Shown here piece after piece: positions 1 to 64,000 of a DNA stretch of 64,000 nucleotides. This DNA comes from Arcobacter caeni (GTDB taxonomy: Bacteria > Campylobacterota > Campylobacteria > Campylobacterales > Arcobacteraceae): NCBI RefSeq assembly GCF_003063245.1, contig NZ_MUXE01000008.1:1-64000 (forward strand). The letters run 5' to 3'. The first letter of the stretch is position 1. Each line of letters starts with the position of its first letter. The notes beneath the pieces are model-generated. The model saw nothing but the letters and a program-made list of their open reading frames with translations. It had not been told where the DNA came from and did no database searches. Made by a program: the position numbers and the translations under genes.

Positions 1-56
1 GATTGAAATCCATCTCTAAAAGTTGTATCCATAATATCTATATATTTTTTAGACAT
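1..56 (-). CDS. Biotin-dependent carboxylase/decarboxylase alpha subunit, N-terminal fragment
   Basis: Only the first 18 codons are inside the window. Read on the minus strand from the ATG at 56, they give MSKKYIDIMDTTFRDGFQ. The DTTxRDGxQ motif is the metal-binding start of the HMGL-like carboxyltransferase domain of oxaloacetate decarboxylase alpha (OadA) and pyruvate carboxylase subunit B. The start lies 5 bases after the stop of the OadG-like gene, so the two are almost certainly one operon. OadA and PycB cannot be told apart from this fragment; the OadG neighbour favours a membrane-linked decarboxylase or a Campylobacterota pyruvate carboxylase. Confidence 0.75.
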   Translation of the reverse strand, partial: MSKKYIDIMDTTFRDGFQ

Positions 57-61
57 ATATT

Positions 62-304
62 TTAACCCTTTAGATTTTTATGATGTTGTACGGCTGCTAT
101 TACTGCAGCTATTTTTGCAGCGTCTGTATTAGTTGCATTTGCTTCTAATACTACATTAATAGTTTGAGATAGTTCCTCTTGTGGAAAGAATTTTCTTAAT
201 ATTTTTCCTTGAGTCATAAATACTGCAATTATCAAGAATGTAAAGACTATACCCATTCCCACTAATAGCAATTCTATTACTTCTACTACTAAGTTTATTT
301 CCAT
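62..304 (-). CDS. OadG-like small membrane subunit of a carboxylase/decarboxylase
   Basis: 80 residues. One hydrophobic segment (about residues 6-28) is followed by a short soluble tail with an Ala/Ile-rich stretch ending in IAAVIAAVQHHKN. This architecture and the AAVxAAVxxH-type tail are typical of the gamma subunit (OadG), which anchors and assembles Na+-pumping oxaloacetate decarboxylase. The gene is immediately upstream of a carboxyltransferase alpha-subunit gene, which supports the call. An AAAGG ribosome-binding site precedes the ATG. Whether the complex pumps sodium cannot be judged without the beta subunit. Confidence 0.75.
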   Translation of the reverse strand: MEINLVVEVIELLLVGMGIVFTFLIIAVFMTQGKILRKFFPQEELSQTINVVLEANATNTDAAKIAAVIAAVQHHKNLKG

Positions 305-369
305 AACTAAACCTTTTTGTTTATTTAACGGTGCAATTTTAGGGAAATTAAGTAAATACTTCTTCTTTT

Positions 370-400
370 TAAGTGCTTTAAAAATTGTTTATAAGTGCTT
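370..400. promoter_or_regulatory. Direct repeat TAAGTGCTT, candidate AraC-type autoregulatory site
   Basis: TAAGTGCTT occurs at 370-378 and again at 392-400, 22 bases apart, which is about two helical turns on the same DNA face. The second copy ends 20 bases before the TATAAT box of the AraC-family gene. AraC-type proteins commonly bind direct repeats spaced like this, so autoregulation is a reasonable inference. Confidence 0.45.
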
Positions 401-417
401 ATTTTATGGTTTAGAAA

Positions 418-426
418 TGCTATAAT
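418..426 (+). promoter_or_regulatory. Extended -10 promoter of the AraC-family gene
   Basis: TGC followed by TATAAT at 421-426 makes an extended -10 element. The ATG at 432 lies only 5 bases after the -10 box, so the expected transcription start falls on or next to the start codon. No Shine-Dalgarno sequence can fit, which suggests a leaderless mRNA. Confidence 0.5.
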
Positions 427-431
427 AAAGT

Positions 432-1307
432 ATGAAAAAAGAAACCTTACAAAAACGAACAAAAATAGCAAATGATATTATGTATTATATTTATACTCAC
501 ATAGAAACGAATATTGATATTGAAGAAATTAGTATTGATTTAGGAGTTAGTAAGTTCCATATGCATAGAATTTTTAAAGAGGCTTTTGGAAAAAATATTT
601 ATGAAAGCATTAAATCAATAAGACTTCAAAAAGCATCAAATTTACTTTTAACAAATAAATATTCAACTATATCAAATATAGTAAATTTATGTGGATATTC
701 TTCACAATCTTCATTTATCAAAACATTTAAAGAAAGATTTGAAATGACCCCAAAAGATTGGAGGAACGGTGGATATAAAGAGTATTCAAATAAAATTTTA
801 CAACAATCGCAAAGAGCAAAACAATCAAAAGCAGATTTTAGTGATATAACACCAACTATCGTAAAAATGCCATCGTTTGAGAGTTTTTATATTAGAAACA
901 AAGGTTATAATATAAATATTAGAGAAACATGGCAAAAACTTCAAACTTGGATTTTAACAAATAATATTCATTCTTATAAACAAATTGCACTTTTTCATGA
1001 TAATCCAACAATTACACCTTTAAATGATTGTCAATATATTGGCTGTATAGTTGTTGATGATTTAGAAAAAGTAAAAAGTGATAGATTGCCAAACTTTAAA
1101 ATTGCAGATGGTGTTTATGCAAAGTTTGATTTAAAAGGTAAAACAGGAGATGTTTTACCTTTTATTCATTGGGTTTATCACGAATGGCTTCCTCAAAGTG
1201 AATATGAAACAACAACTAAACCATCTTATGCTATTTATAAAAAATTAGATTTTTTAGATGATAGCGATGAATTTGATTTGAGTTTTTATGTCTCTATTAA
1301 TTTTTAG
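432..1307 (+). CDS. AraC-family transcriptional regulator with GyrI-like effector domain
   Basis: 291 residues. Residues about 12-112 form the double helix-turn-helix of the AraC/XylS family: first HTH around ISIDLGVSKFHMHRIFKEAF, second HTH around ISNIVNLCGYSSQSSFIKTF, closing with the usual 'F...TPKDWR' motif. Residues about 135-291 resemble the GyrI-like small-molecule binding domain found C-terminal to such HTHs (SoxS/Rob/BmrR type), with the typical YAKFDLKG and HEWLPQSEYE-like elements. Members of this architecture usually sense drugs or lipophilic compounds; the ligand here is unknown. The gene stands alone and faces the aat-like gene. Confidence 0.88.
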   Translation: MKKETLQKRTKIANDIMYYIYTHIETNIDIEEISIDLGVSKFHMHRIFKEAFGKNIYESIKSIRLQKASNLLLTNKYSTISNIVNLCGYSSQSSFIKTFKERFEMTPKDWRNGGYKEYSNKILQQSQRAKQSKADFSDITPTIVKMPSFESFYIRNKGYNINIRETWQKLQTWILTNNIHSYKQIALFHDNPTITPLNDCQYIGCIVVDDLEKVKSDRLPNFKIADGVYAKFDLKGKTGDVLPFIHWVYHEWLPQSEYETTTKPSYAIYKKLDFLDDSDEFDLSFYVSINF

Positions 1308-1314
1308 AAAAGAA

Positions 1315-2031
1315 TTAAAGTAAAGCTTTTTCTAGCCATCGTTTTAAAAAATCTTTTCTTGAATATGTGATTGCGCCTAAGTCAAATTTATATTGCATAT
1401 AAGGATGACCTAAATTCCAAAAAGAGAAGTTTTCTTTTTCTAAATAAAAAGAAAGAAGCACTAACTGAAGTTTCCCCCAGTTATTATAGTTTTTATTATT
1501 TGAGCTAAAACCAGTAAGTGAAGTGTAGGTTGAATTGATTTTATATCCAATTTCACCTGCAATTAATTCTTTTGTATTTTTATCATAAAGTTCAACACTA
1601 AAAATTTTAAAATCAATATTTGGATGAGTATAATCTTTTAAAGATAAGATTAATTCTTTGTATTGAGGTTCTAACCAATTTGTTTTATGAAACTTTGAGA
1701 TATTATCCAAAACTAAACTGAGGTTTGTATTTATACGAAATTCAAACTCATTTTTATCTAGAAGTTTTTTTACTTTTTTACTGATATGTAAATTTTCAAA
1801 ATCTAAAATTGCATATTCAAACTGTATTTCAGGAACTAAATAAAACTCATCTTCAATTGTTGCTGAAGTTGAAATAAAACCATATAATGCTTGATGTATA
1901 TAAAAATCTTTTGATAAATCATTACTTACATAAAAATTAGATTTTTCATTTGCATAGATTTGATTATATAGAATATTTTCATCTTTTATATCATCTAAAG
2001 TTAAAAAATAAACTACATTCTTTTTTTCCAT
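1315..2031 (-). CDS. Leucyl/phenylalanyl-tRNA-protein transferase (Aat)-like protein
   Basis: 238 residues, close to the usual Aat length. The order of motifs matches Aat: an LHISKKVKKLL segment near residue 96 (E. coli has LHISRSMKRF), a central GNAT-like strand pair around ELIAGEIGYKI, and the terminal LGAITYSRKDFL (E. coli LGACEIPRRDYL). Aat attaches Leu/Phe from charged tRNA to N-terminal Arg/Lys of proteins, feeding the N-end rule pathway. The sequence is divergent: the conserved GESMF and IDCQ motifs of classical Aat are altered (TSLTGF, FWNLG), so substrate specificity is uncertain. It follows the Tyr-rich exported-protein gene by 8 bases and is probably cotranscribed with it. Confidence 0.6.
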   Translation of the reverse strand: MEKKNVVYFLTLDDIKDENILYNQIYANEKSNFYVSNDLSKDFYIHQALYGFISTSATIEDEFYLVPEIQFEYAILDFENLHISKKVKKLLDKNEFEFRINTNLSLVLDNISKFHKTNWLEPQYKELILSLKDYTHPNIDFKIFSVELYDKNTKELIAGEIGYKINSTYTSLTGFSSNNKNYNNWGKLQLVLLSFYLEKENFSFWNLGHPYMQYKFDLGAITYSRKDFLKRWLEKALL

Positions 2032-2039
2032 TTCACACC

Positions 2040-2528
2040 TTATCTATTATGACGATTATCTCTTTGGTGTGAATCTCTATTATTTTGTTTATAATTTTGA
2101 TTTTCGTTTCTTTCATAATATCTACCATAAACAGGTTCTCTATCATTTCTATAGTTTCTTGATCTATTCCAATCGTTATTTTTATGGTATCTATATTCTC
2201 TATAATGTGGATGATTTGGTTTAAAATACCCTCTTAAATGCAGTCTATCATTATAACTATATCGACCATCATATAAAAAGAAAATATTATTATAAAAATA
2301 TCCCGTTCGGTCAAAATATCCAAAATAATATCCGTAATTATCATAATAACCACGATGATTGTAATCAAAGTTTCTATATCTATCATCATATCTATGATCA
2401 TCAGATCTAAAATTTAAATCAAGTGTAGAATTATTTCCAATAGGTGTTCTAATACTAACTCCCAAATCAGAATTTGCAAATAAAGTTGAACCAAGAGATA
2501 TAAGTGAAATTAAAAGTAGTTTTTTCAT
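2040..2528 (-). CDS. Exported Tyr/Arg/Asn-rich protein of unknown function
   Basis: 162 residues. Residues 1-18 are a clear signal peptide (MKKLLLISLISLGSTLFA). The first 40 mature residues have a short beta-like segment (DLGVSIRTPIGNNSTLDLNF). The rest is low complexity, dominated by Tyr, Arg, Asn, Asp and His in YRN/DRY/YGYY patterns. There is no recognisable domain. Composition suggests a disordered envelope protein or a glycine-poor matrix protein; metal binding through the His/Asp/Tyr content is possible but unproven. It is the first gene of a likely two-gene unit with the aat-like gene. Confidence 0.75.
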   Translation of the reverse strand: MKKLLLISLISLGSTLFANSDLGVSIRTPIGNNSTLDLNFRSDDHRYDDRYRNFDYNHRGYYDNYGYYFGYFDRTGYFYNNIFFLYDGRYSYNDRLHLRGYFKPNHPHYREYRYHKNNDWNRSRNYRNDREPVYGRYYERNENQNYKQNNRDSHQRDNRHNR

Positions 2529-2550
2529 ATAAAGAATCCTTTAACAAATT

Positions 2551-2570
2551 TGCAGAATCATATATCTGCA
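2551..2570. promoter_or_regulatory. Inverted repeat TGCAGA-N8-TCTGCA
   Basis: Perfect 6-base arms separated by 8 bases lie 23 bases upstream of the ATG of the Tyr-rich exported-protein gene (minus strand). The two-turn geometry fits a dimeric regulator. The regulator is unknown. Confidence 0.35.
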
Positions 2571-2644
2571 GTGTGAATAAATTGTGATTTAGTATAAATT
2601 TCGTTTGATTTAATTATAATGTAGTTTTCATTTTAAGGCATTTT

Positions 2645-5437
2645 TTGAATACTCTACTAACCAATAATCAAATAACTAACTTTTACAATCATATCACAAA
2701 GTTACTGCAAGAGTGTGAATCCTTTACTTTTAATGTGGCATTTATTAATTTTTCTGGAATACAGCTTTTACTTGATTGTTTTGAAATTCTAGAGAAAAAA
2801 AATATAAAAGGCAAAATCTTAACATCAACATATCTCAATTTTACCCAAATAAAAGCTCTTGAAAAAATAAGAGAATTTAAAAATATAGAACTAAAAATTT
2901 ATGATTCAAATGAGTCAAATATAGGATTTCATAGTAAATCTTATATTTTTAAATTTAAAGATAAGTATAAAATAATAATTGGTTCTTCAAATATAACTGC
3001 AAGTGCTTTTAAATCAAACATTGAATGGAATGTAAAAACTATTGCAAAAAAAGATGATTGTTTTTTACAAAATGTATTAATTGAGTTTGAAAAACTTTGG
3101 TTAAATTCTTATGATGTAAATGATGAATTTTTGAAAGAATATGCAGATTTTTTAGATAAACAAAAAAAAGAGTTTCTTCCTAGTTTTACTTATAAAAAAA
3201 GTATAAAAATAAATTTCATGCAAGAAAAAGCCTTACAAAAGCTGGAAGAATTAAGAGAAAAAAAAGAAAAAAAAGCTTTAGTAATTGCAGCAACAGGAAG
3301 TGGAAAAACTTATCTTAGTGCTTTTGATGTGAAAAAATTTCGGCCAAAAACACTTCTTTTTTTAGTTCATAGGGAAAATATACTTTTAAGTGCAAAAAAG
3401 AGTTTTGAAGATATTTTAGAAGATAGTTTTACTTATGGACTTTTTACTGGAAATAAAAAAGAAAAGAACAAAAACTATATTTTTTCAACTATTCAAACAA
3501 TGAATAATACTTTTCTTGATTTCTCACCAAATCATTTTGATTATATAATTGTAGATGAAGCCCATCATATAACAAGTCCTAGCTATAAAAAAGTAATAGA
3601 GTATTTTGAACCAAAGTTTTTATTAGGACTAACAGCTACATCAAATAGAATGGATGGAAATAGTATTTACGAAGTTTTTGATGAAAATATAGCTTGTGAT
3701 ATAAGATTAAATGATGCTTTAGAACATAATCTTGTGGTTCCTTTTCACTATTTTGGAATAAGTGATATACAAAGTGTAGATTATGAAAATATTGATTTAT
3801 CAAAAATAGATGAAGTTGCAAAACTTTTAAGTGTAAATAAAAGAGCAGATTTTATTATAGAAAAAATGAATTTTTACTCTTTTGCAGGAGTAAAAAGAAA
3901 AGTAATTAGTTTTTGCGTTTCAAAAGAACATGCTTTTTTTATGAGTGAAAAGTTTAATGAAAAAGGAATAAATTCAATTTCTCTTACAAATGAAGATTCT
4001 ATACAAAAAAGAGAAGAAGCAATAAAAAAACTTGAAGATGAAAATGAAACTTTAGAAGTGATTTTCACAGTTGATATTTTTAATGAAGGAATTGATATTC
4101 CCTCAATTAATACAGTTTTATTTTTACGCCCAACAAATTCGCCAATAGTATTTGTACAACAACTTGGACGCGGTTTACGAAAACATAAAAATAAAGAGTT
4201 TTTAACCATTCTTGATTTTATAGGAAACCATAAAAAAGCCTATTTAATTGCTTTGAGTTTGGTTGGAAATAAAGCTATTGATAAAGATAGTATTAAAATT
4301 TCACTACAAAATAATTTTGCAGATTTTAAAAATGCATTTATTTCTATGGATAAGATTTCAAAAGATAGAATTTTAAAACAAATAGAAAATGAAAACTTTA
4401 ATCATTTAAAATATTTAAAAGAACAATATTTTGAGTTTAAAACTATTTTAGAAAATAAAGTCCCAAAACTGGTAGATTTCTTACAATTTAATGAAGTAAT
4501 AAATCCTATGAATTTTATATATGAAAGTAAATCTTATGTTGAATTTATAGCAAAAGTTGAAGATGTAAAAATAAAAAATGAGTATAAAATTTTATGTGAA
4601 AATGAGCAGTTTTTAAAAACTATTAGATTTATAGAAAATCAACTTCCAATAAAAAGGATTTATGAATTTGTAATATTAAAATATCTTTTAAATAATGATT
4701 TTTGTGATGAGAAAATAGCTTTTAAAATATTGAATAAATATTTAGATAAAGTTTGCAAAAAGAGTATAAATCATAGTTTTTTTTATTTAAATCAAGATTT
4801 TTTAGATAAAGCACAAATAAGTAGATATTTGAAACTTATAAATTTTGATGGACAAAAAGCGGTAAAAACAAAAGAGTTTGAAGAGCTTATAAGAATTTCT
4901 AAATATAAAGAGATTATTGAAGATAGTTTAAATTATGGAATTTATGTTTATGAAGAAGAATTTGAAACCATTGACTTTGGAATGCCATTTTTAAAATTAT
5001 ATGGAAAATATAATATGTTAAATATTGCACAACTTTGTAATTTTCCAAAAATTCATAGTTCATTTCGAGGAAGTGGATTTTTAAAATACAAAGATGATTT
5101 CTTTTTATTTATAAATATTGAAAAAGATAAGTTTTCAAAATCAGCAAATTATACTAATACTTTTTTATCAAAAGATAGATTTACTTATCAAAGTAAACCA
5201 AGTATGTCACAAGATAAAGGTGATGGAGAAAGATTAATCGAAAATCAAGAACATGGTGTAAAACTACATATTTTTATAAGAAAATTTGTACAAGTGGATA
5301 AAAAAACTCAAGATTTTATTTATCTAGGAATTGCAAATAGTGTCAAATATAGTGGAAATAAACCAATAAGTTTAGAATTAAAATTAGAAATTCCTCTTGA
5401 AGATAAATTATTTGAAGAATTTACAAAAATAGTGTAA
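2645..5437 (+). CDS. PLD-like nuclease / SF2 helicase / DUF3427-type protein
   Basis: 930 residues from a TTG start preceded by AAGG. Residues about 20-150 are a phospholipase-D-like domain with an HxKxYxF core (HSKSYIF) and GSSNIT. Residues about 190-540 are a superfamily 2 helicase: motif I AATGSGKT, motif II DEAHH, motif III TAT, motif VI QQLGRGLRKH. The C-terminal part, about 560-930, matches the layout of DUF3427-type extensions. Proteins with this three-part order are widespread single-gene elements often found near defence genes; nucleic-acid processing is certain only in outline. It stands alone between unrelated genes, with no methylase or partner nearby. All helicase motifs look intact, so it is probably active. 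Confidence 0.85.
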   Translation: MNTLLTNNQITNFYNHITKLLQECESFTFNVAFINFSGIQLLLDCFEILEKKNIKGKILTSTYLNFTQIKALEKIREFKNIELKIYDSNESNIGFHSKSYIFKFKDKYKIIIGSSNITASAFKSNIEWNVKTIAKKDDCFLQNVLIEFEKLWLNSYDVNDEFLKEYADFLDKQKKEFLPSFTYKKSIKINFMQEKALQKLEELREKKEKKALVIAATGSGKTYLSAFDVKKFRPKTLLFLVHRENILLSAKKSFEDILEDSFTYGLFTGNKKEKNKNYIFSTIQTMNNTFLDFSPNHFDYIIVDEAHHITSPSYKKVIEYFEPKFLLGLTATSNRMDGNSIYEVFDENIACDIRLNDALEHNLVVPFHYFGISDIQSVDYENIDLSKIDEVAKLLSVNKRADFIIEKMNFYSFAGVKRKVISFCVSKEHAFFMSEKFNEKGINSISLTNEDSIQKREEAIKKLEDENETLEVIFTVDIFNEGIDIPSINTVLFLRPTNSPIVFVQQLGRGLRKHKNKEFLTILDFIGNHKKAYLIALSLVGNKAIDKDSIKISLQNNFADFKNAFISMDKISKDRILKQIENENFNHLKYLKEQYFEFKTILENKVPKLVDFLQFNEVINPMNFIYESKSYVEFIAKVEDVKIKNEYKILCENEQFLKTIRFIENQLPIKRIYEFVILKYLLNNDFCDEKIAFKILNKYLDKVCKKSINHSFFYLNQDFLDKAQISRYLKLINFDGQKAVKTKEFEELIRISKYKEIIEDSLNYGIYVYEEEFETIDFGMPFLKLYGKYNMLNIAQLCNFPKIHSSFRGSGFLKYKDDFFLFINIEKDKFSKSANYTNTFLSKDRFTYQSKPSMSQDKGDGERLIENQEHGVKLHIFIRKFVQVDKKTQDFIYLGIANSVKYSGNKPISLELKLEIPLEDKLFEEFTKIV

Positions 5438-5511
5438 ATAAATGATTATTTCTATCTTTATTTTAGGTTTATCTGTGATACCATTCGCAAAAATTAACTA
5501 GGGTATTTTGA

Positions 5512-6027
5512 ATGCAAAAAATGGAAAAAGTTGAGAATAAAAAAGGTTTAGTAGAAAAAGTCTTTTTAAAAGTAAATAGTATAGACAAGGTTTTAGAAAG
5601 TAAAGTTGATACAATTTTACTAAGAATTATAAATATGCTAAAATATTTTTTTATTCTAATAATGATAGTTTATTTAGCAATTTGTCTTCTAAGTTTAGGA
5701 CATAAAATTATCTCTTTTACTCTTGCACAAGGTGCTTTAGATTTTACCTCAATTAAAACTATTTTAACAGATGGCTTATTTACATTGATTGTGATTGCTA
5801 TTGTAAAAACACTTTTTATAAAAAGTGGTTTTGATTATGCTTTAACATTTTTAGAAATTGCTTTTGTAGTAATCATTAGAAAACTTATATTACTTGAAAG
5901 TATTCCTAGTGAAACAGATTTATTAATGGCATTAGGAATTACTTCATCTATATTTTTTGTATTAATTATTTATATTCATAATATGAGAAGAAAATGGCAA
6001 AAAGAAGATAATACTAAATTTATTTAA
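5512..6027 (+). CDS. PsiE-like (phosphate-starvation-inducible E) membrane protein
   Basis: 171 residues with four hydrophobic segments (about residues 43-68, 80-103, 115-130 and 138-158). The helix pattern, the size and the conserved middle segment around DFTSIKTILTDGLFTLIVIAIVKT fit the PsiE family, small inner-membrane proteins of unknown mechanism. The Shine-Dalgarno-like AGGG lies 9-12 bases before the ATG. Its 3' end overlaps the convergent histidine kinase gene by 8 bases. No Pho box was recognised. Confidence 0.6.
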   Translation: MQKMEKVENKKGLVEKVFLKVNSIDKVLESKVDTILLRIINMLKYFFILIMIVYLAICLLSLGHKIISFTLAQGALDFTSIKTILTDGLFTLIVIAIVKTLFIKSGFDYALTFLEIAFVVIIRKLILLESIPSETDLLMALGITSSIFFVLIIYIHNMRRKWQKEDNTKFI

Positions 6028-8404
6028 TAATTTGTGAACTCAATGGAAGCTCAATTTTGAATTCAGCTCCATTGTAGTTTGTATTTTGATATAAATATTC
6101 TTTATTTGAGACACTTATATCTCCATTCATGTGTTTTTTTATGATTTCATTTGACATATAAAGACCTATTCCTGTTCCTTGGTTTTTATGTTTTGTTGTA
6201 AAGTAAGGCTCAAAAACTCTATTAATAACTTCTTCTTTTATTCCACCTGCATTATCTTTTATTTTTAGGATTAATTTATTTTGCTCTTTATAAATATCAA
6301 TAAATATAAATTTATTTTTGCAATCGCTATCTTCTAATGCATCAACTGAATTATTGATAATATTTAGAAGAACTTGAATAAATTCATTAACAAGTCCTAA
6401 TATAATTATTTCTTGGGTATTTTTTACAATTTCAATATTTCTATTTTTTAATTTTGAGCTAACTAAATACAATACTTTTTCTATTGGAATATTAATATCA
6501 AAAAAAGAAGCTTCTTTTTCATTACTAAAAAAATTCCTAAAATCATCAATTGTATTAGATAAATGTTGAGCTGAATTATTTATAATATCCATAGCTTCAT
6601 AAAAATCAACATCACTTAAATTCTCAAAATCTTTTCTTAATTTAGCTCCCGTTGCTGCTGTAGAAATCAAAGATAGAGGTTGTCTCCATTGGTGGGCAAT
6701 ATTTTCTATCATTTCTCCCATTGCTGCCATCTTTGATTGTTGGTTTAAGATATTTTCTTTTTGTATTAATTCTTTTGTCTTTTTTTCTACTAAATTTTCT
6801 AAATTTTTATTCATTTCATTTAGTGTTTTTGTTTTTTCTTCTACTTTATTACTTAAAGATTTGTTAAGATTTTTGAGTGTTATAGTTCTATGTATAAATG
6901 CTAATATGATTATAAAAATAACAGCAAATATTTGTATAAATAATTCATAATTAAAGCTAGTTTGAAATTGTACATTATTCCATTTTGTAATTATTTCATT
7001 TAATTCATTTATAGAAATTGAAGAGATAGCTTTATTTAATATTGATTCCAATATTGCATAATCATCTCTTATCATAAATTTCATACTAAAGTTTAAACCT
7101 GTATTTCCAGATACTTTTAAATCATCAAAACCATATTTAGCAATATTATAAAAAAGTACAGGTTGAATATCAACAAAAGCATAAACTTCATTTTTTGATA
7201 CTAATTCTAATCCTTCTTTTATGCTATTAACTAAAGTAAGTTGAATATCTGGGTAGTTGTTTTTTATAATATTATGAGCTGTGAAATTATCTCCAACAGC
7301 TATTTTTTTATTTTTTAACATAGAAATATTTTCTATAAAGTTTTCATCTTTTTTTGTAACAATAGAAATTGGAAATTTCGCATATTCTTTTGTAAATATA
7401 GAATAATCTTTTCTATTTGAAGTTTCACCAATACTATAAATCAAATCATTTTCTTTAGTTTTAATGCTATTTATTTGTTCTTTAAATGTTTCAGAAAATA
7501 CATTTTTATATTGTAAACCTAGTTTTTTAGTTATTAATTCCCAATATTCAGCAGAAATACCAATAGCTTTGTTATTTTTTGATTTAAAAGTAAAAGGTTC
7601 CCATGAATTAGAAACTGATACTTTTATTAGATTTTTTAACAAAAAATCTTTCTCTTCTTGTGTTAAATTTAGCTGTTGTTTAAAACTAGAATAATATCTC
7701 TCTTTTTCATTTATAATCCATTTTTCTTCAAGTTCTAAAAGTTCATTTGTAGGGATTTTTGAAAATCCAATATCAAATAAATCAGCTTTTTCTTGATTAT
7801 AAGTTATTGCTTGAACACTATTTTTTAGAGTTAAATCATCTAATGGTTTTATTAAATGAAATAAATTATTTCTTAGAGTATAAAATTCAACTGCCAATTT
7901 ATCTTCATAAATCAAATCAAGCTCTTGATTTTCTAGCCCTTCAATTAATTTATCATAATCTTTATAGACTTTTATTATTGCATTTGGATAATTTTGTGAA
8001 ATTAAATCTTGGTAATTTCCTCCAATAAGTCCAATTGTAAGCAGAGGTTTTGTAATTATGTTAGAGTCATTTTTTGATAAAGTAAAAAATGTACTTTTTA
8101 GTTCATAAAAAGTATTTGAAGTAAACATCCAATCAGAATATTTTTTAGTACCTAAAAAATAATCAACTTCTTTGTTTTTAACAAGATTAATAGCATCATC
8201 CCAAAGAACACCATCTACAAATTCAATTATATAGTTATTGTATTTTGCCCATAATTTCCAAATATCAATAAGTAATCCAGCTGCTTTATCATCTTGTTTA
8301 TAAGAAAATGGAGCATAATTTGAGTCATAAGAGATTTTAAAAGAAGTTTCTTTTGCGAATAAAAATGTAGAAAATAAAATAATAATAAAAAATAAGTTTT
8401 TCAT
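6020..8404 (-). CDS. Histidine kinase with two periplasmic solute-binding domains
   Basis: 794 residues. There is a signal peptide (1-17), then two tandem bacterial extracellular solute-binding family 3 domains (about 20-235, with SYDSNYAPFSY; and about 255-475, with VSVSNSWEPFTF). A membrane helix (about 490-510) and a coiled coil precede the H-box IAHQWRQPLSLIS, the N-box NNSVDAL, the G1 box DNAGGI and the G2 box GTGIGLYMS. It should sense an amino-acid-like or small-acid ligand in the periplasm and phosphorylate the regulator encoded 33 bases upstream (minus strand). The pair is divergent from the type I secretion genes. Confidence 0.9.
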   Translation of the reverse strand: MKNLFFIIILFSTFLFAKETSFKISYDSNYAPFSYKQDDKAAGLLIDIWKLWAKYNNYIIEFVDGVLWDDAINLVKNKEVDYFLGTKKYSDWMFTSNTFYELKSTFFTLSKNDSNIITKPLLTIGLIGGNYQDLISQNYPNAIIKVYKDYDKLIEGLENQELDLIYEDKLAVEFYTLRNNLFHLIKPLDDLTLKNSVQAITYNQEKADLFDIGFSKIPTNELLELEEKWIINEKERYYSSFKQQLNLTQEEKDFLLKNLIKVSVSNSWEPFTFKSKNNKAIGISAEYWELITKKLGLQYKNVFSETFKEQINSIKTKENDLIYSIGETSNRKDYSIFTKEYAKFPISIVTKKDENFIENISMLKNKKIAVGDNFTAHNIIKNNYPDIQLTLVNSIKEGLELVSKNEVYAFVDIQPVLFYNIAKYGFDDLKVSGNTGLNFSMKFMIRDDYAILESILNKAISSISINELNEIITKWNNVQFQTSFNYELFIQIFAVIFIIILAFIHRTITLKNLNKSLSNKVEEKTKTLNEMNKNLENLVEKKTKELIQKENILNQQSKMAAMGEMIENIAHQWRQPLSLISTAATGAKLRKDFENLSDVDFYEAMDIINNSAQHLSNTIDDFRNFFSNEKEASFFDINIPIEKVLYLVSSKLKNRNIEIVKNTQEIIILGLVNEFIQVLLNIINNSVDALEDSDCKNKFIFIDIYKEQNKLILKIKDNAGGIKEEVINRVFEPYFTTKHKNQGTGIGLYMSNEIIKKHMNGDISVSNKEYLYQNTNYNGAEFKIELPLSSQIIK

Positions 8405-8437
8405 ATTATATTATAACTTAGATTATAACAAAAAGTA

Positions 8438-9142
8438 TTAAAAGTTAAGTCTATATCCAACGCCTGAAATATTAGTAATAGATTCTTTCCCTATTTTCTT
8501 TCGTACTTTGTTTAATAAATTTTTTAATGCAGAATCTGTAGCTTCAAAACAATCTTCCCACATATTAGATTTTAATTCGTCTGATGAAACAATTCTATTA
8601 TTATTTTTGATTAAAAAACTTAGTAAATCTAACTCTTTTGATGTAAGCATAATCTCATTTTTTGTATTTAAATCAATCATTTTTTTATGAAGAACATTGT
8701 ATTGAATATTATTTTGGAAATTAATCAAATATCTTGAATTATCCAAAATCTCTTCTACGCACGATTGTAAAGAACTATTTAAGGTTTTGAAATCCACAGG
8801 TTTAGTAAGATAATCCACGAGTTTTAATTTTGTGGCTTCCAATAAATATTTTGTGTCAGTAAAAGCACTTAATAAAATTACAGGAATAGTTTTATCAGTT
8901 TTTCTTAACTCTTTTATAAAATCTATTCCATCTGTATCAGGAAGATTTATATCTGAAATTATTATGTCAACTCTTTGTTTATCAAAAATAAGGTTTGCAT
9001 CGGTTATATTTGAAACATCAAATACATTTTCACATAATAAAAGTAAAGTTTTTTTGATATTTGCTCTAATATTTTCTTCATCTTCAATATATAAGATATT
9101 AAGGTTTTTTAATATGTGATTAAAATTAAGATTTCTTTGCAT
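8438..9142 (-). CDS. OmpR-family response regulator
   Basis: 234 residues. The receiver domain (about 10-125) has the acidic pair ED near residue 21, the phospho-acceptor Asp in IIISDINLPDTDG, Ser/Thr in LLSAFT and Lys in YLTKPV. A winged-helix DNA-binding domain of OmpR/PhoB type occupies about 140-234 (LTSKELDLLSFLIKN, then ALKNLLNKVRKKI...GVGYRLNF). It is first in the operon with the double-SBP kinase. Its start is divergent from tolC across about 145 bases, which makes the secretion system the most obvious regulatory target; this is inferred from position only. Confidence 0.92.
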   Translation of the reverse strand: MQRNLNFNHILKNLNILYIEDEENIRANIKKTLLLLCENVFDVSNITDANLIFDKQRVDIIISDINLPDTDGIDFIKELRKTDKTIPVILLSAFTDTKYLLEATKLKLVDYLTKPVDFKTLNSSLQSCVEEILDNSRYLINFQNNIQYNVLHKKMIDLNTKNEIMLTSKELDLLSFLIKNNNRIVSSDELKSNMWEDCFEATDSALKNLLNKVRKKIGKESITNISGVGYRLNF

Positions 9143-9287
9143 ATTTACCCTTTGAAAAATAATAATTTTGTATATTATGATAAGAAAGCTTAATCAAAAA
9201 TTGTTTTAATAGGTACTTAAGTGAAAAGCCTGTAAAGTAACACAAAAAATTATTTAGAGTCTTTGAATTATTTTAATGGGAGTTAAA

Positions 9288-10754
9288 ATGTATATAAAAA
9301 AATTATTTAAATTTGCTTGTATTTCTATATTAGCAAGTGGTTCTTTACAAGCCGTTAGCTTAAAAGAAAGTGTGAATAAAGTATTAGCTAGTAATCCAGA
9401 AATTATAGCTGAGAAAAATAATCAAGAAGCTTTTAAAAAGTATATTGATGAAAGAAAAGCTAATTATTATCCAAGAATTGATGTGGATGGAAGATTAGAA
9501 AAAAGTAACTCTGATAAGAAATATGATCATCCAAATTCTGGTAATGACTTTCCAGATGGTTCAGATCAAGAAGATGGATATAATGTAGGAATAGCATTAA
9601 ATCAAATGTTATATGATGGTAATTTAACTCCAAGCCAAGTGCAAGAAGCAAAACATAACGATTTAGCTAATAAATATAGAACAGAAAAAAATATTGATAA
9701 TGTTGTTTATGAAACAATTATTGCGTATAAAGATTTAGTTCAATACAATGAAATGTTAGATTTAACAAAAAATATGATTACAACAAATGAAGAAAATCTT
9801 CAAACAGCAAAAGAAAAAGAATCAATTAGTGGGGAAGTGTTAGAAACTTACGAAGTTGATTCAAAATTGAGTTTTGTTAAAGAAAAATATTTAGAAGAAG
9901 AAGATTTAAAAAGCTCAAAAATTAGCACTTTTAAAAGATATGTAGGAATTGAACCATCTGGAAATGAGTGTAGACCTAAAATTGATTTATCTAAAATACC
10001 AGATAATTTACAACAAACAGTAGAAGCTGCTGTTTTAAAAAATTATGAAATTCAAAGACAAATAGAAGTAATTAAAGCTCAAAGAGAAAAAATCGCACAA
10101 GCTGATTCAAAATTTTTACCAAAATTAAGTCTAGAATTAAAAGCTCTAACTGATAATGATTTAGCATTAAATGAAGAAGGTAAAGAAAATCAAGCTTATG
10201 GAAGAATCAATCTTGCTTGGAATTTATATAATGGTGGTGGAGATTATGCTGTATCACAACAAGAAGCATTATTTTTAGCAGAAGAAAAAGAAAGATTAGA
10301 TGCAATTACTAATAAAATTGTTGAATCAATCAAAGTAAATCATAAAAGATTTTTAAAAAATAAAGAAAGAATAGCAATTTTAAAAGATTATGTTATTGCA
10401 AATGAAAATATTGTTGAAGTTTATAAAAGTGAATTTGAATCAGGAACAAGAACCTTTGTTGATATTTTAGATGCACAAACAGTTTTATATGAAGCTAAAA
10501 AAAGTTTAGTTGCAAGAGAATATGATTTATATACAAATTATTTTGATATTTTAAATACATTATCAATGTTAACAACTACTATTTTAGAATCAGAAGATGG
10601 TTGTTCAAATGATAAAGCTTTAAGCTCTTTGGTTTCTGAACAACAAAAAGCTTCAAAAGAAGCAGAAGCAGAAGAATTAGGTGCATTATTTGGAGATGAA
10701 AAAACAACTCCTAAAAACACAAAAAATAAAACTCCACAATTACCTAAAAAATAA
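9288..10754 (+). CDS. TolC-like outer-membrane efflux protein of the type I secretion system
   Basis: 488 residues from the ATG at 9288, chosen because GGGAG at 9278-9282 gives good spacing; an ATG at 9276 would overlap that site. The signal peptide ends near LQAVS. The two TolC repeats are visible as duplicated coiled-coil/strand blocks, with LNQMLYDGN in the first half and INLAWNLYNGGGD in the second, and a final VDILDAQTVLYEAKKSL helix. The C-terminal tail is charged and Lys/Thr-rich. It forms the outer-membrane duct for the exporter and adaptor encoded next. It is separated from the ABC gene by a strong stem-loop. Confidence 0.92.
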   Translation: MYIKKLFKFACISILASGSLQAVSLKESVNKVLASNPEIIAEKNNQEAFKKYIDERKANYYPRIDVDGRLEKSNSDKKYDHPNSGNDFPDGSDQEDGYNVGIALNQMLYDGNLTPSQVQEAKHNDLANKYRTEKNIDNVVYETIIAYKDLVQYNEMLDLTKNMITTNEENLQTAKEKESISGEVLETYEVDSKLSFVKEKYLEEEDLKSSKISTFKRYVGIEPSGNECRPKIDLSKIPDNLQQTVEAAVLKNYEIQRQIEVIKAQREKIAQADSKFLPKLSLELKALTDNDLALNEEGKENQAYGRINLAWNLYNGGGDYAVSQQEALFLAEEKERLDAITNKIVESIKVNHKRFLKNKERIAILKDYVIANENIVEVYKSEFESGTRTFVDILDAQTVLYEAKKSLVAREYDLYTNYFDILNTLSMLTTTILESEDGCSNDKALSSLVSEQQKASKEAEAEELGALFGDEKTTPKNTKNKTPQLPKK

Positions 10755-10760
10755 TATTTT

Positions 10761-10800
10761 ATTTAAAGCCTTACTTATACTATAAGTGAGGCTTTAAAAT
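10761..10800 (+). terminator. Long stem-loop between tolC and the exporter gene
   Basis: An almost perfect stem of about 17 pairs (left arm ATTTAAAGCCTTACTTATA, right arm starting TATAAGTGAGGC). It lacks a following T-run on the plus strand, so it may act as an mRNA-processing or stability hairpin, or a weak terminator, which would lower exporter expression relative to TolC. Confidence 0.55.
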
Positions 10801-10931
10801 CTGCTAAGGTTATTTATGGTACATTAAACTTCGTAAAAATGGCAAAATCACTTAAAAAATTAATTATCTTTTGTCTCTTACAAATAAGCCATAATTTTAA
10901 TATTTATGAGTTTTTATAAAAAAGGTTAATA

Positions 10932-13091
10932 TTGGAAAATACTTCTGATAATATAATAGAAAATGAAACATTAACAGACCTTAAAGATAGAAGAAAAGTA
11001 GATGACCTTTTGGGTTGTTTACTTTTCTTATCTAAGTATCACAACAGAGAAGCATCAGCAGAATCTCTGACTTTTGGACTACCAATTCATAAAACTTCAA
11101 TGAATATATCAATGTTTCATCAAGCTTCTTCTCGTATTGGATTAGTTACTAAAACAGTAAATAGAGAAAAATTAAAAGATATAACAAAACTGGCTCTTCC
11201 CTCTGTTTTACTTTTAGATAAAAATAGAGCTTGTGTTTTATTAACATATAATTTAAAAGAAGGAACTGCAAATGTGATTATTCCTGGATTAATTTCAGGT
11301 GAAACACAAATGAGTATAGAAAAACTTCAAAGTGAATACACAGGTGAAGTAATAATAATAAAACCAGAATATAATTTTAATAATAGAATAGAAAAAGAAG
11401 TAGTCGTTGATAATCCAAAAGAGTGGTTTTGGGGAACATTATTACGAAATAAAGGGATTTATCAACAAGTAATAGTTGTTTCTTTATTTATTAATTTATT
11501 TATTTTATCAACACCACTTTTTACAATGAATGTTTATGATAGGGTTTTGCCAAATAATGCGATTGAAACATTATGGGCTTTATTTATTGGAATTTCAATA
11601 GTAATGGTTTTTGATTTATTCTTAAAAATTCTAAGATCTCATTTTTTGGGGACAGCTAGTAAAAGAGCAGATACGATTATGTCTAATAAAATATTTAATC
11701 ATTTATTAAATATTAAACTAGATGCAAAACCAGCCTCAACAGGACAATTTGTAAGTAGATTACAATCTTTTGAAAGTGTAAGAGAGTTTTTTACAGGTGC
11801 AACAATGGCTGCTATTGTTGATTTGCCTTTTGCTCTTATTTTTATTATAGTAATATTTTTTATTGCAGGTCCTTTGGCATATATAACAATTTTAACTGTT
11901 ATTATTTCACTACTAATTTCATGGTATATGCAAAGACCACTAAAAGAAATCATTTCAAAATCAGTAAAAGAAGAGCAGATTAAACAAACTACACTTATTG
12001 AAACTGTTTCAGGTTTAGAAATAATAAAAAGTGTAAAAGCTCAAAATAGAATGAAAACACACTGGGATAATTCTATTAATAAAACTGTATATTATGCTGA
12101 TAAAGGACATTTTTTATCTCAAACAATTACATATTTAACAGCATTTATTTCACAATTTTCTAATATAGCAATTGTTGCAGCTGGAGTTTATCTGGCACAA
12201 GATGGAAAGATTACTATGGGGGCTATTATTGCAGCTATGATTTTAAATGGAAGAGTAATAGCTCCAATTTCTCAATTAGTAGGAATGATTATTAAATTTG
12301 ATAGAACAATGTTATCTTTAAATAATCTTGATGAGGTTATGAGAATGCCAGTTGAAAAAGAAAACAAATCATATATCAGCAGACCAAATTTAAAAGGTGA
12401 TATTGAATTAAAAGATGTTCAATTTGCATATAAAGACCAAAATCATCAAACGCTAAAAGATATAAATTTGGTAATTAAAAAAGGTGAGAAAGTTGCAATT
12501 CTTGGAAAAATTGGTTCTGGAAAATCAACTTTGTTAAAACTTATAATGAATTTATATGAACCAACTAAAGGTTCAGTTTTAATTGATGGTTTAGATACTA
12601 GACAAATTGATCCCACCGATTTAAGACATGCAATTGGAAGTGTTCCACAAGAACCATTTTTATTTATGGGAACAATAAAAGATAACCTTACAATTGGTGA
12701 ACAATATGTTTCAGATGAAGAGTTATTAAGAGTTTCAAAAATAGCAGGACTTGATGACTTTTTAGGAAAACACGAAGCTGGATATGATTTATTAGTTGGT
12801 GAGCGAGGTGAGGGATTATCAGGTGGAGAAAGACAATCAGTAACTCTAGCTCGTGCGTTAATCTCTGACCCAAATATAATAATGTTGGACGAACCAACAA
12901 ACTCTATGGATAGACAAACTGAAAAATTATTTATAAATAGACTTCAAAATATTGTTAGTGAAAAAACTTTAATTATCGTAACACATAAAACTTCTTTATT
13001 ACAATTGGTTGATAGAATCATAATTGTTGAAAATGGTCAAATAATTGTTGATGGACCTAAAGATGAAGTTTTTACAACAAAGTTAGGTTAG
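10932..13091 (+). CDS. Type I secretion ABC transporter (LapB/HlyB type)
   Basis: 719 residues from a TTG start. Residues about 20-150 are a C39-peptidase-like domain without the catalytic Cys, as in exporters that do not cut their substrate. The transmembrane domain covers about 170-460. The ATPase has Walker A GKIGSGKST, signature LSGGERQ, Walker B IIMLDEPTNSMD and H-loop VTHKT. It exports an adhesin or RTX-type protein directly through the TolC channel. The adaptor gene starts 3 bases later, and the likely substrate gene follows. Confidence 0.93.
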   Translation: MENTSDNIIENETLTDLKDRRKVDDLLGCLLFLSKYHNREASAESLTFGLPIHKTSMNISMFHQASSRIGLVTKTVNREKLKDITKLALPSVLLLDKNRACVLLTYNLKEGTANVIIPGLISGETQMSIEKLQSEYTGEVIIIKPEYNFNNRIEKEVVVDNPKEWFWGTLLRNKGIYQQVIVVSLFINLFILSTPLFTMNVYDRVLPNNAIETLWALFIGISIVMVFDLFLKILRSHFLGTASKRADTIMSNKIFNHLLNIKLDAKPASTGQFVSRLQSFESVREFFTGATMAAIVDLPFALIFIIVIFFIAGPLAYITILTVIISLLISWYMQRPLKEIISKSVKEEQIKQTTLIETVSGLEIIKSVKAQNRMKTHWDNSINKTVYYADKGHFLSQTITYLTAFISQFSNIAIVAAGVYLAQDGKITMGAIIAAMILNGRVIAPISQLVGMIIKFDRTMLSLNNLDEVMRMPVEKENKSYISRPNLKGDIELKDVQFAYKDQNHQTLKDINLVIKKGEKVAILGKIGSGKSTLLKLIMNLYEPTKGSVLIDGLDTRQIDPTDLRHAIGSVPQEPFLFMGTIKDNLTIGEQYVSDEELLRVSKIAGLDDFLGKHEAGYDLLVGERGEGLSGGERQSVTLARALISDPNIIMLDEPTNSMDRQTEKLFINRLQNIVSEKTLIIVTHKTSLLQLVDRIIIVENGQIIVDGPKDEVFTTKLG

Positions 13092-13094
13092 GTT

Positions 13095-14510
13095 ATGCAA
13101 AAAAATAAAAAAATTGAAGAAAATAAAGGTCTTTTTCATTGGATTAAAAGACTTTATGGTTTAGATGATGAGAAAGAAGAAGATTTAGAGTTTATGTATA
13201 ACTCTTATGCAAATTCAAATGAAAAGCCAAGTAGAGTTTCTAATATAATATTTTTATTAATTACGGGAATATTCTCAATACTTCTACTTTGGGCAGCACT
13301 TGCTGAAATAGATGAATTAGCTAGGGGAAATGGAAAAGTAATCCCAACAGATAAAATCCAAACGGTGCAATCTTTGGATGGTGGAATTATTTCAGAAATC
13401 TTTATAAAAGAAGGAGATATTGTAAAATTTGATACACCTTTGATGAAAATTGATACTACTAGATTTCAAGCAACGCTAGAAGAGAGTAAACAAGAATATT
13501 TATCTTTATTAGCATTAAAAACAAGATTAGAAGTAGAATCAATGATTGATATTAATAGTGAATTACCTGTTTTAAAATTTGATGAAAAAATTATAAAAGA
13601 TATGTCGAGATATGATATAAATGAGAAATTATTACTAGAAAATAGATTTAGAGAAATAAAATCTTCTATAAAAGTTCTTGAAAACCAAGAAAGTCAGAAA
13701 TTTCAAGAGTTAAAAGAGATTGAAAGTACAATTAAAAAATTAACAGATACTTTGGGTTTTATTGAAGAACAAAGAGTTACTATTAAAAAACTTGTTGAAC
13801 GAGGGATTAAATCTAAGTATGATTTATTGGCTATTGAAAAAGAATATAATATTACAAAAGGTGATTTACAAACAGCAAGATTGTCTATTTCAAGATCAAA
13901 TTTTGCAATTTCTGAAGCACAAAATAGAATTAAAGAAAAGATAGATACATTTAAAGCAGAAGCTTCAAGAGATTTACAAAAAACAGTAAGTCAAATAAAT
14001 AAATTTGAAGCAAAGTTAGTAGGAGATAGAGATAAAGTTGCAAAAACAACTATTACTTCACCTGTTGATGGAATCATTAAACAACTTAATTTTAATACTA
14101 TTGGTGGAGTTGTTCAATCTGGTATGGATTTAATAGAAATTGTACCATTAAGTGATGCTTTAGTTGTAGAAGCAAAAATTGACCCAAAAGATATAGCATT
14201 TATAAATCCAAGTCAAAAAGCAATTATAAAAATAACAGCGTATGATTTTGGAATTTATGGTGGATTAGAAGGTAAAATTGTAGAAATTTCAGCTGATACA
14301 ATAGTTGATAAAGAGTCAAAAGATGGGAAAAGTTATTATAGAGTTTTAGTAAAAACTGATAAAAATTATTTAGAAAGAAGAGGTAAAAAACTACCTATTA
14401 TTCCTGGAATGATAGCAACAGTTGATATTGTAACTGGTAAAAAAACAATTCTTGATTTCTTATTAAAACCAATACTAAAAGTAAAACAAGACTCTCTTCA
14501 TGAAAGATAA
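13095..14510 (+). CDS. HlyD/LapC-family membrane fusion (adaptor) protein
   Basis: 471 residues. A short cytoplasmic N-terminus and one membrane helix (about 49-72) are followed by ALAEIDELARGNGKVIPTDKIQTVQSLDGG, whose beginning is the typical HlyD lipoyl/barrel-sandwich entry. Long coiled coils span about 125-310. The second barrel half (TTITSPVDGIIKQL) precedes a C-terminal beta-barrel ending near IPGMIATVDIVTGKKT, a family hallmark. It bridges the inner-membrane exporter to TolC. Gene spacing of 3 bases to the ABC gene suggests cotranslation. Confidence 0.93.
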   Translation: MQKNKKIEENKGLFHWIKRLYGLDDEKEEDLEFMYNSYANSNEKPSRVSNIIFLLITGIFSILLLWAALAEIDELARGNGKVIPTDKIQTVQSLDGGIISEIFIKEGDIVKFDTPLMKIDTTRFQATLEESKQEYLSLLALKTRLEVESMIDINSELPVLKFDEKIIKDMSRYDINEKLLLENRFREIKSSIKVLENQESQKFQELKEIESTIKKLTDTLGFIEEQRVTIKKLVERGIKSKYDLLAIEKEYNITKGDLQTARLSISRSNFAISEAQNRIKEKIDTFKAEASRDLQKTVSQINKFEAKLVGDRDKVAKTTITSPVDGIIKQLNFNTIGGVVQSGMDLIEIVPLSDALVVEAKIDPKDIAFINPSQKAIIKITAYDFGIYGGLEGKIVEISADTIVDKESKDGKSYYRVLVKTDKNYLERRGKKLPIIPGMIATVDIVTGKKTILDFLLKPILKVKQDSLHER

Positions 14511-14532
14511 CCTACAACAGGTTGTCTTTTTT
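14506..14532 (+). terminator. Intrinsic terminator after the adaptor gene
   Basis: The stem GATAACCT / AGGTTGTC (one G-U pair) with loop ACAAC is followed by six T. It overlaps the stop codon of the adaptor gene. The adhesin gene downstream therefore probably has its own promoter in 14535-14633. Confidence 0.7.
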
Positions 14533-14633
14533 CAAATTTAATAATAAAAAAACTTTTTAGAGACTTTATTTATATAATATTTAACTATAAAATTATACTT
14601 TTGTATATCTAAGATAAATATTGGAGAAATAAG

Positions 14634-17600
14634 ATGAAAATTACTATAAAAAGCGAAAATGGTCAAAAAGTTGTAGATTTAAAAAACGATTTACAGTTTA
14701 ATGCTGCAAAAGGTGAACAATATGTGTTCTCAAATGGTTTTTCAAATTATGTTCTCAATTTCAAAGATAATCAAGAATCTGTAATATTAACTTTTAATGT
14801 TGATGGCAAAAGTATAAAAGTAGAGTTAAATGGTATCGTTCCACTTCTTCAAGCAAATACAGAAAATATGCCTAATCCAACTGCAATTATTATAAATAAA
14901 GATGCAAATGAAAAAGATGTAGATAATATCGTTGATAACAATTCTTTTGATGGTGGAGAGATAATTGATAAATTAGAAGCTCTAATCTCAAAACCAGTTG
15001 AATTAGGAAACAATGCAAACTCAAATCTAACAATGATAACAGACTATCAAACACTATTAGAATCTTTAGGAGCAGCAGCAGCTGGACCTGATGCAGGAGG
15101 AAATGGAAGTAATGGTTCAACCTTTAACTCAATATTTTCTTTAACTGATGGCGGATTAAATGGTATTGCAGATACTGCAAGATGGGAAAATCTGAGTGAA
15201 TCTATTTCTACTATTCCTGTGGAGACAGCAAGTACTCCTAATATACAAAATGCAGTAACTAGACCAACTGCAACATTAACATTAAATGATGTAAGTGTAA
15301 ATGAGGGAACAGGAACAGCAACAGTAGGTGGAAGCTTAGATTATGCACCACAAACAGCATTAATAGTAACACTTTCAAATGGAGCAACAATCACATTTGG
15401 AACAGATTATGTAGCAGGAACAATAGTTCAATCAACACCGTTTATTGTACAGGGTGAAGATGTATATGTAGATGGTGAAACTTATACAATATCGGTAATA
15501 GGAACAACAGGTGGGAATTTTGAGAATATAATTGTAACAGATACAGCAACAGTAACAGTAAATGATACAACTACAACTGGAACAGCAATTACTTTAAGTG
15601 ATACAACAGTAGATGAAGGTGGAACAGCAACAATTGGAGTATCAGTAAACGCAGATACAAAAGTTGATTTAGTAGTAACACTTGATGTAAAAGATGTAAA
15701 TGGAAATAATATCCAAGTTACAATTCCAGCAGGAACAATAGCAAATACAGTAATCACATCACCAGCATTCGTAATTAATAATGGTGAAGATGTATATGTT
15801 GATGGTTCAAGCTTTATAGTAAGTGTTATAGGAACAAATAATGATGTAACTAAAGCTAATAACTTCGAAGCATTAACTACAACAGATACAGCAACAGTAA
15901 CAGTAAATGATACAACTACAACTGGAACAGCAATTACTTTAAGTGATACAACAGTAGATGAAGGTGGAACAGCAACAATTGGAGTATCAGTAAACGCAGA
16001 TACAAAAGTTGATTTAGTAGTAACACTTGATGTAAAAGATGTAAATGGAAATAATATCCAAGTTACAATTCCAGCAGGAACAATAGCAAATACAGTAATC
16101 ACATCACCAGCATTCGTAATTAATAATGGTGAAGATGTATATGTTGATGGTTCAAGCTTTATAGTAAGTGTTATAGGAACAAATAATGATGTAACTAAAG
16201 CTAATAACTTCGAAGCATTAACTACAACAGATACAGCAACAGTAACAGTAAATGATACAGAAACTCCAGTAGATATAACAATTACTGCAACAGTAACAAC
16301 ACCAAAAATTATTGATGTAAATACTGAATTTGGAACAACAACAGGTGTTAAAATATATGCTACAGATACTTTTGGAAATCCTAAAACGATTTCGATAGTT
16401 AAGCGTACAGATCATGATGGATTTGGAGTTGAAGGTTCAACTACAGGAGGAGGAGCTTCCTCTGAATTGGGTAACTTAGATGCAAATGGGAATAGTGAGA
16501 AAATTGTTGTTGAATTTGATAAAGATGTAAATTCTCTTGATATTGCATTTGCATGGCGAAATAATGGAGAAACAGCAAGAGTTACCTTTATGAATGATGG
16601 CAAAATAGTAGGATATGCTGAAGTTACAGGAGGAGGAGATAATACAAAAGCTAAAGTAAATTATTATACTCCAGATGGTAATTTGATCAAAACTGTTGAA
16701 GCACAAGGGGGGACTGATAGAGTTGATTTATCATATACTTTTGAATTACCAGATAGTAATGGAAATTTAGTAGCATTCGATAAAATTGAATTTACAGCAC
16801 CAAAAATTGATGATGACTATTTAATAAATAAAATTACATATAAAGAAGTAGTTAATCCTTATGTAACAGATATAGTAACAAAAAGTGGTAATGTAACATT
16901 TGATATTCAAATAGATGAAAAATATCCACCACAAGGAAAAGCAACAGCTACTGTTGAAGTAAATGGTAAAACATATTATGTTGAATTAAATGCAACAGGT
17001 AGAGGAACATTAACTATTGATTCTAAGAATTTAGGTGATTTATCAAAAGTTACAGTAATTGTTACAGAAGTTATTGGTGGAAATTATGAAAAAGTAAATT
17101 CAAAATCAGAAAGTTTTGACTTTTCAATTGCTGCACCAACTTCTTCAGATGATATTATAAGTACAGATGAAGATAAACCTTATACTTTAAAGATAACTGA
17201 TTTTGGTGATGTTTCAACAAATACAACAGAGTTCAAAATTACTCATTTACCAGATAATGGAATACTTTATCTGATAGTTAAAGCAGGCGAAACTATTATA
17301 GATAAAGATGGAAATAAAACAGTGGCTACAGAAGATACAAAAATTGAAATTTTTGAAAATCAAGTTGTTTCTTTGGCTAATATTGGCGCAGGACAAGTTG
17401 TATTTGAACCAACTAAAAATTCAGATTTAGATGGAAGTTTTAAATTTGCTGTAGGTTATGGAAATGGTAATTTTAGTGCAGAATACACAACAACGATAGA
17501 AGTAAAAGCGATTGCAGATGTACCAACTGCAAGTATTAATGTTACAAAAATAACATCAAGTGATGATGGAAGCTTAATTAATTCTTCTATAAAAATAGAA

Positions 17601-19679
17601 ACTACTGATTCTATAAACAATATAGGAACTTCTGGTGATGATATTATTAAAGTTAATAAAGAATTAGTAATGAATGATAAAATAGATTTAAAAGATGGTA
17701 ATGATACTTTAATTTTAAATAAAAATATCAATCAGGTTACTCTAGATTTAGGTAATGGAAATGATAAAGTAATTATTAATGGACAAGTCAATGGTACTAA
17801 TAATATAAATCTAGGAAGTGGAGATGATGTAATTATAATAAATAATATAGTTTCAGGTAATACACATATTAATGGTGGTGATGGAAAAGACACTCTTTAT
17901 TTAAGTGGCAATAAATCAGATTATACATTTAATTGGCAGACAAATAATAATGGGATGATTGAAGGTTCTATAACTGATAAAAAAGGTGGAGGAACTATTC
18001 AATATAATCAAATGGAAACAATAGTATTTGGTGATGGAAATTATATAGGAAAAGAACCAGTACCTGTAGAAACTATTTATAAAGTTGATATAAGTGCAGC
18101 TTTAACAGATACCGATGGAAGTGAAACTTTAACTGTTAAAATAGAAAAGGTACCAACAGGTGCAACTTTTGATTTAGCAAATATGAAAGATTTAGGAAAT
18201 GGAGTTTGGGAAGTACCTGTCCATACAAAATCTACATCTATAGATTATAGTAATATTAAAATGACTATTCCTTCTGGAGTTGAATATGTTGATTTGAAAA
18301 TTACAGCAACAGCAACAGAAGGAAGTAATAGTTCTTCTGCTCAAGCAACTGCTTCTGATGCAACAGTGTATGCTGTTAATGAAACTAATACTTTAATTAT
18401 TGATAATAAAAGTACAACAACAAATGTTGTAATTACTCTTGATATTTCAAAAAGTATGGATGATAAAGTTGATGGTACTAAAACTAGGCTAGATATTGCA
18501 AAAGCTGCTATAAAAAATATGCTTGATTCATATTCAGAACAAGGTACTGTAAATATTAAATTAATCACATTTGATACAGAAGGCAAAGCGTATGCAAATT
18601 GGATGACATTATCTGAAGCAAAAACTACTATTGATAGTTTAAAAGTGGGTACATATACAAATTATGAAGATGCAGTTTATGAAACATATAATAAATATAC
18701 TGAACCAGTTTCAGATAGAACAGTTGCTTATTTTATTTCAGATGGAGTGCCAACTGCAGAAAATAAAGGAATGACACAAACTGTATATACAAATCAAAAT
18801 TCAAGTAGTGGATATAATAGTGATGAATCTGGATGGTTAGATAGTAGCTATAAAACAGGATGGAATAATTTTGTAAAAAATTATGTTCATGAACTTTATG
18901 TTGTAGGTGTGGGAAAAGGAATAAGTGATTATAAATATTTAGATACATTAGCAAGTGCAGGAGATAATGCAGTAATTAAAGTTACTAATGATACACAATT
19001 AACTACAGTTTTATCAAATACATTAAATGTAACTATTTCAGGAGATGTAACAGATAATCTTTTTGGAGGGGATGGTTCAAGAACAATAGCTGAAATCATA
19101 GTTGATGGAGTTAAATATACAAAAACTACTTTCCCAACAGATGGTATTGCCCTAGATACTGATGGTAAATTAGTGTTTGATTTTGATACAGGTAAATATA
19201 CTTATAATGCAAAATCTTCTGAATTCATAACAGATACAATGAAAACATTTGAAGTACATGCTTCTGATACAAATGGAGATACAGCATCTTTTCATGTTAA
19301 TTTGAAAATTGATATTACTCCAAATGAAACAGTAACAACACTTCATACTCCAGATAATGATAGTATTGATTTAACAACTTTAATAAACAATAATACAACT
19401 TACAAAGGTGTAACAGATGTTGTGGATATGACTAATAATAAAGTTAATACACTACATGTAGATATGAAAGATGTTGTAGATTTAGTTGATGATGATAAAC
19501 ATTTGGTTATAAAAGGTGATTTAGGAGATAAAGTTGATTTAGATACTCCAAGTGACTGGGCAAATAGTGGGAAAGAACAACTAGATGGTGTAAATTATAA
19601 AGTATTTACAGGAACAGGAGTTAACTCAACTATTAAATTATTAATTGAAGATGAAATAATTATTCATCATGATATATAA
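14634..19679 (+). CDS. LapA-like type I secreted adhesin with Ig-like repeats, RTX-like block and vWA domain
   Basis: 1681 residues, no Sec signal peptide. Residues 1-110 are a retention-type beta module, followed by an AAAAG motif at 147-151, which resembles LapG protease sites. Ig-like repeats occupy about 213-548: one divergent unit, then two units of 115 residues identical at DNA level. Degenerate calcium-binding repeats (LDLGNGND, LGSGDD, GGDGKD) lie near 998-1100. A von Willebrand A domain (about 1262-1465) has an intact MIDAS start DISKS. The last about 115 residues form the uncleaved T1SS signal region. It is probably held at the surface for attachment or biofilm formation; LapG and LapD homologues are not in the window. 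Confidence 0.88.
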   Translation: MKITIKSENGQKVVDLKNDLQFNAAKGEQYVFSNGFSNYVLNFKDNQESVILTFNVDGKSIKVELNGIVPLLQANTENMPNPTAIIINKDANEKDVDNIVDNNSFDGGEIIDKLEALISKPVELGNNANSNLTMITDYQTLLESLGAAAAGPDAGGNGSNGSTFNSIFSLTDGGLNGIADTARWENLSESISTIPVETASTPNIQNAVTRPTATLTLNDVSVNEGTGTATVGGSLDYAPQTALIVTLSNGATITFGTDYVAGTIVQSTPFIVQGEDVYVDGETYTISVIGTTGGNFENIIVTDTATVTVNDTTTTGTAITLSDTTVDEGGTATIGVSVNADTKVDLVVTLDVKDVNGNNIQVTIPAGTIANTVITSPAFVINNGEDVYVDGSSFIVSVIGTNNDVTKANNFEALTTTDTATVTVNDTTTTGTAITLSDTTVDEGGTATIGVSVNADTKVDLVVTLDVKDVNGNNIQVTIPAGTIANTVITSPAFVINNGEDVYVDGSSFIVSVIGTNNDVTKANNFEALTTTDTATVTVNDTETPVDITITATVTTPKIIDVNTEFGTTTGVKIYATDTFGNPKTISIVKRTDHDGFGVEGSTTGGGASSELGNLDANGNSEKIVVEFDKDVNSLDIAFAWRNNGETARVTFMNDGKIVGYAEVTGGGDNTKAKVNYYTPDGNLIKTVEAQGGTDRVDLSYTFELPDSNGNLVAFDKIEFTAPKIDDDYLINKITYKEVVNPYVTDIVTKSGNVTFDIQIDEKYPPQGKATATVEVNGKTYYVELNATGRGTLTIDSKNLGDLSKVTVIVTEVIGGNYEKVNSKSESFDFSIAAPTSSDDIISTDEDKPYTLKITDFGDVSTNTTEFKITHLPDNGILYLIVKAGETIIDKDGNKTVATEDTKIEIFENQVVSLANIGAGQVVFEPTKNSDLDGSFKFAVGYGNGNFSAEYTTTIEVKAIADVPTASINVTKITSSDDGSLINSSIKIETTDSINNIGTSGDDIIKVNKELVMNDKIDLKDGNDTLILNKNINQVTLDLGNGNDKVIINGQVNGTNNINLGSGDDVIIINNIVSGNTHINGGDGKDTLYLSGNKSDYTFNWQTNNNGMIEGSITDKKGGGTIQYNQMETIVFGDGNYIGKEPVPVETIYKVDISAALTDTDGSETLTVKIEKVPTGATFDLANMKDLGNGVWEVPVHTKSTSIDYSNIKMTIPSGVEYVDLKITATATEGSNSSSAQATASDATVYAVNETNTLIIDNKSTTTNVVITLDISKSMDDKVDGTKTRLDIAKAAIKNMLDSYSEQGTVNIKLITFDTEGKAYANWMTLSEAKTTIDSLKVGTYTNYEDAVYETYNKYTEPVSDRTVAYFISDGVPTAENKGMTQTVYTNQNSSSGYNSDESGWLDSSYKTGWNNFVKNYVHELYVVGVGKGISDYKYLDTLASAGDNAVIKVTNDTQLTTVLSNTLNVTISGDVTDNLFGGDGSRTIAEIIVDGVKYTKTTFPTDGIALDTDGKLVFDFDTGKYTYNAKSSEFITDTMKTFEVHASDTNGDTASFHVNLKIDITPNETVTTLHTPDNDSIDLTTLINNNTTYKGVTDVVDMTNNKVNTLHVDMKDVVDLVDDDKHLVIKGDLGDKVDLDTPSDWANSGKEQLDGVNYKVFTGTGVNSTIKLLIEDEIIIHHDI
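15541..16230 (+). repeat. Two identical tandem 345-bp units inside the adhesin gene
   Basis: Unit 1 is 15541-15885 and unit 2 is 15886-16230. I found no base difference between them on reading, and the first 29 bases of a third copy follow at 16231. Each encodes one 115-residue Ig-like domain in frame. Perfect identity implies recent duplication or ongoing homogenisation, so the repeat number is likely to vary between strains and may be collapsed in assemblies. Confidence 0.95.
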
Positions 19680-19683
19680 AATA

Positions 19684-19714
19684 CTGATAGGATTTTATCC
19701 TATCGGCATTTTTC
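19684..19714 (+). terminator. Intrinsic terminator after the adhesin gene
   Basis: The stem GATAGGA / TCCTATC, with a flanking G-U pair, is followed by CATTTTTCTTT. It begins 5 bases after the adhesin stop and should limit read-through into the small kinase gene. Confidence 0.7.
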
Positions 19715-19748
19715 TTTAATTTTACAAACAATTGGATATATTTTTAAC

Positions 19749-20549
19749 ATGAGACAAACAAGAATAGAAGAGTTCCTAGAACTAGAACACCACAACAAAG
19801 AACTTGAAGAAAAAATTAAAGAAGAAGTTGCAAAAAATAGGGAAAAAGATAAGTTAATGTTTCAACAAGCTAAGTTAGCATCTTTGGGTGAAATGTTAGG
19901 AAATATATCTCATCAATGGAGGCAACCACTTATGGAAATTAACTCTTTATTTTTACCAATCGAGGCTAAACTTACTCTTGATATGCCTTTGGATAATCAA
20001 GAAATTCTTGAAACTATAGATAAATTAAATCATATAACAAAATATATGTCAAATACTATTGATGACTTCAAAAACTTTTTTGCTACGGATAAAGAAAAAA
20101 TAAAATTTCAATTATTAGAACAAATAAATTCAACAATAAATATTATTAGTGGTGGATTAAAAACTCATAATATAAAACTGGATATTATAATTCAGAAAAA
20201 TCCTGAAATGGTTGGATTTAAGAATGATTATTCACAAGTTTTAATCAACATAATAAACAATGCAAAAGATATTTTAGTTCAAAGAAAGATTATTAATCCA
20301 TATATAAAAATCTCAATATTTGAAGAAAAAGAAAATATTATCACAACAGTTGAAGATAATGCAGGTGGAATAAAAGTAGAGCCAATAGATAAAATATTTG
20401 ACCCATTTTTTACTTATGAAAAACTTGGTGGTTCAGGAATTGGACTTTTTATGTCAAAACTCATAATTGAAAAGAATATGAGTGGAAAATTATCAGTAAA
20501 AAATTCTTCTGATGGTGCTTTTTTTAAAATTATTATTCCAAAAATTTAA
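19749..20549 (+). CDS. Small soluble histidine kinase without a sensor domain
   Basis: 266 residues. It starts with a coiled coil (about 5-40), then an H-box region (ASLGEMLGNISHQWRQPLMEI), N-box INIINNAKDIL, DNAGGI and GSGIGLFMS. There is no membrane helix, PAS, Cache or receiver domain. Catalytic boxes look complete. The upstream region lacks a clear Shine-Dalgarno sequence, and a terminator separates it from the adhesin gene. It could take input through a protein partner via the coiled coil, or act as an accessory kinase. Its regulator is not adjacent. Confidence 0.85.
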   Translation: MRQTRIEEFLELEHHNKELEEKIKEEVAKNREKDKLMFQQAKLASLGEMLGNISHQWRQPLMEINSLFLPIEAKLTLDMPLDNQEILETIDKLNHITKYMSNTIDDFKNFFATDKEKIKFQLLEQINSTINIISGGLKTHNIKLDIIIQKNPEMVGFKNDYSQVLINIINNAKDILVQRKIINPYIKISIFEEKENIITTVEDNAGGIKVEPIDKIFDPFFTYEKLGGSGIGLFMSKLIIEKNMSGKLSVKNSSDGAFFKIIIPKI

Positions 20550-20633
20550 GCTTTTTTACTTCATATTGTATTTAATTTTATTTAGATATAATCCCCACAA
20601 ATTACAAAACTTCACTTAATAAATAGGATTATC

Positions 20634-22550
20634 ATGTCAAAACAATTATTACAAAAACAAGCAGATACTATTCGATTTTTAGCAGCTGATATGGTGCAAC
20701 AAGCAAATTCAGGACATCCAGGTGCTCCAATGGGATTAGCTGATATAGCAACAGTTTTAAGTAAACATTTAAATGTTAATCCAGCTGATGAAAAATGGTT
20801 AAATAGAGATAGATTAGTTTTTAGTGGTGGTCATGCAACTGGGTTAGTTTACTCGTTACTTCACCTTTGGGGATTTGATGTATCTGTAAATGATATGAAA
20901 AACTTTAGACAAACTCACTCAAAAACTCCAGGTCATCCAGAATACGGACATACTCATGGAATTGAAATTACAACTGGACCTTTAGGGCAAGGTATTGCAA
21001 ATGCTGTTGGTTTTGCATCGGCTGCAAAATATGCACAAAATCTTTTAGGAAAAGATGTTATTAATCATAAAGTTTATTGTTTATGTGGAGATGGAGATTT
21101 ACAAGAGGGAATTTCTTACGAAGCAACTGCAAGTGCTGGACATTTAAAACTTGATAATCTTGTAATTATTTATGATTCAAATTCTATTACAATTGAGGGT
21201 GACACATCTCTTGCATGGAGTGAAAATGTTAAAAAAAGGTTCCAAGCTATTGATTTTGAAGTTATTGAAATAGATGGACATAATTTTGAGCAAATTGATA
21301 AAGCCTTAGTAAGTGCAAAAACTTCAACTATGCCTGTTTTAATTATTGCAAAAACAGCAATTGCAAAAGGTGCTGTTACAATGGAGGGAAGTCATCATGC
21401 TCATGGTGCGCCATTAGGTGATGTTGAAATTGCAGCTTCAAAAGTAAAAGCTGGATTTAATCCTGAAGAAAAATTCTTTGTTCCTGCTGATGTAAAAGGT
21501 GCTTTTGATAAATTAATCGTGGGTTCAATTGCTCAAAATAATTGGAATGATTCTTTAAGTAATGAAACAAAAACAAAAATTGCTGAACTACAAAACCCAA
21601 ATTTTGATTCAGTTGTTTATCCTACTTTTGAAGCAGATTCAAGTGTTGCAACAAGAGATTCAAATCATAAAATTTTAAATGCAATTGCAAAAGCAATTCC
21701 AGGATTTTTAGGTGGAAGTGCTGACTTAGCTCCATCAAATAAAACAGAATTAATGGGAATGGGTGATTTCCCAAATGGAAGAAATATCCACTTTGGAATC
21801 AAAGAACACGCAATGGCAGCTATGACAAACGCTATGAATCTTTATGGATTATTTAGAGTTTATTCGGCAACATTTTTTGTATTTTCTGATTATTTAAAAC
21901 CAAGTGCTAGAATTGCAGCACTTGCTTCTATTCCTCAACATTTTATTTGGACACATGATTCAATTGGAGTTGGAGAAGATGGACCAACTCACCAACCAAT
22001 TGAGCATTTATCTCAATTTAGAGCATTACCAAATTTTTATACATTCAGACCAGCAGATGCTAGTGAAAATATAGATTCTTGGAAAGTTGCTTTAAAAATG
22101 AAAGCACCAACTGCATTTGTGTGTTCAAGACAAGGTTTAAAAGTATTAAAAGATGAAAAAGCATTTGGAACTGTTGCAAATGGTGGATATTTACTTAAAA
22201 AAAGAGAAAATGCAAATATTACGATTATGGCTTCTGGTTCTGAATTAATGCTTGCACTTCAAACAGCTTGTGCTTTAGAAGATGAAGGAATTATTGCAAA
22301 TATTGTTTCTGTTCCTTGTTTTGATTTATTATTAGAGCAAAATGAATCTTATATTGCTCAAATTATTGATAAAAATACAAGAGTTTACGCTGTTGAAGCT
22401 GCTCGAGGTTTAGAGTATTATAGATTTGCGCACAAAGTATTTGGAATGGATACTTTTGGAGCATCAGGACCTGCAAATGATTTATTTGACGAATTTGGAT
22501 TTACAATTCCAAAATTAAAAGCTAATATCATAGCTGACTTCAAAAAATAG
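20634..22550 (+). CDS. tkt: Transketolase
   Basis: 638 residues, near full length for the family. The thiamine diphosphate site is visible as GDGDLQEGISYEA (GDG...N-like motif). Substrate-binding histidines lie in SGGHATGL, GHPEYGHTHG, GSHHAHGAPLG and WTHDSIGVGEDGPTHQP. It moves two-carbon units between sugar phosphates in the non-oxidative pentose phosphate pathway. It is monocistronic: an AT-rich promoter region lies before it and a strong hairpin terminator after it. Confidence 0.97.
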   Translation: MSKQLLQKQADTIRFLAADMVQQANSGHPGAPMGLADIATVLSKHLNVNPADEKWLNRDRLVFSGGHATGLVYSLLHLWGFDVSVNDMKNFRQTHSKTPGHPEYGHTHGIEITTGPLGQGIANAVGFASAAKYAQNLLGKDVINHKVYCLCGDGDLQEGISYEATASAGHLKLDNLVIIYDSNSITIEGDTSLAWSENVKKRFQAIDFEVIEIDGHNFEQIDKALVSAKTSTMPVLIIAKTAIAKGAVTMEGSHHAHGAPLGDVEIAASKVKAGFNPEEKFFVPADVKGAFDKLIVGSIAQNNWNDSLSNETKTKIAELQNPNFDSVVYPTFEADSSVATRDSNHKILNAIAKAIPGFLGGSADLAPSNKTELMGMGDFPNGRNIHFGIKEHAMAAMTNAMNLYGLFRVYSATFFVFSDYLKPSARIAALASIPQHFIWTHDSIGVGEDGPTHQPIEHLSQFRALPNFYTFRPADASENIDSWKVALKMKAPTAFVCSRQGLKVLKDEKAFGTVANGGYLLKKRENANITIMASGSELMLALQTACALEDEGIIANIVSVPCFDLLLEQNESYIAQIIDKNTRVYAVEAARGLEYYRFAHKVFGMDTFGASGPANDLFDEFGFTIPKLKANIIADFKK

Positions 22551-22557
22551 TTTTTGC

Positions 22558-22589
22558 AAAATAGATGAGTTTTCTCATCTATTTTTCTT
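22558..22589 (+). terminator. Intrinsic terminator of tkt
   Basis: A perfect 12-pair stem AAAATAGATGAG / CTCATCTATTTT with loop TTTT is followed by TCTTT. It begins 7 bases after the transketolase stop. Confidence 0.85.
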
Positions 22590-22693
22590 TACCTCTTTAT
22601 CTTTTTCAGAACTTTCTTTCAAACTAATCAAAATATCATCTTTTTTTAATATTAAGCCTTTATAATACTTAGATAAAAAATCTAGGAGAGATT

Positions 22694-23545
22694 ATGAAAA
22701 TAGGATTTATAGGACTTGGAAATCTGGGTCGTGCAATATGCACAAGATTAGCATCTCTTGGGGATGAATTAATAGTTTATAATAGAAATAAAGAAAAAAT
22801 AAAAGATTTACCATACAAAAAAACAAATACTCCAAAAGATATTTTAAAAGAGTGTGAAGTTATATTTTTATGTTTGTTTGATTCAGCTGCTGTTGAAAAT
22901 ATTTTAACACAAGAAAATGGGCTTTTATGTGAAGAATTAAAAGGTAAAACAATTATTGATTTAACTACAAATCATTATGAAGAGGTTTTGAAATTTCACA
23001 AACTTGTAAATGATATTGGTGGAAATTATCTTGAAAATCCAGTTTTTGGTTCAGTAGCTCCTGCACTTAATGGAGCATTAACAGTTGTTAATTCAGGAAA
23101 AATTGAAGTATTTGAGAGAGTAAAACCGATTTTAGAAAAAATTGCTATTGAAATTTTCCATCTTGAAGTTCCATCAAGTGCCACAAAAATGAAACTTATC
23201 AACAACCTTTGTTTAGGTTCATTTATGGCAACACTTGCAGAGTGTACAGCATTAGCAGAAAATTGTGAGATTCCTAAGGCAAAAGCTTTGGAAATTTTGG
23301 GAGTTGGTGGAGGTCAATCACTTGTATTAAAAGCAAAAACTCAAAAGTTAATTAGTGAAGATTTTTCTGCACATTTTTCAAATAATGCAATAAATAAAGA
23401 TTTGCATTTAGTTCAAGATTTAGCATATAATTTGAAACAACCACTTTATAGTGCGTGCGTCCCAAAAGAGCTGTTCTCTAAAATGAAAATGATGGGAAAA
23501 GGTGAAGAGGATTTCTCTTCGATTTATCAACTATTTAAAAAATAA
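22694..23545 (+). CDS. NAD(P)-dependent beta-hydroxyacid dehydrogenase family oxidoreductase
   Basis: 283 residues. The Rossmann start GFIGLGNLGRAICTRL binds the dinucleotide. ENPVFGSVAPALNGALTV is the substrate-loop region of 3-hydroxyisobutyrate/tartronate semialdehyde reductases, and the catalytic Lys sits in KMKLINNLCLG. The family reduces or oxidises beta-hydroxyacids; the substrate here is not predictable. GGAG precedes the ATG. It is first of a tight set with the tautomerase and lrgAB (gaps of 12 and 30 bases, then a 4-base overlap), suggesting one operon. Confidence 0.88.
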   Translation: MKIGFIGLGNLGRAICTRLASLGDELIVYNRNKEKIKDLPYKKTNTPKDILKECEVIFLCLFDSAAVENILTQENGLLCEELKGKTIIDLTTNHYEEVLKFHKLVNDIGGNYLENPVFGSVAPALNGALTVVNSGKIEVFERVKPILEKIAIEIFHLEVPSSATKMKLINNLCLGSFMATLAECTALAENCEIPKAKALEILGVGGGQSLVLKAKTQKLISEDFSAHFSNNAINKDLHLVQDLAYNLKQPLYSACVPKELFSKMKMMGKGEEDFSSIYQLFKK

Positions 23546-23557
23546 AAAGGATAAAAA

Positions 23558-23950
23558 ATGCCACATTTACAATTTGAAATAAATAAAAAAGTATCAAATG
23601 AAACAAAAGAAAATTTTGTAAATGAAATGCGAGATACTTTTAGCCAAATTATGGACACGGGAACTGACCATATTGCTATTACTTTAAGAGAATATGATAA
23701 ATACTCTTTAACAATTGGGCGAGCAGATATAAATGATGATATTTGTTTAATGAACCTAGATATTAGGGAAGGTCGAACAATTGAAAAAAGAAGAGAGTTG
23801 GCTTTGAAATATATGGAGATTGTAAAACAAAATTTTGGAATTAATACAAAAAATCAATATATCACTTTTACAGAACATAAAGGTGAAGATTTTCATTTGG
23901 TTGAAAAGTATTTGGCAACTTGGACAAGTGGTGAAGATCCACTTGCTTGA
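23558..23950 (+). CDS. Tautomerase-superfamily protein (CHMI/MIF-like)
   Basis: 130 residues starting MPHLQFEIN. An N-terminal Pro exposed after Met removal is the catalytic base in this superfamily, and MPH is also the start of 5-carboxymethyl-2-hydroxymuconate isomerase. The mixed beta-alpha-beta pattern (about 3-40 and 60-105, with IGRADINDDICLMNLDIREGR) fits two tautomerase-like halves. The substrate is unknown. It lies 12 bases after the dehydrogenase gene, so both may act on the same oxo or enol acid. Confidence 0.65.
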   Translation: MPHLQFEINKKVSNETKENFVNEMRDTFSQIMDTGTDHIAITLREYDKYSLTIGRADINDDICLMNLDIREGRTIEKRRELALKYMEIVKQNFGINTKNQYITFTEHKGEDFHLVEKYLATWTSGEDPLA

Positions 23951-23980
23951 TTTATTTGTTGATTTTATTAAAGGAAAAGA

Positions 23981-24328
23981 ATGTTAAAAGGGATTATTGT
24001 TTTGTTGTTTTGTCAATTTTTAGGGGAGTGTATAACTAAATATTTTGAGTTATTAGTTCCAGGGCCTGTGATTGGAATGATTTTATTATTGATATTTTTA
24101 TTAATTAGAAAAAGTAGTTTTCATAGCCTTGATAACGCAGTTGCTTTACATTTAAGATATTTACCACTTTTATTTATTCCAGCAGCAATGGGAATAATTA
24201 CTCAAATTGATATTATTACAAGAGAGTTTTGGGCAATAGCAATTGCTTTATTTGTGGGAACTTTGGTGGCTTTAGTATTTGCAGCAAAATTTATGGATTA
24301 TCTTACAATTAAAGCAGAAAAAAAATGA
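23981..24328 (+). CDS. lrgA: CidA/LrgA-family membrane protein
   Basis: 115 residues with four hydrophobic helices and the family motif PGPVIGMILLLIFL near residue 27, followed by LRYLPLLFIPAAMGI. LrgA/CidA proteins are holin-like and, with LrgB, are linked to autolysis control and to pyruvate uptake in other bacteria. It overlaps lrgB by 4 bases (ATGA), indicating translational coupling. Confidence 0.9.
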   Translation: MLKGIIVLLFCQFLGECITKYFELLVPGPVIGMILLLIFLLIRKSSFHSLDNAVALHLRYLPLLFIPAAMGIITQIDIITREFWAIAIALFVGTLVALVFAAKFMDYLTIKAEKK

Positions 24329-25038
24329 ATCAAGAAGCTTTAATATTTTATATCCATTCAACTCCGCTTACTTGGTTGATTGCCACATTAGCAGCTTTTA
24401 AATTAGGAATAATTATCTATGAAAGATTTAATAAACACACTTTATTGCAACCAATAATCATAGCTTATGTGATTCTTTTAAGTTTGATAATTTACACAAA
24501 TACATCTTTTGAAGAGTATTTTAAAAGTGTTGAAATTATTCATTTCTTTTTAGGACCTGCAACTGTAGCTTTAGCTTTGCCTTTGTATAAAAACCTGAAA
24601 TATATAAAATCACTTTTTATGCCAATAGTTCTTACTTTATTTATTGCAGGTGTTTTTTCAATAGCGATTGCAGTTAGTTTATTGTGGATTTTTGGAGCAG
24701 ATTTACCAACAATGTTATCAATGACAACAAAATCAATAACTGCACCAATTGCAATTATAACTTCGCAACAAATCGGTGGAATTCCATCTTTAGCCGTGGG
24801 ATTTGTACTTATTACTGGAATAATCGGAGCTTTATTTGGAACAATAGTTTTTAAACTCGTAAATATAAAACACGATACATCAAAAGGTTTCGCCCTCGGA
24901 TTGGTTTCTCATGGAATTGGAACAGCAAGAGCAATTGAAATAAGTGAAAAAGCAGCTGCTTTTTCAGCACTTGCAATGGGACTTAGTGGAATATTTACAG
25001 CAATCTTTCTTCCTATGATAATCACTTTTTTTAAGTGA
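24325..25038 (+). CDS. lrgB: LrgB/CidB-family membrane protein
   Basis: 237 residues, seven or so hydrophobic segments. Family motifs are present: FFLGPATVALALPLYKN, TKSITAPIAIITSQQIGGIPSLA and SHGIGTARAIEISEKAAAFSALAMGLSGI. It is the partner of LrgA and shares its overlap. Its last codons and stop lie inside a perfect hairpin that can end transcription. Confidence 0.92.
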   Translation: MNQEALIFYIHSTPLTWLIATLAAFKLGIIIYERFNKHTLLQPIIIAYVILLSLIIYTNTSFEEYFKSVEIIHFFLGPATVALALPLYKNLKYIKSLFMPIVLTLFIAGVFSIAIAVSLLWIFGADLPTMLSMTTKSITAPIAIITSQQIGGIPSLAVGFVLITGIIGALFGTIVFKLVNIKHDTSKGFALGLVSHGIGTARAIEISEKAAAFSALAMGLSGIFTAIFLPMIITFFK

Positions 25039-25045
25039 TTATCAT
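25015..25045 (+). terminator. Hairpin overlapping the lrgB stop codon
   Basis: A perfect 13-base inverted repeat ATGATAATCACTT / AAGTGATTATCAT with loop TTTTT. The TGA stop is in the right arm. There is no immediate T-run after it on the plus strand, so it may work as an mRNA 3'-end hairpin. Confidence 0.65.
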
Positions 25046-25064
25046 AAATTAATATTTTTTATTT

Positions 25065-25092
25065 TAATATATCAATATATCTTGATATATTA
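25065..25092. promoter_or_regulatory. Candidate ArsR operator
   Basis: A perfect inverted repeat TAATATATCAA / TTGATATATTA with a 6-base spacer, 40 bases upstream of the arsR ATG. It contains the ATCAA-N6-TTGAT core expected of ArsR/SmtB operators and lies in the promoter region, so binding would block transcription until arsenite is present. Confidence 0.75.
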
Positions 25093-25132
25093 AATTTATT
25101 TTGTTATACTTCAAAAAAACAAAAGGAATTTT

Positions 25133-25453
25133 ATGGATATTTTTCTAAAAACAGCCAGTGCTTTAAATGATGAAACAAGAATAAAAATTCTCAAATTTAT
25201 AAATACCTATGGAAAATGTTGTGTTTGTGATTTGGAAAACTCTTTTGAAATGATTCAATCAAGACTTTCACGGCATCTTAAAATTCTAAAAGAAGCTGGA
25301 TTTTTAAAACTCGAAAGAGAGGGAAGATGGGCTTATTACAGTATTCGATTTCCACTTGATGAGTTTAGAATAGCTTGTATAAAAGAGATAGGGACTCTTC
25401 AAATAGATTTACCAGTTCTAAAAAAAGCTTGTGAAACAAAGGAAAATAATTGA
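25133..25453 (+). CDS. arsR: ArsR-family arsenic-responsive repressor
   Basis: 106 residues, a typical winged-helix ArsR. The metalloid-binding helix carries Cys residues in GKCCVCDLE, as in arsenite-sensing members (CVC-type site). The recognition helix is QSRLSRHLKILKEAGFL, and the beta wing is REGRWAYYSI. An additional Cys lies in IACIKE. It is first gene of the ars operon with an AAGGA ribosome-binding site, and its stop overlaps the TTG start of the next gene (TTGA). Confidence 0.93.
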   Translation: MDIFLKTASALNDETRIKILKFINTYGKCCVCDLENSFEMIQSRLSRHLKILKEAGFLKLEREGRWAYYSIRFPLDEFRIACIKEIGTLQIDLPVLKKACETKENN

Positions 25454-25809
25454 AAGAAACACTTTTTGTATATGGAACTTTGATGCCAAACTGTCCAAAT
25501 GGATATGTTTTGGAAAATATTGTAGGAAAATTTGTCCCAGCAACCGTAAGAGGTTATTTAAAAGATGCAGGATGGAGTGCAAGTATGGGTTATCCTGGAA
25601 TCAAACTTGACCCAGATGGTGATACGGTTCATGGGTTTTTATTTTATTCAAATAATCTTATTAATCATTGGGAAAATTTAGATGAGTTTGAGGGAGCTGA
25701 ATTTCAAAGGGAAGAAGTAACCGTTGAAAGGTTTGATGAATTTGAAGTTGATACTTTTATTTATGTTTTAAAAGCTGGAGTTGAAGAGTTTAAAGAAGAT
25801 ATTTTATGA
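25450..25809 (+). CDS. Gamma-glutamylcyclotransferase-family protein
   Basis: 119 residues from a TTG start that overlaps the arsR stop. It has the fold's signature YGTLMPNCPNG near the N-terminus and the catalytic-type acidic residue in LDEFEGAEFQREEVTV. The family (AIG2/GGCT-like) cleaves gamma-glutamyl amines or peptides to 5-oxoproline. Its coupled position between arsR and arsB (4-base overlaps on both sides) argues for a role tied to arsenic or thiol metabolism, such as handling gamma-glutamyl-Cys or arsenic-thiol conjugates; this is inference. Confidence 0.82.
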   Translation: MKETLFVYGTLMPNCPNGYVLENIVGKFVPATVRGYLKDAGWSASMGYPGIKLDPDGDTVHGFLFYSNNLINHWENLDEFEGAEFQREEVTVERFDEFEVDTFIYVLKAGVEEFKEDIL

Positions 25810-27056
25810 TATTAGCAAGTTCAATTTTTATAATCACATTAATTTTTGTAATTTGGCAACCTAAAAATCTTCAAATAGGAACAACTGCTGTTATTGGCTC
25901 AATCGTTGCTTTGGTTTTTGGAGTTGTTAGTTTTGATGATGTAAAAAGTGTGACAAATATAGTTTGGGATGCAACATTGGCATTTATTGGAATTATCATT
26001 TTATCGATGGTTTTAGATGAAATTGGATTTTTTGAATGGGCGGCACTTAAAATGGCGAAATTTTCAAATGGAAATGGAATAAAGATGTTTATTTATTCTA
26101 TTTTACTTGGAGCTTTTGTATCTGCACTTTTTGCAAATGATGGAGCAGCTTTGATTTTAACTCCAATTTTACTTGCGAAAATGAGAATTTTAAAACTGAA
26201 TACAAAAACAATAGTTGCTTTTTTACTTGCAGGTGGATTTATAAGTGATAGTGCATCGCTTCCTTTTGTATTTTCAAATCTTACAAATATCGTAACGGCT
26301 AACTATTTTAGTATTGGCTTTGTGGAATATTTTTTAAATATGATTATTCCCTTTATTGTAAGTGTGATAACTTCAATTATTTTTTTATGGTTATTTTTAC
26401 GAAAAGATATTCCAAAAATAGTTGATATAACTCTTTTAAAAGAGCCAAAAAGTGTTATTAAAAATATGAAACTCTTTTACTTTTCTTGGGTTTTTTTAGG
26501 CTTTTTATTGTGTGCGTATTTTATTGGTGATGCTTATGATTTACCTATTTCTATTTTCGCTTTAGGTGGAGCAATTATTTTTCTAATAATTGCCACATTA
26601 TCAAAAGCAGTAAAAGCAAAACAGATAATAAAAGAAGCACCATGGCAAGTTGTTTGGTTTAGTATTGGGCTTTATATCGTTGTTTATGGTTTGAAAAATG
26701 CTGGATTAACAGATTATTTAACAATTGTTTTAAAAGATTTAGCTTTAAGAGGAGATACGGTTGCCATAATTGGAACAGGATTTATAGCTGCATTTTTAAG
26801 TGCAATTATGAATAATATGCCAACAGTTATGATTATGGATATTGCACTTCAAGATATACCAAATCAAACTTTTGCATATGCCAATATTATTGGATGTAAT
26901 TTAGGACCAAAAATGACACCATTTGGAAGTTTAGCAACACTTTTATGGCTTCATGTTTTAGCAAAAAAAGGTGTAAAAATATCATTTTGGCAATATAGTA
27001 AATTTGGTTTATTAATCACACCACCTGTGTTATTAATAGTTTTATTAGCCTTATAA
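25806..27056 (+). CDS. arsB: ArsB-type arsenite efflux transporter
   Basis: 416 residues with 11-12 hydrophobic segments. ArsB hallmarks are WDATLAFIGIIILSMVLDEIGFFEWAA split over residues about 50-76, FANDGAALILTPI near 108, and the C-terminal NNMPTVMIMDIAL plus GCNLGPKMTPFGSLATLLWLH. It exports arsenite or antimonite at the inner membrane using the proton gradient; no arsA ATPase is seen. Its ATG overlaps the preceding stop (ATGA). Confidence 0.92.
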   Translation: MILASSIFIITLIFVIWQPKNLQIGTTAVIGSIVALVFGVVSFDDVKSVTNIVWDATLAFIGIIILSMVLDEIGFFEWAALKMAKFSNGNGIKMFIYSILLGAFVSALFANDGAALILTPILLAKMRILKLNTKTIVAFLLAGGFISDSASLPFVFSNLTNIVTANYFSIGFVEYFLNMIIPFIVSVITSIIFLWLFLRKDIPKIVDITLLKEPKSVIKNMKLFYFSWVFLGFLLCAYFIGDAYDLPISIFALGGAIIFLIIATLSKAVKAKQIIKEAPWQVVWFSIGLYIVVYGLKNAGLTDYLTIVLKDLALRGDTVAIIGTGFIAAFLSAIMNNMPTVMIMDIALQDIPNQTFAYANIIGCNLGPKMTPFGSLATLLWLHVLAKKGVKISFWQYSKFGLLITPPVLLIVLLAL

Positions 27057-27077
27057 ATTTAATTAAAGGAGTAAAAA

Positions 27078-27488
27078 ATGAGTAATTTAAATAAAAAAGT
27101 TTTGATTTTATGTACAGGAAATTCTTGCAGAAGTATTATCGCAGAAGCTTTAATAAATGCAAAATTAGATGGAATTAGTGCAGATTCAAGTGGCGTAAAA
27201 GCCAGTGGAAAAGTAAATCCAAATGCTAAAAAATTACTAGAAGAAAAAGGAATTTGGAAAAGTGAGTATCACTCAAAAACACTTGAGACAGTAATAGAAA
27301 ATGATTATGATTTGATAGTAACTGTTTGTGATCATGCAAATGAAACTTGTCCAATGTTCCCAAAACCAATAAAAAAAATTCATGTAGGATTTGAAGATCC
27401 AGATGGAAAAGGTTTTGAAGCTTTTGAAAATACTTATAAAGAAATAGAAGAAATTTTACTTCCAAAAATAATTGAGGTATTGAAATAG
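27078..27488 (+). CDS. arsC: Thioredoxin-linked arsenate reductase
   Basis: 136 residues of the low-molecular-weight tyrosine-phosphatase-like class. The P-loop CTGNSCRS contains the nucleophile Cys with CX5R. The resolving pair is in TVCDHANETCPMFP with Cys residues 7 apart, as in the S. aureus pI258 type. The DP loop is GFEDPDGK. It reduces arsenate to arsenite for export by ArsB, using thioredoxin. AAAGGAG precedes the ATG, and the arsP gene starts directly after its stop. Confidence 0.95.
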   Translation: MSNLNKKVLILCTGNSCRSIIAEALINAKLDGISADSSGVKASGKVNPNAKKLLEEKGIWKSEYHSKTLETVIENDYDLIVTVCDHANETCPMFPKPIKKIHVGFEDPDGKGFEAFENTYKEIEEILLPKIIEVLK

Positions 27489-28451
27489 ATGTTTGATTGG
27501 CTTTTAAACTTAAGTTCTTTATTTGTTTTTAATATATTAAAAATAGAAAAAGGTGCTCATTTAGGTGATGCTTTAGAGTTTTTTATTTATGATACGATAA
27601 AAATATTTATTCTTTTAGTTACGATTATTTATTTAGTTACGCTTTTTAGAAGTTATTTTCCAATTGAAAAAGTACGAGATTATTTAAGCGGGAAAAACAA
27701 AATAGTTGGACATATAATGGCGGCTGTTTTTGGTGTATTAACTCCTTTTTGTTCTTGTAGTGCAATTCCACTTTTTTTAGGATTTTTACAAGCTAGAATT
27801 CCTTTGGGAGTAACTTTTTCTTATTTGATTTCAGCACCACTTAGTGATGCTGTTGTTATTGCTATGTTGTTTTCGATGTTTGGTTGGAAAATAGCTTTGC
27901 TTTATGTTGGAGTTGGATTAATCGTTGCTATTGTTGCAGGATTAATAATTGGCTCACTTAATCTTGAAAAAGAGGTTTTGATTGAGATAAAACCCATAAG
28001 TAATTGTTGTAATAATTCAAGTAGTAATCAAACAAAATTTATGCAAAATGCAAAAGAATCTTGGGATAATACAAAAGATATTTTCCTGAAAATATATATG
28101 TATGTGATTTTAGGAGTTGGAATTGGAGCTTTTATTCATGGATATATCCCCGCTGATTTTATAAGCGAATATGCAGGTGGAGATGTTTGGTATGCACCAA
28201 TTATTGGAGTTCTTATGGGAATTCCAATGTATTCAAACGCAGCTGGAGTTTTACCATTAATTGAAGTTTTAACACAAAAAGGAATGTTATTAGGAACTGC
28301 CTTATCATTTATGATGGCAGTTGTGGCTCTTAGTTTGCCTGAGGCTATGATTTTAAAAAGAGTATTAAGCATAAAACTTATCTCAATATTTTTTGCAATA
28401 GTAGGCTTTTCGATACTGATGGTTGGGTATTTATTTAACATGATTTTATAA
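27489..28451 (+). CDS. arsP: ArsP-type permease (organoarsenical efflux)
   Basis: 320 residues with eight or more hydrophobic segments. The signature PFCSCSAIPLFLGFLQARIPLGV near residue 95 and the second-half repeat GIPMYSNAAGVLPLIEVL define the ArsP/DUF318 permease family. In Campylobacter, ArsP exports trivalent organoarsenicals such as roxarsone derivatives. A cytoplasmic loop near residue 175 carries a Cys pair (SNCCNN), which may contact the metalloid. It follows arsC with no gap. Confidence 0.9.
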   Translation: MFDWLLNLSSLFVFNILKIEKGAHLGDALEFFIYDTIKIFILLVTIIYLVTLFRSYFPIEKVRDYLSGKNKIVGHIMAAVFGVLTPFCSCSAIPLFLGFLQARIPLGVTFSYLISAPLSDAVVIAMLFSMFGWKIALLYVGVGLIVAIVAGLIIGSLNLEKEVLIEIKPISNCCNNSSSNQTKFMQNAKESWDNTKDIFLKIYMYVILGVGIGAFIHGYIPADFISEYAGGDVWYAPIIGVLMGIPMYSNAAGVLPLIEVLTQKGMLLGTALSFMMAVVALSLPEAMILKRVLSIKLISIFFAIVGFSILMVGYLFNMIL

Positions 28452-28460
28452 GGAGAAAAA

Positions 28461-28691
28461 ATGAAAATAGAGATTTTAGGAACAGGTTGTACAAAATGCA
28501 AAACCCTTGAAGAAAATACAAAATTAGCGTTAGCAAAAATTGGTGGATTTCATGATTTACAAAAAGTCGAAGATATTGTTGAAATTATGAACTATGGAGT
28601 TATGAGTACACCTGCATTGGTTGTTGATGGAGTTGTAAAAAGTAGTGGGAAAGTTTTGAATATTGATGAAATCGTAAAAATAATTCAATAA
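28461..28691 (+). CDS. Small thioredoxin-like CxxC redox protein
   Basis: 76 residues with thioredoxin-fold pattern MKIEILGTGCTKCKTLEEN (active-site CTKC) and cis-Pro region YGVMSTPALVVDG. This is the 'redox-active disulfide protein 2' family that commonly follows ArsP-type permease genes. It may hand electrons or metalloid to the permease or to ArsC. The gene is 9 bases after arsP with an AAGGAG site. Confidence 0.88.
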   Translation: MKIEILGTGCTKCKTLEENTKLALAKIGGFHDLQKVEDIVEIMNYGVMSTPALVVDGVVKSSGKVLNIDEIVKIIQ

Positions 28692-28705
28692 AGGAGAATG
28701 ATTTT

Positions 28706-29323
28706 ATGCCAACTTGCCCACTTTGCCAAAATAATTCAACGCCATTTTATAAAGATGAATTTTATTTATGTTCTTGTTGTGGTGGAATATTTAGACCTTC
28801 TGAAAAACTTCTTGATAATGAAAAAGAGAAAGAAAGATATGAAAGTCATACAAATGATTCAAATGATTTAGGTTATCAAAACTTTGTATCTCCAATTACA
28901 AATTGTGTTTTAAAAGAGTTTAAAAAAGAAGATATTGGTTTAGATTTTGGTTGTGGGAAAGATTCTCCAATAGTAAAAGTATTAAGACAAAATGAATATG
29001 AGATATTAGAATATGATCCATTTTTCTTTGATGATAAAAAGCTTTTAGAAAAAAAGTATGAGTATATAACTTGTTGTGAAGTGATTGAGCATTTTTATAA
29101 TCCAAAAAAAGAGTTTGAATTACTAAAGAAACTTCTAAAAGAAAATGGAGTTTTATACCTAATGACGGGAATTTATAACAAAAATATAGATTTTCCAAAA
29201 TGGTGGTATAAAAATGATTTGACTCATGTTTTTATTTTTCAAGAAAAAACTTTTGAGTGGATAAAAAAAGAGTTTGAGTTTAAATATATGAAGATAGAAA
29301 AGAATTTTGTAAAGTTTTTTTAG
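28706..29323 (+). CDS. Class I SAM-dependent methyltransferase with N-terminal zinc-ribbon-like motif
   Basis: 205 residues. The N-terminus has two CxxC pairs (CPLC at 4-7 and CSCC near 28-31), resembling a zinc ribbon. Then comes a SAM-binding core GLDFGCGKDSPIVKVL, an EYDP acidic motif, and CCEVIEHFYNPKKEFELLKKL. This layout is the general methyltransferase type 11/23 family, not the arsenite methyltransferase ArsM, whose conserved Cys set is absent. The gene is 14 bases after the ars redox gene with AAGGAG, so it is cotranscribed or nearly so. The substrate is unknown. Confidence 0.8.
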   Translation: MPTCPLCQNNSTPFYKDEFYLCSCCGGIFRPSEKLLDNEKEKERYESHTNDSNDLGYQNFVSPITNCVLKEFKKEDIGLDFGCGKDSPIVKVLRQNEYEILEYDPFFFDDKKLLEKKYEYITCCEVIEHFYNPKKEFELLKKLLKENGVLYLMTGIYNKNIDFPKWWYKNDLTHVFIFQEKTFEWIKKEFEFKYMKIEKNFVKFF

Positions 29324-29355
29324 AAAAAAAAGAGAGAAAAGAATTCTCTCTTTTT
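29324..29355. terminator. Bidirectional terminator between the methyltransferase and symporter genes
   Basis: A 12-pair stem AAAAAGAGAGAA / TTCTCTCTTTTT with loop AAGAA. A- and T-runs flank it on both sides, so it can serve both convergent genes. Confidence 0.85.
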
Positions 29356-29361
29356 GGGTAA

Positions 29362-30684
29362 TTATCCAGGAATTACATCTTTAACGCTCTCTGGATAATC
29401 AAGTGAATATTTGAATTTTTCCATATCAATTTGTTTATCCCAAGCACCAACAACAACAGCTGCAACTGCATTTCCACACAGATTTCCAACGGCTCTCATT
29501 TCACTCATAAATTTATCAACACCTAATAAAACAGCAACTGTAACAACTGGAATTACACCACCAAGTGCTGAAAGAGTTCCCGCTAAAACGATAAATCCAG
29601 AACCTGTAACTCCCACAGCACCTTTTGATGTAACCATTAAAATAATAATGATACTAAGTTGTTGACCTATAGTTAATGGAATATTAAAGGCTTGTGATAA
29701 AAATATAACTGAAAGTGATAAATAAATATTTGTACAGTCAAGATTAAATGAATATCCAGTTGGAATAACTAAACCAGTTGTTCCTCTACTAACTCCCGCA
29801 GCTTCTAGTCTTCTCATAAGTGGAGCCAAAGCTGATTCACTTGAAGATGTTGCAAATACGATTAATACTTCTTTATAAATGAATCTCATAAATTTGAAAA
29901 CATTGATTTTGAAAATAGATAAGATGATTCCTAAAACAACAAAAATAAAAGCAGAAACAGAAATAAACATAACTCCTAATAAACTAGCCATATTAACTAA
30001 AGAAGCAATACCAAATTTACCAATTAAAAATGCCATAGCACTAAAACTTGCGATTGGACTTAACCACATTAAAACTGTTAAAATTTTGAAAAAAAAGTTT
30101 TGAGCAGTTTCAAGGGGCGCTAAAATTTTTTCTTTATAAACTCCACCAAATGCAGAGATTAAAATAGCCAATGTTAAAGCCATCACTAACACTTGAAGTG
30201 TTTGCCCATTTAAAAATGGAGTAATTGGATCAGTTGGAATTGCTCCTTTTAAAATAGACCAAACAGAACCTAAATGTGGATCACCATGTGTGAATTTTTC
30301 AACACTTGCAGGATCTAGTGAATCAACAGAAAGATTCATTCCACTTCCTGGTGCAAACCAATTACCAAATAAAACACCAATTGCTAAAGCAAATGTACTT
30401 ACGATTTCAAAGTAAACAAATGCTTTAAATCCAATAGTTCCTACTTCTTTTAGACTTTTTAGACCAACAATACCTGAAATTATTGTTAAAAATATGATAG
30501 GTCCAACAAGCCATTTAAGTATTTGAATAAACCAATCAATCCCTGGTTTTGCTTCAACTGCTAGTTTTGGATTAATAACACCAAAAACAATACCTGAAAT
30601 AATGGCAACAATAACCCAGAAAGCTAAGCTTTTGATTGTGTAGTTTGTCCAATCTTTTTTCTTTTCATCTAATATTTCTTCCAA
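29362..30684 (-). CDS. Dicarboxylate/amino acid:cation symporter (DAACS family)
   Basis: 440 residues with about eight transmembrane helices plus two re-entrant loops. The Ser-rich hairpin TSSSESALAPLMRRLEAAGVSRG and the segment IPTGYSFNLDCTNIYLS are family signatures, as are MVTSKGAVGVTGSGFIVLAGTL and the last cation site DKFMSEMRAVGNLCGNAVA. Such carriers take up glutamate, aspartate or C4-dicarboxylates with Na+ or H+. Length and motifs fit GltP/DctA/GltT; the substrate is not resolved. It is a single gene. Confidence 0.92.
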   Translation of the reverse strand: MEEILDEKKKDWTNYTIKSLAFWVIVAIISGIVFGVINPKLAVEAKPGIDWFIQILKWLVGPIIFLTIISGIVGLKSLKEVGTIGFKAFVYFEIVSTFALAIGVLFGNWFAPGSGMNLSVDSLDPASVEKFTHGDPHLGSVWSILKGAIPTDPITPFLNGQTLQVLVMALTLAILISAFGGVYKEKILAPLETAQNFFFKILTVLMWLSPIASFSAMAFLIGKFGIASLVNMASLLGVMFISVSAFIFVVLGIILSIFKINVFKFMRFIYKEVLIVFATSSSESALAPLMRRLEAAGVSRGTTGLVIPTGYSFNLDCTNIYLSLSVIFLSQAFNIPLTIGQQLSIIIILMVTSKGAVGVTGSGFIVLAGTLSALGGVIPVVTVAVLLGVDKFMSEMRAVGNLCGNAVAAVVVGAWDKQIDMEKFKYSLDYPESVKDVIPG

Positions 30685-30818
30685 GAAACAACCTTAAGTT
30701 TTTTTATTGATGGACTATATCTGTAAATTATGTCTATCTTGTGTAAGTTTATTCTTGAATAATAGTTTTAAAATATTTTTTTTGGAAATGAGGTCAAAAG
30801 AAACATAGTTAAATAAAA

Positions 30819-33008
30819 TTAACTTAATTTTGATTCTATATTCTTGAAAGTAATTGAGAAACAAGCACCTGTATACATTTTATGTGCATATTCAAAGGTA
30901 TCATTAGAAACAAAAATATGTGCGTTATGGTGTTTTGTAATGATTTGATAAGCCATAGATAATCCAATTCCTGTACCAATACTTTTATGTTTAGTAGTAA
31001 AATAGGGCTCAAATATTTTATTAATTACACCCTCAGGAATTCCTTTTGCATTATCTCTGATTCTTAAGATTAAACCATCATTTATAGTTTTTGTTTCAAT
31101 AAAAATAAATCTATCTTCACTTTCTTTAATATTTTCTTTTAAAGCATCTTTTGAATTATTAAGTATATTTATTAAAGCTTGAATAAGTTGATTTTCATAA
31201 CCATCAATTTTAATATCATCCTGTGTATCTAAAATCATCGTAATATTGTGGCTAACAATTGATGGATTCAAAATAGATAATGTTTTTTTGATAATATTTG
31301 AAACTAGAACCTCTCCTTTATCATTTGAATTTTGAATAAAATTCCTAAAATCATCAATAGTATTTGATAGATAATTTGTTTGTTTTATAATATTTTCCAT
31401 ATTAGAAATAAGTTCTTTTTCATCAAATTGGTTAAATTCCATTTTTACTTTTATTCCACTTGCAATAGTTGAAATAAGACTTAAAGGTTGTCTCCATTGA
31501 TGCGCAATATTTCCAATCATTTCACCCATTGAAGCCAATTTTGATTGTGATTCCATAAGTTTATGTTGAGTTATATCTTTTACACTTAATAGAATTCTTT
31601 TTTTATCAGGTAGTAAAACCATAGATACATTTACTGTAACACTTCTATTATCTTTTACTATACAAGTTTTTTCAAAATCAGTAACAAAACCTTTTTCCGT
31701 AATTGTTTCAAAGGCAATCTCAACTCTTTCTAAATCCTCAGGAGCAGTGAGTTTAATACAAGAAGTTTTTAGTAACTCTTCTCTTGAAAAACCAGTCAAG
31801 TTTATATATGCACCATTAAATTCTAAAAAATTACTATTTAAATCAATTATTGCTAAGCCATCAATAGAATAATTAAAGATTGTTTCAAACTCATTTTTTT
31901 GTTCTTCTATTTGTTTTTGAATTTTTATTTTATCAGTAACATCATAGAACCACCCAATAACTCCTTCTTCTTCATCATAAATTATATTCATGTAAGATGC
32001 AATTACCCAAACTTCATTGCCACTTACATTTAAAGAAATTAGTTTATTTTCAATTCTTTCATTTCTTTCTAAAGAGTCTAAAATGTCTTTATATATTGAT
32101 TCATGAATATAGTAAACTTTTGGATTTTTATTTATTAATTCTCTTTCTTGAATATCAATTAATTTTAAATATGAATTATTGGCAAAAACTATATTTTCAC
32201 CATTATTTGTGGCAATCCTAACAGCAATTGGACTCATTTGTAAAAGAGATTTTAGTCTGTTTTCATTGTCTTTTAAAGTTTTTCTTGAACTTTTTATAGT
32301 TTCAATCATATTATTCATAGTATTTGAAAGTAAAAATATCTCTTTTGAACCTCTCAAAGAGAACTTTTCATTAGGTATCCCATCTTTATCTGTATCATTT
32401 ATGATTTTAATCATATTTGAAATAGGTTTTAATATAAAATGACGGATAGTTAAAAACAAAGATAATATAAGTACTAATGCTATGATTATAGCTTCTACTA
32501 TATTATTGAAAATAACTTTATCAAGTTCATTATCTAGTGATTTATTAGAAATATATATGTGAATTGTTGCAATTTTATTTGATTCTTGATTTGTTATATC
32601 AAAAACTTTTTCATAATATGCTTGAGTTAAAAGGTTTTGATGAATGTCATTGTTGAAATCAATAATATTTGAGTTTTCATCTCTAATTTTTCCACTAATT
32701 TCATACTCTTTACCTAAAAGTTTTCCCATATTATAATCTTTAAGAACAATTGCAAGTAATATATCATTAGATTCTATTTCATTGAATAAAACTTTTTCAT
32801 ATTCATTTATTGAGTATGAAGCAACTAGGTTTTTAATATTATTTTTTAGTTCTAAAATTATATTATTTGAGTTGTTTTTTATATCCTTAATAAGATGATT
32901 TCTGATATTTATATAATTATATGTAGAATTTATAGAAATTATTATAGTAACAGACAAAATAATAATTGTAAAAAGAATTAGATATAAGGATTTTTTAGGA
33001 TTATACAT
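30819..33008 (-). CDS. Membrane histidine kinase with periplasmic loop, HAMP and two PAS domains
   Basis: 729 residues. TM1 about 8-30, a periplasmic region about 31-165, TM2 about 168-190, then a HAMP-like segment and two PAS domains (about 250-365 and 378-490). The H-box is IGNIAHQWRQPLSLIST, followed by NNSKDAL, DNAKGI (Lys where the G1 box usually has Gly) and GTGIGLSMA. It lies 14 bases downstream of a periplasmic binding protein gene, a LuxP/LuxQ-like arrangement in which the bound ligand would be reported through the kinase. No response regulator is adjacent. Confidence 0.9.
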   Translation of the reverse strand: MYNPKKSLYLILFTIIILSVTIIISINSTYNYINIRNHLIKDIKNNSNNIILELKNNIKNLVASYSINEYEKVLFNEIESNDILLAIVLKDYNMGKLLGKEYEISGKIRDENSNIIDFNNDIHQNLLTQAYYEKVFDITNQESNKIATIHIYISNKSLDNELDKVIFNNIVEAIIIALVLILSLFLTIRHFILKPISNMIKIINDTDKDGIPNEKFSLRGSKEIFLLSNTMNNMIETIKSSRKTLKDNENRLKSLLQMSPIAVRIATNNGENIVFANNSYLKLIDIQERELINKNPKVYYIHESIYKDILDSLERNERIENKLISLNVSGNEVWVIASYMNIIYDEEEGVIGWFYDVTDKIKIQKQIEEQKNEFETIFNYSIDGLAIIDLNSNFLEFNGAYINLTGFSREELLKTSCIKLTAPEDLERVEIAFETITEKGFVTDFEKTCIVKDNRSVTVNVSMVLLPDKKRILLSVKDITQHKLMESQSKLASMGEMIGNIAHQWRQPLSLISTIASGIKVKMEFNQFDEKELISNMENIIKQTNYLSNTIDDFRNFIQNSNDKGEVLVSNIIKKTLSILNPSIVSHNITMILDTQDDIKIDGYENQLIQALINILNNSKDALKENIKESEDRFIFIETKTINDGLILRIRDNAKGIPEGVINKIFEPYFTTKHKSIGTGIGLSMAYQIITKHHNAHIFVSNDTFEYAHKMYTGACFSITFKNIESKLS

Positions 33009-33022
33009 TTTTAATATCCATG

Positions 33023-34006
33023 CTATTGAATTTTTTTATTAGTTTCAGAATCTATTCCAAATACATTTCTTTTTATAAGTGCTAAATTATCTTTTATATT
33101 TTCTTTAGAAATGGCAAGAACTGGAAGTTTATAATTTTTTTCAATCTTTTCATTTTTAAAATATTTGTCAAATAAAACAACTGCTTTTTCTCCCATTAAA
33201 AAAGGCTGTTGCATTGCAGATGCAAGTAAAGTGTCATTTTCAATAAGTTCAACAAACTCAGGTTCTGCATCAAAAGTAAGAAGTAAAACTTTATCTTTTT
33301 TACCACTTTCATAAATAGCATCTAAAGCACCTTGATATTTATCCGAACCTTGAAGCCAAATTGCGTTTAAATCAGGAGTTTCCTTTAATAATTCTTTTGT
33401 AAAATTATATGTTTCTTCTTTTGAAAATGTTATTTGTTGTTTTAAATTTGTATTTTTTATTGTTGATTCTTCCATGGCTTTTACAAAACCAGCTGTTCTT
33501 TCTTGTCCATTTAATCTTTTTTGAGGAATAGAAATAATTGCAACTTTTGGATTAGGGATTTTTAAAATAGATATTTTTTCAGCTAAAGTTATTCCAATAT
33601 CATAAGCACCTTTTTTATTATCAGAAGAAATATATGAAATATACTCACCTGAATCTGCTCCAATATCTGAGATTATTACAGGAATATTTGCTTTTTTTGC
33701 TAGTTTTAAAATAGTTGAGCAAGAAGATGAATTGTTTGGTGAAACAATAATTCCTGAAACATTTTCATTTATTGCTTTTATTGTATTTTCTAATTCAGTT
33801 TTTGAATCATTTAAAGAGTTGTAAACTTCAACTTCATAACCTAAAGTTTCTGCACTATTTTTTATTCCATGAGACATAATATTCCAATATGGAATAGTTG
33901 TATCTGAAACAATATACGCAATTTTTTTATTAGAATTTGCATTTAAAATAGAAAAACTAAGTAGTAAAAATAGTAGAGTTAAAATATAATGCTTAAGAAT
34001 TCTCAT
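33023..34006 (-). CDS. Periplasmic sugar-type binding protein (Peripla_BP_4 family)
   Basis: 327 residues. Signal peptide 1-23 (ends at ILNANS). The type I periplasmic binding fold starts with KIAYIVSDTTIPYWNIMSHG and continues with ISDIGADSGEYISYISSDN and NAIWLQGSDKYQGALDAIYESG, which are typical of ribose/autoinducer-2 binding proteins. No ABC transporter genes are nearby, but a membrane kinase gene follows directly, so it most likely feeds a sensor rather than a transporter. A GAGGG site precedes the ATG; it lies 37 bases after glnD. Confidence 0.88.
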   Translation of the reverse strand: MRILKHYILTLLFLLLSFSILNANSNKKIAYIVSDTTIPYWNIMSHGIKNSAETLGYEVEVYNSLNDSKTELENTIKAINENVSGIIVSPNNSSSCSTILKLAKKANIPVIISDIGADSGEYISYISSDNKKGAYDIGITLAEKISILKIPNPKVAIISIPQKRLNGQERTAGFVKAMEESTIKNTNLKQQITFSKEETYNFTKELLKETPDLNAIWLQGSDKYQGALDAIYESGKKDKVLLLTFDAEPEFVELIENDTLLASAMQQPFLMGEKAVVLFDKYFKNEKIEKNYKLPVLAISKENIKDNLALIKRNVFGIDSETNKKIQ

Positions 34007-34043
34007 TTATCCCTCTTAAAAAAATATTAAGTTATTTATTCTA

Positions 34044-36584
34044 TCATATTTCCTTGTCATTAATGCAAATAAGGTTTATAATCTCTTCTTGTTTCGAACA
34101 AAAATTCCCATTTTTCTCTATTAGTATCAAATCTCTTGCATAACCATTTAAAGTATGAAGTTTAGCACTTTCAATTTCTATTTTAAAATCATCAAATATT
34201 TTTGCAATATAGGCAAAAAGACCTTTTTGATCTTTCGCAATAATATGCATAGATGCTAAATAAGCTGTGTGATTACAATCAATTCTAATGTCATCTTTTT
34301 TTATTATAGGTGTTTTTGTAATAACTGTTTTGCTCATATCAAAAGAGTCTTTTATGATTTCTTCTATAAAAAAGAGGTCTTCATTGTTAACTTTTTCTGA
34401 AAATGAAATATCAAAGGCTTTTTTATTGTCATAAAGTTTAAAAATATTCATAGCTGCAATATTTAGAAATTCTAGTTTTCCTAGTAAATATCCCAGATTT
34501 AAAGGGGATTTTCTAATGATTCTAATTGTAAGTTGAGAATCATTAATTATTTTATAAATATATGTTTCTACATCTTTTGCTTTAATTGCAATATCCAAAA
34601 TATCTTCAGCTTTTAGTCTTAAGAAGATTTGATTTGAAGAAATATACATAATCTTTTTTTGTAAAATTACAGGTAATTCTTTATATTTATCAAGATTCTT
34701 GATTGTATTTTGTTTTGCAATTCTTCTTTTACTTTCATTTAAAAATCCTTCATTTTCAAAAGCAGGAAGAGATTGTAAATAAAGTTGTTTTAAAAGTGAA
34801 GCGGTTGAACTACTAAAAATATTTTTCCCAACGGCAGAAATATCGCAATATGTAACGGCATATAATAGTTTTAGAGCCTCTTTTGTTTTTACTAAACCAG
34901 TAAAATTTAGAATTGTTTTTTCAGAATATATATCTTCATGGGTTGCCATATAGGACATCATATTATGGTATCTTACAAGTCTTGCACCTAGTTTTATAAA
35001 CTCTTCACTAAAATCAAAAGATTTCATCATACTTTTAAATAGTTTTTCTCCAACAATATGATGATCTTCGGTTCTTCCTTTTCCAATATCATGAAAAAAA
35101 GCAACTAATCTAACTAATATTTTTTGTTCATTGCTTAAGTCATTAAATATTGATTTTATATATTCATCTTCAATATTTTGAGAAAATTTTAGAGTTTTTA
35201 AAGAGTGAATATCAACAGGATGTGTATGATAACCATCAAATTGTGGTTGATCCATCATTTTTTTTGTACTTGGAAGTACAGCTTGAAATAAACCTGCATT
35301 ATAAATTAATTTCATTAAAGGATATAAATTTGGTTTAGACAAAATTGTTTTTATATTTTTCTTTAATTCTTTGGTTTGAACTTTTGGTAATTTTGCTCGA
35401 CTTGCATAATAAATATATGATCTATCAAATCTTTCAATATTTAAAGGAAGTTCAATTAACTCTTTTAAAAGAGAATTTAGCGTTTGTTCTTTTCTATGAA
35501 AAGAAGAATATAAAGTATTATTTATAATATAAAGATTTTTTTTGAATCTCAATTTTCTCAATTTTGGTATATTTTGGGCTTCAAATAAAATCTGTCTTGT
35601 GAATTTTTTCACCATAGTTGCTGTAAAACTGTGAATAATATGTAAACAAGATAAAATCTTTGACATACATTGTCTGTCTTTTGTATATCTTGATTTATTT
35701 TTAAAGCCCAGTTTAGAACTTAAATCTGGCAAAATATCAAAAGTAACTTGATCAAGTTTTTTTCTTGCAATATTGTGTAAAGCATTTCTAACTTGAAATA
35801 TAAACTCTAAAGCTTGTCTATATTTTTTGTATTCATCTTCTGTAAATTGTGTTCCAATTAAATCTTTTGTATTTGTTACCCCATATAAAATATTTGCCAT
35901 CCAATACATCATATTTGATTCTCGAATTCCACCATAACCATCTTTTATATTTGGTTCCATTTTTAGTGGATATTTTAAAAGTCTTTGTTTATGTTCTTCT
36001 AATTTATCTAAAACAAACTCTTTTTGATTTGTTTTTCTGATTTTGCTTAAAACATTTTGATAACCAAACCAAAGATTTTTTGAACCATAAATTAATCTTG
36101 ATTCTAAAATAGAACTTTTAATTGTTATATCTTCTTTTACAGCTTCACCTATTTCTTTTAATTCATGAACTCTTGAGCCTAATTTTAAACCACAATCCCA
36201 AGCCAAAGTTATAAATTCTTCCATAATATTTTTTAAGTTATAACCTTTTACATTTTCGTATAAAAGCATAATATCAATATCAGAATAAATACAAAGTTGT
36301 TCTCTTCCATAGGAACCTAAGGCAACTAAACTAATAGGGATTGAAGAACTCATAGGTTGATGTGAAGCAAAATTTTTTCGTAAAATATACTTATAAAGTA
36401 AAATCAAAAATTTATCAGTATGTTTTGTATGTTTTATAAAAAAATCTTTTCCACCTGTTGTTTCAACTGTTGTATCAATTGAATCTAGATAGTTTTTGTA
36501 GTATGTCTTGAAAACTTTAGAGATTTCAAAATCAGAAGCGTTGTTTGATATAAGTTCTTCTATTTGTATACTTATTTCAATCAT
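34044..36584 (-). CDS. glnD: PII uridylyltransferase / uridylyl-removing enzyme GlnD
   Basis: 846 residues. The nucleotidyltransferase domain has GSYGREQLCIYSDIDIMLLYE (GS...DxD). The HD hydrolase domain has HTHPVDIHSLK, FFHDIGKGRTEDH and RYHN. Two ACT domains fill the last about 170 residues; the final one has ASMHIIAKDQKGLFAYIAKIF. GlnD senses glutamine and modifies PII at Tyr51; the PII encoded in this window keeps that Tyr. Its ATG overlaps the stop of the NtrC-like regulator gene by 4 bases (ATGA), so the two are translationally coupled. It is slightly shorter than the about 890-residue enterobacterial form. Confidence 0.94.
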   Translation of the reverse strand: MIEISIQIEELISNNASDFEISKVFKTYYKNYLDSIDTTVETTGGKDFFIKHTKHTDKFLILLYKYILRKNFASHQPMSSSIPISLVALGSYGREQLCIYSDIDIMLLYENVKGYNLKNIMEEFITLAWDCGLKLGSRVHELKEIGEAVKEDITIKSSILESRLIYGSKNLWFGYQNVLSKIRKTNQKEFVLDKLEEHKQRLLKYPLKMEPNIKDGYGGIRESNMMYWMANILYGVTNTKDLIGTQFTEDEYKKYRQALEFIFQVRNALHNIARKKLDQVTFDILPDLSSKLGFKNKSRYTKDRQCMSKILSCLHIIHSFTATMVKKFTRQILFEAQNIPKLRKLRFKKNLYIINNTLYSSFHRKEQTLNSLLKELIELPLNIERFDRSYIYYASRAKLPKVQTKELKKNIKTILSKPNLYPLMKLIYNAGLFQAVLPSTKKMMDQPQFDGYHTHPVDIHSLKTLKFSQNIEDEYIKSIFNDLSNEQKILVRLVAFFHDIGKGRTEDHHIVGEKLFKSMMKSFDFSEEFIKLGARLVRYHNMMSYMATHEDIYSEKTILNFTGLVKTKEALKLLYAVTYCDISAVGKNIFSSSTASLLKQLYLQSLPAFENEGFLNESKRRIAKQNTIKNLDKYKELPVILQKKIMYISSNQIFLRLKAEDILDIAIKAKDVETYIYKIINDSQLTIRIIRKSPLNLGYLLGKLEFLNIAAMNIFKLYDNKKAFDISFSEKVNNEDLFFIEEIIKDSFDMSKTVITKTPIIKKDDIRIDCNHTAYLASMHIIAKDQKGLFAYIAKIFDDFKIEIESAKLHTLNGYARDLILIEKNGNFCSKQEEIINLICINDKEI

Positions 36585-37333
36585 AATAAATCTTTATAGA
36601 TTTCTAGTTTCTTTCTTAATGTGATTCGATTTAATCCTAAATGTTTTGCAACTTGAACTTGAGATTTATATTTTGCAGTTGAGGCTTTTAGTAAAGGAAC
36701 TTCAAAAATATATGATAACTCTTTATATGAATTTTCTCCATGTAAATTTTCACTAATATATTTTTCTAAAAACATTAAAATTTCGTGTTCGCCAATAGTT
36801 TCAAAAAGGTATGAGAAATAGATAGATTTTCTTAAACTATGAGCATTATTTGTTATATTTATAATTAATTTTGAAGGGGAAACTTTTTGTAAATCTAAGA
36901 TTGAACTGGCTTCTGTGGAAAATTTATTTACCAAAGCTTTTGTATCTTCTTCTCTTTTAGCTAAGCTAGGAATTTCAAGATTAATTGAAAAAATATCTTT
37001 TATTTTCTGATTTAAATTTTCAGTATTTGAAATAGCAATTAGTCTAATATTATTATCTTCTACCCATTTTAAGAATAGGTCAATATTTGTTATTTCATTA
37101 ATTTTATCTATTATAATAGCTTCGTTTTGTAAAAAGATTACATCATCAGCTATATCTTTTTGTAAGTTTTTAGCTTCATAAATATCTGAATTTGGTAGTA
37201 TATATTTAGCAAGTGATTTTTTTCCTGTCCCTGCTTTTCCTAAAATAAGTGCATTTACTTGAACTGCTTGTAAAAGTTTTGCTGAATTTAATATTTCCTT
37301 TGAAATTTCATCTTCTGCAATAAAATTTTGCAT
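36581..37333 (-). CDS. Miniature NtrC-like regulator with Fis-type helix-turn-helix
   Basis: 250 residues from the ATG at 37333, chosen because GAGGTGG ends about 6 bases before it (a GTG at 37342 lies within that site). Walker A is GKAGTGKKS at 32-40. The Walker B-like IIIDKINEI has Lys instead of the catalytic Glu. Sensor-like IRLIAISN and IPSLAKREED match NtrC's VRIIAATN and LPPLRERRED. The GAFTGA sigma54-contact loop and the receiver domain are missing. The C-terminus SQVQVAKHLGLNRITLRKKL is a very good Fis-type HTH. Coupled to glnD, it is probably a nitrogen regulator acting without sigma54. Confidence 0.82.
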   Translation of the reverse strand: MQNFIAEDEISKEILNSAKLLQAVQVNALILGKAGTGKKSLAKYILPNSDIYEAKNLQKDIADDVIFLQNEAIIIDKINEITNIDLFLKWVEDNNIRLIAISNTENLNQKIKDIFSINLEIPSLAKREEDTKALVNKFSTEASSILDLQKVSPSKLIINITNNAHSLRKSIYFSYLFETIGEHEILMFLEKYISENLHGENSYKELSYIFEVPLLKASTAKYKSQVQVAKHLGLNRITLRKKLEIYKDLL

Positions 37334-37377
37334 AATTACCACCTCTTTTTAATCTTTATTTTATGAGATTAAAAAAT

Positions 37378-37383
37378 ATTATA
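37378..37383 (-). promoter_or_regulatory. -10 box of the regulator-glnD operon
   Basis: TATAAT on the minus strand, 39 bases downstream of the centre of the palindrome at 37414-37430. No good -35 box is present at the usual spacing, as expected of an activator-dependent promoter. Confidence 0.6.
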
Positions 37384-37413
37384 CTGTATAAAAATAAAAA
37401 TCTTTTATTCTTT

Positions 37414-37430
37414 TGTATATTTAATATACA
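37414..37430. promoter_or_regulatory. Palindrome TGTATATTTAATATACA, candidate nitrogen-regulator operator (site 1)
   Basis: A perfect 17-base palindrome around a central T. The form TGTATA-N5-TATACA matches two further sites before amt1 (40432-40448) and amt2 (41775-41791). It has the arm and spacer geometry of NtrC sites (TGCAC...GTGCA over 17 bases), which suggests autoregulation by the Fis-type HTH protein encoded downstream. Confidence 0.7.
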
Positions 37431-37448
37431 TTAGTAAATCTTTTTATA

Positions 37449-38306
37449 TTAATCTTTATTTGAATAGTGAATAAAGATTGTTAAAGAAATTAATATTAAT
37501 GCAATTCCTGCTATTAAATAAAAAGCATTTATCATTTGAACATAGTCATTTATAGCAATTTTAAATACAACAATTAAAGCTTCAATTGAAAGTGCAATAA
37601 TAATTGTTGTTAAAAACTTTGTTAAAATTTTTGTTTCAACTTTTGAATTTTTTGAATAGGATTTAAAAAATACTTCTTGTTCTAAAATAGTTTTTGCTAA
37701 ATCAAATATTGCAATACTTAAAGTAAGGGCAATTATTGGTTTAAAAATCATTTCAAGAGATAAGGCATGATTTGAAAATAAGTAAGTAATAAAGTCATAA
37801 ATAGAAAATAAAATAGTAAATACAGATAAAACTATCATTGAAATCCCAGCTAATATATAAAAGCTTTTAGTAATACTATGAAAAGGTTTATTTAATTCAA
37901 TTAGATTTAATTTTTGTAATAAAATATCTACTTGAAAATCTAGAAAAAATATATCTTCACCTTCTTTTATGGTAACTGTTACACAATTACTTCTTGTTGC
38001 GCTACTAATATAAGGTTTAGAAAAGGCGATATTAGATTCTTTAAAATGAAGTTTTAAAATTAAGTGTGAACGATCTTTATTTCTTGCATTTTCATCTGTT
38101 TTGTATCTATAGAAATTTTCCGAAATTTGAGTTTTTGTATCTTTATTTACAATATAAACAAGTTCTAATGAAGGAAATATTGTATAGAGTTGTTTAAAAT
38201 TATTTTTTTTGTGATTTGATAAGTTTCCTGAATTTTTTAGACTTTCTTGTAAAAAATATTCTATATCTTCTTGATGTTGTATATATGTTTCAAAAAATTC
38301 TTTCAT
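37449..38306 (-). CDS. Membrane protein with N-terminal Cache/PDC-like domain
   Basis: 285 residues. Residues about 1-135 look like a PDC/Cache sensor module (YTIFPSLELVYIVNKDTKTQIS, then ISSATRSNCVTVTI and DFQVDIL), but no membrane helix or signal precedes it. Four hydrophobic helices follow (about 145-175, 185-205, 228-250 and 260-280). There is no kinase or methyl-accepting part. Such proteins recur in Campylobacterota without an assigned function. It lies upstream of the nitrogen operon on the same strand, and the operator region sits between them. Confidence 0.7.
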   Translation of the reverse strand: MKEFFETYIQHQEDIEYFLQESLKNSGNLSNHKKNNFKQLYTIFPSLELVYIVNKDTKTQISENFYRYKTDENARNKDRSHLILKLHFKESNIAFSKPYISSATRSNCVTVTIKEGEDIFFLDFQVDILLQKLNLIELNKPFHSITKSFYILAGISMIVLSVFTILFSIYDFITYLFSNHALSLEMIFKPIIALTLSIAIFDLAKTILEQEVFFKSYSKNSKVETKILTKFLTTIIIALSIEALIVVFKIAINDYVQMINAFYLIAGIALILISLTIFIHYSNKD

Positions 38307-38404
38307 ATAAATTCCTCTGTATCTTTATCATAAGTATATGAAAATAAAAGGGGATAATATAAAATCATCTGTTTATTAATCATACAAATATAATATTAAG
38401 TGAG

Positions 38405-40330
38405 TTATTCTATATTAAATTCTTTGATCATATTTTCTGCAAGTACTTCTAGTTTTTTCACATTATTAGAGTCTTCAATCCCTTTTGTAAGTGTTTTAAT
38501 ATTTACATGAAATTTTTGAAGAAATTGCAAAATTTTAGGATCTTTTTTTTCTAAATTATTTACTAATGCTCCAACATCTAACATCTCTATTACTAAATCT
38601 TTTTTCCCCATAAATGCTGCATAATTTATTGGTCTTATTCCATAATTATCTGGTAAATTCATTACTTCTTTGTTATAGTGATAAAGTAGTCTAAAATATT
38701 TGGTCGTATTTTTCCAAATACAAATATGAATAATACTTCTTCCTTGTTTATCAGTAACAAAACAATCAGCACGCATTTCTAAAAGAAGTCTTATTGTATG
38801 TTCACACTTTTCACCAACTGCAATATGAAGAGCAGTTAATCCTTCATTATTTTTTGCATTAATATCAACACCTGCATTTATCAGACTTTTTATAGTATTT
38901 AAATATAGTTTTTTATCTTTTATTAGATTTTTATCATTGTAATTCATCAGTTTAAAGATAATATTATTTCCATCTTTGTCTCTTTGATTTAGATTAATAT
39001 CTTTAACTCTTAATAATTTAAATAGTTTAAAATTAAAATAGACAATAGAATCAAAAAATAAAGGTTCATGTTTAGAATTTAATTTATTTATATCAACATT
39101 ATGACTTTTTAAAATAATCTCTAATACATTCGCATATTCAGCATCTTCGTTTAATAATATTTCATATTCAAACTCTAAAGGTTTTCTATTTTCTGAATAT
39201 AAAACTATATCAATAAGTATTTCAATAAGAGACTTTCCATGTTTATTCTCTAAATCAGGAGTTGCACCTTTTTTTAAATATAGTTTCATTAGTTCAATGT
39301 TTCTAATACCATTTAATGCCAAAATTGATAAAACAGTCTCACCTTGATTATTTTGATGATTTAAATCTATTTTATGATCATCTTCAAAAAGAGTATCAAT
39401 TAACTCTTTATTTTCACTTCTTGTAACTAAAAAAAGTGCATTTTCATTATTATCATCCGTTGCATCAACACTTATACCTAAACGAATTAATTCTCTAATC
39501 ATTTCTAAATGATCATTTCTTATTTCTGTATTTTCTTTTGGTGTTTCTAAAAAATATGCTATTGATTCCATTAGCAGAGTCTTGTTTTTACTACTTCTAC
39601 TATTTATATTACAGCCCAATGAAAGAGCTTTTTCTATAATGTCAATATTTTTGATACCTTTTGATATTGCATAAAAAATAAAATTTCTGCCATTTCTATC
39701 CATAATAGTTGGATTTGCACCTAATTCCATAAGTAATAAAGCCAACTCATTATTTCTGATAACAATTTCTTTATGTAAAATAGTATTTCCATCTTTATTA
39801 ACTTGGTTTATATTTAGCTCTTCTAATGCACCAACTTTTCTGATAATTTCCATATTACCATTTGCAACCGCGTCAAAAATTAAATTATTTCCATGAATAT
39901 CACTATTGTCTAAAGCTTGAGTAACTTGAATTAAGTAATTTACAATTCTATTATTTGCACTAATAACAGCATCTTGTAAAGCTGTTCTTTTATAAATATT
40001 TAAATGGTTTATGTTGATTTTATTTTCAATTAAGATTTGTAGGATTGCACTATTTTTAGCGTGTATTGCATAAAAAATTGCAGTTTCTTCTTGAGAATTT
40101 TGAATTTCTAGATTAATGTTGTTTGCAATAAGCCAAACAACTGATTGATATAAGTCTTTTTTACAGCAGTAATGCAAAATAAGTTCGTTATGAACACTTA
40201 AGGTATTTAAATCTAAACCAAGTTCACTATGCATTTTATCTAGTTTTTCATTACTAGCATTTTGATTTAATAATTCTTTTAAAAATTCTTCTTCAGTAGT
40301 TTTAGTCTTGTTTATGAGCTTTTTGAACAT
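38405..40330 (-). CDS. Ankyrin-repeat protein
   Basis: 641 residues from the ATG at 40330 (a TTG at 40342 would add four codons but lacks a ribosome-binding site). About 14 ankyrin-like repeats run through most of the protein, for example NNEGLTALHIAVGEKCEHTI, NKDGNTILHKEIVIRNNELA and DRNGRNFIFYAISKGIKNID. No signal peptide, membrane helix or enzyme domain is visible, so it is likely a cytoplasmic protein-binding scaffold. It is divergent from amt1 and shares its 180-base upstream region, including the palindromic operator. Confidence 0.9.
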   Translation of the reverse strand: MFKKLINKTKTTEEEFLKELLNQNASNEKLDKMHSELGLDLNTLSVHNELILHYCCKKDLYQSVVWLIANNINLEIQNSQEETAIFYAIHAKNSAILQILIENKININHLNIYKRTALQDAVISANNRIVNYLIQVTQALDNSDIHGNNLIFDAVANGNMEIIRKVGALEELNINQVNKDGNTILHKEIVIRNNELALLLMELGANPTIMDRNGRNFIFYAISKGIKNIDIIEKALSLGCNINSRSSKNKTLLMESIAYFLETPKENTEIRNDHLEMIRELIRLGISVDATDDNNENALFLVTRSENKELIDTLFEDDHKIDLNHQNNQGETVLSILALNGIRNIELMKLYLKKGATPDLENKHGKSLIEILIDIVLYSENRKPLEFEYEILLNEDAEYANVLEIILKSHNVDINKLNSKHEPLFFDSIVYFNFKLFKLLRVKDINLNQRDKDGNNIIFKLMNYNDKNLIKDKKLYLNTIKSLINAGVDINAKNNEGLTALHIAVGEKCEHTIRLLLEMRADCFVTDKQGRSIIHICIWKNTTKYFRLLYHYNKEVMNLPDNYGIRPINYAAFMGKKDLVIEMLDVGALVNNLEKKDPKILQFLQKFHVNIKTLTKGIEDSNNVKKLEVLAENMIKEFNIE

Positions 40331-40431
40331 TTCACCAACCAATATTTTTATAATATAATTTATTCGCGATTATATAATAAAAAAGCAAGTTCTCAGCTTT
40401 AAACGATAAAAATATACTAGGAATAATATTG

Positions 40432-40448
40432 TGCATATTTAATATACA
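40432..40448. promoter_or_regulatory. Palindrome TGCATATTTAATATACA upstream of amt1 (operator site 2)
   Basis: It matches site 1 at 16 of 17 bases. Its centre (40440) is 40 bases before the amt1 -10 box at 40480. Lying between divergent genes, it could also affect the ankyrin-repeat gene. Confidence 0.7.
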
Positions 40449-40479
40449 ACAAAATGTTTACAATAATGTATAAAGTTTC

Positions 40480-40485
40480 TATAAT
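40480..40485 (+). promoter_or_regulatory. -10 box of amt1
   Basis: TATAAT, 28 bases before the amt1 ATG at 40514, with no convincing -35 hexamer. An AAAGGA ribosome-binding site lies at 40502-40507. Confidence 0.6.
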
Positions 40486-40513
40486 CTAAATAAAATATAC
40501 ACAAAGGAATTTT

Positions 40514-41728
40514 ATGGAAAATTTTGCTGATGTAAAATATATTTTAGATGGTTTTTTATTTATATTTGCAGGAATTCTTGTAATGTGGATGGCAGCTGGT
40601 TTTGCTATGCTTGAATCTGGTTTAACAAGAAGTAAAAATACTGCAACAGTTTTGACAAAAAATATTTTATTATTTGCAATATCTTGTATTATGTTTTATT
40701 TCGTTGGATACAACTTTATGTATGGTGATGGAAATATTTTTATTGGAAGTGGAGTAATGTTGTCTGGAAAAACAAGCGAAGGAATGGGTTATCCTGTAAT
40801 GGCAGACTTTTTCTTTCAAGTTGTTTTTGTAGCAACTGCGGCTTCTGTTATTTCAGGAGTTATTGCAGAAAGAATGAAAATATGGCCATTTTTAATATTT
40901 ACAATAATTTTAACAAGTATTATTTATCCAATCCAAGGACATTGGTCATGGGGAAAATCTGAACTTGGCGGTTTTATGACAGGATTTTCTGATTTTGCAG
41001 GTTCAACCGTTGTTCACTCTGTTGGTGGATGGGCGGCTCTTGCTGGAGTATTGATTTTAGGAGCTAGAAAAGGTAAATACGCAAAAGATGGTCAAGTAAG
41101 ACCAATTCCTGGTTCAAATCTTCCTATGGCAACGCTTGGAACATTTATTTTATGGATGGGATGGTTTGGATTTAATGGTGGTTCTCAATTAGCTCTTGGT
41201 TCAAAAGAAGATATTGATGCAATTGCTTCTGTAATTGCAAGTACTAATATGGCTGCATGTGCTGGTGGATTAATGGCTGCTATTTTAACACAACTTATTT
41301 ATAAAAAAATCGATTTAACAATGGTTTTAAATGGTACTTTAGCAGGACTTGTTTCTTGTACAGCAGGACCCAATTTGGGAATTGATGTAGCTTTAATTGA
41401 GGGATTAATTGGTGGTGCATTAATAATATTTGCTGTTCCATTTTTTGATAAATTAAAAATTGATGATCCCGTTGGCGCTTTATCTGTTCACTTAGTTTCA
41501 GGTATTTGGGGAACATTAGCTGTTGGTATTTTTAGTCCTACTGTTACTTTTTTAGCTCAGATAAAAGGGGTGGTTGTAGTTGGTTCATTTGTTTTTATTT
41601 CATCATTTATTATTTGGAAAATAATAGATTTATTAATTGGATTAAGAGTTGATGATGAGACAGAGGTTAATGGTCTTGATATTAATGAAACAGGATTAGA
41701 AGCCTATCCAGAATTTAAAAGGGCATAA
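40514..41728 (+). CDS. amtB: Ammonium transporter (first of a tandem pair)
   Basis: 404 residues with 11 predicted helices. The twin pore histidines are present in DFAGSTVVHSVGGW and in PVGALSVHLVSGIWG. The conserved Asp of the ammonium site is in the first of these motifs (usual DFAGGTVVH; here the second Gly is Ser). The C-terminal tail DETEVNGLDINETGLEAYPEF is the family's PII-interacting region. It conducts ammonium inward and is blocked by unmodified PII; glnK and glnD are both nearby. Confidence 0.95.
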   Translation: MENFADVKYILDGFLFIFAGILVMWMAAGFAMLESGLTRSKNTATVLTKNILLFAISCIMFYFVGYNFMYGDGNIFIGSGVMLSGKTSEGMGYPVMADFFFQVVFVATAASVISGVIAERMKIWPFLIFTIILTSIIYPIQGHWSWGKSELGGFMTGFSDFAGSTVVHSVGGWAALAGVLILGARKGKYAKDGQVRPIPGSNLPMATLGTFILWMGWFGFNGGSQLALGSKEDIDAIASVIASTNMAACAGGLMAAILTQLIYKKIDLTMVLNGTLAGLVSCTAGPNLGIDVALIEGLIGGALIIFAVPFFDKLKIDDPVGALSVHLVSGIWGTLAVGIFSPTVTFLAQIKGVVVVGSFVFISSFIIWKIIDLLIGLRVDDETEVNGLDINETGLEAYPEFKRA

Positions 41729-41774
41729 TTAAAAAAATAAAACAAAAAGATAGAAGGAGTATTTTCCTATTGAT

Positions 41775-41791
41775 TGTATATAAATTATACA
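41775..41791. promoter_or_regulatory. Palindrome TGTATATAAATTATACA upstream of amt2 (operator site 3)
   Basis: It has the same TGTATA-N5-TATACA arms as sites 1 and 2 but a different spacer (TAAAT), so only the arms are conserved. It lies within a longer perfect inverted repeat, ATTGATTGTATA / TATACAATCAAT (41769-41797). Its centre is 41 bases before the amt2 -10 box. Confidence 0.7.
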
Positions 41792-41823
41792 ATCAATAAT
41801 TTATATTATATTTTTTATACTGT

Positions 41824-41829
41824 TATAAT
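41824..41829 (+). promoter_or_regulatory. -10 box of amt2
   Basis: TATAAT located 22 bases before the amt2 ATG at 41852. There is no clear -35 box. The position relative to operator site 3 repeats that seen at amt1 and at the regulator gene. Confidence 0.6.
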
Positions 41830-41851
41830 AGTAAAAAAATTAAGGAATATT

Positions 41852-43036
41852 ATGAGTATGGAATCTATCTCTTATATCATCAACACTTTATACGCAATTT
41901 TTGCGATGACATTGATTATTTTTATGGTTCCCGGTTTTGCAATGCTGGAAGCTGGAATTGTAAGAACTAAAAATGTTACAACAGTGTTAACAATAAATAC
42001 ACTTATTTATTCAATCGCTTCACTAACTTTTTTATTGTTTGGTTACTCATTAGCTTTTGGAGACTTTGGAAGTGAAATTATGAGTAAATGGGCTGTATTT
42101 TTATTTCAAATGGCATTTGTTGGTAAAGTTGTAAATATTATGAGTGGTGGAGTTAGTGAAAGAGCTAAAATTATTCCATTAGGATTATTTACAGTTATTA
42201 TGGCATCAGTTCTTTATCCTTTGGTTGTAAATATTACATGGGGAGCAAATTTTCTAAAAAATACAATTTTAGAATTATCTATGTATGATTTAGCAGGTTC
42301 AACTATAATTCATAGTACAGGTGGTTGGGCTTTATTAGCTGCAATTTTAATAATTGGTGCGAGAAAAGGAAGATATACAAAAGAGGGTGCAATAAGAGTA
42401 ATTCCAGCATCCAATATTCCATTAGTTACTTTAGGTGCATTTTTATTATGGATTGGTTGGTTTGGATTTAATGGTGGAAGTGTGGGTTCAATTACAAGTA
42501 AAGAAAATGCAGATTTAGTTGCACTTACGATTTTGAATACAAATACGGCTGGATTAAGTGGCGCAATAATGGTGGCAATAATTATGCACCTTGTTTATAA
42601 AAAACTTGATTTAACAATGATTTTAAATGGTGCATTAGGTGGTTTAGTATCAATTACAGCTGGAGCTGATTTATATAATATTTATACACCAATATTAATA
42701 GGTGCATTAGGTGGATGTTTGGTTGTTATTGGAGTTTCTTTTTTTGATAAAATGAAAATTGATGATCCTGTTGGTGCTTTATCGGTTCACCTTTTAAATG
42801 GAATTTGGGGAACAATAGCTGTTGGTATTTTTGCATCAAATGATAAAATTACATTATTAGGACAATTAAAAGGAATTTTAGTTATTGGAGTATTTGCTTT
42901 TGTAAGTTCTTTTGTAACATTATATTTAATTAATAAAATAATGCCATTACGAGCTGGAAATGATGAAGAAATGCAAGGATTAGATGTAGAAGAGTGTGGT
43001 ATTGAAGCTTATCCTGAATTTAAACGAGCATTCTAA
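41852..43036 (+). CDS. Ammonium transporter (second of a tandem pair)
   Basis: 394 residues from the ATG at 41852, which has AAGGA 5 bases before it; an upstream in-frame ATG at 41774 would lie inside the operator and promoter. Pore histidines are conserved in DLAGSTIIHSTGGW and PVGALSVHLLNGIWG. It resembles Amt1 throughout (ASNIPLVTLGAFLLWIGWFGFNGGS versus GSNLPMATLGTFILWMGWFGFNGGS over short matching stretches), so the two arose by duplication or joint inheritance. The tail NDEEMQGLDVEECGIEAYPEF fits PII binding. It is followed by glnK. Confidence 0.93.
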   Translation: MSMESISYIINTLYAIFAMTLIIFMVPGFAMLEAGIVRTKNVTTVLTINTLIYSIASLTFLLFGYSLAFGDFGSEIMSKWAVFLFQMAFVGKVVNIMSGGVSERAKIIPLGLFTVIMASVLYPLVVNITWGANFLKNTILELSMYDLAGSTIIHSTGGWALLAAILIIGARKGRYTKEGAIRVIPASNIPLVTLGAFLLWIGWFGFNGGSVGSITSKENADLVALTILNTNTAGLSGAIMVAIIMHLVYKKLDLTMILNGALGGLVSITAGADLYNIYTPILIGALGGCLVVIGVSFFDKMKIDDPVGALSVHLLNGIWGTIAVGIFASNDKITLLGQLKGILVIGVFAFVSSFVTLYLINKIMPLRAGNDEEMQGLDVEECGIEAYPEFKRAF

Positions 43037-43068
43037 TATTAATTTAAAAAAATTTTGTTAAAATATAA

Positions 43069-43427
<359 letters not shown>

Positions 43428-43428
<1 letters not shown>

Positions 43429-44459
43429 TGAGCAATATTTCTACTTTTGAGCTAAATGAACCTTTAGATATGCATTTGCATTTAAGGGATGGTGAAATGT
43501 TAGGTTTAGTTGGACCATTAACTTCTGAAACTTTTAGTGGTGCTTTAGTTATGCCAAATTTAGTACCACCAATTACAACAAAAGAAGAATTATTATCTTA
43601 TAAACAACGAATAAATGCTATTTGTGAAGAAGATAACTTTGAACCTTACTTAACACTATTTTTTAAAAATGATTATTCTTATGAATTTTTAGAAGATATA
43701 AAAAATGATATTATTGCTATTAAACTTTATCCAGCAGGAATCACAACAAATTCTGAAACAGGTGTTTCTTCTATGGATGTTGAGGTTTTGAGACCTACTT
43801 TAGAATCAATGAGTAAATTAGGTATCCCTTTATGTATTCATGGTGAAACTAATGGTTTTGTAATGGATAGAGAAAAAGAGTTTATTCCAATTTATGAAGC
43901 ACTAGCAATTGCTTTTCCAAATCTTAAAATTATTATGGAACACATCACAACAAAAGATGCTATTGAATTACTTGATAAATATGAAAATTTATATGCGACA
44001 GTTACTCTACATCATTTAATAATTACACTTGATGATGTAGCTGGTGGAATGTTAAATCCCCATTTATTTTGTAAACCAATAGCAAAAAGACCAGAAGATA
44101 GAGCAGCTTTATTAGATACAGCTTTAAAAGCTCATCCAAAATTAATGTTTGGAAGTGATTCAGCACCACATCCTAAACATAGAAAAGAATCTTGTGGTTG
44201 TGCAGCTGGTGTATTTACTTCACCAATAGCTTTACAAGTATTAACACAGATTTTTGAAGAGCATGGATGTTTAGATAATTTAAATAAATTTGTATCTTTA
44301 AATGCACAAAAAATTTATAATCTAACACCATTAACGAAAAAAATTACATTAGTAAAAAAAGATTTTATTGTTCCCTCTGCTTATGAATACAATTATGAAA
44401 GTGTTGTTCCTATGTATTCAGGAGAAAGAATTTCTTGGAGCATAAAAAGTATTGATTAA
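43428..44459 (+). CDS. pyrC: Dihydroorotase (class II, PyrC)
   Basis: 343 residues. Metal ligands are visible in DMHLHLRDG, the carbamylated Lys in [13 protein letters not shown], and histidines in CIHGE and MEHITT; the last Asp is in FGSDSAPH. It closes carbamoyl-aspartate to dihydroorotate in pyrimidine synthesis. Translational overlap with glnK links pyrimidine and nitrogen supply, though it may simply be operon packing. It shares a terminator with fliM. Confidence 0.96.
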
Positions 44460-44484
44460 AAAGATAGTTTTTAACTATCTTTTT
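44458..44484. terminator. Bidirectional terminator between pyrC and fliM
   Basis: A perfect 12-base inverted repeat AAAAAGATAGTT / AACTATCTTTTT with a 3-base loop. The fliM stop codon and last codons lie inside it, so it serves both convergent units. Confidence 0.88.
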
Positions 44485-45562
44485 GATCTAATAATTTTTT
44501 GATATTTTCAGACATTTCTTTGGCTTTTACTTCTCTTTCTTCTCTCATCGCTCTTAAGTTATCTAAAGTTTCTTGTTTTTCTCTATCTAGATTTGCTTTT
44601 ATCTGAATAGCTTTTCTATTATTTGAAATACCAGATATTGATGAGAATTTTTCTTTTTTATTTATATAAATCGTTCCAGATGAAGAAGTTGCATTTTTAT
44701 TAAATACAATTATATCGTCAACTTTTAAATTTATTATTTCATAAGCTGTTAATTCAGTTTCAGCCATAATTGATTCGATTTTCATTCTAGCACCTGAAAT
44801 AAGTGTTTTAATATCTCTTTTTCTACTAGATTTTCTATTTTTACCTTCACTAAATACTTTTTCAACAACTTTATTTAACAAAGGTTCATAATAAGAAATA
44901 GGATAACAAATAGATAAAAACCCAGATTCCTCATCAATAGTAATCTCTAAAACAACAAGTAAAACTATTTCATGATCAGATACTATTTGAATAGCATTTG
45001 CATTTGTATCTCTTGATTCGATTTTATAATTTAATTTTGAAATATCACTCCAAGCTTTATAAAGATTTTTTATAAACATTTTATAAAAGTGCTCAAGGAT
45101 TTCAATTTCGATTTCAGTTAATTCTCTGTCAATATTATCACTTGTATTAACAGCCCCTGAACCTAATAATTCAGCAATAATTTTATGTGAAATAGCTGGA
45201 TTACACTCAATTACTATTCTTCCATCAAGTGGTTTAATAGATAAAGTATTTAGTGAAGTAATCTGCGGAATTGATAAAATAAACTCCCCATAAGTCATTT
45301 GTTCAATAGAATATAACTTAACATCAACAATTTTTCTAAGCATAGAAGATAAATCATTTATAAAATCTCTTAGCATTTTGTCATGCATTGCAGAAAATGC
45401 TTTTAACTGTTCAGGCGATATTCTATTTGGTTTTTTAAAATCATAAATAGCATAGTTCTTTTCCTTTGAAACAATCCTTTCAATAGGTGTTTCAATATCC
45501 TCACCTTGTTCTGCAATATCTAAAAGAGCATCAATTTCATCTTGACTTAAAAATTCAGCCAT
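44471..45562 (-). CDS. fliM: Flagellar motor switch protein FliM
   Basis: 363 residues. It starts AEFLSQDEIDALLDIA, the CheY-P binding motif. The middle domain has QMTYGEFILSIPQ and LDGRIVIECNPAISHKIIAELLGSGAV. The C-terminal FliN-like domain is around MAETELTAYEIINLKVDDIIVF. It carries an extra Lys/Glu-rich tail of about 45 residues. FliM forms the switch C-ring that sets rotation direction. It follows flgI with a 1-base gap. Confidence 0.95.
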   Translation of the reverse strand: MAEFLSQDEIDALLDIAEQGEDIETPIERIVSKEKNYAIYDFKKPNRISPEQLKAFSAMHDKMLRDFINDLSSMLRKIVDVKLYSIEQMTYGEFILSIPQITSLNTLSIKPLDGRIVIECNPAISHKIIAELLGSGAVNTSDNIDRELTEIEIEILEHFYKMFIKNLYKAWSDISKLNYKIESRDTNANAIQIVSDHEIVLLVVLEITIDEESGFLSICYPISYYEPLLNKVVEKVFSEGKNRKSSRKRDIKTLISGARMKIESIMAETELTAYEIINLKVDDIIVFNKNATSSSGTIYINKKEKFSSISGISNNRKAIQIKANLDREKQETLDNLRAMREEREVKAKEMSENIKKLLDQKDS

Positions 45563-45563
45563 C

Positions 45564-46622
45564 CTATCCTCTTACTTCGATGTCAACATCAATTGCACCC
45601 ATTTCTTTAATCATTTTTAAAGTATCAATAATTTCAGTCATAGGTAATTTCATAACTTTCATTGCTCTTACTAAATCAGAAATTGTTGGTGTCCCTTTTG
45701 TATTAATCATTGCATTATCAATATTTATAACAGGTTTATCTGCAATTTTTACATTATCACCAATATCAACACCAGGATTTTGAGAAGGGTCTTTCCATCC
45801 AGCATCACTTAATCCAGATTTTGTAATTCTAATAGAAAATGAATCTCTTGCAATTGTTACAGGAGAAATTGGAATATCACCACCTGTTATAACAGATTCT
45901 CTTCCCATATCAACAATAACTTTTTTCCTAAATATTTCAGCATCTAGTTCTATATTTTCAATTATAGAAATAAATTTTACGATAGAAATATCATTTGGTT
46001 TAGCAATTTCTACTGTCCTTGTATCAACAGCACTTGCAAGTTTTTTCCCAAATTTGTCATTTATTTTGGTTTCAATTAAATCTGCATTTCTAGCTGAGCT
46101 TTTATAAAGGCTTAACTGAATAGATTTTTCATCTTTTAAATTATAATCAATTTCATTTTCAACAGTTGCACCTTCATAAATAAATCCAGTAGTTTTATTG
46201 TTTTCATTTGCTACAATTGTTCCTTGAGCTAATGCGTAAACATTTCCATCAACACCTTTTAATTGAGTAATTAAAAGCTCCCCGTGATCAACAGATTTTG
46301 CATCACCAATTGTTGAAACTTTTACTTTTATTTTATCACCTTGTCGTGAAAATGCTGGTAATTCAGCCGTTACCATTACAGCTGCAATATTTTTAGAGTT
46401 AATAGAACCAGCAGGAATTTTTATATAAGAATTTCTTAAAAGATTTTGTAAAGATTGCATTGTAAATTTAGATTTATCTCCCGTTCCCGCAAGTCCAACT
46501 ATTAATCCATAACCAATTAGTTGATTTTCTCTTATTCCTATTACATTAGAAATATCTTTGATAGTTTGCGAATACAAAGAAGACAACAAAATTGTTACTA
46601 TTAAAAAATATCTCAATATCAT
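45564..46622 (-). CDS. flgI: Flagellar P-ring protein FlgI
   Basis: 352 residues. Signal peptide 1-18 (ends SSLYS). The family start is IKDISNVIGIRENQLIGYGLIVGLAGTGDK, and it ends GAIDVDIEVRG. It builds the periplasmic P-ring around the rod. GAAGG precedes the ATG. It is divergent from the acidic flagellar protein gene by about 90 bases and is followed closely by fliM. Confidence 0.96.
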   Translation of the reverse strand: MILRYFLIVTILLSSLYSQTIKDISNVIGIRENQLIGYGLIVGLAGTGDKSKFTMQSLQNLLRNSYIKIPAGSINSKNIAAVMVTAELPAFSRQGDKIKVKVSTIGDAKSVDHGELLITQLKGVDGNVYALAQGTIVANENNKTTGFIYEGATVENEIDYNLKDEKSIQLSLYKSSARNADLIETKINDKFGKKLASAVDTRTVEIAKPNDISIVKFISIIENIELDAEIFRKKVIVDMGRESVITGGDIPISPVTIARDSFSIRITKSGLSDAGWKDPSQNPGVDIGDNVKIADKPVINIDNAMINTKGTPTISDLVRAMKVMKLPMTEIIDTLKMIKEMGAIDVDIEVRG

Positions 46623-46711
46623 CCTTCATTATTAATTGTTTTTATTTTATCGAAAATTTAATAAAAAAAGGTATAATCGAAGATACTAAAATTATTTTAC
46701 AGGGTTATAGA

Positions 46712-47917
46712 TTGAAGATTTACATTTATGGTAATCAAAGTTTCAAAAAAGAAATTCACGAAACATTAGAGCATTCAAATATAAAATTTAAACTTGACAA
46801 TAATACTGTAATTGAAGAAATTTCTACCCTTGAAAAATTAAAACGAACAATAGAAAATAATCCAAATGATATTTATCTTATTGATGATGAAAAAATTATT
46901 AAAAAAAATTCATTAAACAAAAAGATTAAATTTTTAACTCCAAAAGATGGAATTGAAGAAGAATATTTGCTTGATAGTGGCATAGCTGATTTAACAATTG
47001 ATTCTTTAAAAGAGTTGCCAAAATATATAATAAGAAAGTATGAAGAGCTAAAACTACTTGAACCTAAAATTGAGGTTGAAGAAGAAAAAGTTGAAGAAAC
47101 TAAAAGTAGTATCGAATTAGATGAAGAATTATCAATGTTACTGTCAAAAGGAAATATAGATAATTTAAATGAAGGTATTGATGAAATATTTGATTTAGAC
47201 AATGATTTTGATAATCTTGATGGTTTAATTGGTAGCATTGATAGTAATGAAGAGATAAAAGACAATGATAACTTTGCACAAATAACAAGTTTTAATGATG
47301 ATTTTGGACTAAATAATATATCATTTGATTATGATGATAACGATGTTTTATCAAAAGATACAACTGAAAATAAAAATTCAAAATTAATTGAAGAATTGGA
47401 TTTTTTAGGTGAAGAAGTAGTTGGTGAAGAAGAGGATTATTCAGATTTAGAAAAAGTTAATAATGACTTATTTGGTGGCTTTGATTTTTTAAATGAAGAA
47501 ATTCAAGAAGGTAAGAAAAAAGTCGAAATAGAAGAAAAAGAAGAAATTTTTTCAGATTCAGATAAAATAGAAGAAGATTTATTGGAAGAAGAAGTCATTG
47601 AAGAGTATGATTTTATGAATGAATATATGAAAAATGAAGACATAGAAGAAACAAAAGAAATAGACCAAGCTTTACAAGGAGATAAAATGAATGATGAGTT
47701 TTTTGAATTAGATTCTTTAACTGAAAATGATTTGATAGAAGCATTAAATTATAAAGTTGAAGATAATAGTTCTAAAAGTGAATATAAACCACAAGTTTCA
47801 CCAACAAAAAATGAAACATTAAGTATTGATAGCTCAAATACAAATGACTTATCTGTATTAATTTCTAAATTATTAAATAATAAAACTTTAGAGATAACAA
47901 TAAAAATAAAAGATTAA
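46712..47917 (+). CDS. Acidic flagellar-cluster protein with pseudo-receiver-like head
   Basis: 401 residues from the TTG at 46712 (MKIYIYGNQ), with AGGG upstream; longer frames would run into the flgI start. Residues 1-115 alternate strands and helices (DIYLIDDEKII, KIKFLTPKDG, SGIADLTIDSLKELPKYIIRKYEEL) like a degenerate receiver domain. Residues about 130-380 are very acidic and probably disordered, with three similar short motifs: LDFLGEE (about 229), FDFLNEE (about 257) and YDFMNEY (about 299). The last residues (LSVLISKLLNNKTLEITIKIKD split by a turn) may fold. I do not recognise it; a docking scaffold for flagellar assembly is possible. Confidence 0.7.
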   Translation: MKIYIYGNQSFKKEIHETLEHSNIKFKLDNNTVIEEISTLEKLKRTIENNPNDIYLIDDEKIIKKNSLNKKIKFLTPKDGIEEEYLLDSGIADLTIDSLKELPKYIIRKYEELKLLEPKIEVEEEKVEETKSSIELDEELSMLLSKGNIDNLNEGIDEIFDLDNDFDNLDGLIGSIDSNEEIKDNDNFAQITSFNDDFGLNNISFDYDDNDVLSKDTTENKNSKLIEELDFLGEEVVGEEEDYSDLEKVNNDLFGGFDFLNEEIQEGKKKVEIEEKEEIFSDSDKIEEDLLEEEVIEEYDFMNEYMKNEDIEETKEIDQALQGDKMNDEFFELDSLTENDLIEALNYKVEDNSSKSEYKPQVSPTKNETLSIDSSNTNDLSVLISKLLNNKTLEITIKIKD

Positions 47918-47919
47918 AT

Positions 47920-48186
47920 ATGGATTTAATAGCTATTTCTGAAAATACTGTAAAAATTATATTAATACTTGGATTGCCTTCTTTGATTGTAAGTATGATT
48001 ATAGGTCTTATAATCTCTATTTTTCAAGCAGTAACTCAAATTAGTGATGCATCTTTATCTTTTGTTCCTAAAATGATATTTGTTTCAGCTTTTATATTGA
48101 TTTCACTTCCTTGGATTGGTGATCATATAGAAACTTATACAAAAGATTTATGGAATTTAATACTTATTTTTGGTAATAACAATTGA
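47920..48186 (+). CDS. fliQ: Flagellar export apparatus protein FliQ
   Basis: 88 residues with two membrane helices. It begins with the N-terminal ENTVKIILILGLPSLIVSMIIG segment (over two stretches) and has the family core SIFQAVTQISDASLSFVPKM. FliQ is part of the FliPQR export gate. It starts 2 bases after the acidic protein gene, and its stop overlaps the next TTG start. Confidence 0.95.
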   Translation: MDLIAISENTVKIILILGLPSLIVSMIIGLIISIFQAVTQISDASLSFVPKMIFVSAFILISLPWIGDHIETYTKDLWNLILIFGNNN

Positions 48187-48602
48187 TTGAAAAATTATAT
48201 AAATTAAAAAAGAATCAAACAGATCAAAAATTAATGCAAAAAGCTCAATTAATGTCAAAAATTGAGCAAATTGATATTGAAATAGTGCTAACACAAAATA
48301 GAATAGATACAGCAAGCGTTGAAAAACATGGAGCAATCTCTGATTTTATGATTTTAACTATTCATAAAAATACAATGAAAATGCACATTCAAAAGTTAAA
48401 AAATGAGAAAAATACATTATATATGCAAGCAGAAAATTTAACTAAAGACATAATAGAACTTCAAAAAGAAGCAGAGCAATTTTCTTATATTTTGGAAGAA
48501 GAAAAAAAAGAGCTAATAAAAAGAATTTTAGCAGCAGAAGAAGAAGCTTCAACAGAATATATTCAAAGTAAATATATTAGTAAAAGTAAGGGTTTAAATT
48601 GA
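48183..48602 (+). CDS. FliJ-like coiled-coil flagellar protein
   Basis: 139 residues from a TTG start overlapping the fliQ stop (TTGA). It is almost entirely helical with long heptads, begins LYKLKKNQTDQKLMQKAQ and has no membrane segment. Length, coiled coil and position match FliJ, the export-ATPase stalk protein that shuttles chaperones, but the sequence family is weakly conserved so the call rests mainly on shape and context. Confidence 0.6.
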   Translation: MIEKLYKLKKNQTDQKLMQKAQLMSKIEQIDIEIVLTQNRIDTASVEKHGAISDFMILTIHKNTMKMHIQKLKNEKNTLYMQAENLTKDIIELQKEAEQFSYILEEEKKELIKRILAAEEEASTEYIQSKYISKSKGLN

Positions 48603-49090
48603 TTAGAATTTTTTTATTTTTTATTTTATTTGGAACTTTAGTATTTGCAGTGGAAGAAACAAGTAGTTCTTTAACAAAGCAAAGAATTGAAGTTATGGAT
48701 TTGAAAAAAGAGTTAAATAATTTTTATAAAGAAAAAGAAACAGAGTATCAGCAAAGAAAAAAAGAGCTTGAAGGAATACTTGCTCAAATAGAAAAAGAAA
48801 GAAATACAATTCAGAAATTACATGATAAAGATTTAGAAATTTTACAAGATATAAAGCTTGAAGTTGAAAATAAAACATCCAAAATTTATAATGCAATGAA
48901 ACCCAAAAATGCTGCTGATATTTTCAACCAAATGATAGGCGAAGGTAAAATTGAAGATGTTTTTGATATAATGATAAGATTAAAAGAAAATAATGTAACT
49001 CAAATTATGAAGTTTTTAACTATAGAAAACGCATCTATGATAACGCAAAAGATTGAAAATTTTAGTACAGAAAAACAGAAGAAGGAATAA
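48599..49090 (+). CDS. MotE/FlgY-like periplasmic flagellar protein
   Basis: 163 residues from a TTG start overlapping the previous stop. Signal peptide 1-17 (ends LVFA). A coiled coil (about 25-95) leads into an MgtE-N-like helical repeat with KPKNAADIFNQM, IEDVFDIMIRLKENN and LTIENASMITQKI. This is the MotE layout; MotE is a chaperone for MotC, and a homologue called FlgY joins the PflA/PflB spoke network in Campylobacterota motors (from memory). It sits between the FliJ-like gene and fliL. Confidence 0.72.
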   Translation: MIRIFLFFILFGTLVFAVEETSSSLTKQRIEVMDLKKELNNFYKEKETEYQQRKKELEGILAQIEKERNTIQKLHDKDLEILQDIKLEVENKTSKIYNAMKPKNAADIFNQMIGEGKIEDVFDIMIRLKENNVTQIMKFLTIENASMITQKIENFSTEKQKKE

Positions 49091-49092
49091 GT

Positions 49093-49611
49093 ATGGCAGA
49101 TGATCAAGAGTCAAAAGGTTCAAGCGGCAAGGGCTTAATGATTGTATTAATAGCTTTAGTAGTAATTTTAATTTTTGCTGTTATTGGGGGTGGCTATTTT
49201 GTTTATTCTCATTTAGGAAATAATAATGCTCCTTCTTCAAGCGAAGTAAAAAAAGAAGAGTCTTCTGATAAACCTGATACATTTAAAGCAGATATTACTG
49301 ATTTAGTATTGAATTTAACTGATTCAAGAGGAAAAGAAAAATTAATGAAATTATCTTTTTCAATTAAAAGTAATGAACCAACAATTGCAGCTCTCGTAAC
49401 AGAGTTTAAAGCTGAAATTGTTGATGTTGTTATTTCTCAAATTAGTTCAAGAAGTTCTGAAGAGTTATTAACTGTTGGTGGTAAAAATTTATTAAAAGAT
49501 GAATTAGTACAAGATATAAATAATGTGATAAATGAAGTTACCAAAACAAAACCAGAAATAACAAAAAATAGTGTAAAACAAATATTGTTTACAACTTTTG
49601 TAATTAAATAA
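49093..49611 (+). CDS. fliL: Flagellar basal-body-associated protein FliL
   Basis: 172 residues. One N-terminal membrane helix (about 14-38, LMIVLIALVVILIFAVIGG), a Ser/Lys linker, then the periplasmic stomatin-like FliL domain (ADITDLVLNLTDSRG ... LMKLSFSIKSN ... ISSRSSEELLTVGGKNLLKDELV). FliL rings surround the stator and help torque. It follows the MotE-like gene by 2 bases. Confidence 0.92.
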   Translation: MADDQESKGSSGKGLMIVLIALVVILIFAVIGGGYFVYSHLGNNNAPSSSEVKKEESSDKPDTFKADITDLVLNLTDSRGKEKLMKLSFSIKSNEPTIAALVTEFKAEIVDVVISQISSRSSEELLTVGGKNLLKDELVQDINNVINEVTKTKPEITKNSVKQILFTTFVIK

Positions 49612-49613
49612 TA

Positions 49614-50042
49614 ATGATAGTTGCAGTTAAAAGAAATAAAAAAAGAAATCTTTTAAAGATTTTAGCATTAATAGCTTTGGTTGTAATGTTTGGAGCTTAT
49701 TATTATCATATGAATAAAAGCTTTGAAGAACAACAACTACGAGAGTTAGAGTCTAAAAAAGCTTTAAAACTGCAAGAAGATAAAAAAGAAAAAGAAAAAA
49801 AAGATATAGAAAAAGCAATTTTAAGTGAAATTGAAAAAGCAATAGATTTAGTCGGACAAGAAAATATTAGACATGTTAAAATTATAGAAGATAAAGTTAT
49901 AATTATTTGTGAACCAGCAACAAATCTAGATGCACTAATGGTTAGATATGGGGCTATGGCATTTATTAAAAAAACTTTAAATGAAATAATTATAGCTGTT
50001 GATATAAATTTTATAGTAAAAAGTAGATTAAATGCGAAATAG
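49614..50042 (+). CDS. Single-pass membrane protein of unknown function in the flagellar operon
   Basis: 142 residues. Basic N-terminus (KRNKKRNLLK), a membrane helix (about 15-33), a charged coiled coil (about 37-75), then a small alpha/beta domain (IRHVKIIEDKVIIICEPATNLDALMVRYGAMAFIKKTL). I do not recognise the family. It lies 2 bases after fliL and overlaps flgH by 11 bases, so it is surely part of the flagellar unit; a periplasmic partner of FliL or the L-ring is conceivable. Confidence 0.7.
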   Translation: MIVAVKRNKKRNLLKILALIALVVMFGAYYYHMNKSFEEQQLRELESKKALKLQEDKKEKEKKDIEKAILSEIEKAIDLVGQENIRHVKIIEDKVIIICEPATNLDALMVRYGAMAFIKKTLNEIIIAVDINFIVKSRLNAK

Positions 50043-50736
50043 TTTTATGTTTATATTTATTTTAGTAGTTTTTAGTGCTTGTACTTCTTCAAAAGAAGAG
50101 CTGGCTTTTGAAAAACCAGAAATTCAAATACCTAGGAAAAGTCCTGAACCATTAAAAAATAAAGGCTCTTTATATTCTATGCAAGGAGCCTCATTATTTG
50201 CTGATAAAAAAGATTTACAAGTTGGAGATATTATACAAATAGTTATATCTGAAAACACTAAACAAGCAGCTAATAATAAAAGAGAATTAACAAGTACAAG
50301 AGCTAATAAGTTAGGTGGTGGATTATTAGCAGCAACCGGAACAAATAGTTTAGGTGGTGCAGTTGGTAGTGCAGCAAATGATTTTAATTCAAATCTTGGT
50401 GTAGGTTTTTCAACAGACGCTTCCTCTTCTGATAAGGGAAGTGTAAAAACACAAGTAGCTGAAACTTTTTCTAGTACGGTTTCTGCAATTATTGAAGAAA
50501 CTTATCAAAATGGGAATTATTATATTAAAGGTAAAAAAGAGATGTTAATTGAAGGTCAAAAACAAGAAGTTATTATAAGTGGAGTTATTAGACCTTATGA
50601 TATAACTTCGGATAATTCAATAAACTCTTCACAAATAGCGAATTTAAAACTTCTATACGATAAAAATGGTACTGAATCTGATATTTTAGAAACACCATGG
50701 GGATTAAAAGTTATAAGAGCAATTTGGCCATTTTAA
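50032..50736 (+). CDS. flgH: Flagellar L-ring protein FlgH
   Basis: 234 residues. A lipoprotein signal with lipobox FSAC (Cys at 17) anchors it in the outer membrane. Family motifs are QGASLFADKKDLQVGDIIQIVISENT, ITVSAII-like TVSAIIEETYQNGNYYIKG and EVIISGVIRPYDI. It forms the L-ring bushing of the rod. Its ATG lies inside the end of the previous gene. Confidence 0.95.
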   Translation: MRNSFMFIFILVVFSACTSSKEELAFEKPEIQIPRKSPEPLKNKGSLYSMQGASLFADKKDLQVGDIIQIVISENTKQAANNKRELTSTRANKLGGGLLAATGTNSLGGAVGSAANDFNSNLGVGFSTDASSSDKGSVKTQVAETFSSTVSAIIEETYQNGNYYIKGKKEMLIEGQKQEVIISGVIRPYDITSDNSINSSQIANLKLLYDKNGTESDILETPWGLKVIRAIWPF

Positions 50737-50792
50737 TCTAATCTTAAGAAATGTAATGTAATAATTTGTTAAATTATACCTAAGGAGGTTCT

Positions 50793-52676
50793 ATGCTAAG
50801 TACATTGAGTGTTTCACAATCAGGACTAAATGCTGCTAAAACTGCAGTTGAAAATATTTCTAATAACATAGCTAATGAGAATACTCCTGGGTACAAAAAG
50901 AGAGTTGTTCAAGTTAGTGAATTAGCTCAAATGGATTCTCAGTTTGCAGGTAGAGGAGTAGGCGTAGATGGTGTATACAGAATTACTTCTCAATATATGT
51001 ATGACAAACTTATTTCAGAAAATAGTAAAGTAAGTTATTATGATAAGTTATCTAGTATGCTTGGAAGTGTTGAATCAATTTTTAAAGAAACAATTGATAG
51101 TGGTTTTACAGCAGATTTAAATAGATATTATCAATCTGTTGAAAATTTAAGAGCAAATCCAAGTTCTCAAGTATATAAAACAGCTTTACAAAATCAAGGA
51201 AAGATTTTAGTTGAATCTTTGCAGAATCTTTATTCAGGTGTTGAAAAACAACAGGCAAATGAAAAAAAAGAATTATATGCTAATGTTGATGGTGTAAATA
51301 GTATTTTAAAAGAGATAGGTTCTATTAATGAAAAAATAGAAAAATATGGAGAAAATAATGATCTCCTTGATAAAAGAGATCAACTTGAATTAGAATTATC
51401 AAGTTATGTTGATGTAAGTGTAAGTAGAGATTCTGGTTATTATGAACTAAAAATTGGCGGTCAAACAGCTATTAGTAGTAATACAAATGTAAGAACAATC
51501 GATGTAAAAGAAGAAGAAACTTTACAAAAAGACAAATATACTTTAGTAGATAACAGTACCGTTCCTATACCCACAGTATATGATGCATTAAAATATAATA
51601 AAGACTTTACACCAAAAATAATAGATGCAAATGATATAGTTACTTATAAGTTGAACAACGAGTTTGAAGTATCAGTTACTATGGGTGAATTAATAACAAT
51701 GGATTGGGATGGAGATGGTACGGCTACAACAGAGCCTGTAACAAATTCTAATTTGACTAGAGCTTTAGTTTATAAGATAAACTCTAATCCAGATATGAAA
51801 GGTTCAATTACAGCATATAATGGAGATTATTCAATAGATGCTAGTGGGAATAAAGTTACTAAAGATACTCAAGATAACTATTTAAGAATTGAATCAAATG
51901 CTGGTGGAATTGCAAATGAATTTGATGGGAGGATTAGTATTGAAAAAAGAGATAATACTACTTCTTCAATAGTAGATAGTAGAGAATCTATTTATAGAAA
52001 TGAGTCACAAAGTACGGATCCTAAATCAAAAGTTTATCTTTCAATTTATGATAATGAAGTTACAGCAAAAAGCGGTATTGTAAAAGCACAAGTAGAAAAT
52101 TTATCATCAGATTCACCTAATAATAAATTTCAAGTTTATTTTGATAAATTAGATGCTTTTGCTCAAACTTTGGGAGATATAACTGATAAATATATCAAAA
52201 CAGGAACAAATACTTATGTTTATGGAGAAGCAGCTAGTGATGAGTCTTTAGGAGTAATAAATTCTGTAGGGTTATTTAGTGGTTCAAGTATTAAAACTTT
52301 AAAGTTTAATGATAGTATGGTTAATGAATTAACTCAAGAGAAGTTAGATTATTTAGCAACTATGCAATGGAATAATAATTTGTCTTATGATGGAAAAGCT
52401 CAAACAGGGACATCAACATCAAAAGCATCATTATCTGAATTTTTTAGAGATTTAAGAGTTACTGTTTCAGCAGATAAAGAGAGTGTGAATTTTTTAAAGG
52501 ATACTCAAGCTGGTGTTAAAATGTCAATTCAATCATCATATGATCAATTAACTAAAGTTGATAAAGATAATGAAATGTTAGATTTGATGAAATTTCAAGC
52601 AGCTTATACTGCAAATGCTAAGATAATTACAGCAATAGATGAAATGTTGCAAACATTACTTGGATTAAAAAGATAA
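50793..52676 (+). CDS. flgK: Flagellar hook-associated protein 1 (FlgK)
   Basis: 627 residues. The N-terminal axial motif is LSVSQSGLNAAKTAVENISNN followed by IANENTPGYKKRVV, and the C-terminal DNEMLDLMKFQAAYTANAKIITAIDEML closes the D0 coiled coil. The centre (about 270-450) is variable surface-exposed domain. It joins hook to filament. An AAGGAGG ribosome-binding site (50772-50778 region) indicates strong translation. Confidence 0.95.
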   Translation: MLSTLSVSQSGLNAAKTAVENISNNIANENTPGYKKRVVQVSELAQMDSQFAGRGVGVDGVYRITSQYMYDKLISENSKVSYYDKLSSMLGSVESIFKETIDSGFTADLNRYYQSVENLRANPSSQVYKTALQNQGKILVESLQNLYSGVEKQQANEKKELYANVDGVNSILKEIGSINEKIEKYGENNDLLDKRDQLELELSSYVDVSVSRDSGYYELKIGGQTAISSNTNVRTIDVKEEETLQKDKYTLVDNSTVPIPTVYDALKYNKDFTPKIIDANDIVTYKLNNEFEVSVTMGELITMDWDGDGTATTEPVTNSNLTRALVYKINSNPDMKGSITAYNGDYSIDASGNKVTKDTQDNYLRIESNAGGIANEFDGRISIEKRDNTTSSIVDSRESIYRNESQSTDPKSKVYLSIYDNEVTAKSGIVKAQVENLSSDSPNNKFQVYFDKLDAFAQTLGDITDKYIKTGTNTYVYGEAASDESLGVINSVGLFSGSSIKTLKFNDSMVNELTQEKLDYLATMQWNNNLSYDGKAQTGTSTSKASLSEFFRDLRVTVSADKESVNFLKDTQAGVKMSIQSSYDQLTKVDKDNEMLDLMKFQAAYTANAKIITAIDEMLQTLLGLKR

Positions 52677-52687
52677 AAGGATAAATC

Positions 52688-54040
52688 ATGGCTGATGGAA
52701 TATTAGGATTAGGATCTGGTCAAGCGGCATCTTTAAATAGTGAATTAATAGAAAAACTAAAAACTGCAGAAAGAAAATCAGCAGTAGCACCAATTGAAAC
52801 AAAAATTGAAAAAATGACAAAAGAGAAAGTGATTTTTGCTAGTATTCAAACAAAAGTAGCAGAGTTATTAGATACAATTAAACCTTTTGATTTATTTGTT
52901 TCAGGAGGAGTTACTGCTTTTGAACAAAAATCAGCAACAACTTCTGGAGATTCAGTAACATTTGATGCAGCTGATATTAAAACATTAAAAAAGGGTACAA
53001 CAACAGTAAATGTAGGACAGCTTGCACAAAAAGATGTATATGAATCTCTTAGTGTAAATGGATCAAATAAAGATGCTATAATCAATCAAGGTACATTAAC
53101 AATTAATGGGAAAGATTTTGTTACTACAAATATGACTTATCAACAATTAGCAACAGCTATTACAGCAGAATCGGGAATGAATGCAAATTTTGAACAAGTA
53201 GGATCAAATGAATATAAATTAATTATTAAAAGTGAAGAATCAGGGACTGCTAATAAATTAGAAATAACTGGAGATGCGAGTGTTAACTTAGGTTTTAATC
53301 ATGTACTAACTGCTCAAGATATGAAAGCAACAGTTGATGGTGTTAAATATAGTGTATCATCAAATACTTTAATAGTAGATGGATTAAAGATAACTGCAAA
53401 TAAAGTAGATAGTAAAGTTATTGATAATGGTAACGAAGTCTACACTAGTGGTAGTAGCATAAATGTTGTTGAAGATAATACTCAAATTGAAACATTAATG
53501 AAAAACTTTGTAACTAAATATAATGAAGTTATATCATTAATTGATACCGAAGTTTTAAGTGCTGATTCAGCTCTTGGCGATAAATCATCTATTAGAGGTA
53601 TAGTAAGTGAGATAAAAGATAAATTATTTGGTTCTTATGGTACATCAGGAAATAAATCAGTATTTAATTTTGGAATAGAACTTGATAAATATGGTGGATT
53701 AACACTTGATAGTACAAAATTTAATAAAGTTGTACAAGAAGATATGTCAAGTTTAAAAGATTTGTTCCTTGGAACGGCTGAAAAAAAAGGTTTAGGAACT
53801 ACATTAAAAGAGACTCTCGATAATATGAAGTTCTCAGGTGGTGTGTTAAACTCTTATGAATCTTCAATGACAACAAGAGAAATAATATTGAATGAAAGTA
53901 AAGAAAAAGCTGAAAAATTATTGGATGCAAAATATCAACAATTGGCATTACAGTTTAGTGCATATGGAAGTTTGATTAATCAAATGGAATCATCATTTTC
54001 AGGATTGAAACTTATGATTCAACAATCAGTTGCAGGTTAA
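52688..54040 (+). CDS. fliD: Flagellar filament cap protein FliD
   Basis: 450 residues. It has the N-terminal helical LGLGSGQAASLNSELIEKLKTAERKS, a central beta region with KKGTTTVNVGQLAQKD, the C-terminal domain KNFVTKYNEVISLIDTEV, and a closing coiled coil with YQQLALQFSAYGSLINQMESSFSGLK. FliD caps the growing filament and folds flagellin. It starts 11 bases after flgK and precedes its chaperone fliS. Confidence 0.93.
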   Translation: MADGILGLGSGQAASLNSELIEKLKTAERKSAVAPIETKIEKMTKEKVIFASIQTKVAELLDTIKPFDLFVSGGVTAFEQKSATTSGDSVTFDAADIKTLKKGTTTVNVGQLAQKDVYESLSVNGSNKDAIINQGTLTINGKDFVTTNMTYQQLATAITAESGMNANFEQVGSNEYKLIIKSEESGTANKLEITGDASVNLGFNHVLTAQDMKATVDGVKYSVSSNTLIVDGLKITANKVDSKVIDNGNEVYTSGSSINVVEDNTQIETLMKNFVTKYNEVISLIDTEVLSADSALGDKSSIRGIVSEIKDKLFGSYGTSGNKSVFNFGIELDKYGGLTLDSTKFNKVVQEDMSSLKDLFLGTAEKKGLGTTLKETLDNMKFSGGVLNSYESSMTTREIILNESKEKAEKLLDAKYQQLALQFSAYGSLINQMESSFSGLKLMIQQSVAG

Positions 54041-54122
54041 GAAAATAGTTATAGATATTTAATAATTAAGCAAATGTATAATATACTAGGGTAACAAAAT
54101 AATTATCAGGGAGTTTTGAAGT

Positions 54123-54479
54123 ATGGGAATAGAAGTATATAATCAACAAAATGCAGTATCAGATGATCCTTATGTTTTAGTACTAAAACTTTATGAGGGT
54201 GTTATAAAATATTTGTCATTTGTAAAAAATGCAATGGAAGAAAATAATATTGAAACAAAGTTCACTTATATCAATAAATCAATAGCAATTTTTGATGAAT
54301 TAAGAAATGTTTTGGATTTTGATGGTGGAGAAGTTGCTTATTATTTAGATGGTTTATACTTATACCAAATTGAAACTCTATTTAGTGCTGGAATTGATGA
54401 TAATATCAATGCAGTTAATCAAGTTATGAAAGTTACTCAAGGATTAATTGACGCATGGAAAGAAGAAACTGGTCTTTAA
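54123..54479 (+). CDS. fliS: Flagellin export chaperone FliS
   Basis: 118 residues, helical. It begins VYNQQNAVSDDPYVLVLKLYEGVIKYL (over two parts), the typical FliS helix 1-2, with FTYINKSIAIFDELRNVLDFDGGEVAYYLDGLYLY in the middle. It binds flagellin C-termini until export. GGGAG precedes the ATG. Its last 25 bases overlap the small gene that follows. Confidence 0.92.
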   Translation: MGIEVYNQQNAVSDDPYVLVLKLYEGVIKYLSFVKNAMEENNIETKFTYINKSIAIFDELRNVLDFDGGEVAYYLDGLYLYQIETLFSAGIDDNINAVNQVMKVTQGLIDAWKEETGL

Positions 54480-54724
54480 AAGCACTTAATGAATTAGTTT
54501 ATATTGATTCATTAGATTCGTTTACTAAGGCTGATGCTTTAGTAAAATGGCATAATGATTATTTAACAAATGCTTCTATTGCAGATTTTGATTTAGAATT
54601 AGAAGATTTAAAAAGACTTGAAGAACTTTTCTTTAAGAATATTAATTTCTTAAAAGTTCAAAAAGAAGAAACAAGACTAGAGCTTGTTAAAATGCAAAAA
54701 GTGAAGAGATTTTTAAAACACTAA
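54455..54724 (+). CDS. Small helical protein after fliS, possibly FliT-like
   Basis: 89 residues, starting at an ATG within the end of fliS. It is predicted all-helical (ALVKWHNDYLTNASIADFDLELEDLKRLEELFFKN) with a basic C-terminus. It occupies the position of fliT in many flagellar clusters, where FliT is the FliD chaperone, and its size fits. There is no diagnostic motif, so the function rests on context. Its 3' end overlaps the convergent tilS by 12 bases. Confidence 0.55.
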   Translation: MERRNWSLKALNELVYIDSLDSFTKADALVKWHNDYLTNASIADFDLELEDLKRLEELFFKNINFLKVQKEETRLELVKMQKVKRFLKH

Positions 54725-55693
54725 CTCTTGTAAATCTATCTTTTCTCTAAAAATATAAGCTCTCATATTTTTAGGGATTTTATTTATTCTATATAACTCT
54801 TTATATTTTTTATCTATAATTTCATTGCAGTTTGGTGTTATCCAAATATAATTCTCTTGAATTGAGATATTTATTTTATGTGAAATAGTAATCTCTTTTT
54901 GTTTCAGAATCTCATTTCTTTGGGCATTTGAGAGTAAAATTCCTCTTTTTTTTAGATTTAAATCAATAGTTCTAATATTTAAATTATCATCATTTTGATT
55001 TAAAAAAATCTCCAACTCTTTTATTTTTTTAATTGGATTATTTTGAATATTCAAAGAATTTAAATCATTTTGTAAATACTCAAAAGACTTTTTAACTCCA
55101 TCACTAAAATTTTCTAAAAATTTATTAGAAAAATTATGTCTAAAAAAGTTTCTTTTGTATTTCTCATCAAAATTTGACTTATCAATAAAGTATTTATGAT
55201 TATTTTTTATTAAATAGTTTTCAAGTTCATCTTTTGTGATATTTAAAAGTGGTTTATAGATTTTATAGTTTTCTTTTTGTTCAAATTCATTAAAGCCAAT
55301 AAGTTCAACTAAACCAGCACCTTTTGATAGCTGCATCATAAACCATTCGAGTTTGTCATTTAATTGATGGGCTGTGATTAAATTTTCATAAGAATTTTCT
55401 AAAATTATCTCTTCAAAAAACTTATATCTTATATCTCTTGCATTTTTTTCAAAGTTTGAAATATTTTCAAGTTTTGTTTCTTTTAAAAAGATATTCTTTT
55501 TGTATTTTGAAGCTAAAGTTTTTGCATAAAAAACTTCATCTTTGCTTTGAACTCTCTGATTATAATTAACAATGGCAATATCAAAAGGAATATTTTGTTT
55601 TAGAAGTAAAAAGAATAGTGCAGTTGAATCAACTCCTGCTGAAAAAGCTAGGAGGTTCTTTTGATTCTTAATAACACTAAAATCTAAGTTCAT
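54713..55693 (-). CDS. tilS: tRNA(Ile)-lysidine synthetase
   Basis: 326 residues. The N-type ATP pyrophosphatase P-loop is SAGVDSTALFFLLL (usual SGGxDS; here Ala for the first Gly). Further motifs are TAHQLNDKLEWFMMQL and SNFDEKYKRNFFRHNF. TilS converts C34 of the minor tRNA-Ile to lysidine so that AUA is read as Ile, important in such AT-rich DNA. It follows rimO by 2 bases. Confidence 0.92.
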   Translation of the reverse strand: MNLDFSVIKNQKNLLAFSAGVDSTALFFLLLKQNIPFDIAIVNYNQRVQSKDEVFYAKTLASKYKKNIFLKETKLENISNFEKNARDIRYKFFEEIILENSYENLITAHQLNDKLEWFMMQLSKGAGLVELIGFNEFEQKENYKIYKPLLNITKDELENYLIKNNHKYFIDKSNFDEKYKRNFFRHNFSNKFLENFSDGVKKSFEYLQNDLNSLNIQNNPIKKIKELEIFLNQNDDNLNIRTIDLNLKKRGILLSNAQRNEILKQKEITISHKINISIQENYIWITPNCNEIIDKKYKELYRINKIPKNMRAYIFREKIDLQELVF

Positions 55694-55695
55694 AT

Positions 55696-57036
55696 TTATC
55701 TAATTACAGTTGCTAGTAATTTATCTCCCGCAAGTTCTGTAACTTTTACTGTGTAAATTTGTCCAAATTTAATTTGTTCATTTTCACCTAGTTCATTGTC
55801 ATTTATATAAATTTCACCATCAATATCAGGCGCCCAAAGAGTTTTTCTAGCACTTAATAAATACTCATGCTCTTCACTTTCTCCATCAACATAAACTTCA
55901 AAAGTTTTTCCAACTTCATTTTCTAAAGACTCTTGAGTAGTTAAAGCAATTATTTCACCAATAATTTCAGCTCTTTCATCAATTATTTCTTGTTCAATCA
56001 AATCTTTAGATTCTGCTGCTGCTGTTCCCTCTTCAGTTGAATATGAAAACACATTTGCTCTGTCAAATTTGAACTCTTCAATATATTTACAAAGTGTTTC
56101 ATGGTCTTCAACCGTTTCCCCTGGATGTCCTGCTATAAATGTAGTTCTTACAAATGAGTTTGGTTTACTTCTCATGTGATTCATAAGTTCATTTAATTTT
56201 TCAACACCTTTTCCTCTTTTCATGATTTTAAGCATTGAAGCAGTTATATGTTGTAATGGCATATCAAAATAGTTTACAAAAGTTTTAGAATCTGCAATTT
56301 TATCAATCAAAGATAAAGTTGTAGTTGATGGATAAAGATATAAAATTCTAGCTGTTTTAATTCCATCAATTTTTTCAACTTCTTCAATTAAAAGTTCAAG
56401 ACCATTTTTTATATCAAAATCTCTTAAAAATGAAGATGAATCCTGAGATACAAAAGAGAAATCAATATAACCTTTTGATACCAAAGATTTAACCTCTTTT
56501 ACAAGTGATTCCAAAGTTCTTGAGTGAAGTTTTCCTTTAAATGACGGAATTGCACAAAAAGAACAAGTTTGATTACAGCCCTCACTTAATTTCACATAAG
56601 CATGATATGATGAACCTGTGATTACTCTTTCATTTTCATCAGAAGCTAAAAATACCTCATTTGAAAAGGCACTTCTTTTTTGATGTACAAGTAAATCAAT
56701 TTTGTCATAATCTCCAACGCCTGTAAAAACATCGATTTCAGGCAACTCTTTTTGAAGTTCACCTTGGTATCTTTCGCTTAAACATCCAGCCATTACTAAA
56801 ACTGACTCTTTTTTTCTTTCATCGTGAAGATTAAAAATTGTATTTAAACTCTCTTGTTTTGCACTATCTATAAATCCACATGTATTTACGATGATCACAT
56901 CGGCATTTGCTGCATCATCTGTGATTGTATAATCTTTTAATTTACCTAACATTACTTCTGAATCTACAAGATTTTTAGTACAACCAAGGCTTACTAAATG
57001 TAAAGTTTTTTTAGGATTTTTTACTGAAAATTTCAT
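55696..57036 (-). CDS. rimO: Ribosomal protein S12 methylthiotransferase RimO
   Basis: 446 residues. The MTTase domain has LGCTKNLVDSE, NTCGFIDSAKQES and MAGCLSERY (three cluster Cys). The radical SAM motif is EGCNQTCSFCAIP, with KGKLHSRT next, and the C-terminal TRAM domain ends with GQIYTVKVTE. SEVMLGKL and the S12-type motif arrangement distinguish it from MiaB. It adds a methylthio group to Asp of S12. It lies upstream of tilS in one unit. Confidence 0.95.
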   Translation of the reverse strand: MKFSVKNPKKTLHLVSLGCTKNLVDSEVMLGKLKDYTITDDAANADVIIVNTCGFIDSAKQESLNTIFNLHDERKKESVLVMAGCLSERYQGELQKELPEIDVFTGVGDYDKIDLLVHQKRSAFSNEVFLASDENERVITGSSYHAYVKLSEGCNQTCSFCAIPSFKGKLHSRTLESLVKEVKSLVSKGYIDFSFVSQDSSSFLRDFDIKNGLELLIEEVEKIDGIKTARILYLYPSTTTLSLIDKIADSKTFVNYFDMPLQHITASMLKIMKRGKGVEKLNELMNHMRSKPNSFVRTTFIAGHPGETVEDHETLCKYIEEFKFDRANVFSYSTEEGTAAAESKDLIEQEIIDERAEIIGEIIALTTQESLENEVGKTFEVYVDGESEEHEYLLSARKTLWAPDIDGEIYINDNELGENEQIKFGQIYTVKVTELAGDKLLATVIR

Positions 57037-57099
57037 ATATGTATTCTTTTTATTTTATTTTTTTGCAATTTTATCATAAACTAAGATTAAAGCAAAATA

Positions 57100-57918
57100 T
57101 TAAAGCCAAATATTATCAAGAAGTCTAGTATTTCCAAATCTTGCAACCACAAGAATTATTGTATTTTTTGGCTCTATAATTTTTAGTTCATTAAACTCTC
57201 TATCAACAATTGCCACATATTCAACATCCAAAGTTTGCATGATTGAATAAAGTTTATTCTCCACAGCTTTTATATTTCTTTCTCCGCTTGCTATTAATGA
57301 ACCTGCCATATATAAAGATTTTGAGATTAACAAAGCATCTTTTCTTTGAGTTGCATCTAAGTAAATATTTCTTGAGCTCAAAGCTAATCCATCATCTTCT
57401 CTTATAATTTCACAAGGAATAATATTTATAGGTAAAAACAAATCTTTTACCATTTGCATAATAAGTGAAAGTTGTTGAGCATCTTTTTTTCCAAAATAAG
57501 CATTTGTTGCTTGAGTTAAATTAAATAATTTTAATACAACTCTTAAAACTCCATCAAAATGTCCAGGTCTTGTTTTCCCCTCTAAAATATAACTTTTATT
57601 TGGAGCTTTTATTAAAATCTCTTCATTACCATACATAGTTGAAATTTCAGGCATAAAAACATAATCAACTTTGCACATTTGGCAAATTTTTTTATCTGCT
57701 TCATCTTTTCGTGGATATGCATCCAAATCTTCACCTGGTAAAAATTGAGTTGGATTTACAAAAATAGAAACAATAACTACATCATTTTCATTTCGTGCTT
57801 GTTTGATAAGTGAAATATGACCATTATGTAATGCACCCATTGTTGGTACAAATCCAACTGTTCCAGTGATATTTTTTCGTACTTCTTGTAACTCTTTTAT
57901 AGTTTTTAAAACTTGCAA
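57100..57918 (-). CDS. panC: Pantothenate synthetase
   Basis: 272 residues. ATP-binding HIGH-like region GFVPTMGALHNGHISLIKQA. Other motifs are VSIFVNPTQFLPGEDLDAYPR, GHFDGVLRVVLKLFN, YFGKKDAQQL and LALSSRNIYL, all conserved. It condenses pantoate and beta-alanine to pantothenate. It sits 33 bases downstream of the permease gene. Confidence 0.96.
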   Translation of the reverse strand: MQVLKTIKELQEVRKNITGTVGFVPTMGALHNGHISLIKQARNENDVVIVSIFVNPTQFLPGEDLDAYPRKDEADKKICQMCKVDYVFMPEISTMYGNEEILIKAPNKSYILEGKTRPGHFDGVLRVVLKLFNLTQATNAYFGKKDAQQLSLIMQMVKDLFLPINIIPCEIIREDDGLALSSRNIYLDATQRKDALLISKSLYMAGSLIASGERNIKAVENKLYSIMQTLDVEYVAIVDREFNELKIIEPKNTIILVVARFGNTRLLDNIWL

Positions 57919-57951
57919 TTTTTTTCCTTCTTAATCGTTTATGAATTAAAG

Positions 57952-58911
57952 TTATTTTTCTTCGTAGTTTGGATTTAATTTCAATAAAACTAAATCTGCA
58001 ATCATATTACCAATTAGTGTCAAAAAGGCACCAATTATTAAAATTCCCATAATTACTGGATAATCATGGCTTAAGGCACTTTGATAAAATAATAATCCCA
58101 TTCCATCTATTGAAAAAATAGTTTCAAGAATCACAGAACCACCAATAATTCCAGGAAGTGAAAGACCAAGTAAAGTGATAACTGGCGGATATAAATTTGG
58201 CAAAATATAATATCTCAAGATTTGTTTAGAAGTTAATCCTCGAGCTTTTGCAAAAAAAATATAATCAGACTTTAAAATCTCAATAGTTAAAGACCTAATA
58301 TATAAAATCAAACTTCCAATCCCACCAAAAACAATTATAAAAATAGGTAAAACTAAATGCCAAGCATAATCTAAATAATAATCTAAACTTCCATCATTTG
58401 ACATGCTATGAAGTCCAGCAATTGGTAAAATCTCAAAATTTATAGCAAAAATAAGAACCAACAAAAGTGCCAAATAAAATGATGGCATTGCAAAACTAAG
58501 AAGTGATAATTGACCTGTGAATTTATCAAAAAATGAGTTTTTATTAAGTGCTGATTTAATTCCAAAATATAAAGAGATTATAAATATTAAAACCATAGAA
58601 AGAATATTCAATATTAAAGTAATAGGCATTCTACTTAAAATTTCATCTTTAACCATTTCTCCACTTGCAAAAGAAATCCCAAAATCTAGTTGAATAATAG
58701 AGTGAATCCAAGAGAAAAACTGAACATACAAAGGTTTGTCCAATCCATAAATAGCTTTTAGTTGAGCAATTGATTCAGGAGTGATATTTGGATTTAATTC
58801 ACCTGAAGCAAAAAAAGAGTTAGGCGCTGCATTTATTGCTATAAAAGATATAAGGCTAATTATAAAAAGCATGGTGATAAGGTATAATAGTTTTTTAAAA
58901 AATAGTTTCAT
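57952..58911 (-). CDS. DppB/OppB-type ABC transporter permease
   Basis: 319 residues from the ATG at 58911 (a TTG five codons earlier would lie in the TATAAT box). Six helices are visible. It has the N-terminal family signature YGLDKPLYVQFFSWI ... DFGISFASGEMV and the inner-loop EAA-type motif YIFFAKARGLTSKQILRYYILPN. It would form half of a peptide or nickel uptake channel, but no DppC, ATPase or binding protein genes are adjacent. The partner genes must be elsewhere. Confidence 0.88.
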   Translation of the reverse strand: MKLFFKKLLYLITMLFIISLISFIAINAAPNSFFASGELNPNITPESIAQLKAIYGLDKPLYVQFFSWIHSIIQLDFGISFASGEMVKDEILSRMPITLILNILSMVLIFIISLYFGIKSALNKNSFFDKFTGQLSLLSFAMPSFYLALLLVLIFAINFEILPIAGLHSMSNDGSLDYYLDYAWHLVLPIFIIVFGGIGSLILYIRSLTIEILKSDYIFFAKARGLTSKQILRYYILPNLYPPVITLLGLSLPGIIGGSVILETIFSIDGMGLLFYQSALSHDYPVIMGILIIGAFLTLIGNMIADLVLLKLNPNYEEK

Positions 58912-58917
58912 GTTGGG

Positions 58918-58923
58918 ATTATA
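58918..58923 (-). promoter_or_regulatory. -10 box placed 6 bases before the permease ATG
   Basis: TATAAT on the minus strand is followed by CCCAAC and then the ATG. A transcription start 6-7 bases after the -10 would coincide with the A of ATG, giving a leaderless message. No Shine-Dalgarno sequence is possible. Confidence 0.5.
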
Positions 58924-58939
58924 CAAAAGATAGGTTTAA

Positions 58940-59293
58940 ATGATAGGTATAGACATAACATCAATAGATAGAATAAAAAAAATGTATGAAAAATTTGGAA
59001 TAAAGGCTTATGAAAAGTTTTTAAATCCAAAGGAAATAGAAGTTGTAAAAAAGCCAGAAACAGCTGCTGGATTTTGGGCTGCGAAAGAGGCTGCTTCAAA
59101 AGCTATTGGAACTGGAATTGGTGCATCTTGTGGTTTTCATGATATTAAAATATCAAAAGGGAAACTTGGAAATCCAAAAATTAGATATAAGAAAAAAGTT
59201 AGAAAAGCTTTTGGAATAAAAAAATCTCATCTTTCGATAACTCACGATGCTGGTTTTGCAATAGCTGTTGTTGTGAATATTTTTAAGAATTAA
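58940..59293 (+). CDS. acpS: Holo-[acyl-carrier-protein] synthase
   Basis: 117 residues. The metal/CoA motifs MIGIDITSIDRIKKM and FWAAKEAASKAIGTG are present, as is LSITHDAGFAIAVVV at the C-terminus. It attaches phosphopantetheine to ACP. Its ATG is 28 bases from the divergent permease start, with an ATAGG site. Its promoter must overlap the permease gene. Placement beside panC (pantothenate, the source of the prosthetic group) is a natural metabolic grouping. Confidence 0.95.
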   Translation: MIGIDITSIDRIKKMYEKFGIKAYEKFLNPKEIEVVKKPETAAGFWAAKEAASKAIGTGIGASCGFHDIKISKGKLGNPKIRYKKKVRKAFGIKKSHLSITHDAGFAIAVVVNIFKN

Positions 59294-59322
59294 GAGAAAA
59301 TTTATCACTTTATGAATACAAT

Positions 59323-59341
59323 GATAATGATTATTATAGTT
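59323..59341. promoter_or_regulatory. Fur box before the FTR1 gene
   Basis: GATAATGATTATTATAGTT matches 14 of 19 positions of the classical GATAATGATAATCATTATC, with the first nine identical. It ends 17 bases before the ATG, so Fur-Fe would block transcription of the iron permease. Confidence 0.65.
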
Positions 59342-59358
59342 ACTCATAAGGATTTTTA

Positions 59359-60174
59359 ATGTTGGCAAGTTTTTTAATAACTTTTAGGGAAGGTTTGGAA
59401 GCTTTTTTGATTGTTGGAATTATTCTTTCATATCTTGGTAGGCTTCAAGCTTCAAAATACAATAAATACATTTATATAGGTGTTTGTATTGGAGTTGTAG
59501 TATCTTTATTCATTGCATATATTTTTCAAGTCGTAATCTATGGAATAGAAAATGAACTTTATCAACACTATTTGATGATATTTATTCTTTTATTTGCAAC
59601 CGTCGTTTTATCGTACATGGTTGTGTGGATGGCGAACCAATCAAAACAAGTAAGTGAGAAGTTAAAAGAAGATTTAAATGCTCTTGTAACTACTGGAAAT
59701 ATTTTAGGAATGGTTTTTTTATCTTTTTTAGCTGTTTTAAGAGAAGGATTTGAAACGGTTCTATTCTTCTCTTCACTTTCTTTTAGTGAAACTTTTTCTT
59801 TAGAAGAAGGATTTATTGGTGCTATGATGGGCTTAGTTTTATCGATAATTTTAGTTTATCTTTTAATGAGAGGAGCTAAAAATATTCCATTAAAAGTATT
59901 TTTTAAATACACGGGACTTTTAATTCTTATTATTGCAGGAGGACTTTTTGGAAGTGCTATTTCAATGATGCAAGCAAGTAATATTTTACCAACTTTTGTT
60001 CCTATGGTTTATGATATTTCAAATATTTTGGATGATAAAAGTATTTTTGGAACATTTTTACGAGCATTGTTTGGATACAACTCTTCTCCTACTCTTCTTC
60101 ATTTATTGTCATGGGCTTCATATATGAGTATTGCCATATTACTTTGGAAGAAAGCATATTCTAATGCAAAATAA
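59359..60174 (+). CDS. FTR1-family iron permease
   Basis: 271 residues, seven hydrophobic helices. Two iron-binding REGxE motifs are intact: TFREGLEAFLIVG near residue 8 and LREGFETVLFFSS near 126. Other FTR1 proteins of this phylum carry a large periplasmic N-terminal domain; this one lacks it and starts directly with the first helix. It imports iron, probably Fe3+ or oxidised Fe2+. It overlaps the FAD-oxidoreductase gene by 11 bases and is preceded by a Fur box. Confidence 0.92.
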   Translation: MLASFLITFREGLEAFLIVGIILSYLGRLQASKYNKYIYIGVCIGVVVSLFIAYIFQVVIYGIENELYQHYLMIFILLFATVVLSYMVVWMANQSKQVSEKLKEDLNALVTTGNILGMVFLSFLAVLREGFETVLFFSSLSFSETFSLEEGFIGAMMGLVLSIILVYLLMRGAKNIPLKVFFKYTGLLILIIAGGLFGSAISMMQASNILPTFVPMVYDISNILDDKSIFGTFLRALFGYNSSPTLLHLLSWASYMSIAILLWKKAYSNAK

Positions 60175-61561
60175 TTATGATGTTTTGATAATTGGTGGAG
60201 GTGTTGCTGGTTTAATGGCAGGAATTGAACTATCAAAAAATGGCAAAAAAGTAGTTATTTTAGAAAAAGAGAGCGTAGTTGGAGGACAGTGCCGAACTGA
60301 AATTTTAAAAACTAAAGATGAGACATACAGATTTGATTATGGAGGACATAGATTTATTACAAATAATGAAGTTTTATTGTCTTTTGTTGAAGAAATCTTA
60401 GGTGATGATTTGTTAATTGCAAATAGAAGTTCAGTGATTTTACATCAAAATAAGATATATGAATATCCATTAAATATTAAAAATCTTTTTAAAGTTGCAC
60501 CATTTAAACTTCTTTTAGGAGCTTTTATAGATACTCTTAAAATTATATTTAAATTTGTAAAACCTGATAATAGTAGTTTTAAATCATGGATTATTTCAAG
60601 ATTTGGTAAAACCTTATATGAAAATTTTTTTGGTCCATATACAAAAAAACTTTGGGGAGTTGAACCTGAAAATTTGAGTGCGGATTGGGCAGGACAAAGA
60701 ATTTCTTTGCTTGATTTAAAAGATGTTGTAAAAAAACTTTTATTTAAAAATAAGAAAACAGCAAGAACCTATGCCAAAAGTTATAGGTATCCTAAATATG
60801 GTTTTGGAGGTCTTCCTATTAAAATGGCAAATAAATTTGAAAGCTTAGGTGGGGAAATTTTTACAAATGAAGGCGTAGAAAAATTTTTATATAATCAAGA
60901 TAAAATTGAGGCTGTTTATACAAAAGATAAAATATTTTATGCAAATGATATTATTTCAACAATGCCATTAAATGAGATGTCAAATATGCTTGGATTTGAG
61001 AGTAATCTAAAATTTAGAAGTCTTAGATTTTTATGTATTGGTTTAAATATTGAAGATTTCTCTCCTTATACTTGGCAATATGTAAGTGATTATGATTTAT
61101 TACCCACAAGAATTCAAGAGCCAAAAAGAAGATCGGTTTCTATGTCTCCAAATGGAAAAAGCTCAATTATGCTTGAAATCCCTTGCAATAAAAATGATGA
61201 AATTTGGAATATGAAAGAAGAAAAACTTTTAGAAATAGTTAAAAATGATTTGAAAAAATTAAATTTTGATATTGAGGATAAAATAGTTGATTATTTTTCT
61301 TTTATAACAGAACATGCCTATACTTTAATGGATATTGATTATACAAAAAAAAGAGATGATGCATTTGAGTATTTAAATAAATTCAAAAATCTTACGATGG
61401 CTGGAAGACAAGGAACATTTAGGTATATTTTCTTAGATACTGCAATGGAAACAGGTCTTATGGCAGCGCATAGAGTACTTGATGAAAAGAGTTATACAAA
61501 AGAAAAAATATATAATCATCGTAATGAAAAAACAGTTATAGAAACAAAAAGTGTAGTATAA
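60164..61561 (+). CDS. FAD-dependent amine-oxidase/protoporphyrinogen-oxidase-like oxidoreductase
   Basis: 465 residues from the ATG at 60164. The Rossmann motif VLIIGGGVAGLMAGIELS binds FAD, with VGGQCRTE and DYGGHRFI following. FFGPYTKKLWGVEPENLSADW is characteristic of NAD(P)-binding oxidoreductases related to UDP-galactopyranose mutase and linked to sugar metabolism. The C-terminus AGRQGTFRYIFLDTAMETG closes the FAD site. Coupled to FTR1 and followed by two membrane/periplasmic genes. Either a haem/porphyrin or a nucleotide-sugar substrate is possible. Confidence 0.8.
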   Translation: MQNNYDVLIIGGGVAGLMAGIELSKNGKKVVILEKESVVGGQCRTEILKTKDETYRFDYGGHRFITNNEVLLSFVEEILGDDLLIANRSSVILHQNKIYEYPLNIKNLFKVAPFKLLLGAFIDTLKIIFKFVKPDNSSFKSWIISRFGKTLYENFFGPYTKKLWGVEPENLSADWAGQRISLLDLKDVVKKLLFKNKKTARTYAKSYRYPKYGFGGLPIKMANKFESLGGEIFTNEGVEKFLYNQDKIEAVYTKDKIFYANDIISTMPLNEMSNMLGFESNLKFRSLRFLCIGLNIEDFSPYTWQYVSDYDLLPTRIQEPKRRSVSMSPNGKSSIMLEIPCNKNDEIWNMKEEKLLEIVKNDLKKLNFDIEDKIVDYFSFITEHAYTLMDIDYTKKRDDAFEYLNKFKNLTMAGRQGTFRYIFLDTAMETGLMAAHRVLDEKSYTKEKIYNHRNEKTVIETKSVV

Positions 61562-61575
61562 AAAAGGAGAAAAAA

Positions 61576-62136
61576 GTGAAAAAATATATAATATTAGTTT
61601 TGATTAGTTTAATTGCATCAATTAATTTACAAGCTTATTCGTATGCAGCAGCTGGAAAAGAACCTACTATTGATTCAAGAGAGGGAATTTTAGGCGCAAT
61701 AAATAGTGATAATTTTGTTTTGGCAAAAGAAATCTTGGAAAAAAACAAAGATAATTATCTTTATTTAACTAAAGAATTTAATGAAAAATTATTTAGCTCA
61801 TTAGAATCTTCTATTTTAGAAAAAGATAAAGAAAAAATAAATAGATGGCTTAATGTATCAATTGCTACTGAAATTCAAAGAAGATTAGATGGTGGTTTAC
61901 AAAATATTGATAATTTTAATATAGCAAAAGTAATGCTTGCAAAAGCAGATAAATTTTATAAATTATTGAGCGTTTCTTTAGATAAAGAAGTTGATAAAAA
62001 ATTAAAAGATGCTCTTTTTCAATGTGCAGATTCTATTGGTAATCCTGGACTTTTTGGTGTTGGAGCAAAACCTGTAAATAAACAAAAATATATAGAAAAT
62101 GAAAAAATAGCAGACGAAATTTTAAAATCACTTTGA
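61576..62136 (+). CDS. Periplasmic helical protein of unknown function in the iron region
   Basis: 186 residues. Signal peptide 1-20 (ends LQAYS). Mature part is all helical with Lys/Glu/Asp-rich helices (LAKEILEKNKDNYLYLTKEFNEK, IAKVMLAKADKFYKLLS) and a Gly-rich stretch (GNPGLFGVGAKP). It looks like the detached periplasmic helical domain that precedes the permease in longer FTR1 proteins, which would explain the short FTR1 here; this is inference. Its stop shares one base with the next gene's ATG (TGATG). Confidence 0.65.
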   Translation: MKKYIILVLISLIASINLQAYSYAAAGKEPTIDSREGILGAINSDNFVLAKEILEKNKDNYLYLTKEFNEKLFSSLESSILEKDKEKINRWLNVSIATEIQRRLDGGLQNIDNFNIAKVMLAKADKFYKLLSVSLDKEVDKKLKDALFQCADSIGNPGLFGVGAKPVNKQKYIENEKIADEILKSL

Positions 62137-63368
62137 TGAATAAATATAAAATTATTGCATATATTTTTACTTTATTTTATGCAATTTTTATATTAAATTA
62201 TGAACCTTCATTTTACAATGATGATTCTGTTTTCTTAACAAGAGGAATTGATAATTTTAGTGTTATTGATTTCTCACCTCATTTTCCTGGATATGCTGTT
62301 ATTGTTATTTTAGGTAAATTTATAAATATTTTTATAAATGATTCAAAGTATTCATTCTTTTTATTATCTTCTTTATGTGCAGTTTTTTTACCCTTGCTTA
62401 TGTTTTTTTATGTAAAAAATTTAACAGATGAAAAAAAAGCATTTGTAGTTTTTTTGATTTCTATTAGTTCAGTTTATTTAATGAACTTATCTTTGAGTAT
62501 GTTAAGTGATAGTGTTGGATTATTTTTCTTTTTTTTATCCTTACATATGTATGCATTAAAGAAAAATAGACTTACTGGATTTATAGCTTCTCTTGCACTT
62601 TTTTCAAGACCATCATATTTGATTTTTTTTGTAATTGGATTTTTATACATTTATTTTACAAATAAAAATAGTCTAAAAGAGATTTTGATTTATTTTTTAT
62701 TTGGAACATTTTTATTTTTATCTTATACCTTTTTTTATAATGGATATTTATATATTGAAGAGGCAATTAGATTTACCCAAGGACATTTTGAACTTTGGGG
62801 AGTAGGTCAAAATAGTGATATAAAATGGATTGATAATATTTTAAGGCTTGAAAATATTCCTTATTTATTACTTGTTTTTTCTATATTTTCTTTAAAAAAA
62901 GAACATATTTTTCTTTGGGTTTTATTTTTATCATACTTTATTTGGATGATATTTGCTCAAAATCCAGATAATATAAGACATATGATACCTTTGATTTTTT
63001 TAGCAAATATAATTATTGTTTTATCTATAAAAAATAAAATTTTGATTTTAGTGCCTTTTTTAATAATAAATTTTTATGCTCACTCTTTTTATAAAGAAAA
63101 AATCTCACCACTAGAAAATATTGCAAAATATATAAATAACAATAATAATGAAGAAATAATAATCACAAATAGAGGTGTTGAGTTTTTAAGAGAAAAACTT
63201 AAAAATAAGATTGTTGATGGATATTACAAAAATAGTGCAGATTTTATAGTTAATAATAAAAAAAGTTTGACTATTACAACAAATAAACCAAAACAAAAAA
63301 ATTACATAGAGTTCAAAGGTAGATTTATTGGAGAACAAAATTTATATTTATTAGAAAGTCAAGATTAA
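62136..63368 (+). CDS. GT-C-type (GT39/83-like) integral membrane protein
   Basis: 410 residues with 10 or more hydrophobic segments. An acidic pair sits in the first periplasmic loop (SFYNDDSVFLTRGIDNF), the position of the catalytic Asp in polyprenol-phosphate-dependent glycosyltransferases. A soluble C-terminal region covers about 330-410. It may transfer a sugar to lipid or protein, and it follows the FAD-enzyme and periplasmic-protein genes by coupled translation. Sequence motifs beyond DD are weak, so the enzyme type is uncertain. Confidence 0.65.
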   Translation: MNKYKIIAYIFTLFYAIFILNYEPSFYNDDSVFLTRGIDNFSVIDFSPHFPGYAVIVILGKFINIFINDSKYSFFLLSSLCAVFLPLLMFFYVKNLTDEKKAFVVFLISISSVYLMNLSLSMLSDSVGLFFFFLSLHMYALKKNRLTGFIASLALFSRPSYLIFFVIGFLYIYFTNKNSLKEILIYFLFGTFLFLSYTFFYNGYLYIEEAIRFTQGHFELWGVGQNSDIKWIDNILRLENIPYLLLVFSIFSLKKEHIFLWVLFLSYFIWMIFAQNPDNIRHMIPLIFLANIIIVLSIKNKILILVPFLIINFYAHSFYKEKISPLENIAKYINNNNNEEIIITNRGVEFLREKLKNKIVDGYYKNSADFIVNNKKSLTITTNKPKQKNYIEFKGRFIGEQNLYLLESQD

Positions 63369-63405
63369 TAAAAAATTTAATATTTAATTAAGCTTTTTTA
63401 TCTAC

Positions 63406-63424
63406 AATTATGATAATCATTTTC
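63406..63424. promoter_or_regulatory. Fur box before the last gene
   Basis: AATTATGATAATCATTTTC matches 16 of 19 positions of the classical Fur box. It ends 14 bases before the ATG at 63439, just upstream of the AAAGGA ribosome-binding site. Confidence 0.75.
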
Positions 63425-63438
63425 AACAAAGGATAAAT

Positions 63439-64000
63439 ATGAAAAAAATTATTAAGATGTCACTTATTACATCATTGGTCGTGTCTTCGTTATATGCAGC
63501 GAATAATACAAAAACGCAAGTTTTAGATAAAAGATTTGATACAGCAGGTGCAATGTTTGCATACACTGAGTTTGAACTTTCAGGTGAACCAATGGTTGAG
63601 GGACTAGGTCTTGATTTAGATACTCTTGATCCTTATGCAATTAATCAACCTACAAAATTTGATTATACAGCAGGAATTGAGGGTTACGAATATTCAGAAG
63701 AAGCTATGTATGCACTAAATTATCAATCAAAAATGGGACCACATCTTGTTAATGGACTTCTAAATGAAAAAAGAGGTGGAACAATGGAATCTTTAGCAAA
63801 AAGATTTATTGAGCTTGCTAAAGTAACAGGAAATTCACCAGAAATCATACCTTTAAATATGCATCCAACAGCTCTTCCATATATTTCAGGAATGCCAGAA
63901 TTTGGGCAAGAAATTGATATGACAGTTGTAAATAATGATGAAATAGTTGTTGTTAAAAAAGGAAAAGAAATAAAAGTTAACACAGCTGTTCCTGCTTATT
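63439..64000 (+). CDS. Iron-regulated exported protein, truncated by the window end
   Basis: 187 codons are present and the frame stays open at the window end. Signal peptide 1-20 (ends SSLYAANN). The mature sequence (GLGLDLDTLDPYAINQPTKFDYTAG split over two parts, then GPHLVNGLLNEKRGGTMESLAKRF and NMHPTALPYISGMPEFG) matches no family I recognise. The Fur box directly upstream and the FTR1 unit before it suggest a role in iron acquisition. It has an AAAGGA site. Confidence 0.75.
   Translation, partial: MKKIIKMSLITSLVVSSLYAANNTKTQVLDKRFDTAGAMFAYTEFELSGEPMVEGLGLDLDTLDPYAINQPTKFDYTAGIEGYEYSEEAMYALNYQSKMGPHLVNGLLNEKRGGTMESLAKRFIELAKVTGNSPEIIPLNMHPTALPYISGMPEFGQEIDMTVVNNDEIVVVKKGKEIKVNTAVPAY

Follow-up and report, generated by a model that had tools for sequence, protein, structure and literature searches.

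A receiver-less NtrC homologue as the probable regulator of nitrogen assimilation in Campylobacterota

Which protein regulates nitrogen assimilation in the Campylobacterota? A comparative reconstruction of proteobacterial regulons omitted the Epsilonproteobacteria, as no orthologues of the regulators that it targeted, NtrC included, had been found in them (PMC5343134). With NtrC counted as absent, the phylum (Sulfurimonas, Sulfurospirillum, Arcobacter and others) lacked an obvious nitrogen-assimilation regulator. The question is raised by a locus of Arcobacter caeni within the window analysed here, a whole stretch of 64,000 nucleotides, in which a small ntrC-like gene lies together with glnD, two ammonium transporter genes and glnK (Table 1). 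We term its product mini-NtrC, and propose for much of Campylobacterota a candidate nitrogen regulator with a probable partner, a predicted operator and a predicted regulon. In our judgement mini-NtrC is probably a phosphorelay-free NtrC that regulates transcription of nitrogen-assimilation genes across much of the phylum by acting on sigma70 promoters.

Domain make-up and distribution of mini-NtrC

Profile comparison by hhalign aligns residues 3–247 of mini-NtrC with residues 139–467 of E. coli NtrC (97.8%, E 9e-13). Its homologues begin at the AAA+ domain, so that the receiver is absent, and the GAFTGA stretch appears as a deletion in the alignment; both losses had been claimed in the original prediction. 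The best relatives of the family profile among PDB sequences were NtrC1 (E 1e-13), ZraR-type activators and Fis (E 4e-7), the last in agreement with the Fis-type HTH proposed earlier. On this evidence mini-NtrC is derived from NtrC, and we ruled out a different AAA+ family given that the best PDB matches belong to the NtrC family. HTH_8 and HTH_50 match the protein with scores under their cut-offs, NCBIfam TIGR01818 scores 31.8 bits against a curated cut-off of 558.6 bits, and an AlphaFold model from 7 close sequences reached a pLDDT of 41.5 and was discarded. A search of viral contigs found no relatives.

The Walker A motif is kept, with G32 and G37 in 116/116 homologues and K38 in 113/116 (R in the remainder). 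The Walker B glutamate is lost as predicted, the pair being D76-K77 in A. caeni; 55/116 homologues have D at position 76, and only 2/116 have E at position 77. This combination is compatible with ATP binding without hydrolysis. A sensor-II-like R/K168 also remains, but the arginine finger, which had been listed with Walker A and a sensor-like segment among the retained parts of the ATPase, does not: the residue aligned with the catalytic arginine of NtrC 'FHRLN' is D113 (R in 5/116). The 'LxxRxxD' motif of the NtrC family is retained, with R127 and D130 in 116/116, and in the HTH N235, R236, T238, L239 and K242 are invariant (n=116), NRxTLRKK as a whole being near-invariant. Such conservation of the P-loop, R127/D130 and the HTH indicates selection, not decay.

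Table 1. Features of the mini-NtrC and amt–glnK loci in the window
Feature	Position	Strand	Remarks
glnD (PII uridylyl-transferase/removing enzyme)	34044..36584	-	ATGA overlap with mini-NtrC stop codon
mini-NtrC	36581..37333	-	ATG 37333, stop 36581; 250-aa pseudo-AAA+ (residues ~1-170) and Fis-type HTH (~200-250), receiver missing
Recognition-helix core of mini-NtrC, NRITLRKK	36608..36631	-	Residues 235-242
Walker A of mini-NtrC, GKAGTGKK	37217..37240	-	Residues 32-39; coordinates computed from residue numbers
Predicted sigma70 -10 box TATAAT, mini-NtrC-glnD promoter	37378..37383	-	47 bases from putative operator start
Putative operator TGTATA-N5-TATACA, before mini-NtrC-glnD operon	37414..37430	.	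Exact
Weak operator-like site, 5' of gene for a 285-aa membrane protein	38370..38386	.	2 mismatches
Putative operator of amt1, TGCATATTTAATATACA	40432..40448	.	One mismatch
Predicted -10 box TATAAT of amt1 (TTTACA-N17-TATAAT)	40480..40485	+	Offset 48 from putative operator start
amt1, ammonium transporter	40514..41728	+	Predicted target
Putative operator TGTATA-N5-TATACA, before amt2-glnK	41775..41791	.	Exact
Predicted -10 box TATAAT of amt2	41824..41829	+	Offset 49 from putative operator start
amt2	41852..43036	+	Predicted target; start likelier at ATG 41852
glnK (PII)	43090..43428	+	Predicted target and predicted signal input; from sequence inspection and gene order

The family is present in 166–167 of 397 Campylobacterota genomes. 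Its intact frame of ~250 aa, found in 80 of 101 Arcobacteraceae genomes and throughout the phylum, bears out the description of a reduced NtrC-like regulator. As many as 119 of the 166 genomes with mini-NtrC retain rpoN, and within the Arcobacteraceae mini-NtrC occurs in 31/32 rpoN+ and 49/69 rpoN- genomes. A search of the A. caeni genome, as the original prediction had suggested, found neither rpoN nor any sigma54 activator besides mini-NtrC, the remaining PF00158 matches resembling ClpA, ClpB, ComM-like, ClpX and MoxR proteins by sequence.

The TGA of mini-NtrC shares bases with the glnD ATG. The proposed coupling is a feature of the Arcobacteraceae; elsewhere mini-NtrC adjoins mini-NtrB-amt-glnK (see below) or stands between slyD and fabD. 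We considered whether glnD is the real partner in function and rejected this, since glnD is mostly unlinked outside the Arcobacteraceae and a glnD match is missing in 5 genomes that carry mini-NtrC.

Predicted operator, promoters and targets

A 17-bp palindrome, TGTATA-N5-TATACA, precedes amt1 (with one mismatch), amt2-glnK, the mini-NtrC-glnD operon, glnA, gltB and the gene for a narK-type transporter. Upstream of amt it is exact in 28/57 cases and has at most one mismatch in 45/57, whereas dinucleotide shuffles gave 0/1140 and 7/1140; because genomes and promoters share descent, neither these counts nor those of the covariation below represent independent events. The A. caeni genome holds 7 exact copies, all intergenic, and none of a reversed-pattern control. 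Judging gene names by sequence inspection, these copies precede glnA, gltB, a narK-type MFS transporter gene, amt2, mini-NtrC-glnD, an ATP-grasp gene and a porin/prs pair, the last two examples (porin, prs, ATP-grasp) being genes without an obvious role in nitrogen metabolism. Sixteen Arcobacteraceae with mini-NtrC have 1–21 exact sites each, and ten Aliarcobacter without it have 0, 0, 0, 1, 0, 0, 0, 0, 0 and 0. The shuffles, the reversed-pattern control and these mini-NtrC-negative relatives together led us to reject chance palindromes of AT-rich DNA.

The half-site covaries with the recognition helix. Residue 237 is I, V, T or A alongside TGTATA in 36/36 amt loci having a callable site, and N alongside TGATTA in 5/5, a pairing with which genome-wide site counts agree. 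The N237 lineages carry TGATTA-N5-TAATCA before amt, glnA and narK-like genes. A. caeni mini-NtrC has I237 and is of the TGTATA type. Two genomes that carry mini-NtrC (G171 and G260) yielded neither exact palindrome, of the TGTATA or the TGATTA type.

Of 120 unique sequences, 34 have an exact TATAAT at an offset of 48 or 49 bases from the palindrome start, while any other offset is seen at most twice. With this geometry the palindrome is centred immediately 5' of the -35 region, ~52 bases before the predicted start. Judged by sequence, the palindromes sit at nitrogen-gene promoters of the sigma70 type; the sigma54 type was rejected, no element resembling TGGCAC-N5-TTGC being found downstream of the palindromes. 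For amt2 the ATG at 41852 is the likelier start, since a gene beginning at the listed TTG (41774) would take in the putative operator.

Mini-NtrB, a probable partner

Like the operator and the regulon, the second protein of this system lay beyond the view of the original prediction. Mini-NtrB consists of a PAS domain and a dead NtrB CA-domain, and the phospho-accepting histidine domain is missing. We named it from profile–profile comparison with nine NtrBs, Pfam and NCBIfam alone being insufficient: PAS (PF00989) is matched in 9/27 members (best 3.8e-6), and the NR(II) model matches 4/27, weakly. By hhalign, mini-NtrB and NtrB are related at 90.9% and E 1.1e-6, alike in PAS and in the 'RDYDPSLPE' CA region, and the local alignments skip NtrB residues 43–193. 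Neither an HExxNP motif nor N, D and G boxes were seen in the mini-NtrB sequences.

Mini-NtrB and mini-NtrC co-occur without exception in the same 166 genomes, and the pair is kept or lost jointly across all 397. The mini-NtrB gene either adjoins mini-NtrC-amt-glnK or sits directly behind rpoD, as it does in A. caeni, and in many lineages one or other gene is found away from nitrogen genes, in the slyD-fabD or rpoD neighbourhoods. We infer that mini-NtrB is likely to be the signal partner of mini-NtrC. They are a naturally occurring example of two-component proteins from both of which the phosphotransfer parts have been deleted while the two genes are kept, or lost, as a pair.

Proposed mode of action and known systems

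We propose that a dimer of mini-NtrC, or an ATP-dependent higher oligomer, binds the 17-bp palindrome via its Fis-type HTH, and that when nitrogen is limiting it would switch on amt1, amt2-glnK, glnA, gltB, nitrate uptake and the operon that it forms with glnD. For the AAA+ stump, ATP is probably a ligand of structural or allosteric importance that would be bound but could not be hydrolysed. The nitrogen signal may run from GlnK/PII, uridylylated by GlnD, to mini-NtrB and on to mini-NtrC by direct contact, not phosphotransfer, a route we suggest because the receiver of the one protein and the phospho-accepting histidine domain of the other are both deleted. For the wider idea, that a phylum-wide two-component system has shed the phosphorelay from both partners and still runs the nitrogen regulon on sigma70 promoters through direct contact from PII, we put the chances at about even. 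If true, the pair would amount to a 'two-component system without phosphate', in which the co-evolution of operator and recognition helix can still be read (TGTATA-I237, TGATTA-N237).

The same operator and regulon would also serve a repressor that shuts down nitrogen genes in ammonium-rich conditions, ATP or mini-NtrB/PII acting as its co-repressor; an inert AAA+ domain requires no activation chemistry, and a palindrome before its own operon fits negative autoregulation. We nevertheless regard repression as unlikely. The palindrome stops ~44 bases short of the predicted start and leaves -35 and -10 uncovered, the -35 hexamers are of the poor kind seen in activator-dependent promoters, and the distance of 48–49 bases to the -10 box is fixed across genes and genera, which favours contact with polymerase. 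That the palindrome belongs to another transcription factor, with mini-NtrC an accessory protein of the same regulon such as a PII-regulated adaptor, could be argued from the fact that binding by mini-NtrC is a prediction and that its gene lies apart from the target genes in many genomes. Yet residue 237 tracks the half-site wherever it is callable, the palindromes vanish with mini-NtrC in Aliarcobacter, and the 6-N5-6 layout of 17 bp is that of the classical NtrC site, TGCACC-N5-GGTGCA, making us strongly doubt this explanation.

We find it harder still to credit that mini-NtrC is a lineage-specific relic persisting after an Arcobacter ancestor lost sigma54. The A. caeni genome, taken by itself, with neither rpoN nor another sigma54 activator, would agree with such a history, but the distribution across the phylum already contradicts it, rpoN+ Arcobacteraceae carry the gene as well, and its P-loop, R127/D130 and HTH are conserved. 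Of the original suggestion of an NtrC relic turned sigma70 activator, descent from NtrC, the missing rpoN and a palindrome before amt at a fixed sigma70 -10 spacing have thus held up, while the attribution to sigma54 loss has not.

Sigma70 activation by an NtrC without GAFTGA, as we propose for mini-NtrC, has precedents. Rhodobacter capsulatus NtrC, which lacks GAFTGA, works at sigma70 promoters and requires ATP to be bound but not hydrolysed (Bowman & Kranz 1998, as cited in PMC10274813). It keeps its receiver, however, and relies on being phosphorylated at an aspartyl residue by a genuine NtrB kinase, whereas the mini-NtrC pair is without both phosphotransfer domains, and mini-NtrC has also lost Walker B and the arginine finger. 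The GAFTGA-less NtrC of Caulobacter crescentus controls glnA and other sigma70 promoters (PMC10274813), but has a receiver, requires both Walker A and B, and works with a full-length NtrB kinase. The core NtrC regulon comprises glnA, amtB and glnK, with gltBD, narK and nirA in some taxa (PMC5343134), and the predicted mini-NtrC regulon has the same core. Compared with E. coli NtrC/NtrB (NR(I)/NR(II)), the mini pair has homologous AAA+/HTH and PAS/CA parts, but is without REC, DHp and sigma54 contact, and its half-site is TGTATA or TGATTA, not TGCACC. We found no description of mini-NtrC or its palindrome in the open-access literature, an absence that is weak evidence.

E. coli TyrR is, like mini-NtrC, an NtrC-family sigma70 regulator without GAFTGA, and aligns over the full length; unlike mini-NtrC it carries additional sensory domains at the N-terminus, keeps Walker B intact (LLDEIG) and serves an amino-acid regulon. 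Vibrio cholerae VpsR (printed 'VspR' in one source) is likewise NtrC-like, without GAFTGA, active with sigma70 and independent of phosphorylation. VpsR is a full-length, c-di-GMP-controlled biofilm regulator and, unlike mini-NtrC, is not concerned with nitrogen and has no mini-NtrB partner; its structure (7v2b) is among the better PDB sequence matches of mini-NtrC.

Homology and conserved residues of mini-NtrC

The gene for mini-NtrC, the 250-residue reduced NtrC, overlaps glnD at an ATGA in which its stop meets the glnD start. Pfam and NCBIfam models recognise only a fragment of NtrC in the protein (Sigma54_activat, 21.7 bits; TIGR01818 ntrC, 31.8 bits where the cut-off is 558.6), along with a Fis-type HTH fragment. 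A 116-sequence family profile aligns its residues 3-247 with residues 139-467 of E. coli NtrC (97.8%, E 9e-13), and the top PDB sequences for this profile are NtrC-family activators (NtrC1, ZraR) and Fis. Given this alignment and these PDB matches, we read mini-NtrC as a receiverless NtrC, the descent given in the original prediction, and rule out a different AAA+ family.

Residue conservation, counted over 116 homologues, agrees with most of what had been said of the motifs. Walker A is kept (G32 and G37 in 116/116, K38 in 113/116), the core of the Fis-type HTH (N235-R236-x-T238-L239-R-K-K242) shows little or no variation, the GAFTGA stretch has been deleted, and the Walker B glutamate is gone, position 77 being E in 2/116. 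The arginine-finger-like segment listed as retained is not: the position is D113, with R in 5/116. Also invariant or nearly so are R127 and D130 (of an 'LxxRxxD' motif), F115, N163 and Y203. Since the P-loop is kept while the Walker B glutamate and arginine finger are lost, the nucleotide pocket has probably been retained for binding and the hydrolytic machinery lost; on this conservation we propose ATP as a non-hydrolysed ligand. We read the pattern as selection that maintains a functional protein and not as decay.

Features of the mini-NtrC system in the source genome (operator target genes named by sequence inspection)
Feature	Position	Description
mini-NtrC	ATG 37333 to TGA 36581	minus strand; 250 aa
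mini-NtrB	G000:C55:114467-115147 (L165 9974-10654)	four bases downstream of rpoD (sigma70)
285-aa protein	37449-38306	apparent sensor domain, then several membrane helices
645-aa ankyrin-repeat protein	38405-40342	between 285-aa membrane protein and amt1
Operator	37414	mini-NtrC-glnD promoter; exact TGTATA-N5-TATACA
Operator	40432	amt1; one mismatch
Operator	41775	amt2-glnK; exact
Operator		66 bp in front of glnA; exact
Operator		in front of gltB; exact
Operator		68 bp in front of narK-type MFS transporter; exact
Operator		in front of ATP-grasp gene; exact
Operator		between porin and prs; exact

The operator and its tie to mini-NtrC

The predicted mini-NtrC site, the 17-bp palindrome TGTATA-N5-TATACA, is exact in 28/57 amt upstream regions and within one mismatch in 45/57; dinucleotide shuffles gave 0/1140 and 7/1140 respectively. 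The source genome holds seven exact copies, all intergenic, and none of the reversed control pattern. Sixteen Arcobacteraceae with mini-NtrC carry 1 to 21 exact copies each; among ten Aliarcobacter without it, nine have none and one has a single copy.

In genomes whose recognition helix is NRN, with N at residue 237 as in the 'GRNTL' of E. coli NtrC, the palindrome is TGATTA-N5-TAATCA, found upstream of amt, glnA, narK-like and nirA-like genes (named by inspection). At amt loci with a callable site, I, V, T or A at 237 accompanies TGTATA in 36/36 and N accompanies TGATTA in 5/5, and family f4 contains both versions, each matching residue 237 of its mini-NtrC. Because half-site and residue change together, this covariation argues that the operator is tied to mini-NtrC and not to an unrelated factor. 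Neither exact palindrome was found in the N-type genomes G171 and G260, so a third version may exist. G069 (7% listed contamination) has two mini-NtrC genes (L057 and L058), one I237 and one N237; a TGATTA operator accompanies the latter, whose locus is possibly on a contaminating Sulfurovum-like contig.

Promoter geometry and the history of sigma54

Of 120 unique sequences, 34 have an exact TATAAT at a distance of 48 or 49 bases from the start of the operator (any other offset, at most 2), and 73 have matches of at least 5/6 at offsets 47-49. These counts are not independent, the sequences being related to one another and in part drawn from both sides of divergent regions. At amt1, amt2, mini-NtrC, gltB and narK of the source genome the site is centred near -51 to -53 relative to the predicted start, and no sigma54-type -24/-12 element was seen at the operator promoters. 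We read this geometry as that of a sigma70 activator touching polymerase from just upstream of -35. It favours the sigma70 activator originally predicted; repression by mini-NtrC at these sites is the less likely reading.

That prediction also took mini-NtrC for a relic of sigma54 loss. The source genome, of Aliarcobacter type with Aliarcobacter MAGs as nearest relatives, fits: searches of it found neither rpoN nor any other activator of the sigma54 class. As history, however, the idea is wrong, since mini-NtrC occurs throughout the phylum and mostly alongside rpoN. It is present in 167/397 genomes (one, G289, by a weak match, E 1.2e-4), and of the 166 secure cases 119 keep rpoN and 47 lack it; within Arcobacteraceae mini-NtrC is in 80/101 genomes and rpoN in only 32/101. 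No protein in six related rpoN+ genomes reaches the ntrC cut-off, their activator matches reading as FlgR-like, NifA-like or other response regulators. In G014, which has 21 exact operators, one site precedes a NifA-like activator gene (L280 3233), which suggests that, in genomes with rpoN, the sigma54/NifA branch of nitrogen fixation is under mini-NtrC.

Among same-genus genomes without mini-NtrC, glnD is shorter (822-831 aa) and lower-scoring in G010, G027, G056, G066, G076, G078 and G080 and has no match in G038, G049, G061 and G096; their nitrogen control must differ.

The probable partner mini-NtrB, proposed mechanism and gene neighbourhoods

Judged by sequence, a 230-aa protein is a reduced NtrB (mini-NtrB), which begins with PAS and passes directly into the 'NIH..RDYDPSLPE' stretch of the CA domain of NtrB, the histidine domain being absent. 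Aligned by hhalign with nine NtrBs it scores 90.9% (E 1.1e-6), with a second, collinear match over PAS; PAS (PF00989) and NR(II) models match 9/27 and 4/27 members. It occurs in 166/397 genomes, exactly those with secure mini-NtrC, and within genus g1 and within families f1, f2 and f3 the two are present or absent together, from which several joint losses are likely. The rpoD-mini-NtrB order is shared by Arcobacteraceae, Sulfurimonas-like and Sulfurospirillum-like genomes ('-like' names here being our reading), tying a nitrogen signalling protein to the housekeeping sigma gene in several families.

The kinase NtrB is a target of PII in E. coli. We propose that at low nitrogen GlnD would modify GlnK, mini-NtrB would read the GlnK state and contact mini-NtrC, and palindrome-bound mini-NtrC would bring sigma70 polymerase to amt, glnK, glnA and gltB as well as to its own operon. 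Comparison strongly supports the operator-regulon step; the NtrB and PII steps are proposed from co-occurrence, gene order and homology. We take the pair to be an NtrBC stripped of its phosphorelay. NtrCs of Rhodobacter capsulatus and Caulobacter lack GAFTGA, as mini-NtrC does, and act with sigma70, but unlike mini-NtrC they keep receiver and phosphorylation (PMC10274813). A comparative regulon study omitted Epsilonproteobacteria as lacking orthologues of its regulators, NtrC included (PMC5343134), and we found no description of the pair or the operator in the open-access literature searched.

Three neighbourhoods recur: slyD-mini-NtrC-fabD (Sulfurimonas/Sulfurospirillum-like families); mini-NtrC-230-aa gene-amt-glnK (Sulfurovum-like and others); and, in most Arcobacteraceae, 285-aa membrane protein-mini-NtrC-glnD adjoining amt-glnK. 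The membrane protein, unnamed by Pfam or NCBIfam, is kept immediately upstream of mini-NtrC in Arcobacteraceae and one f4 genome (L105); a weak operator-like site (two mismatches, 38370) lies upstream of its gene. The ankyrin-repeat gene is not between the membrane protein gene and amt1 in Arcobacteraceae loci L063-L067. Finally, ATG 41852 is the likelier start of amt2, the automatically assigned TTG (41774) overlapping operator and promoter.
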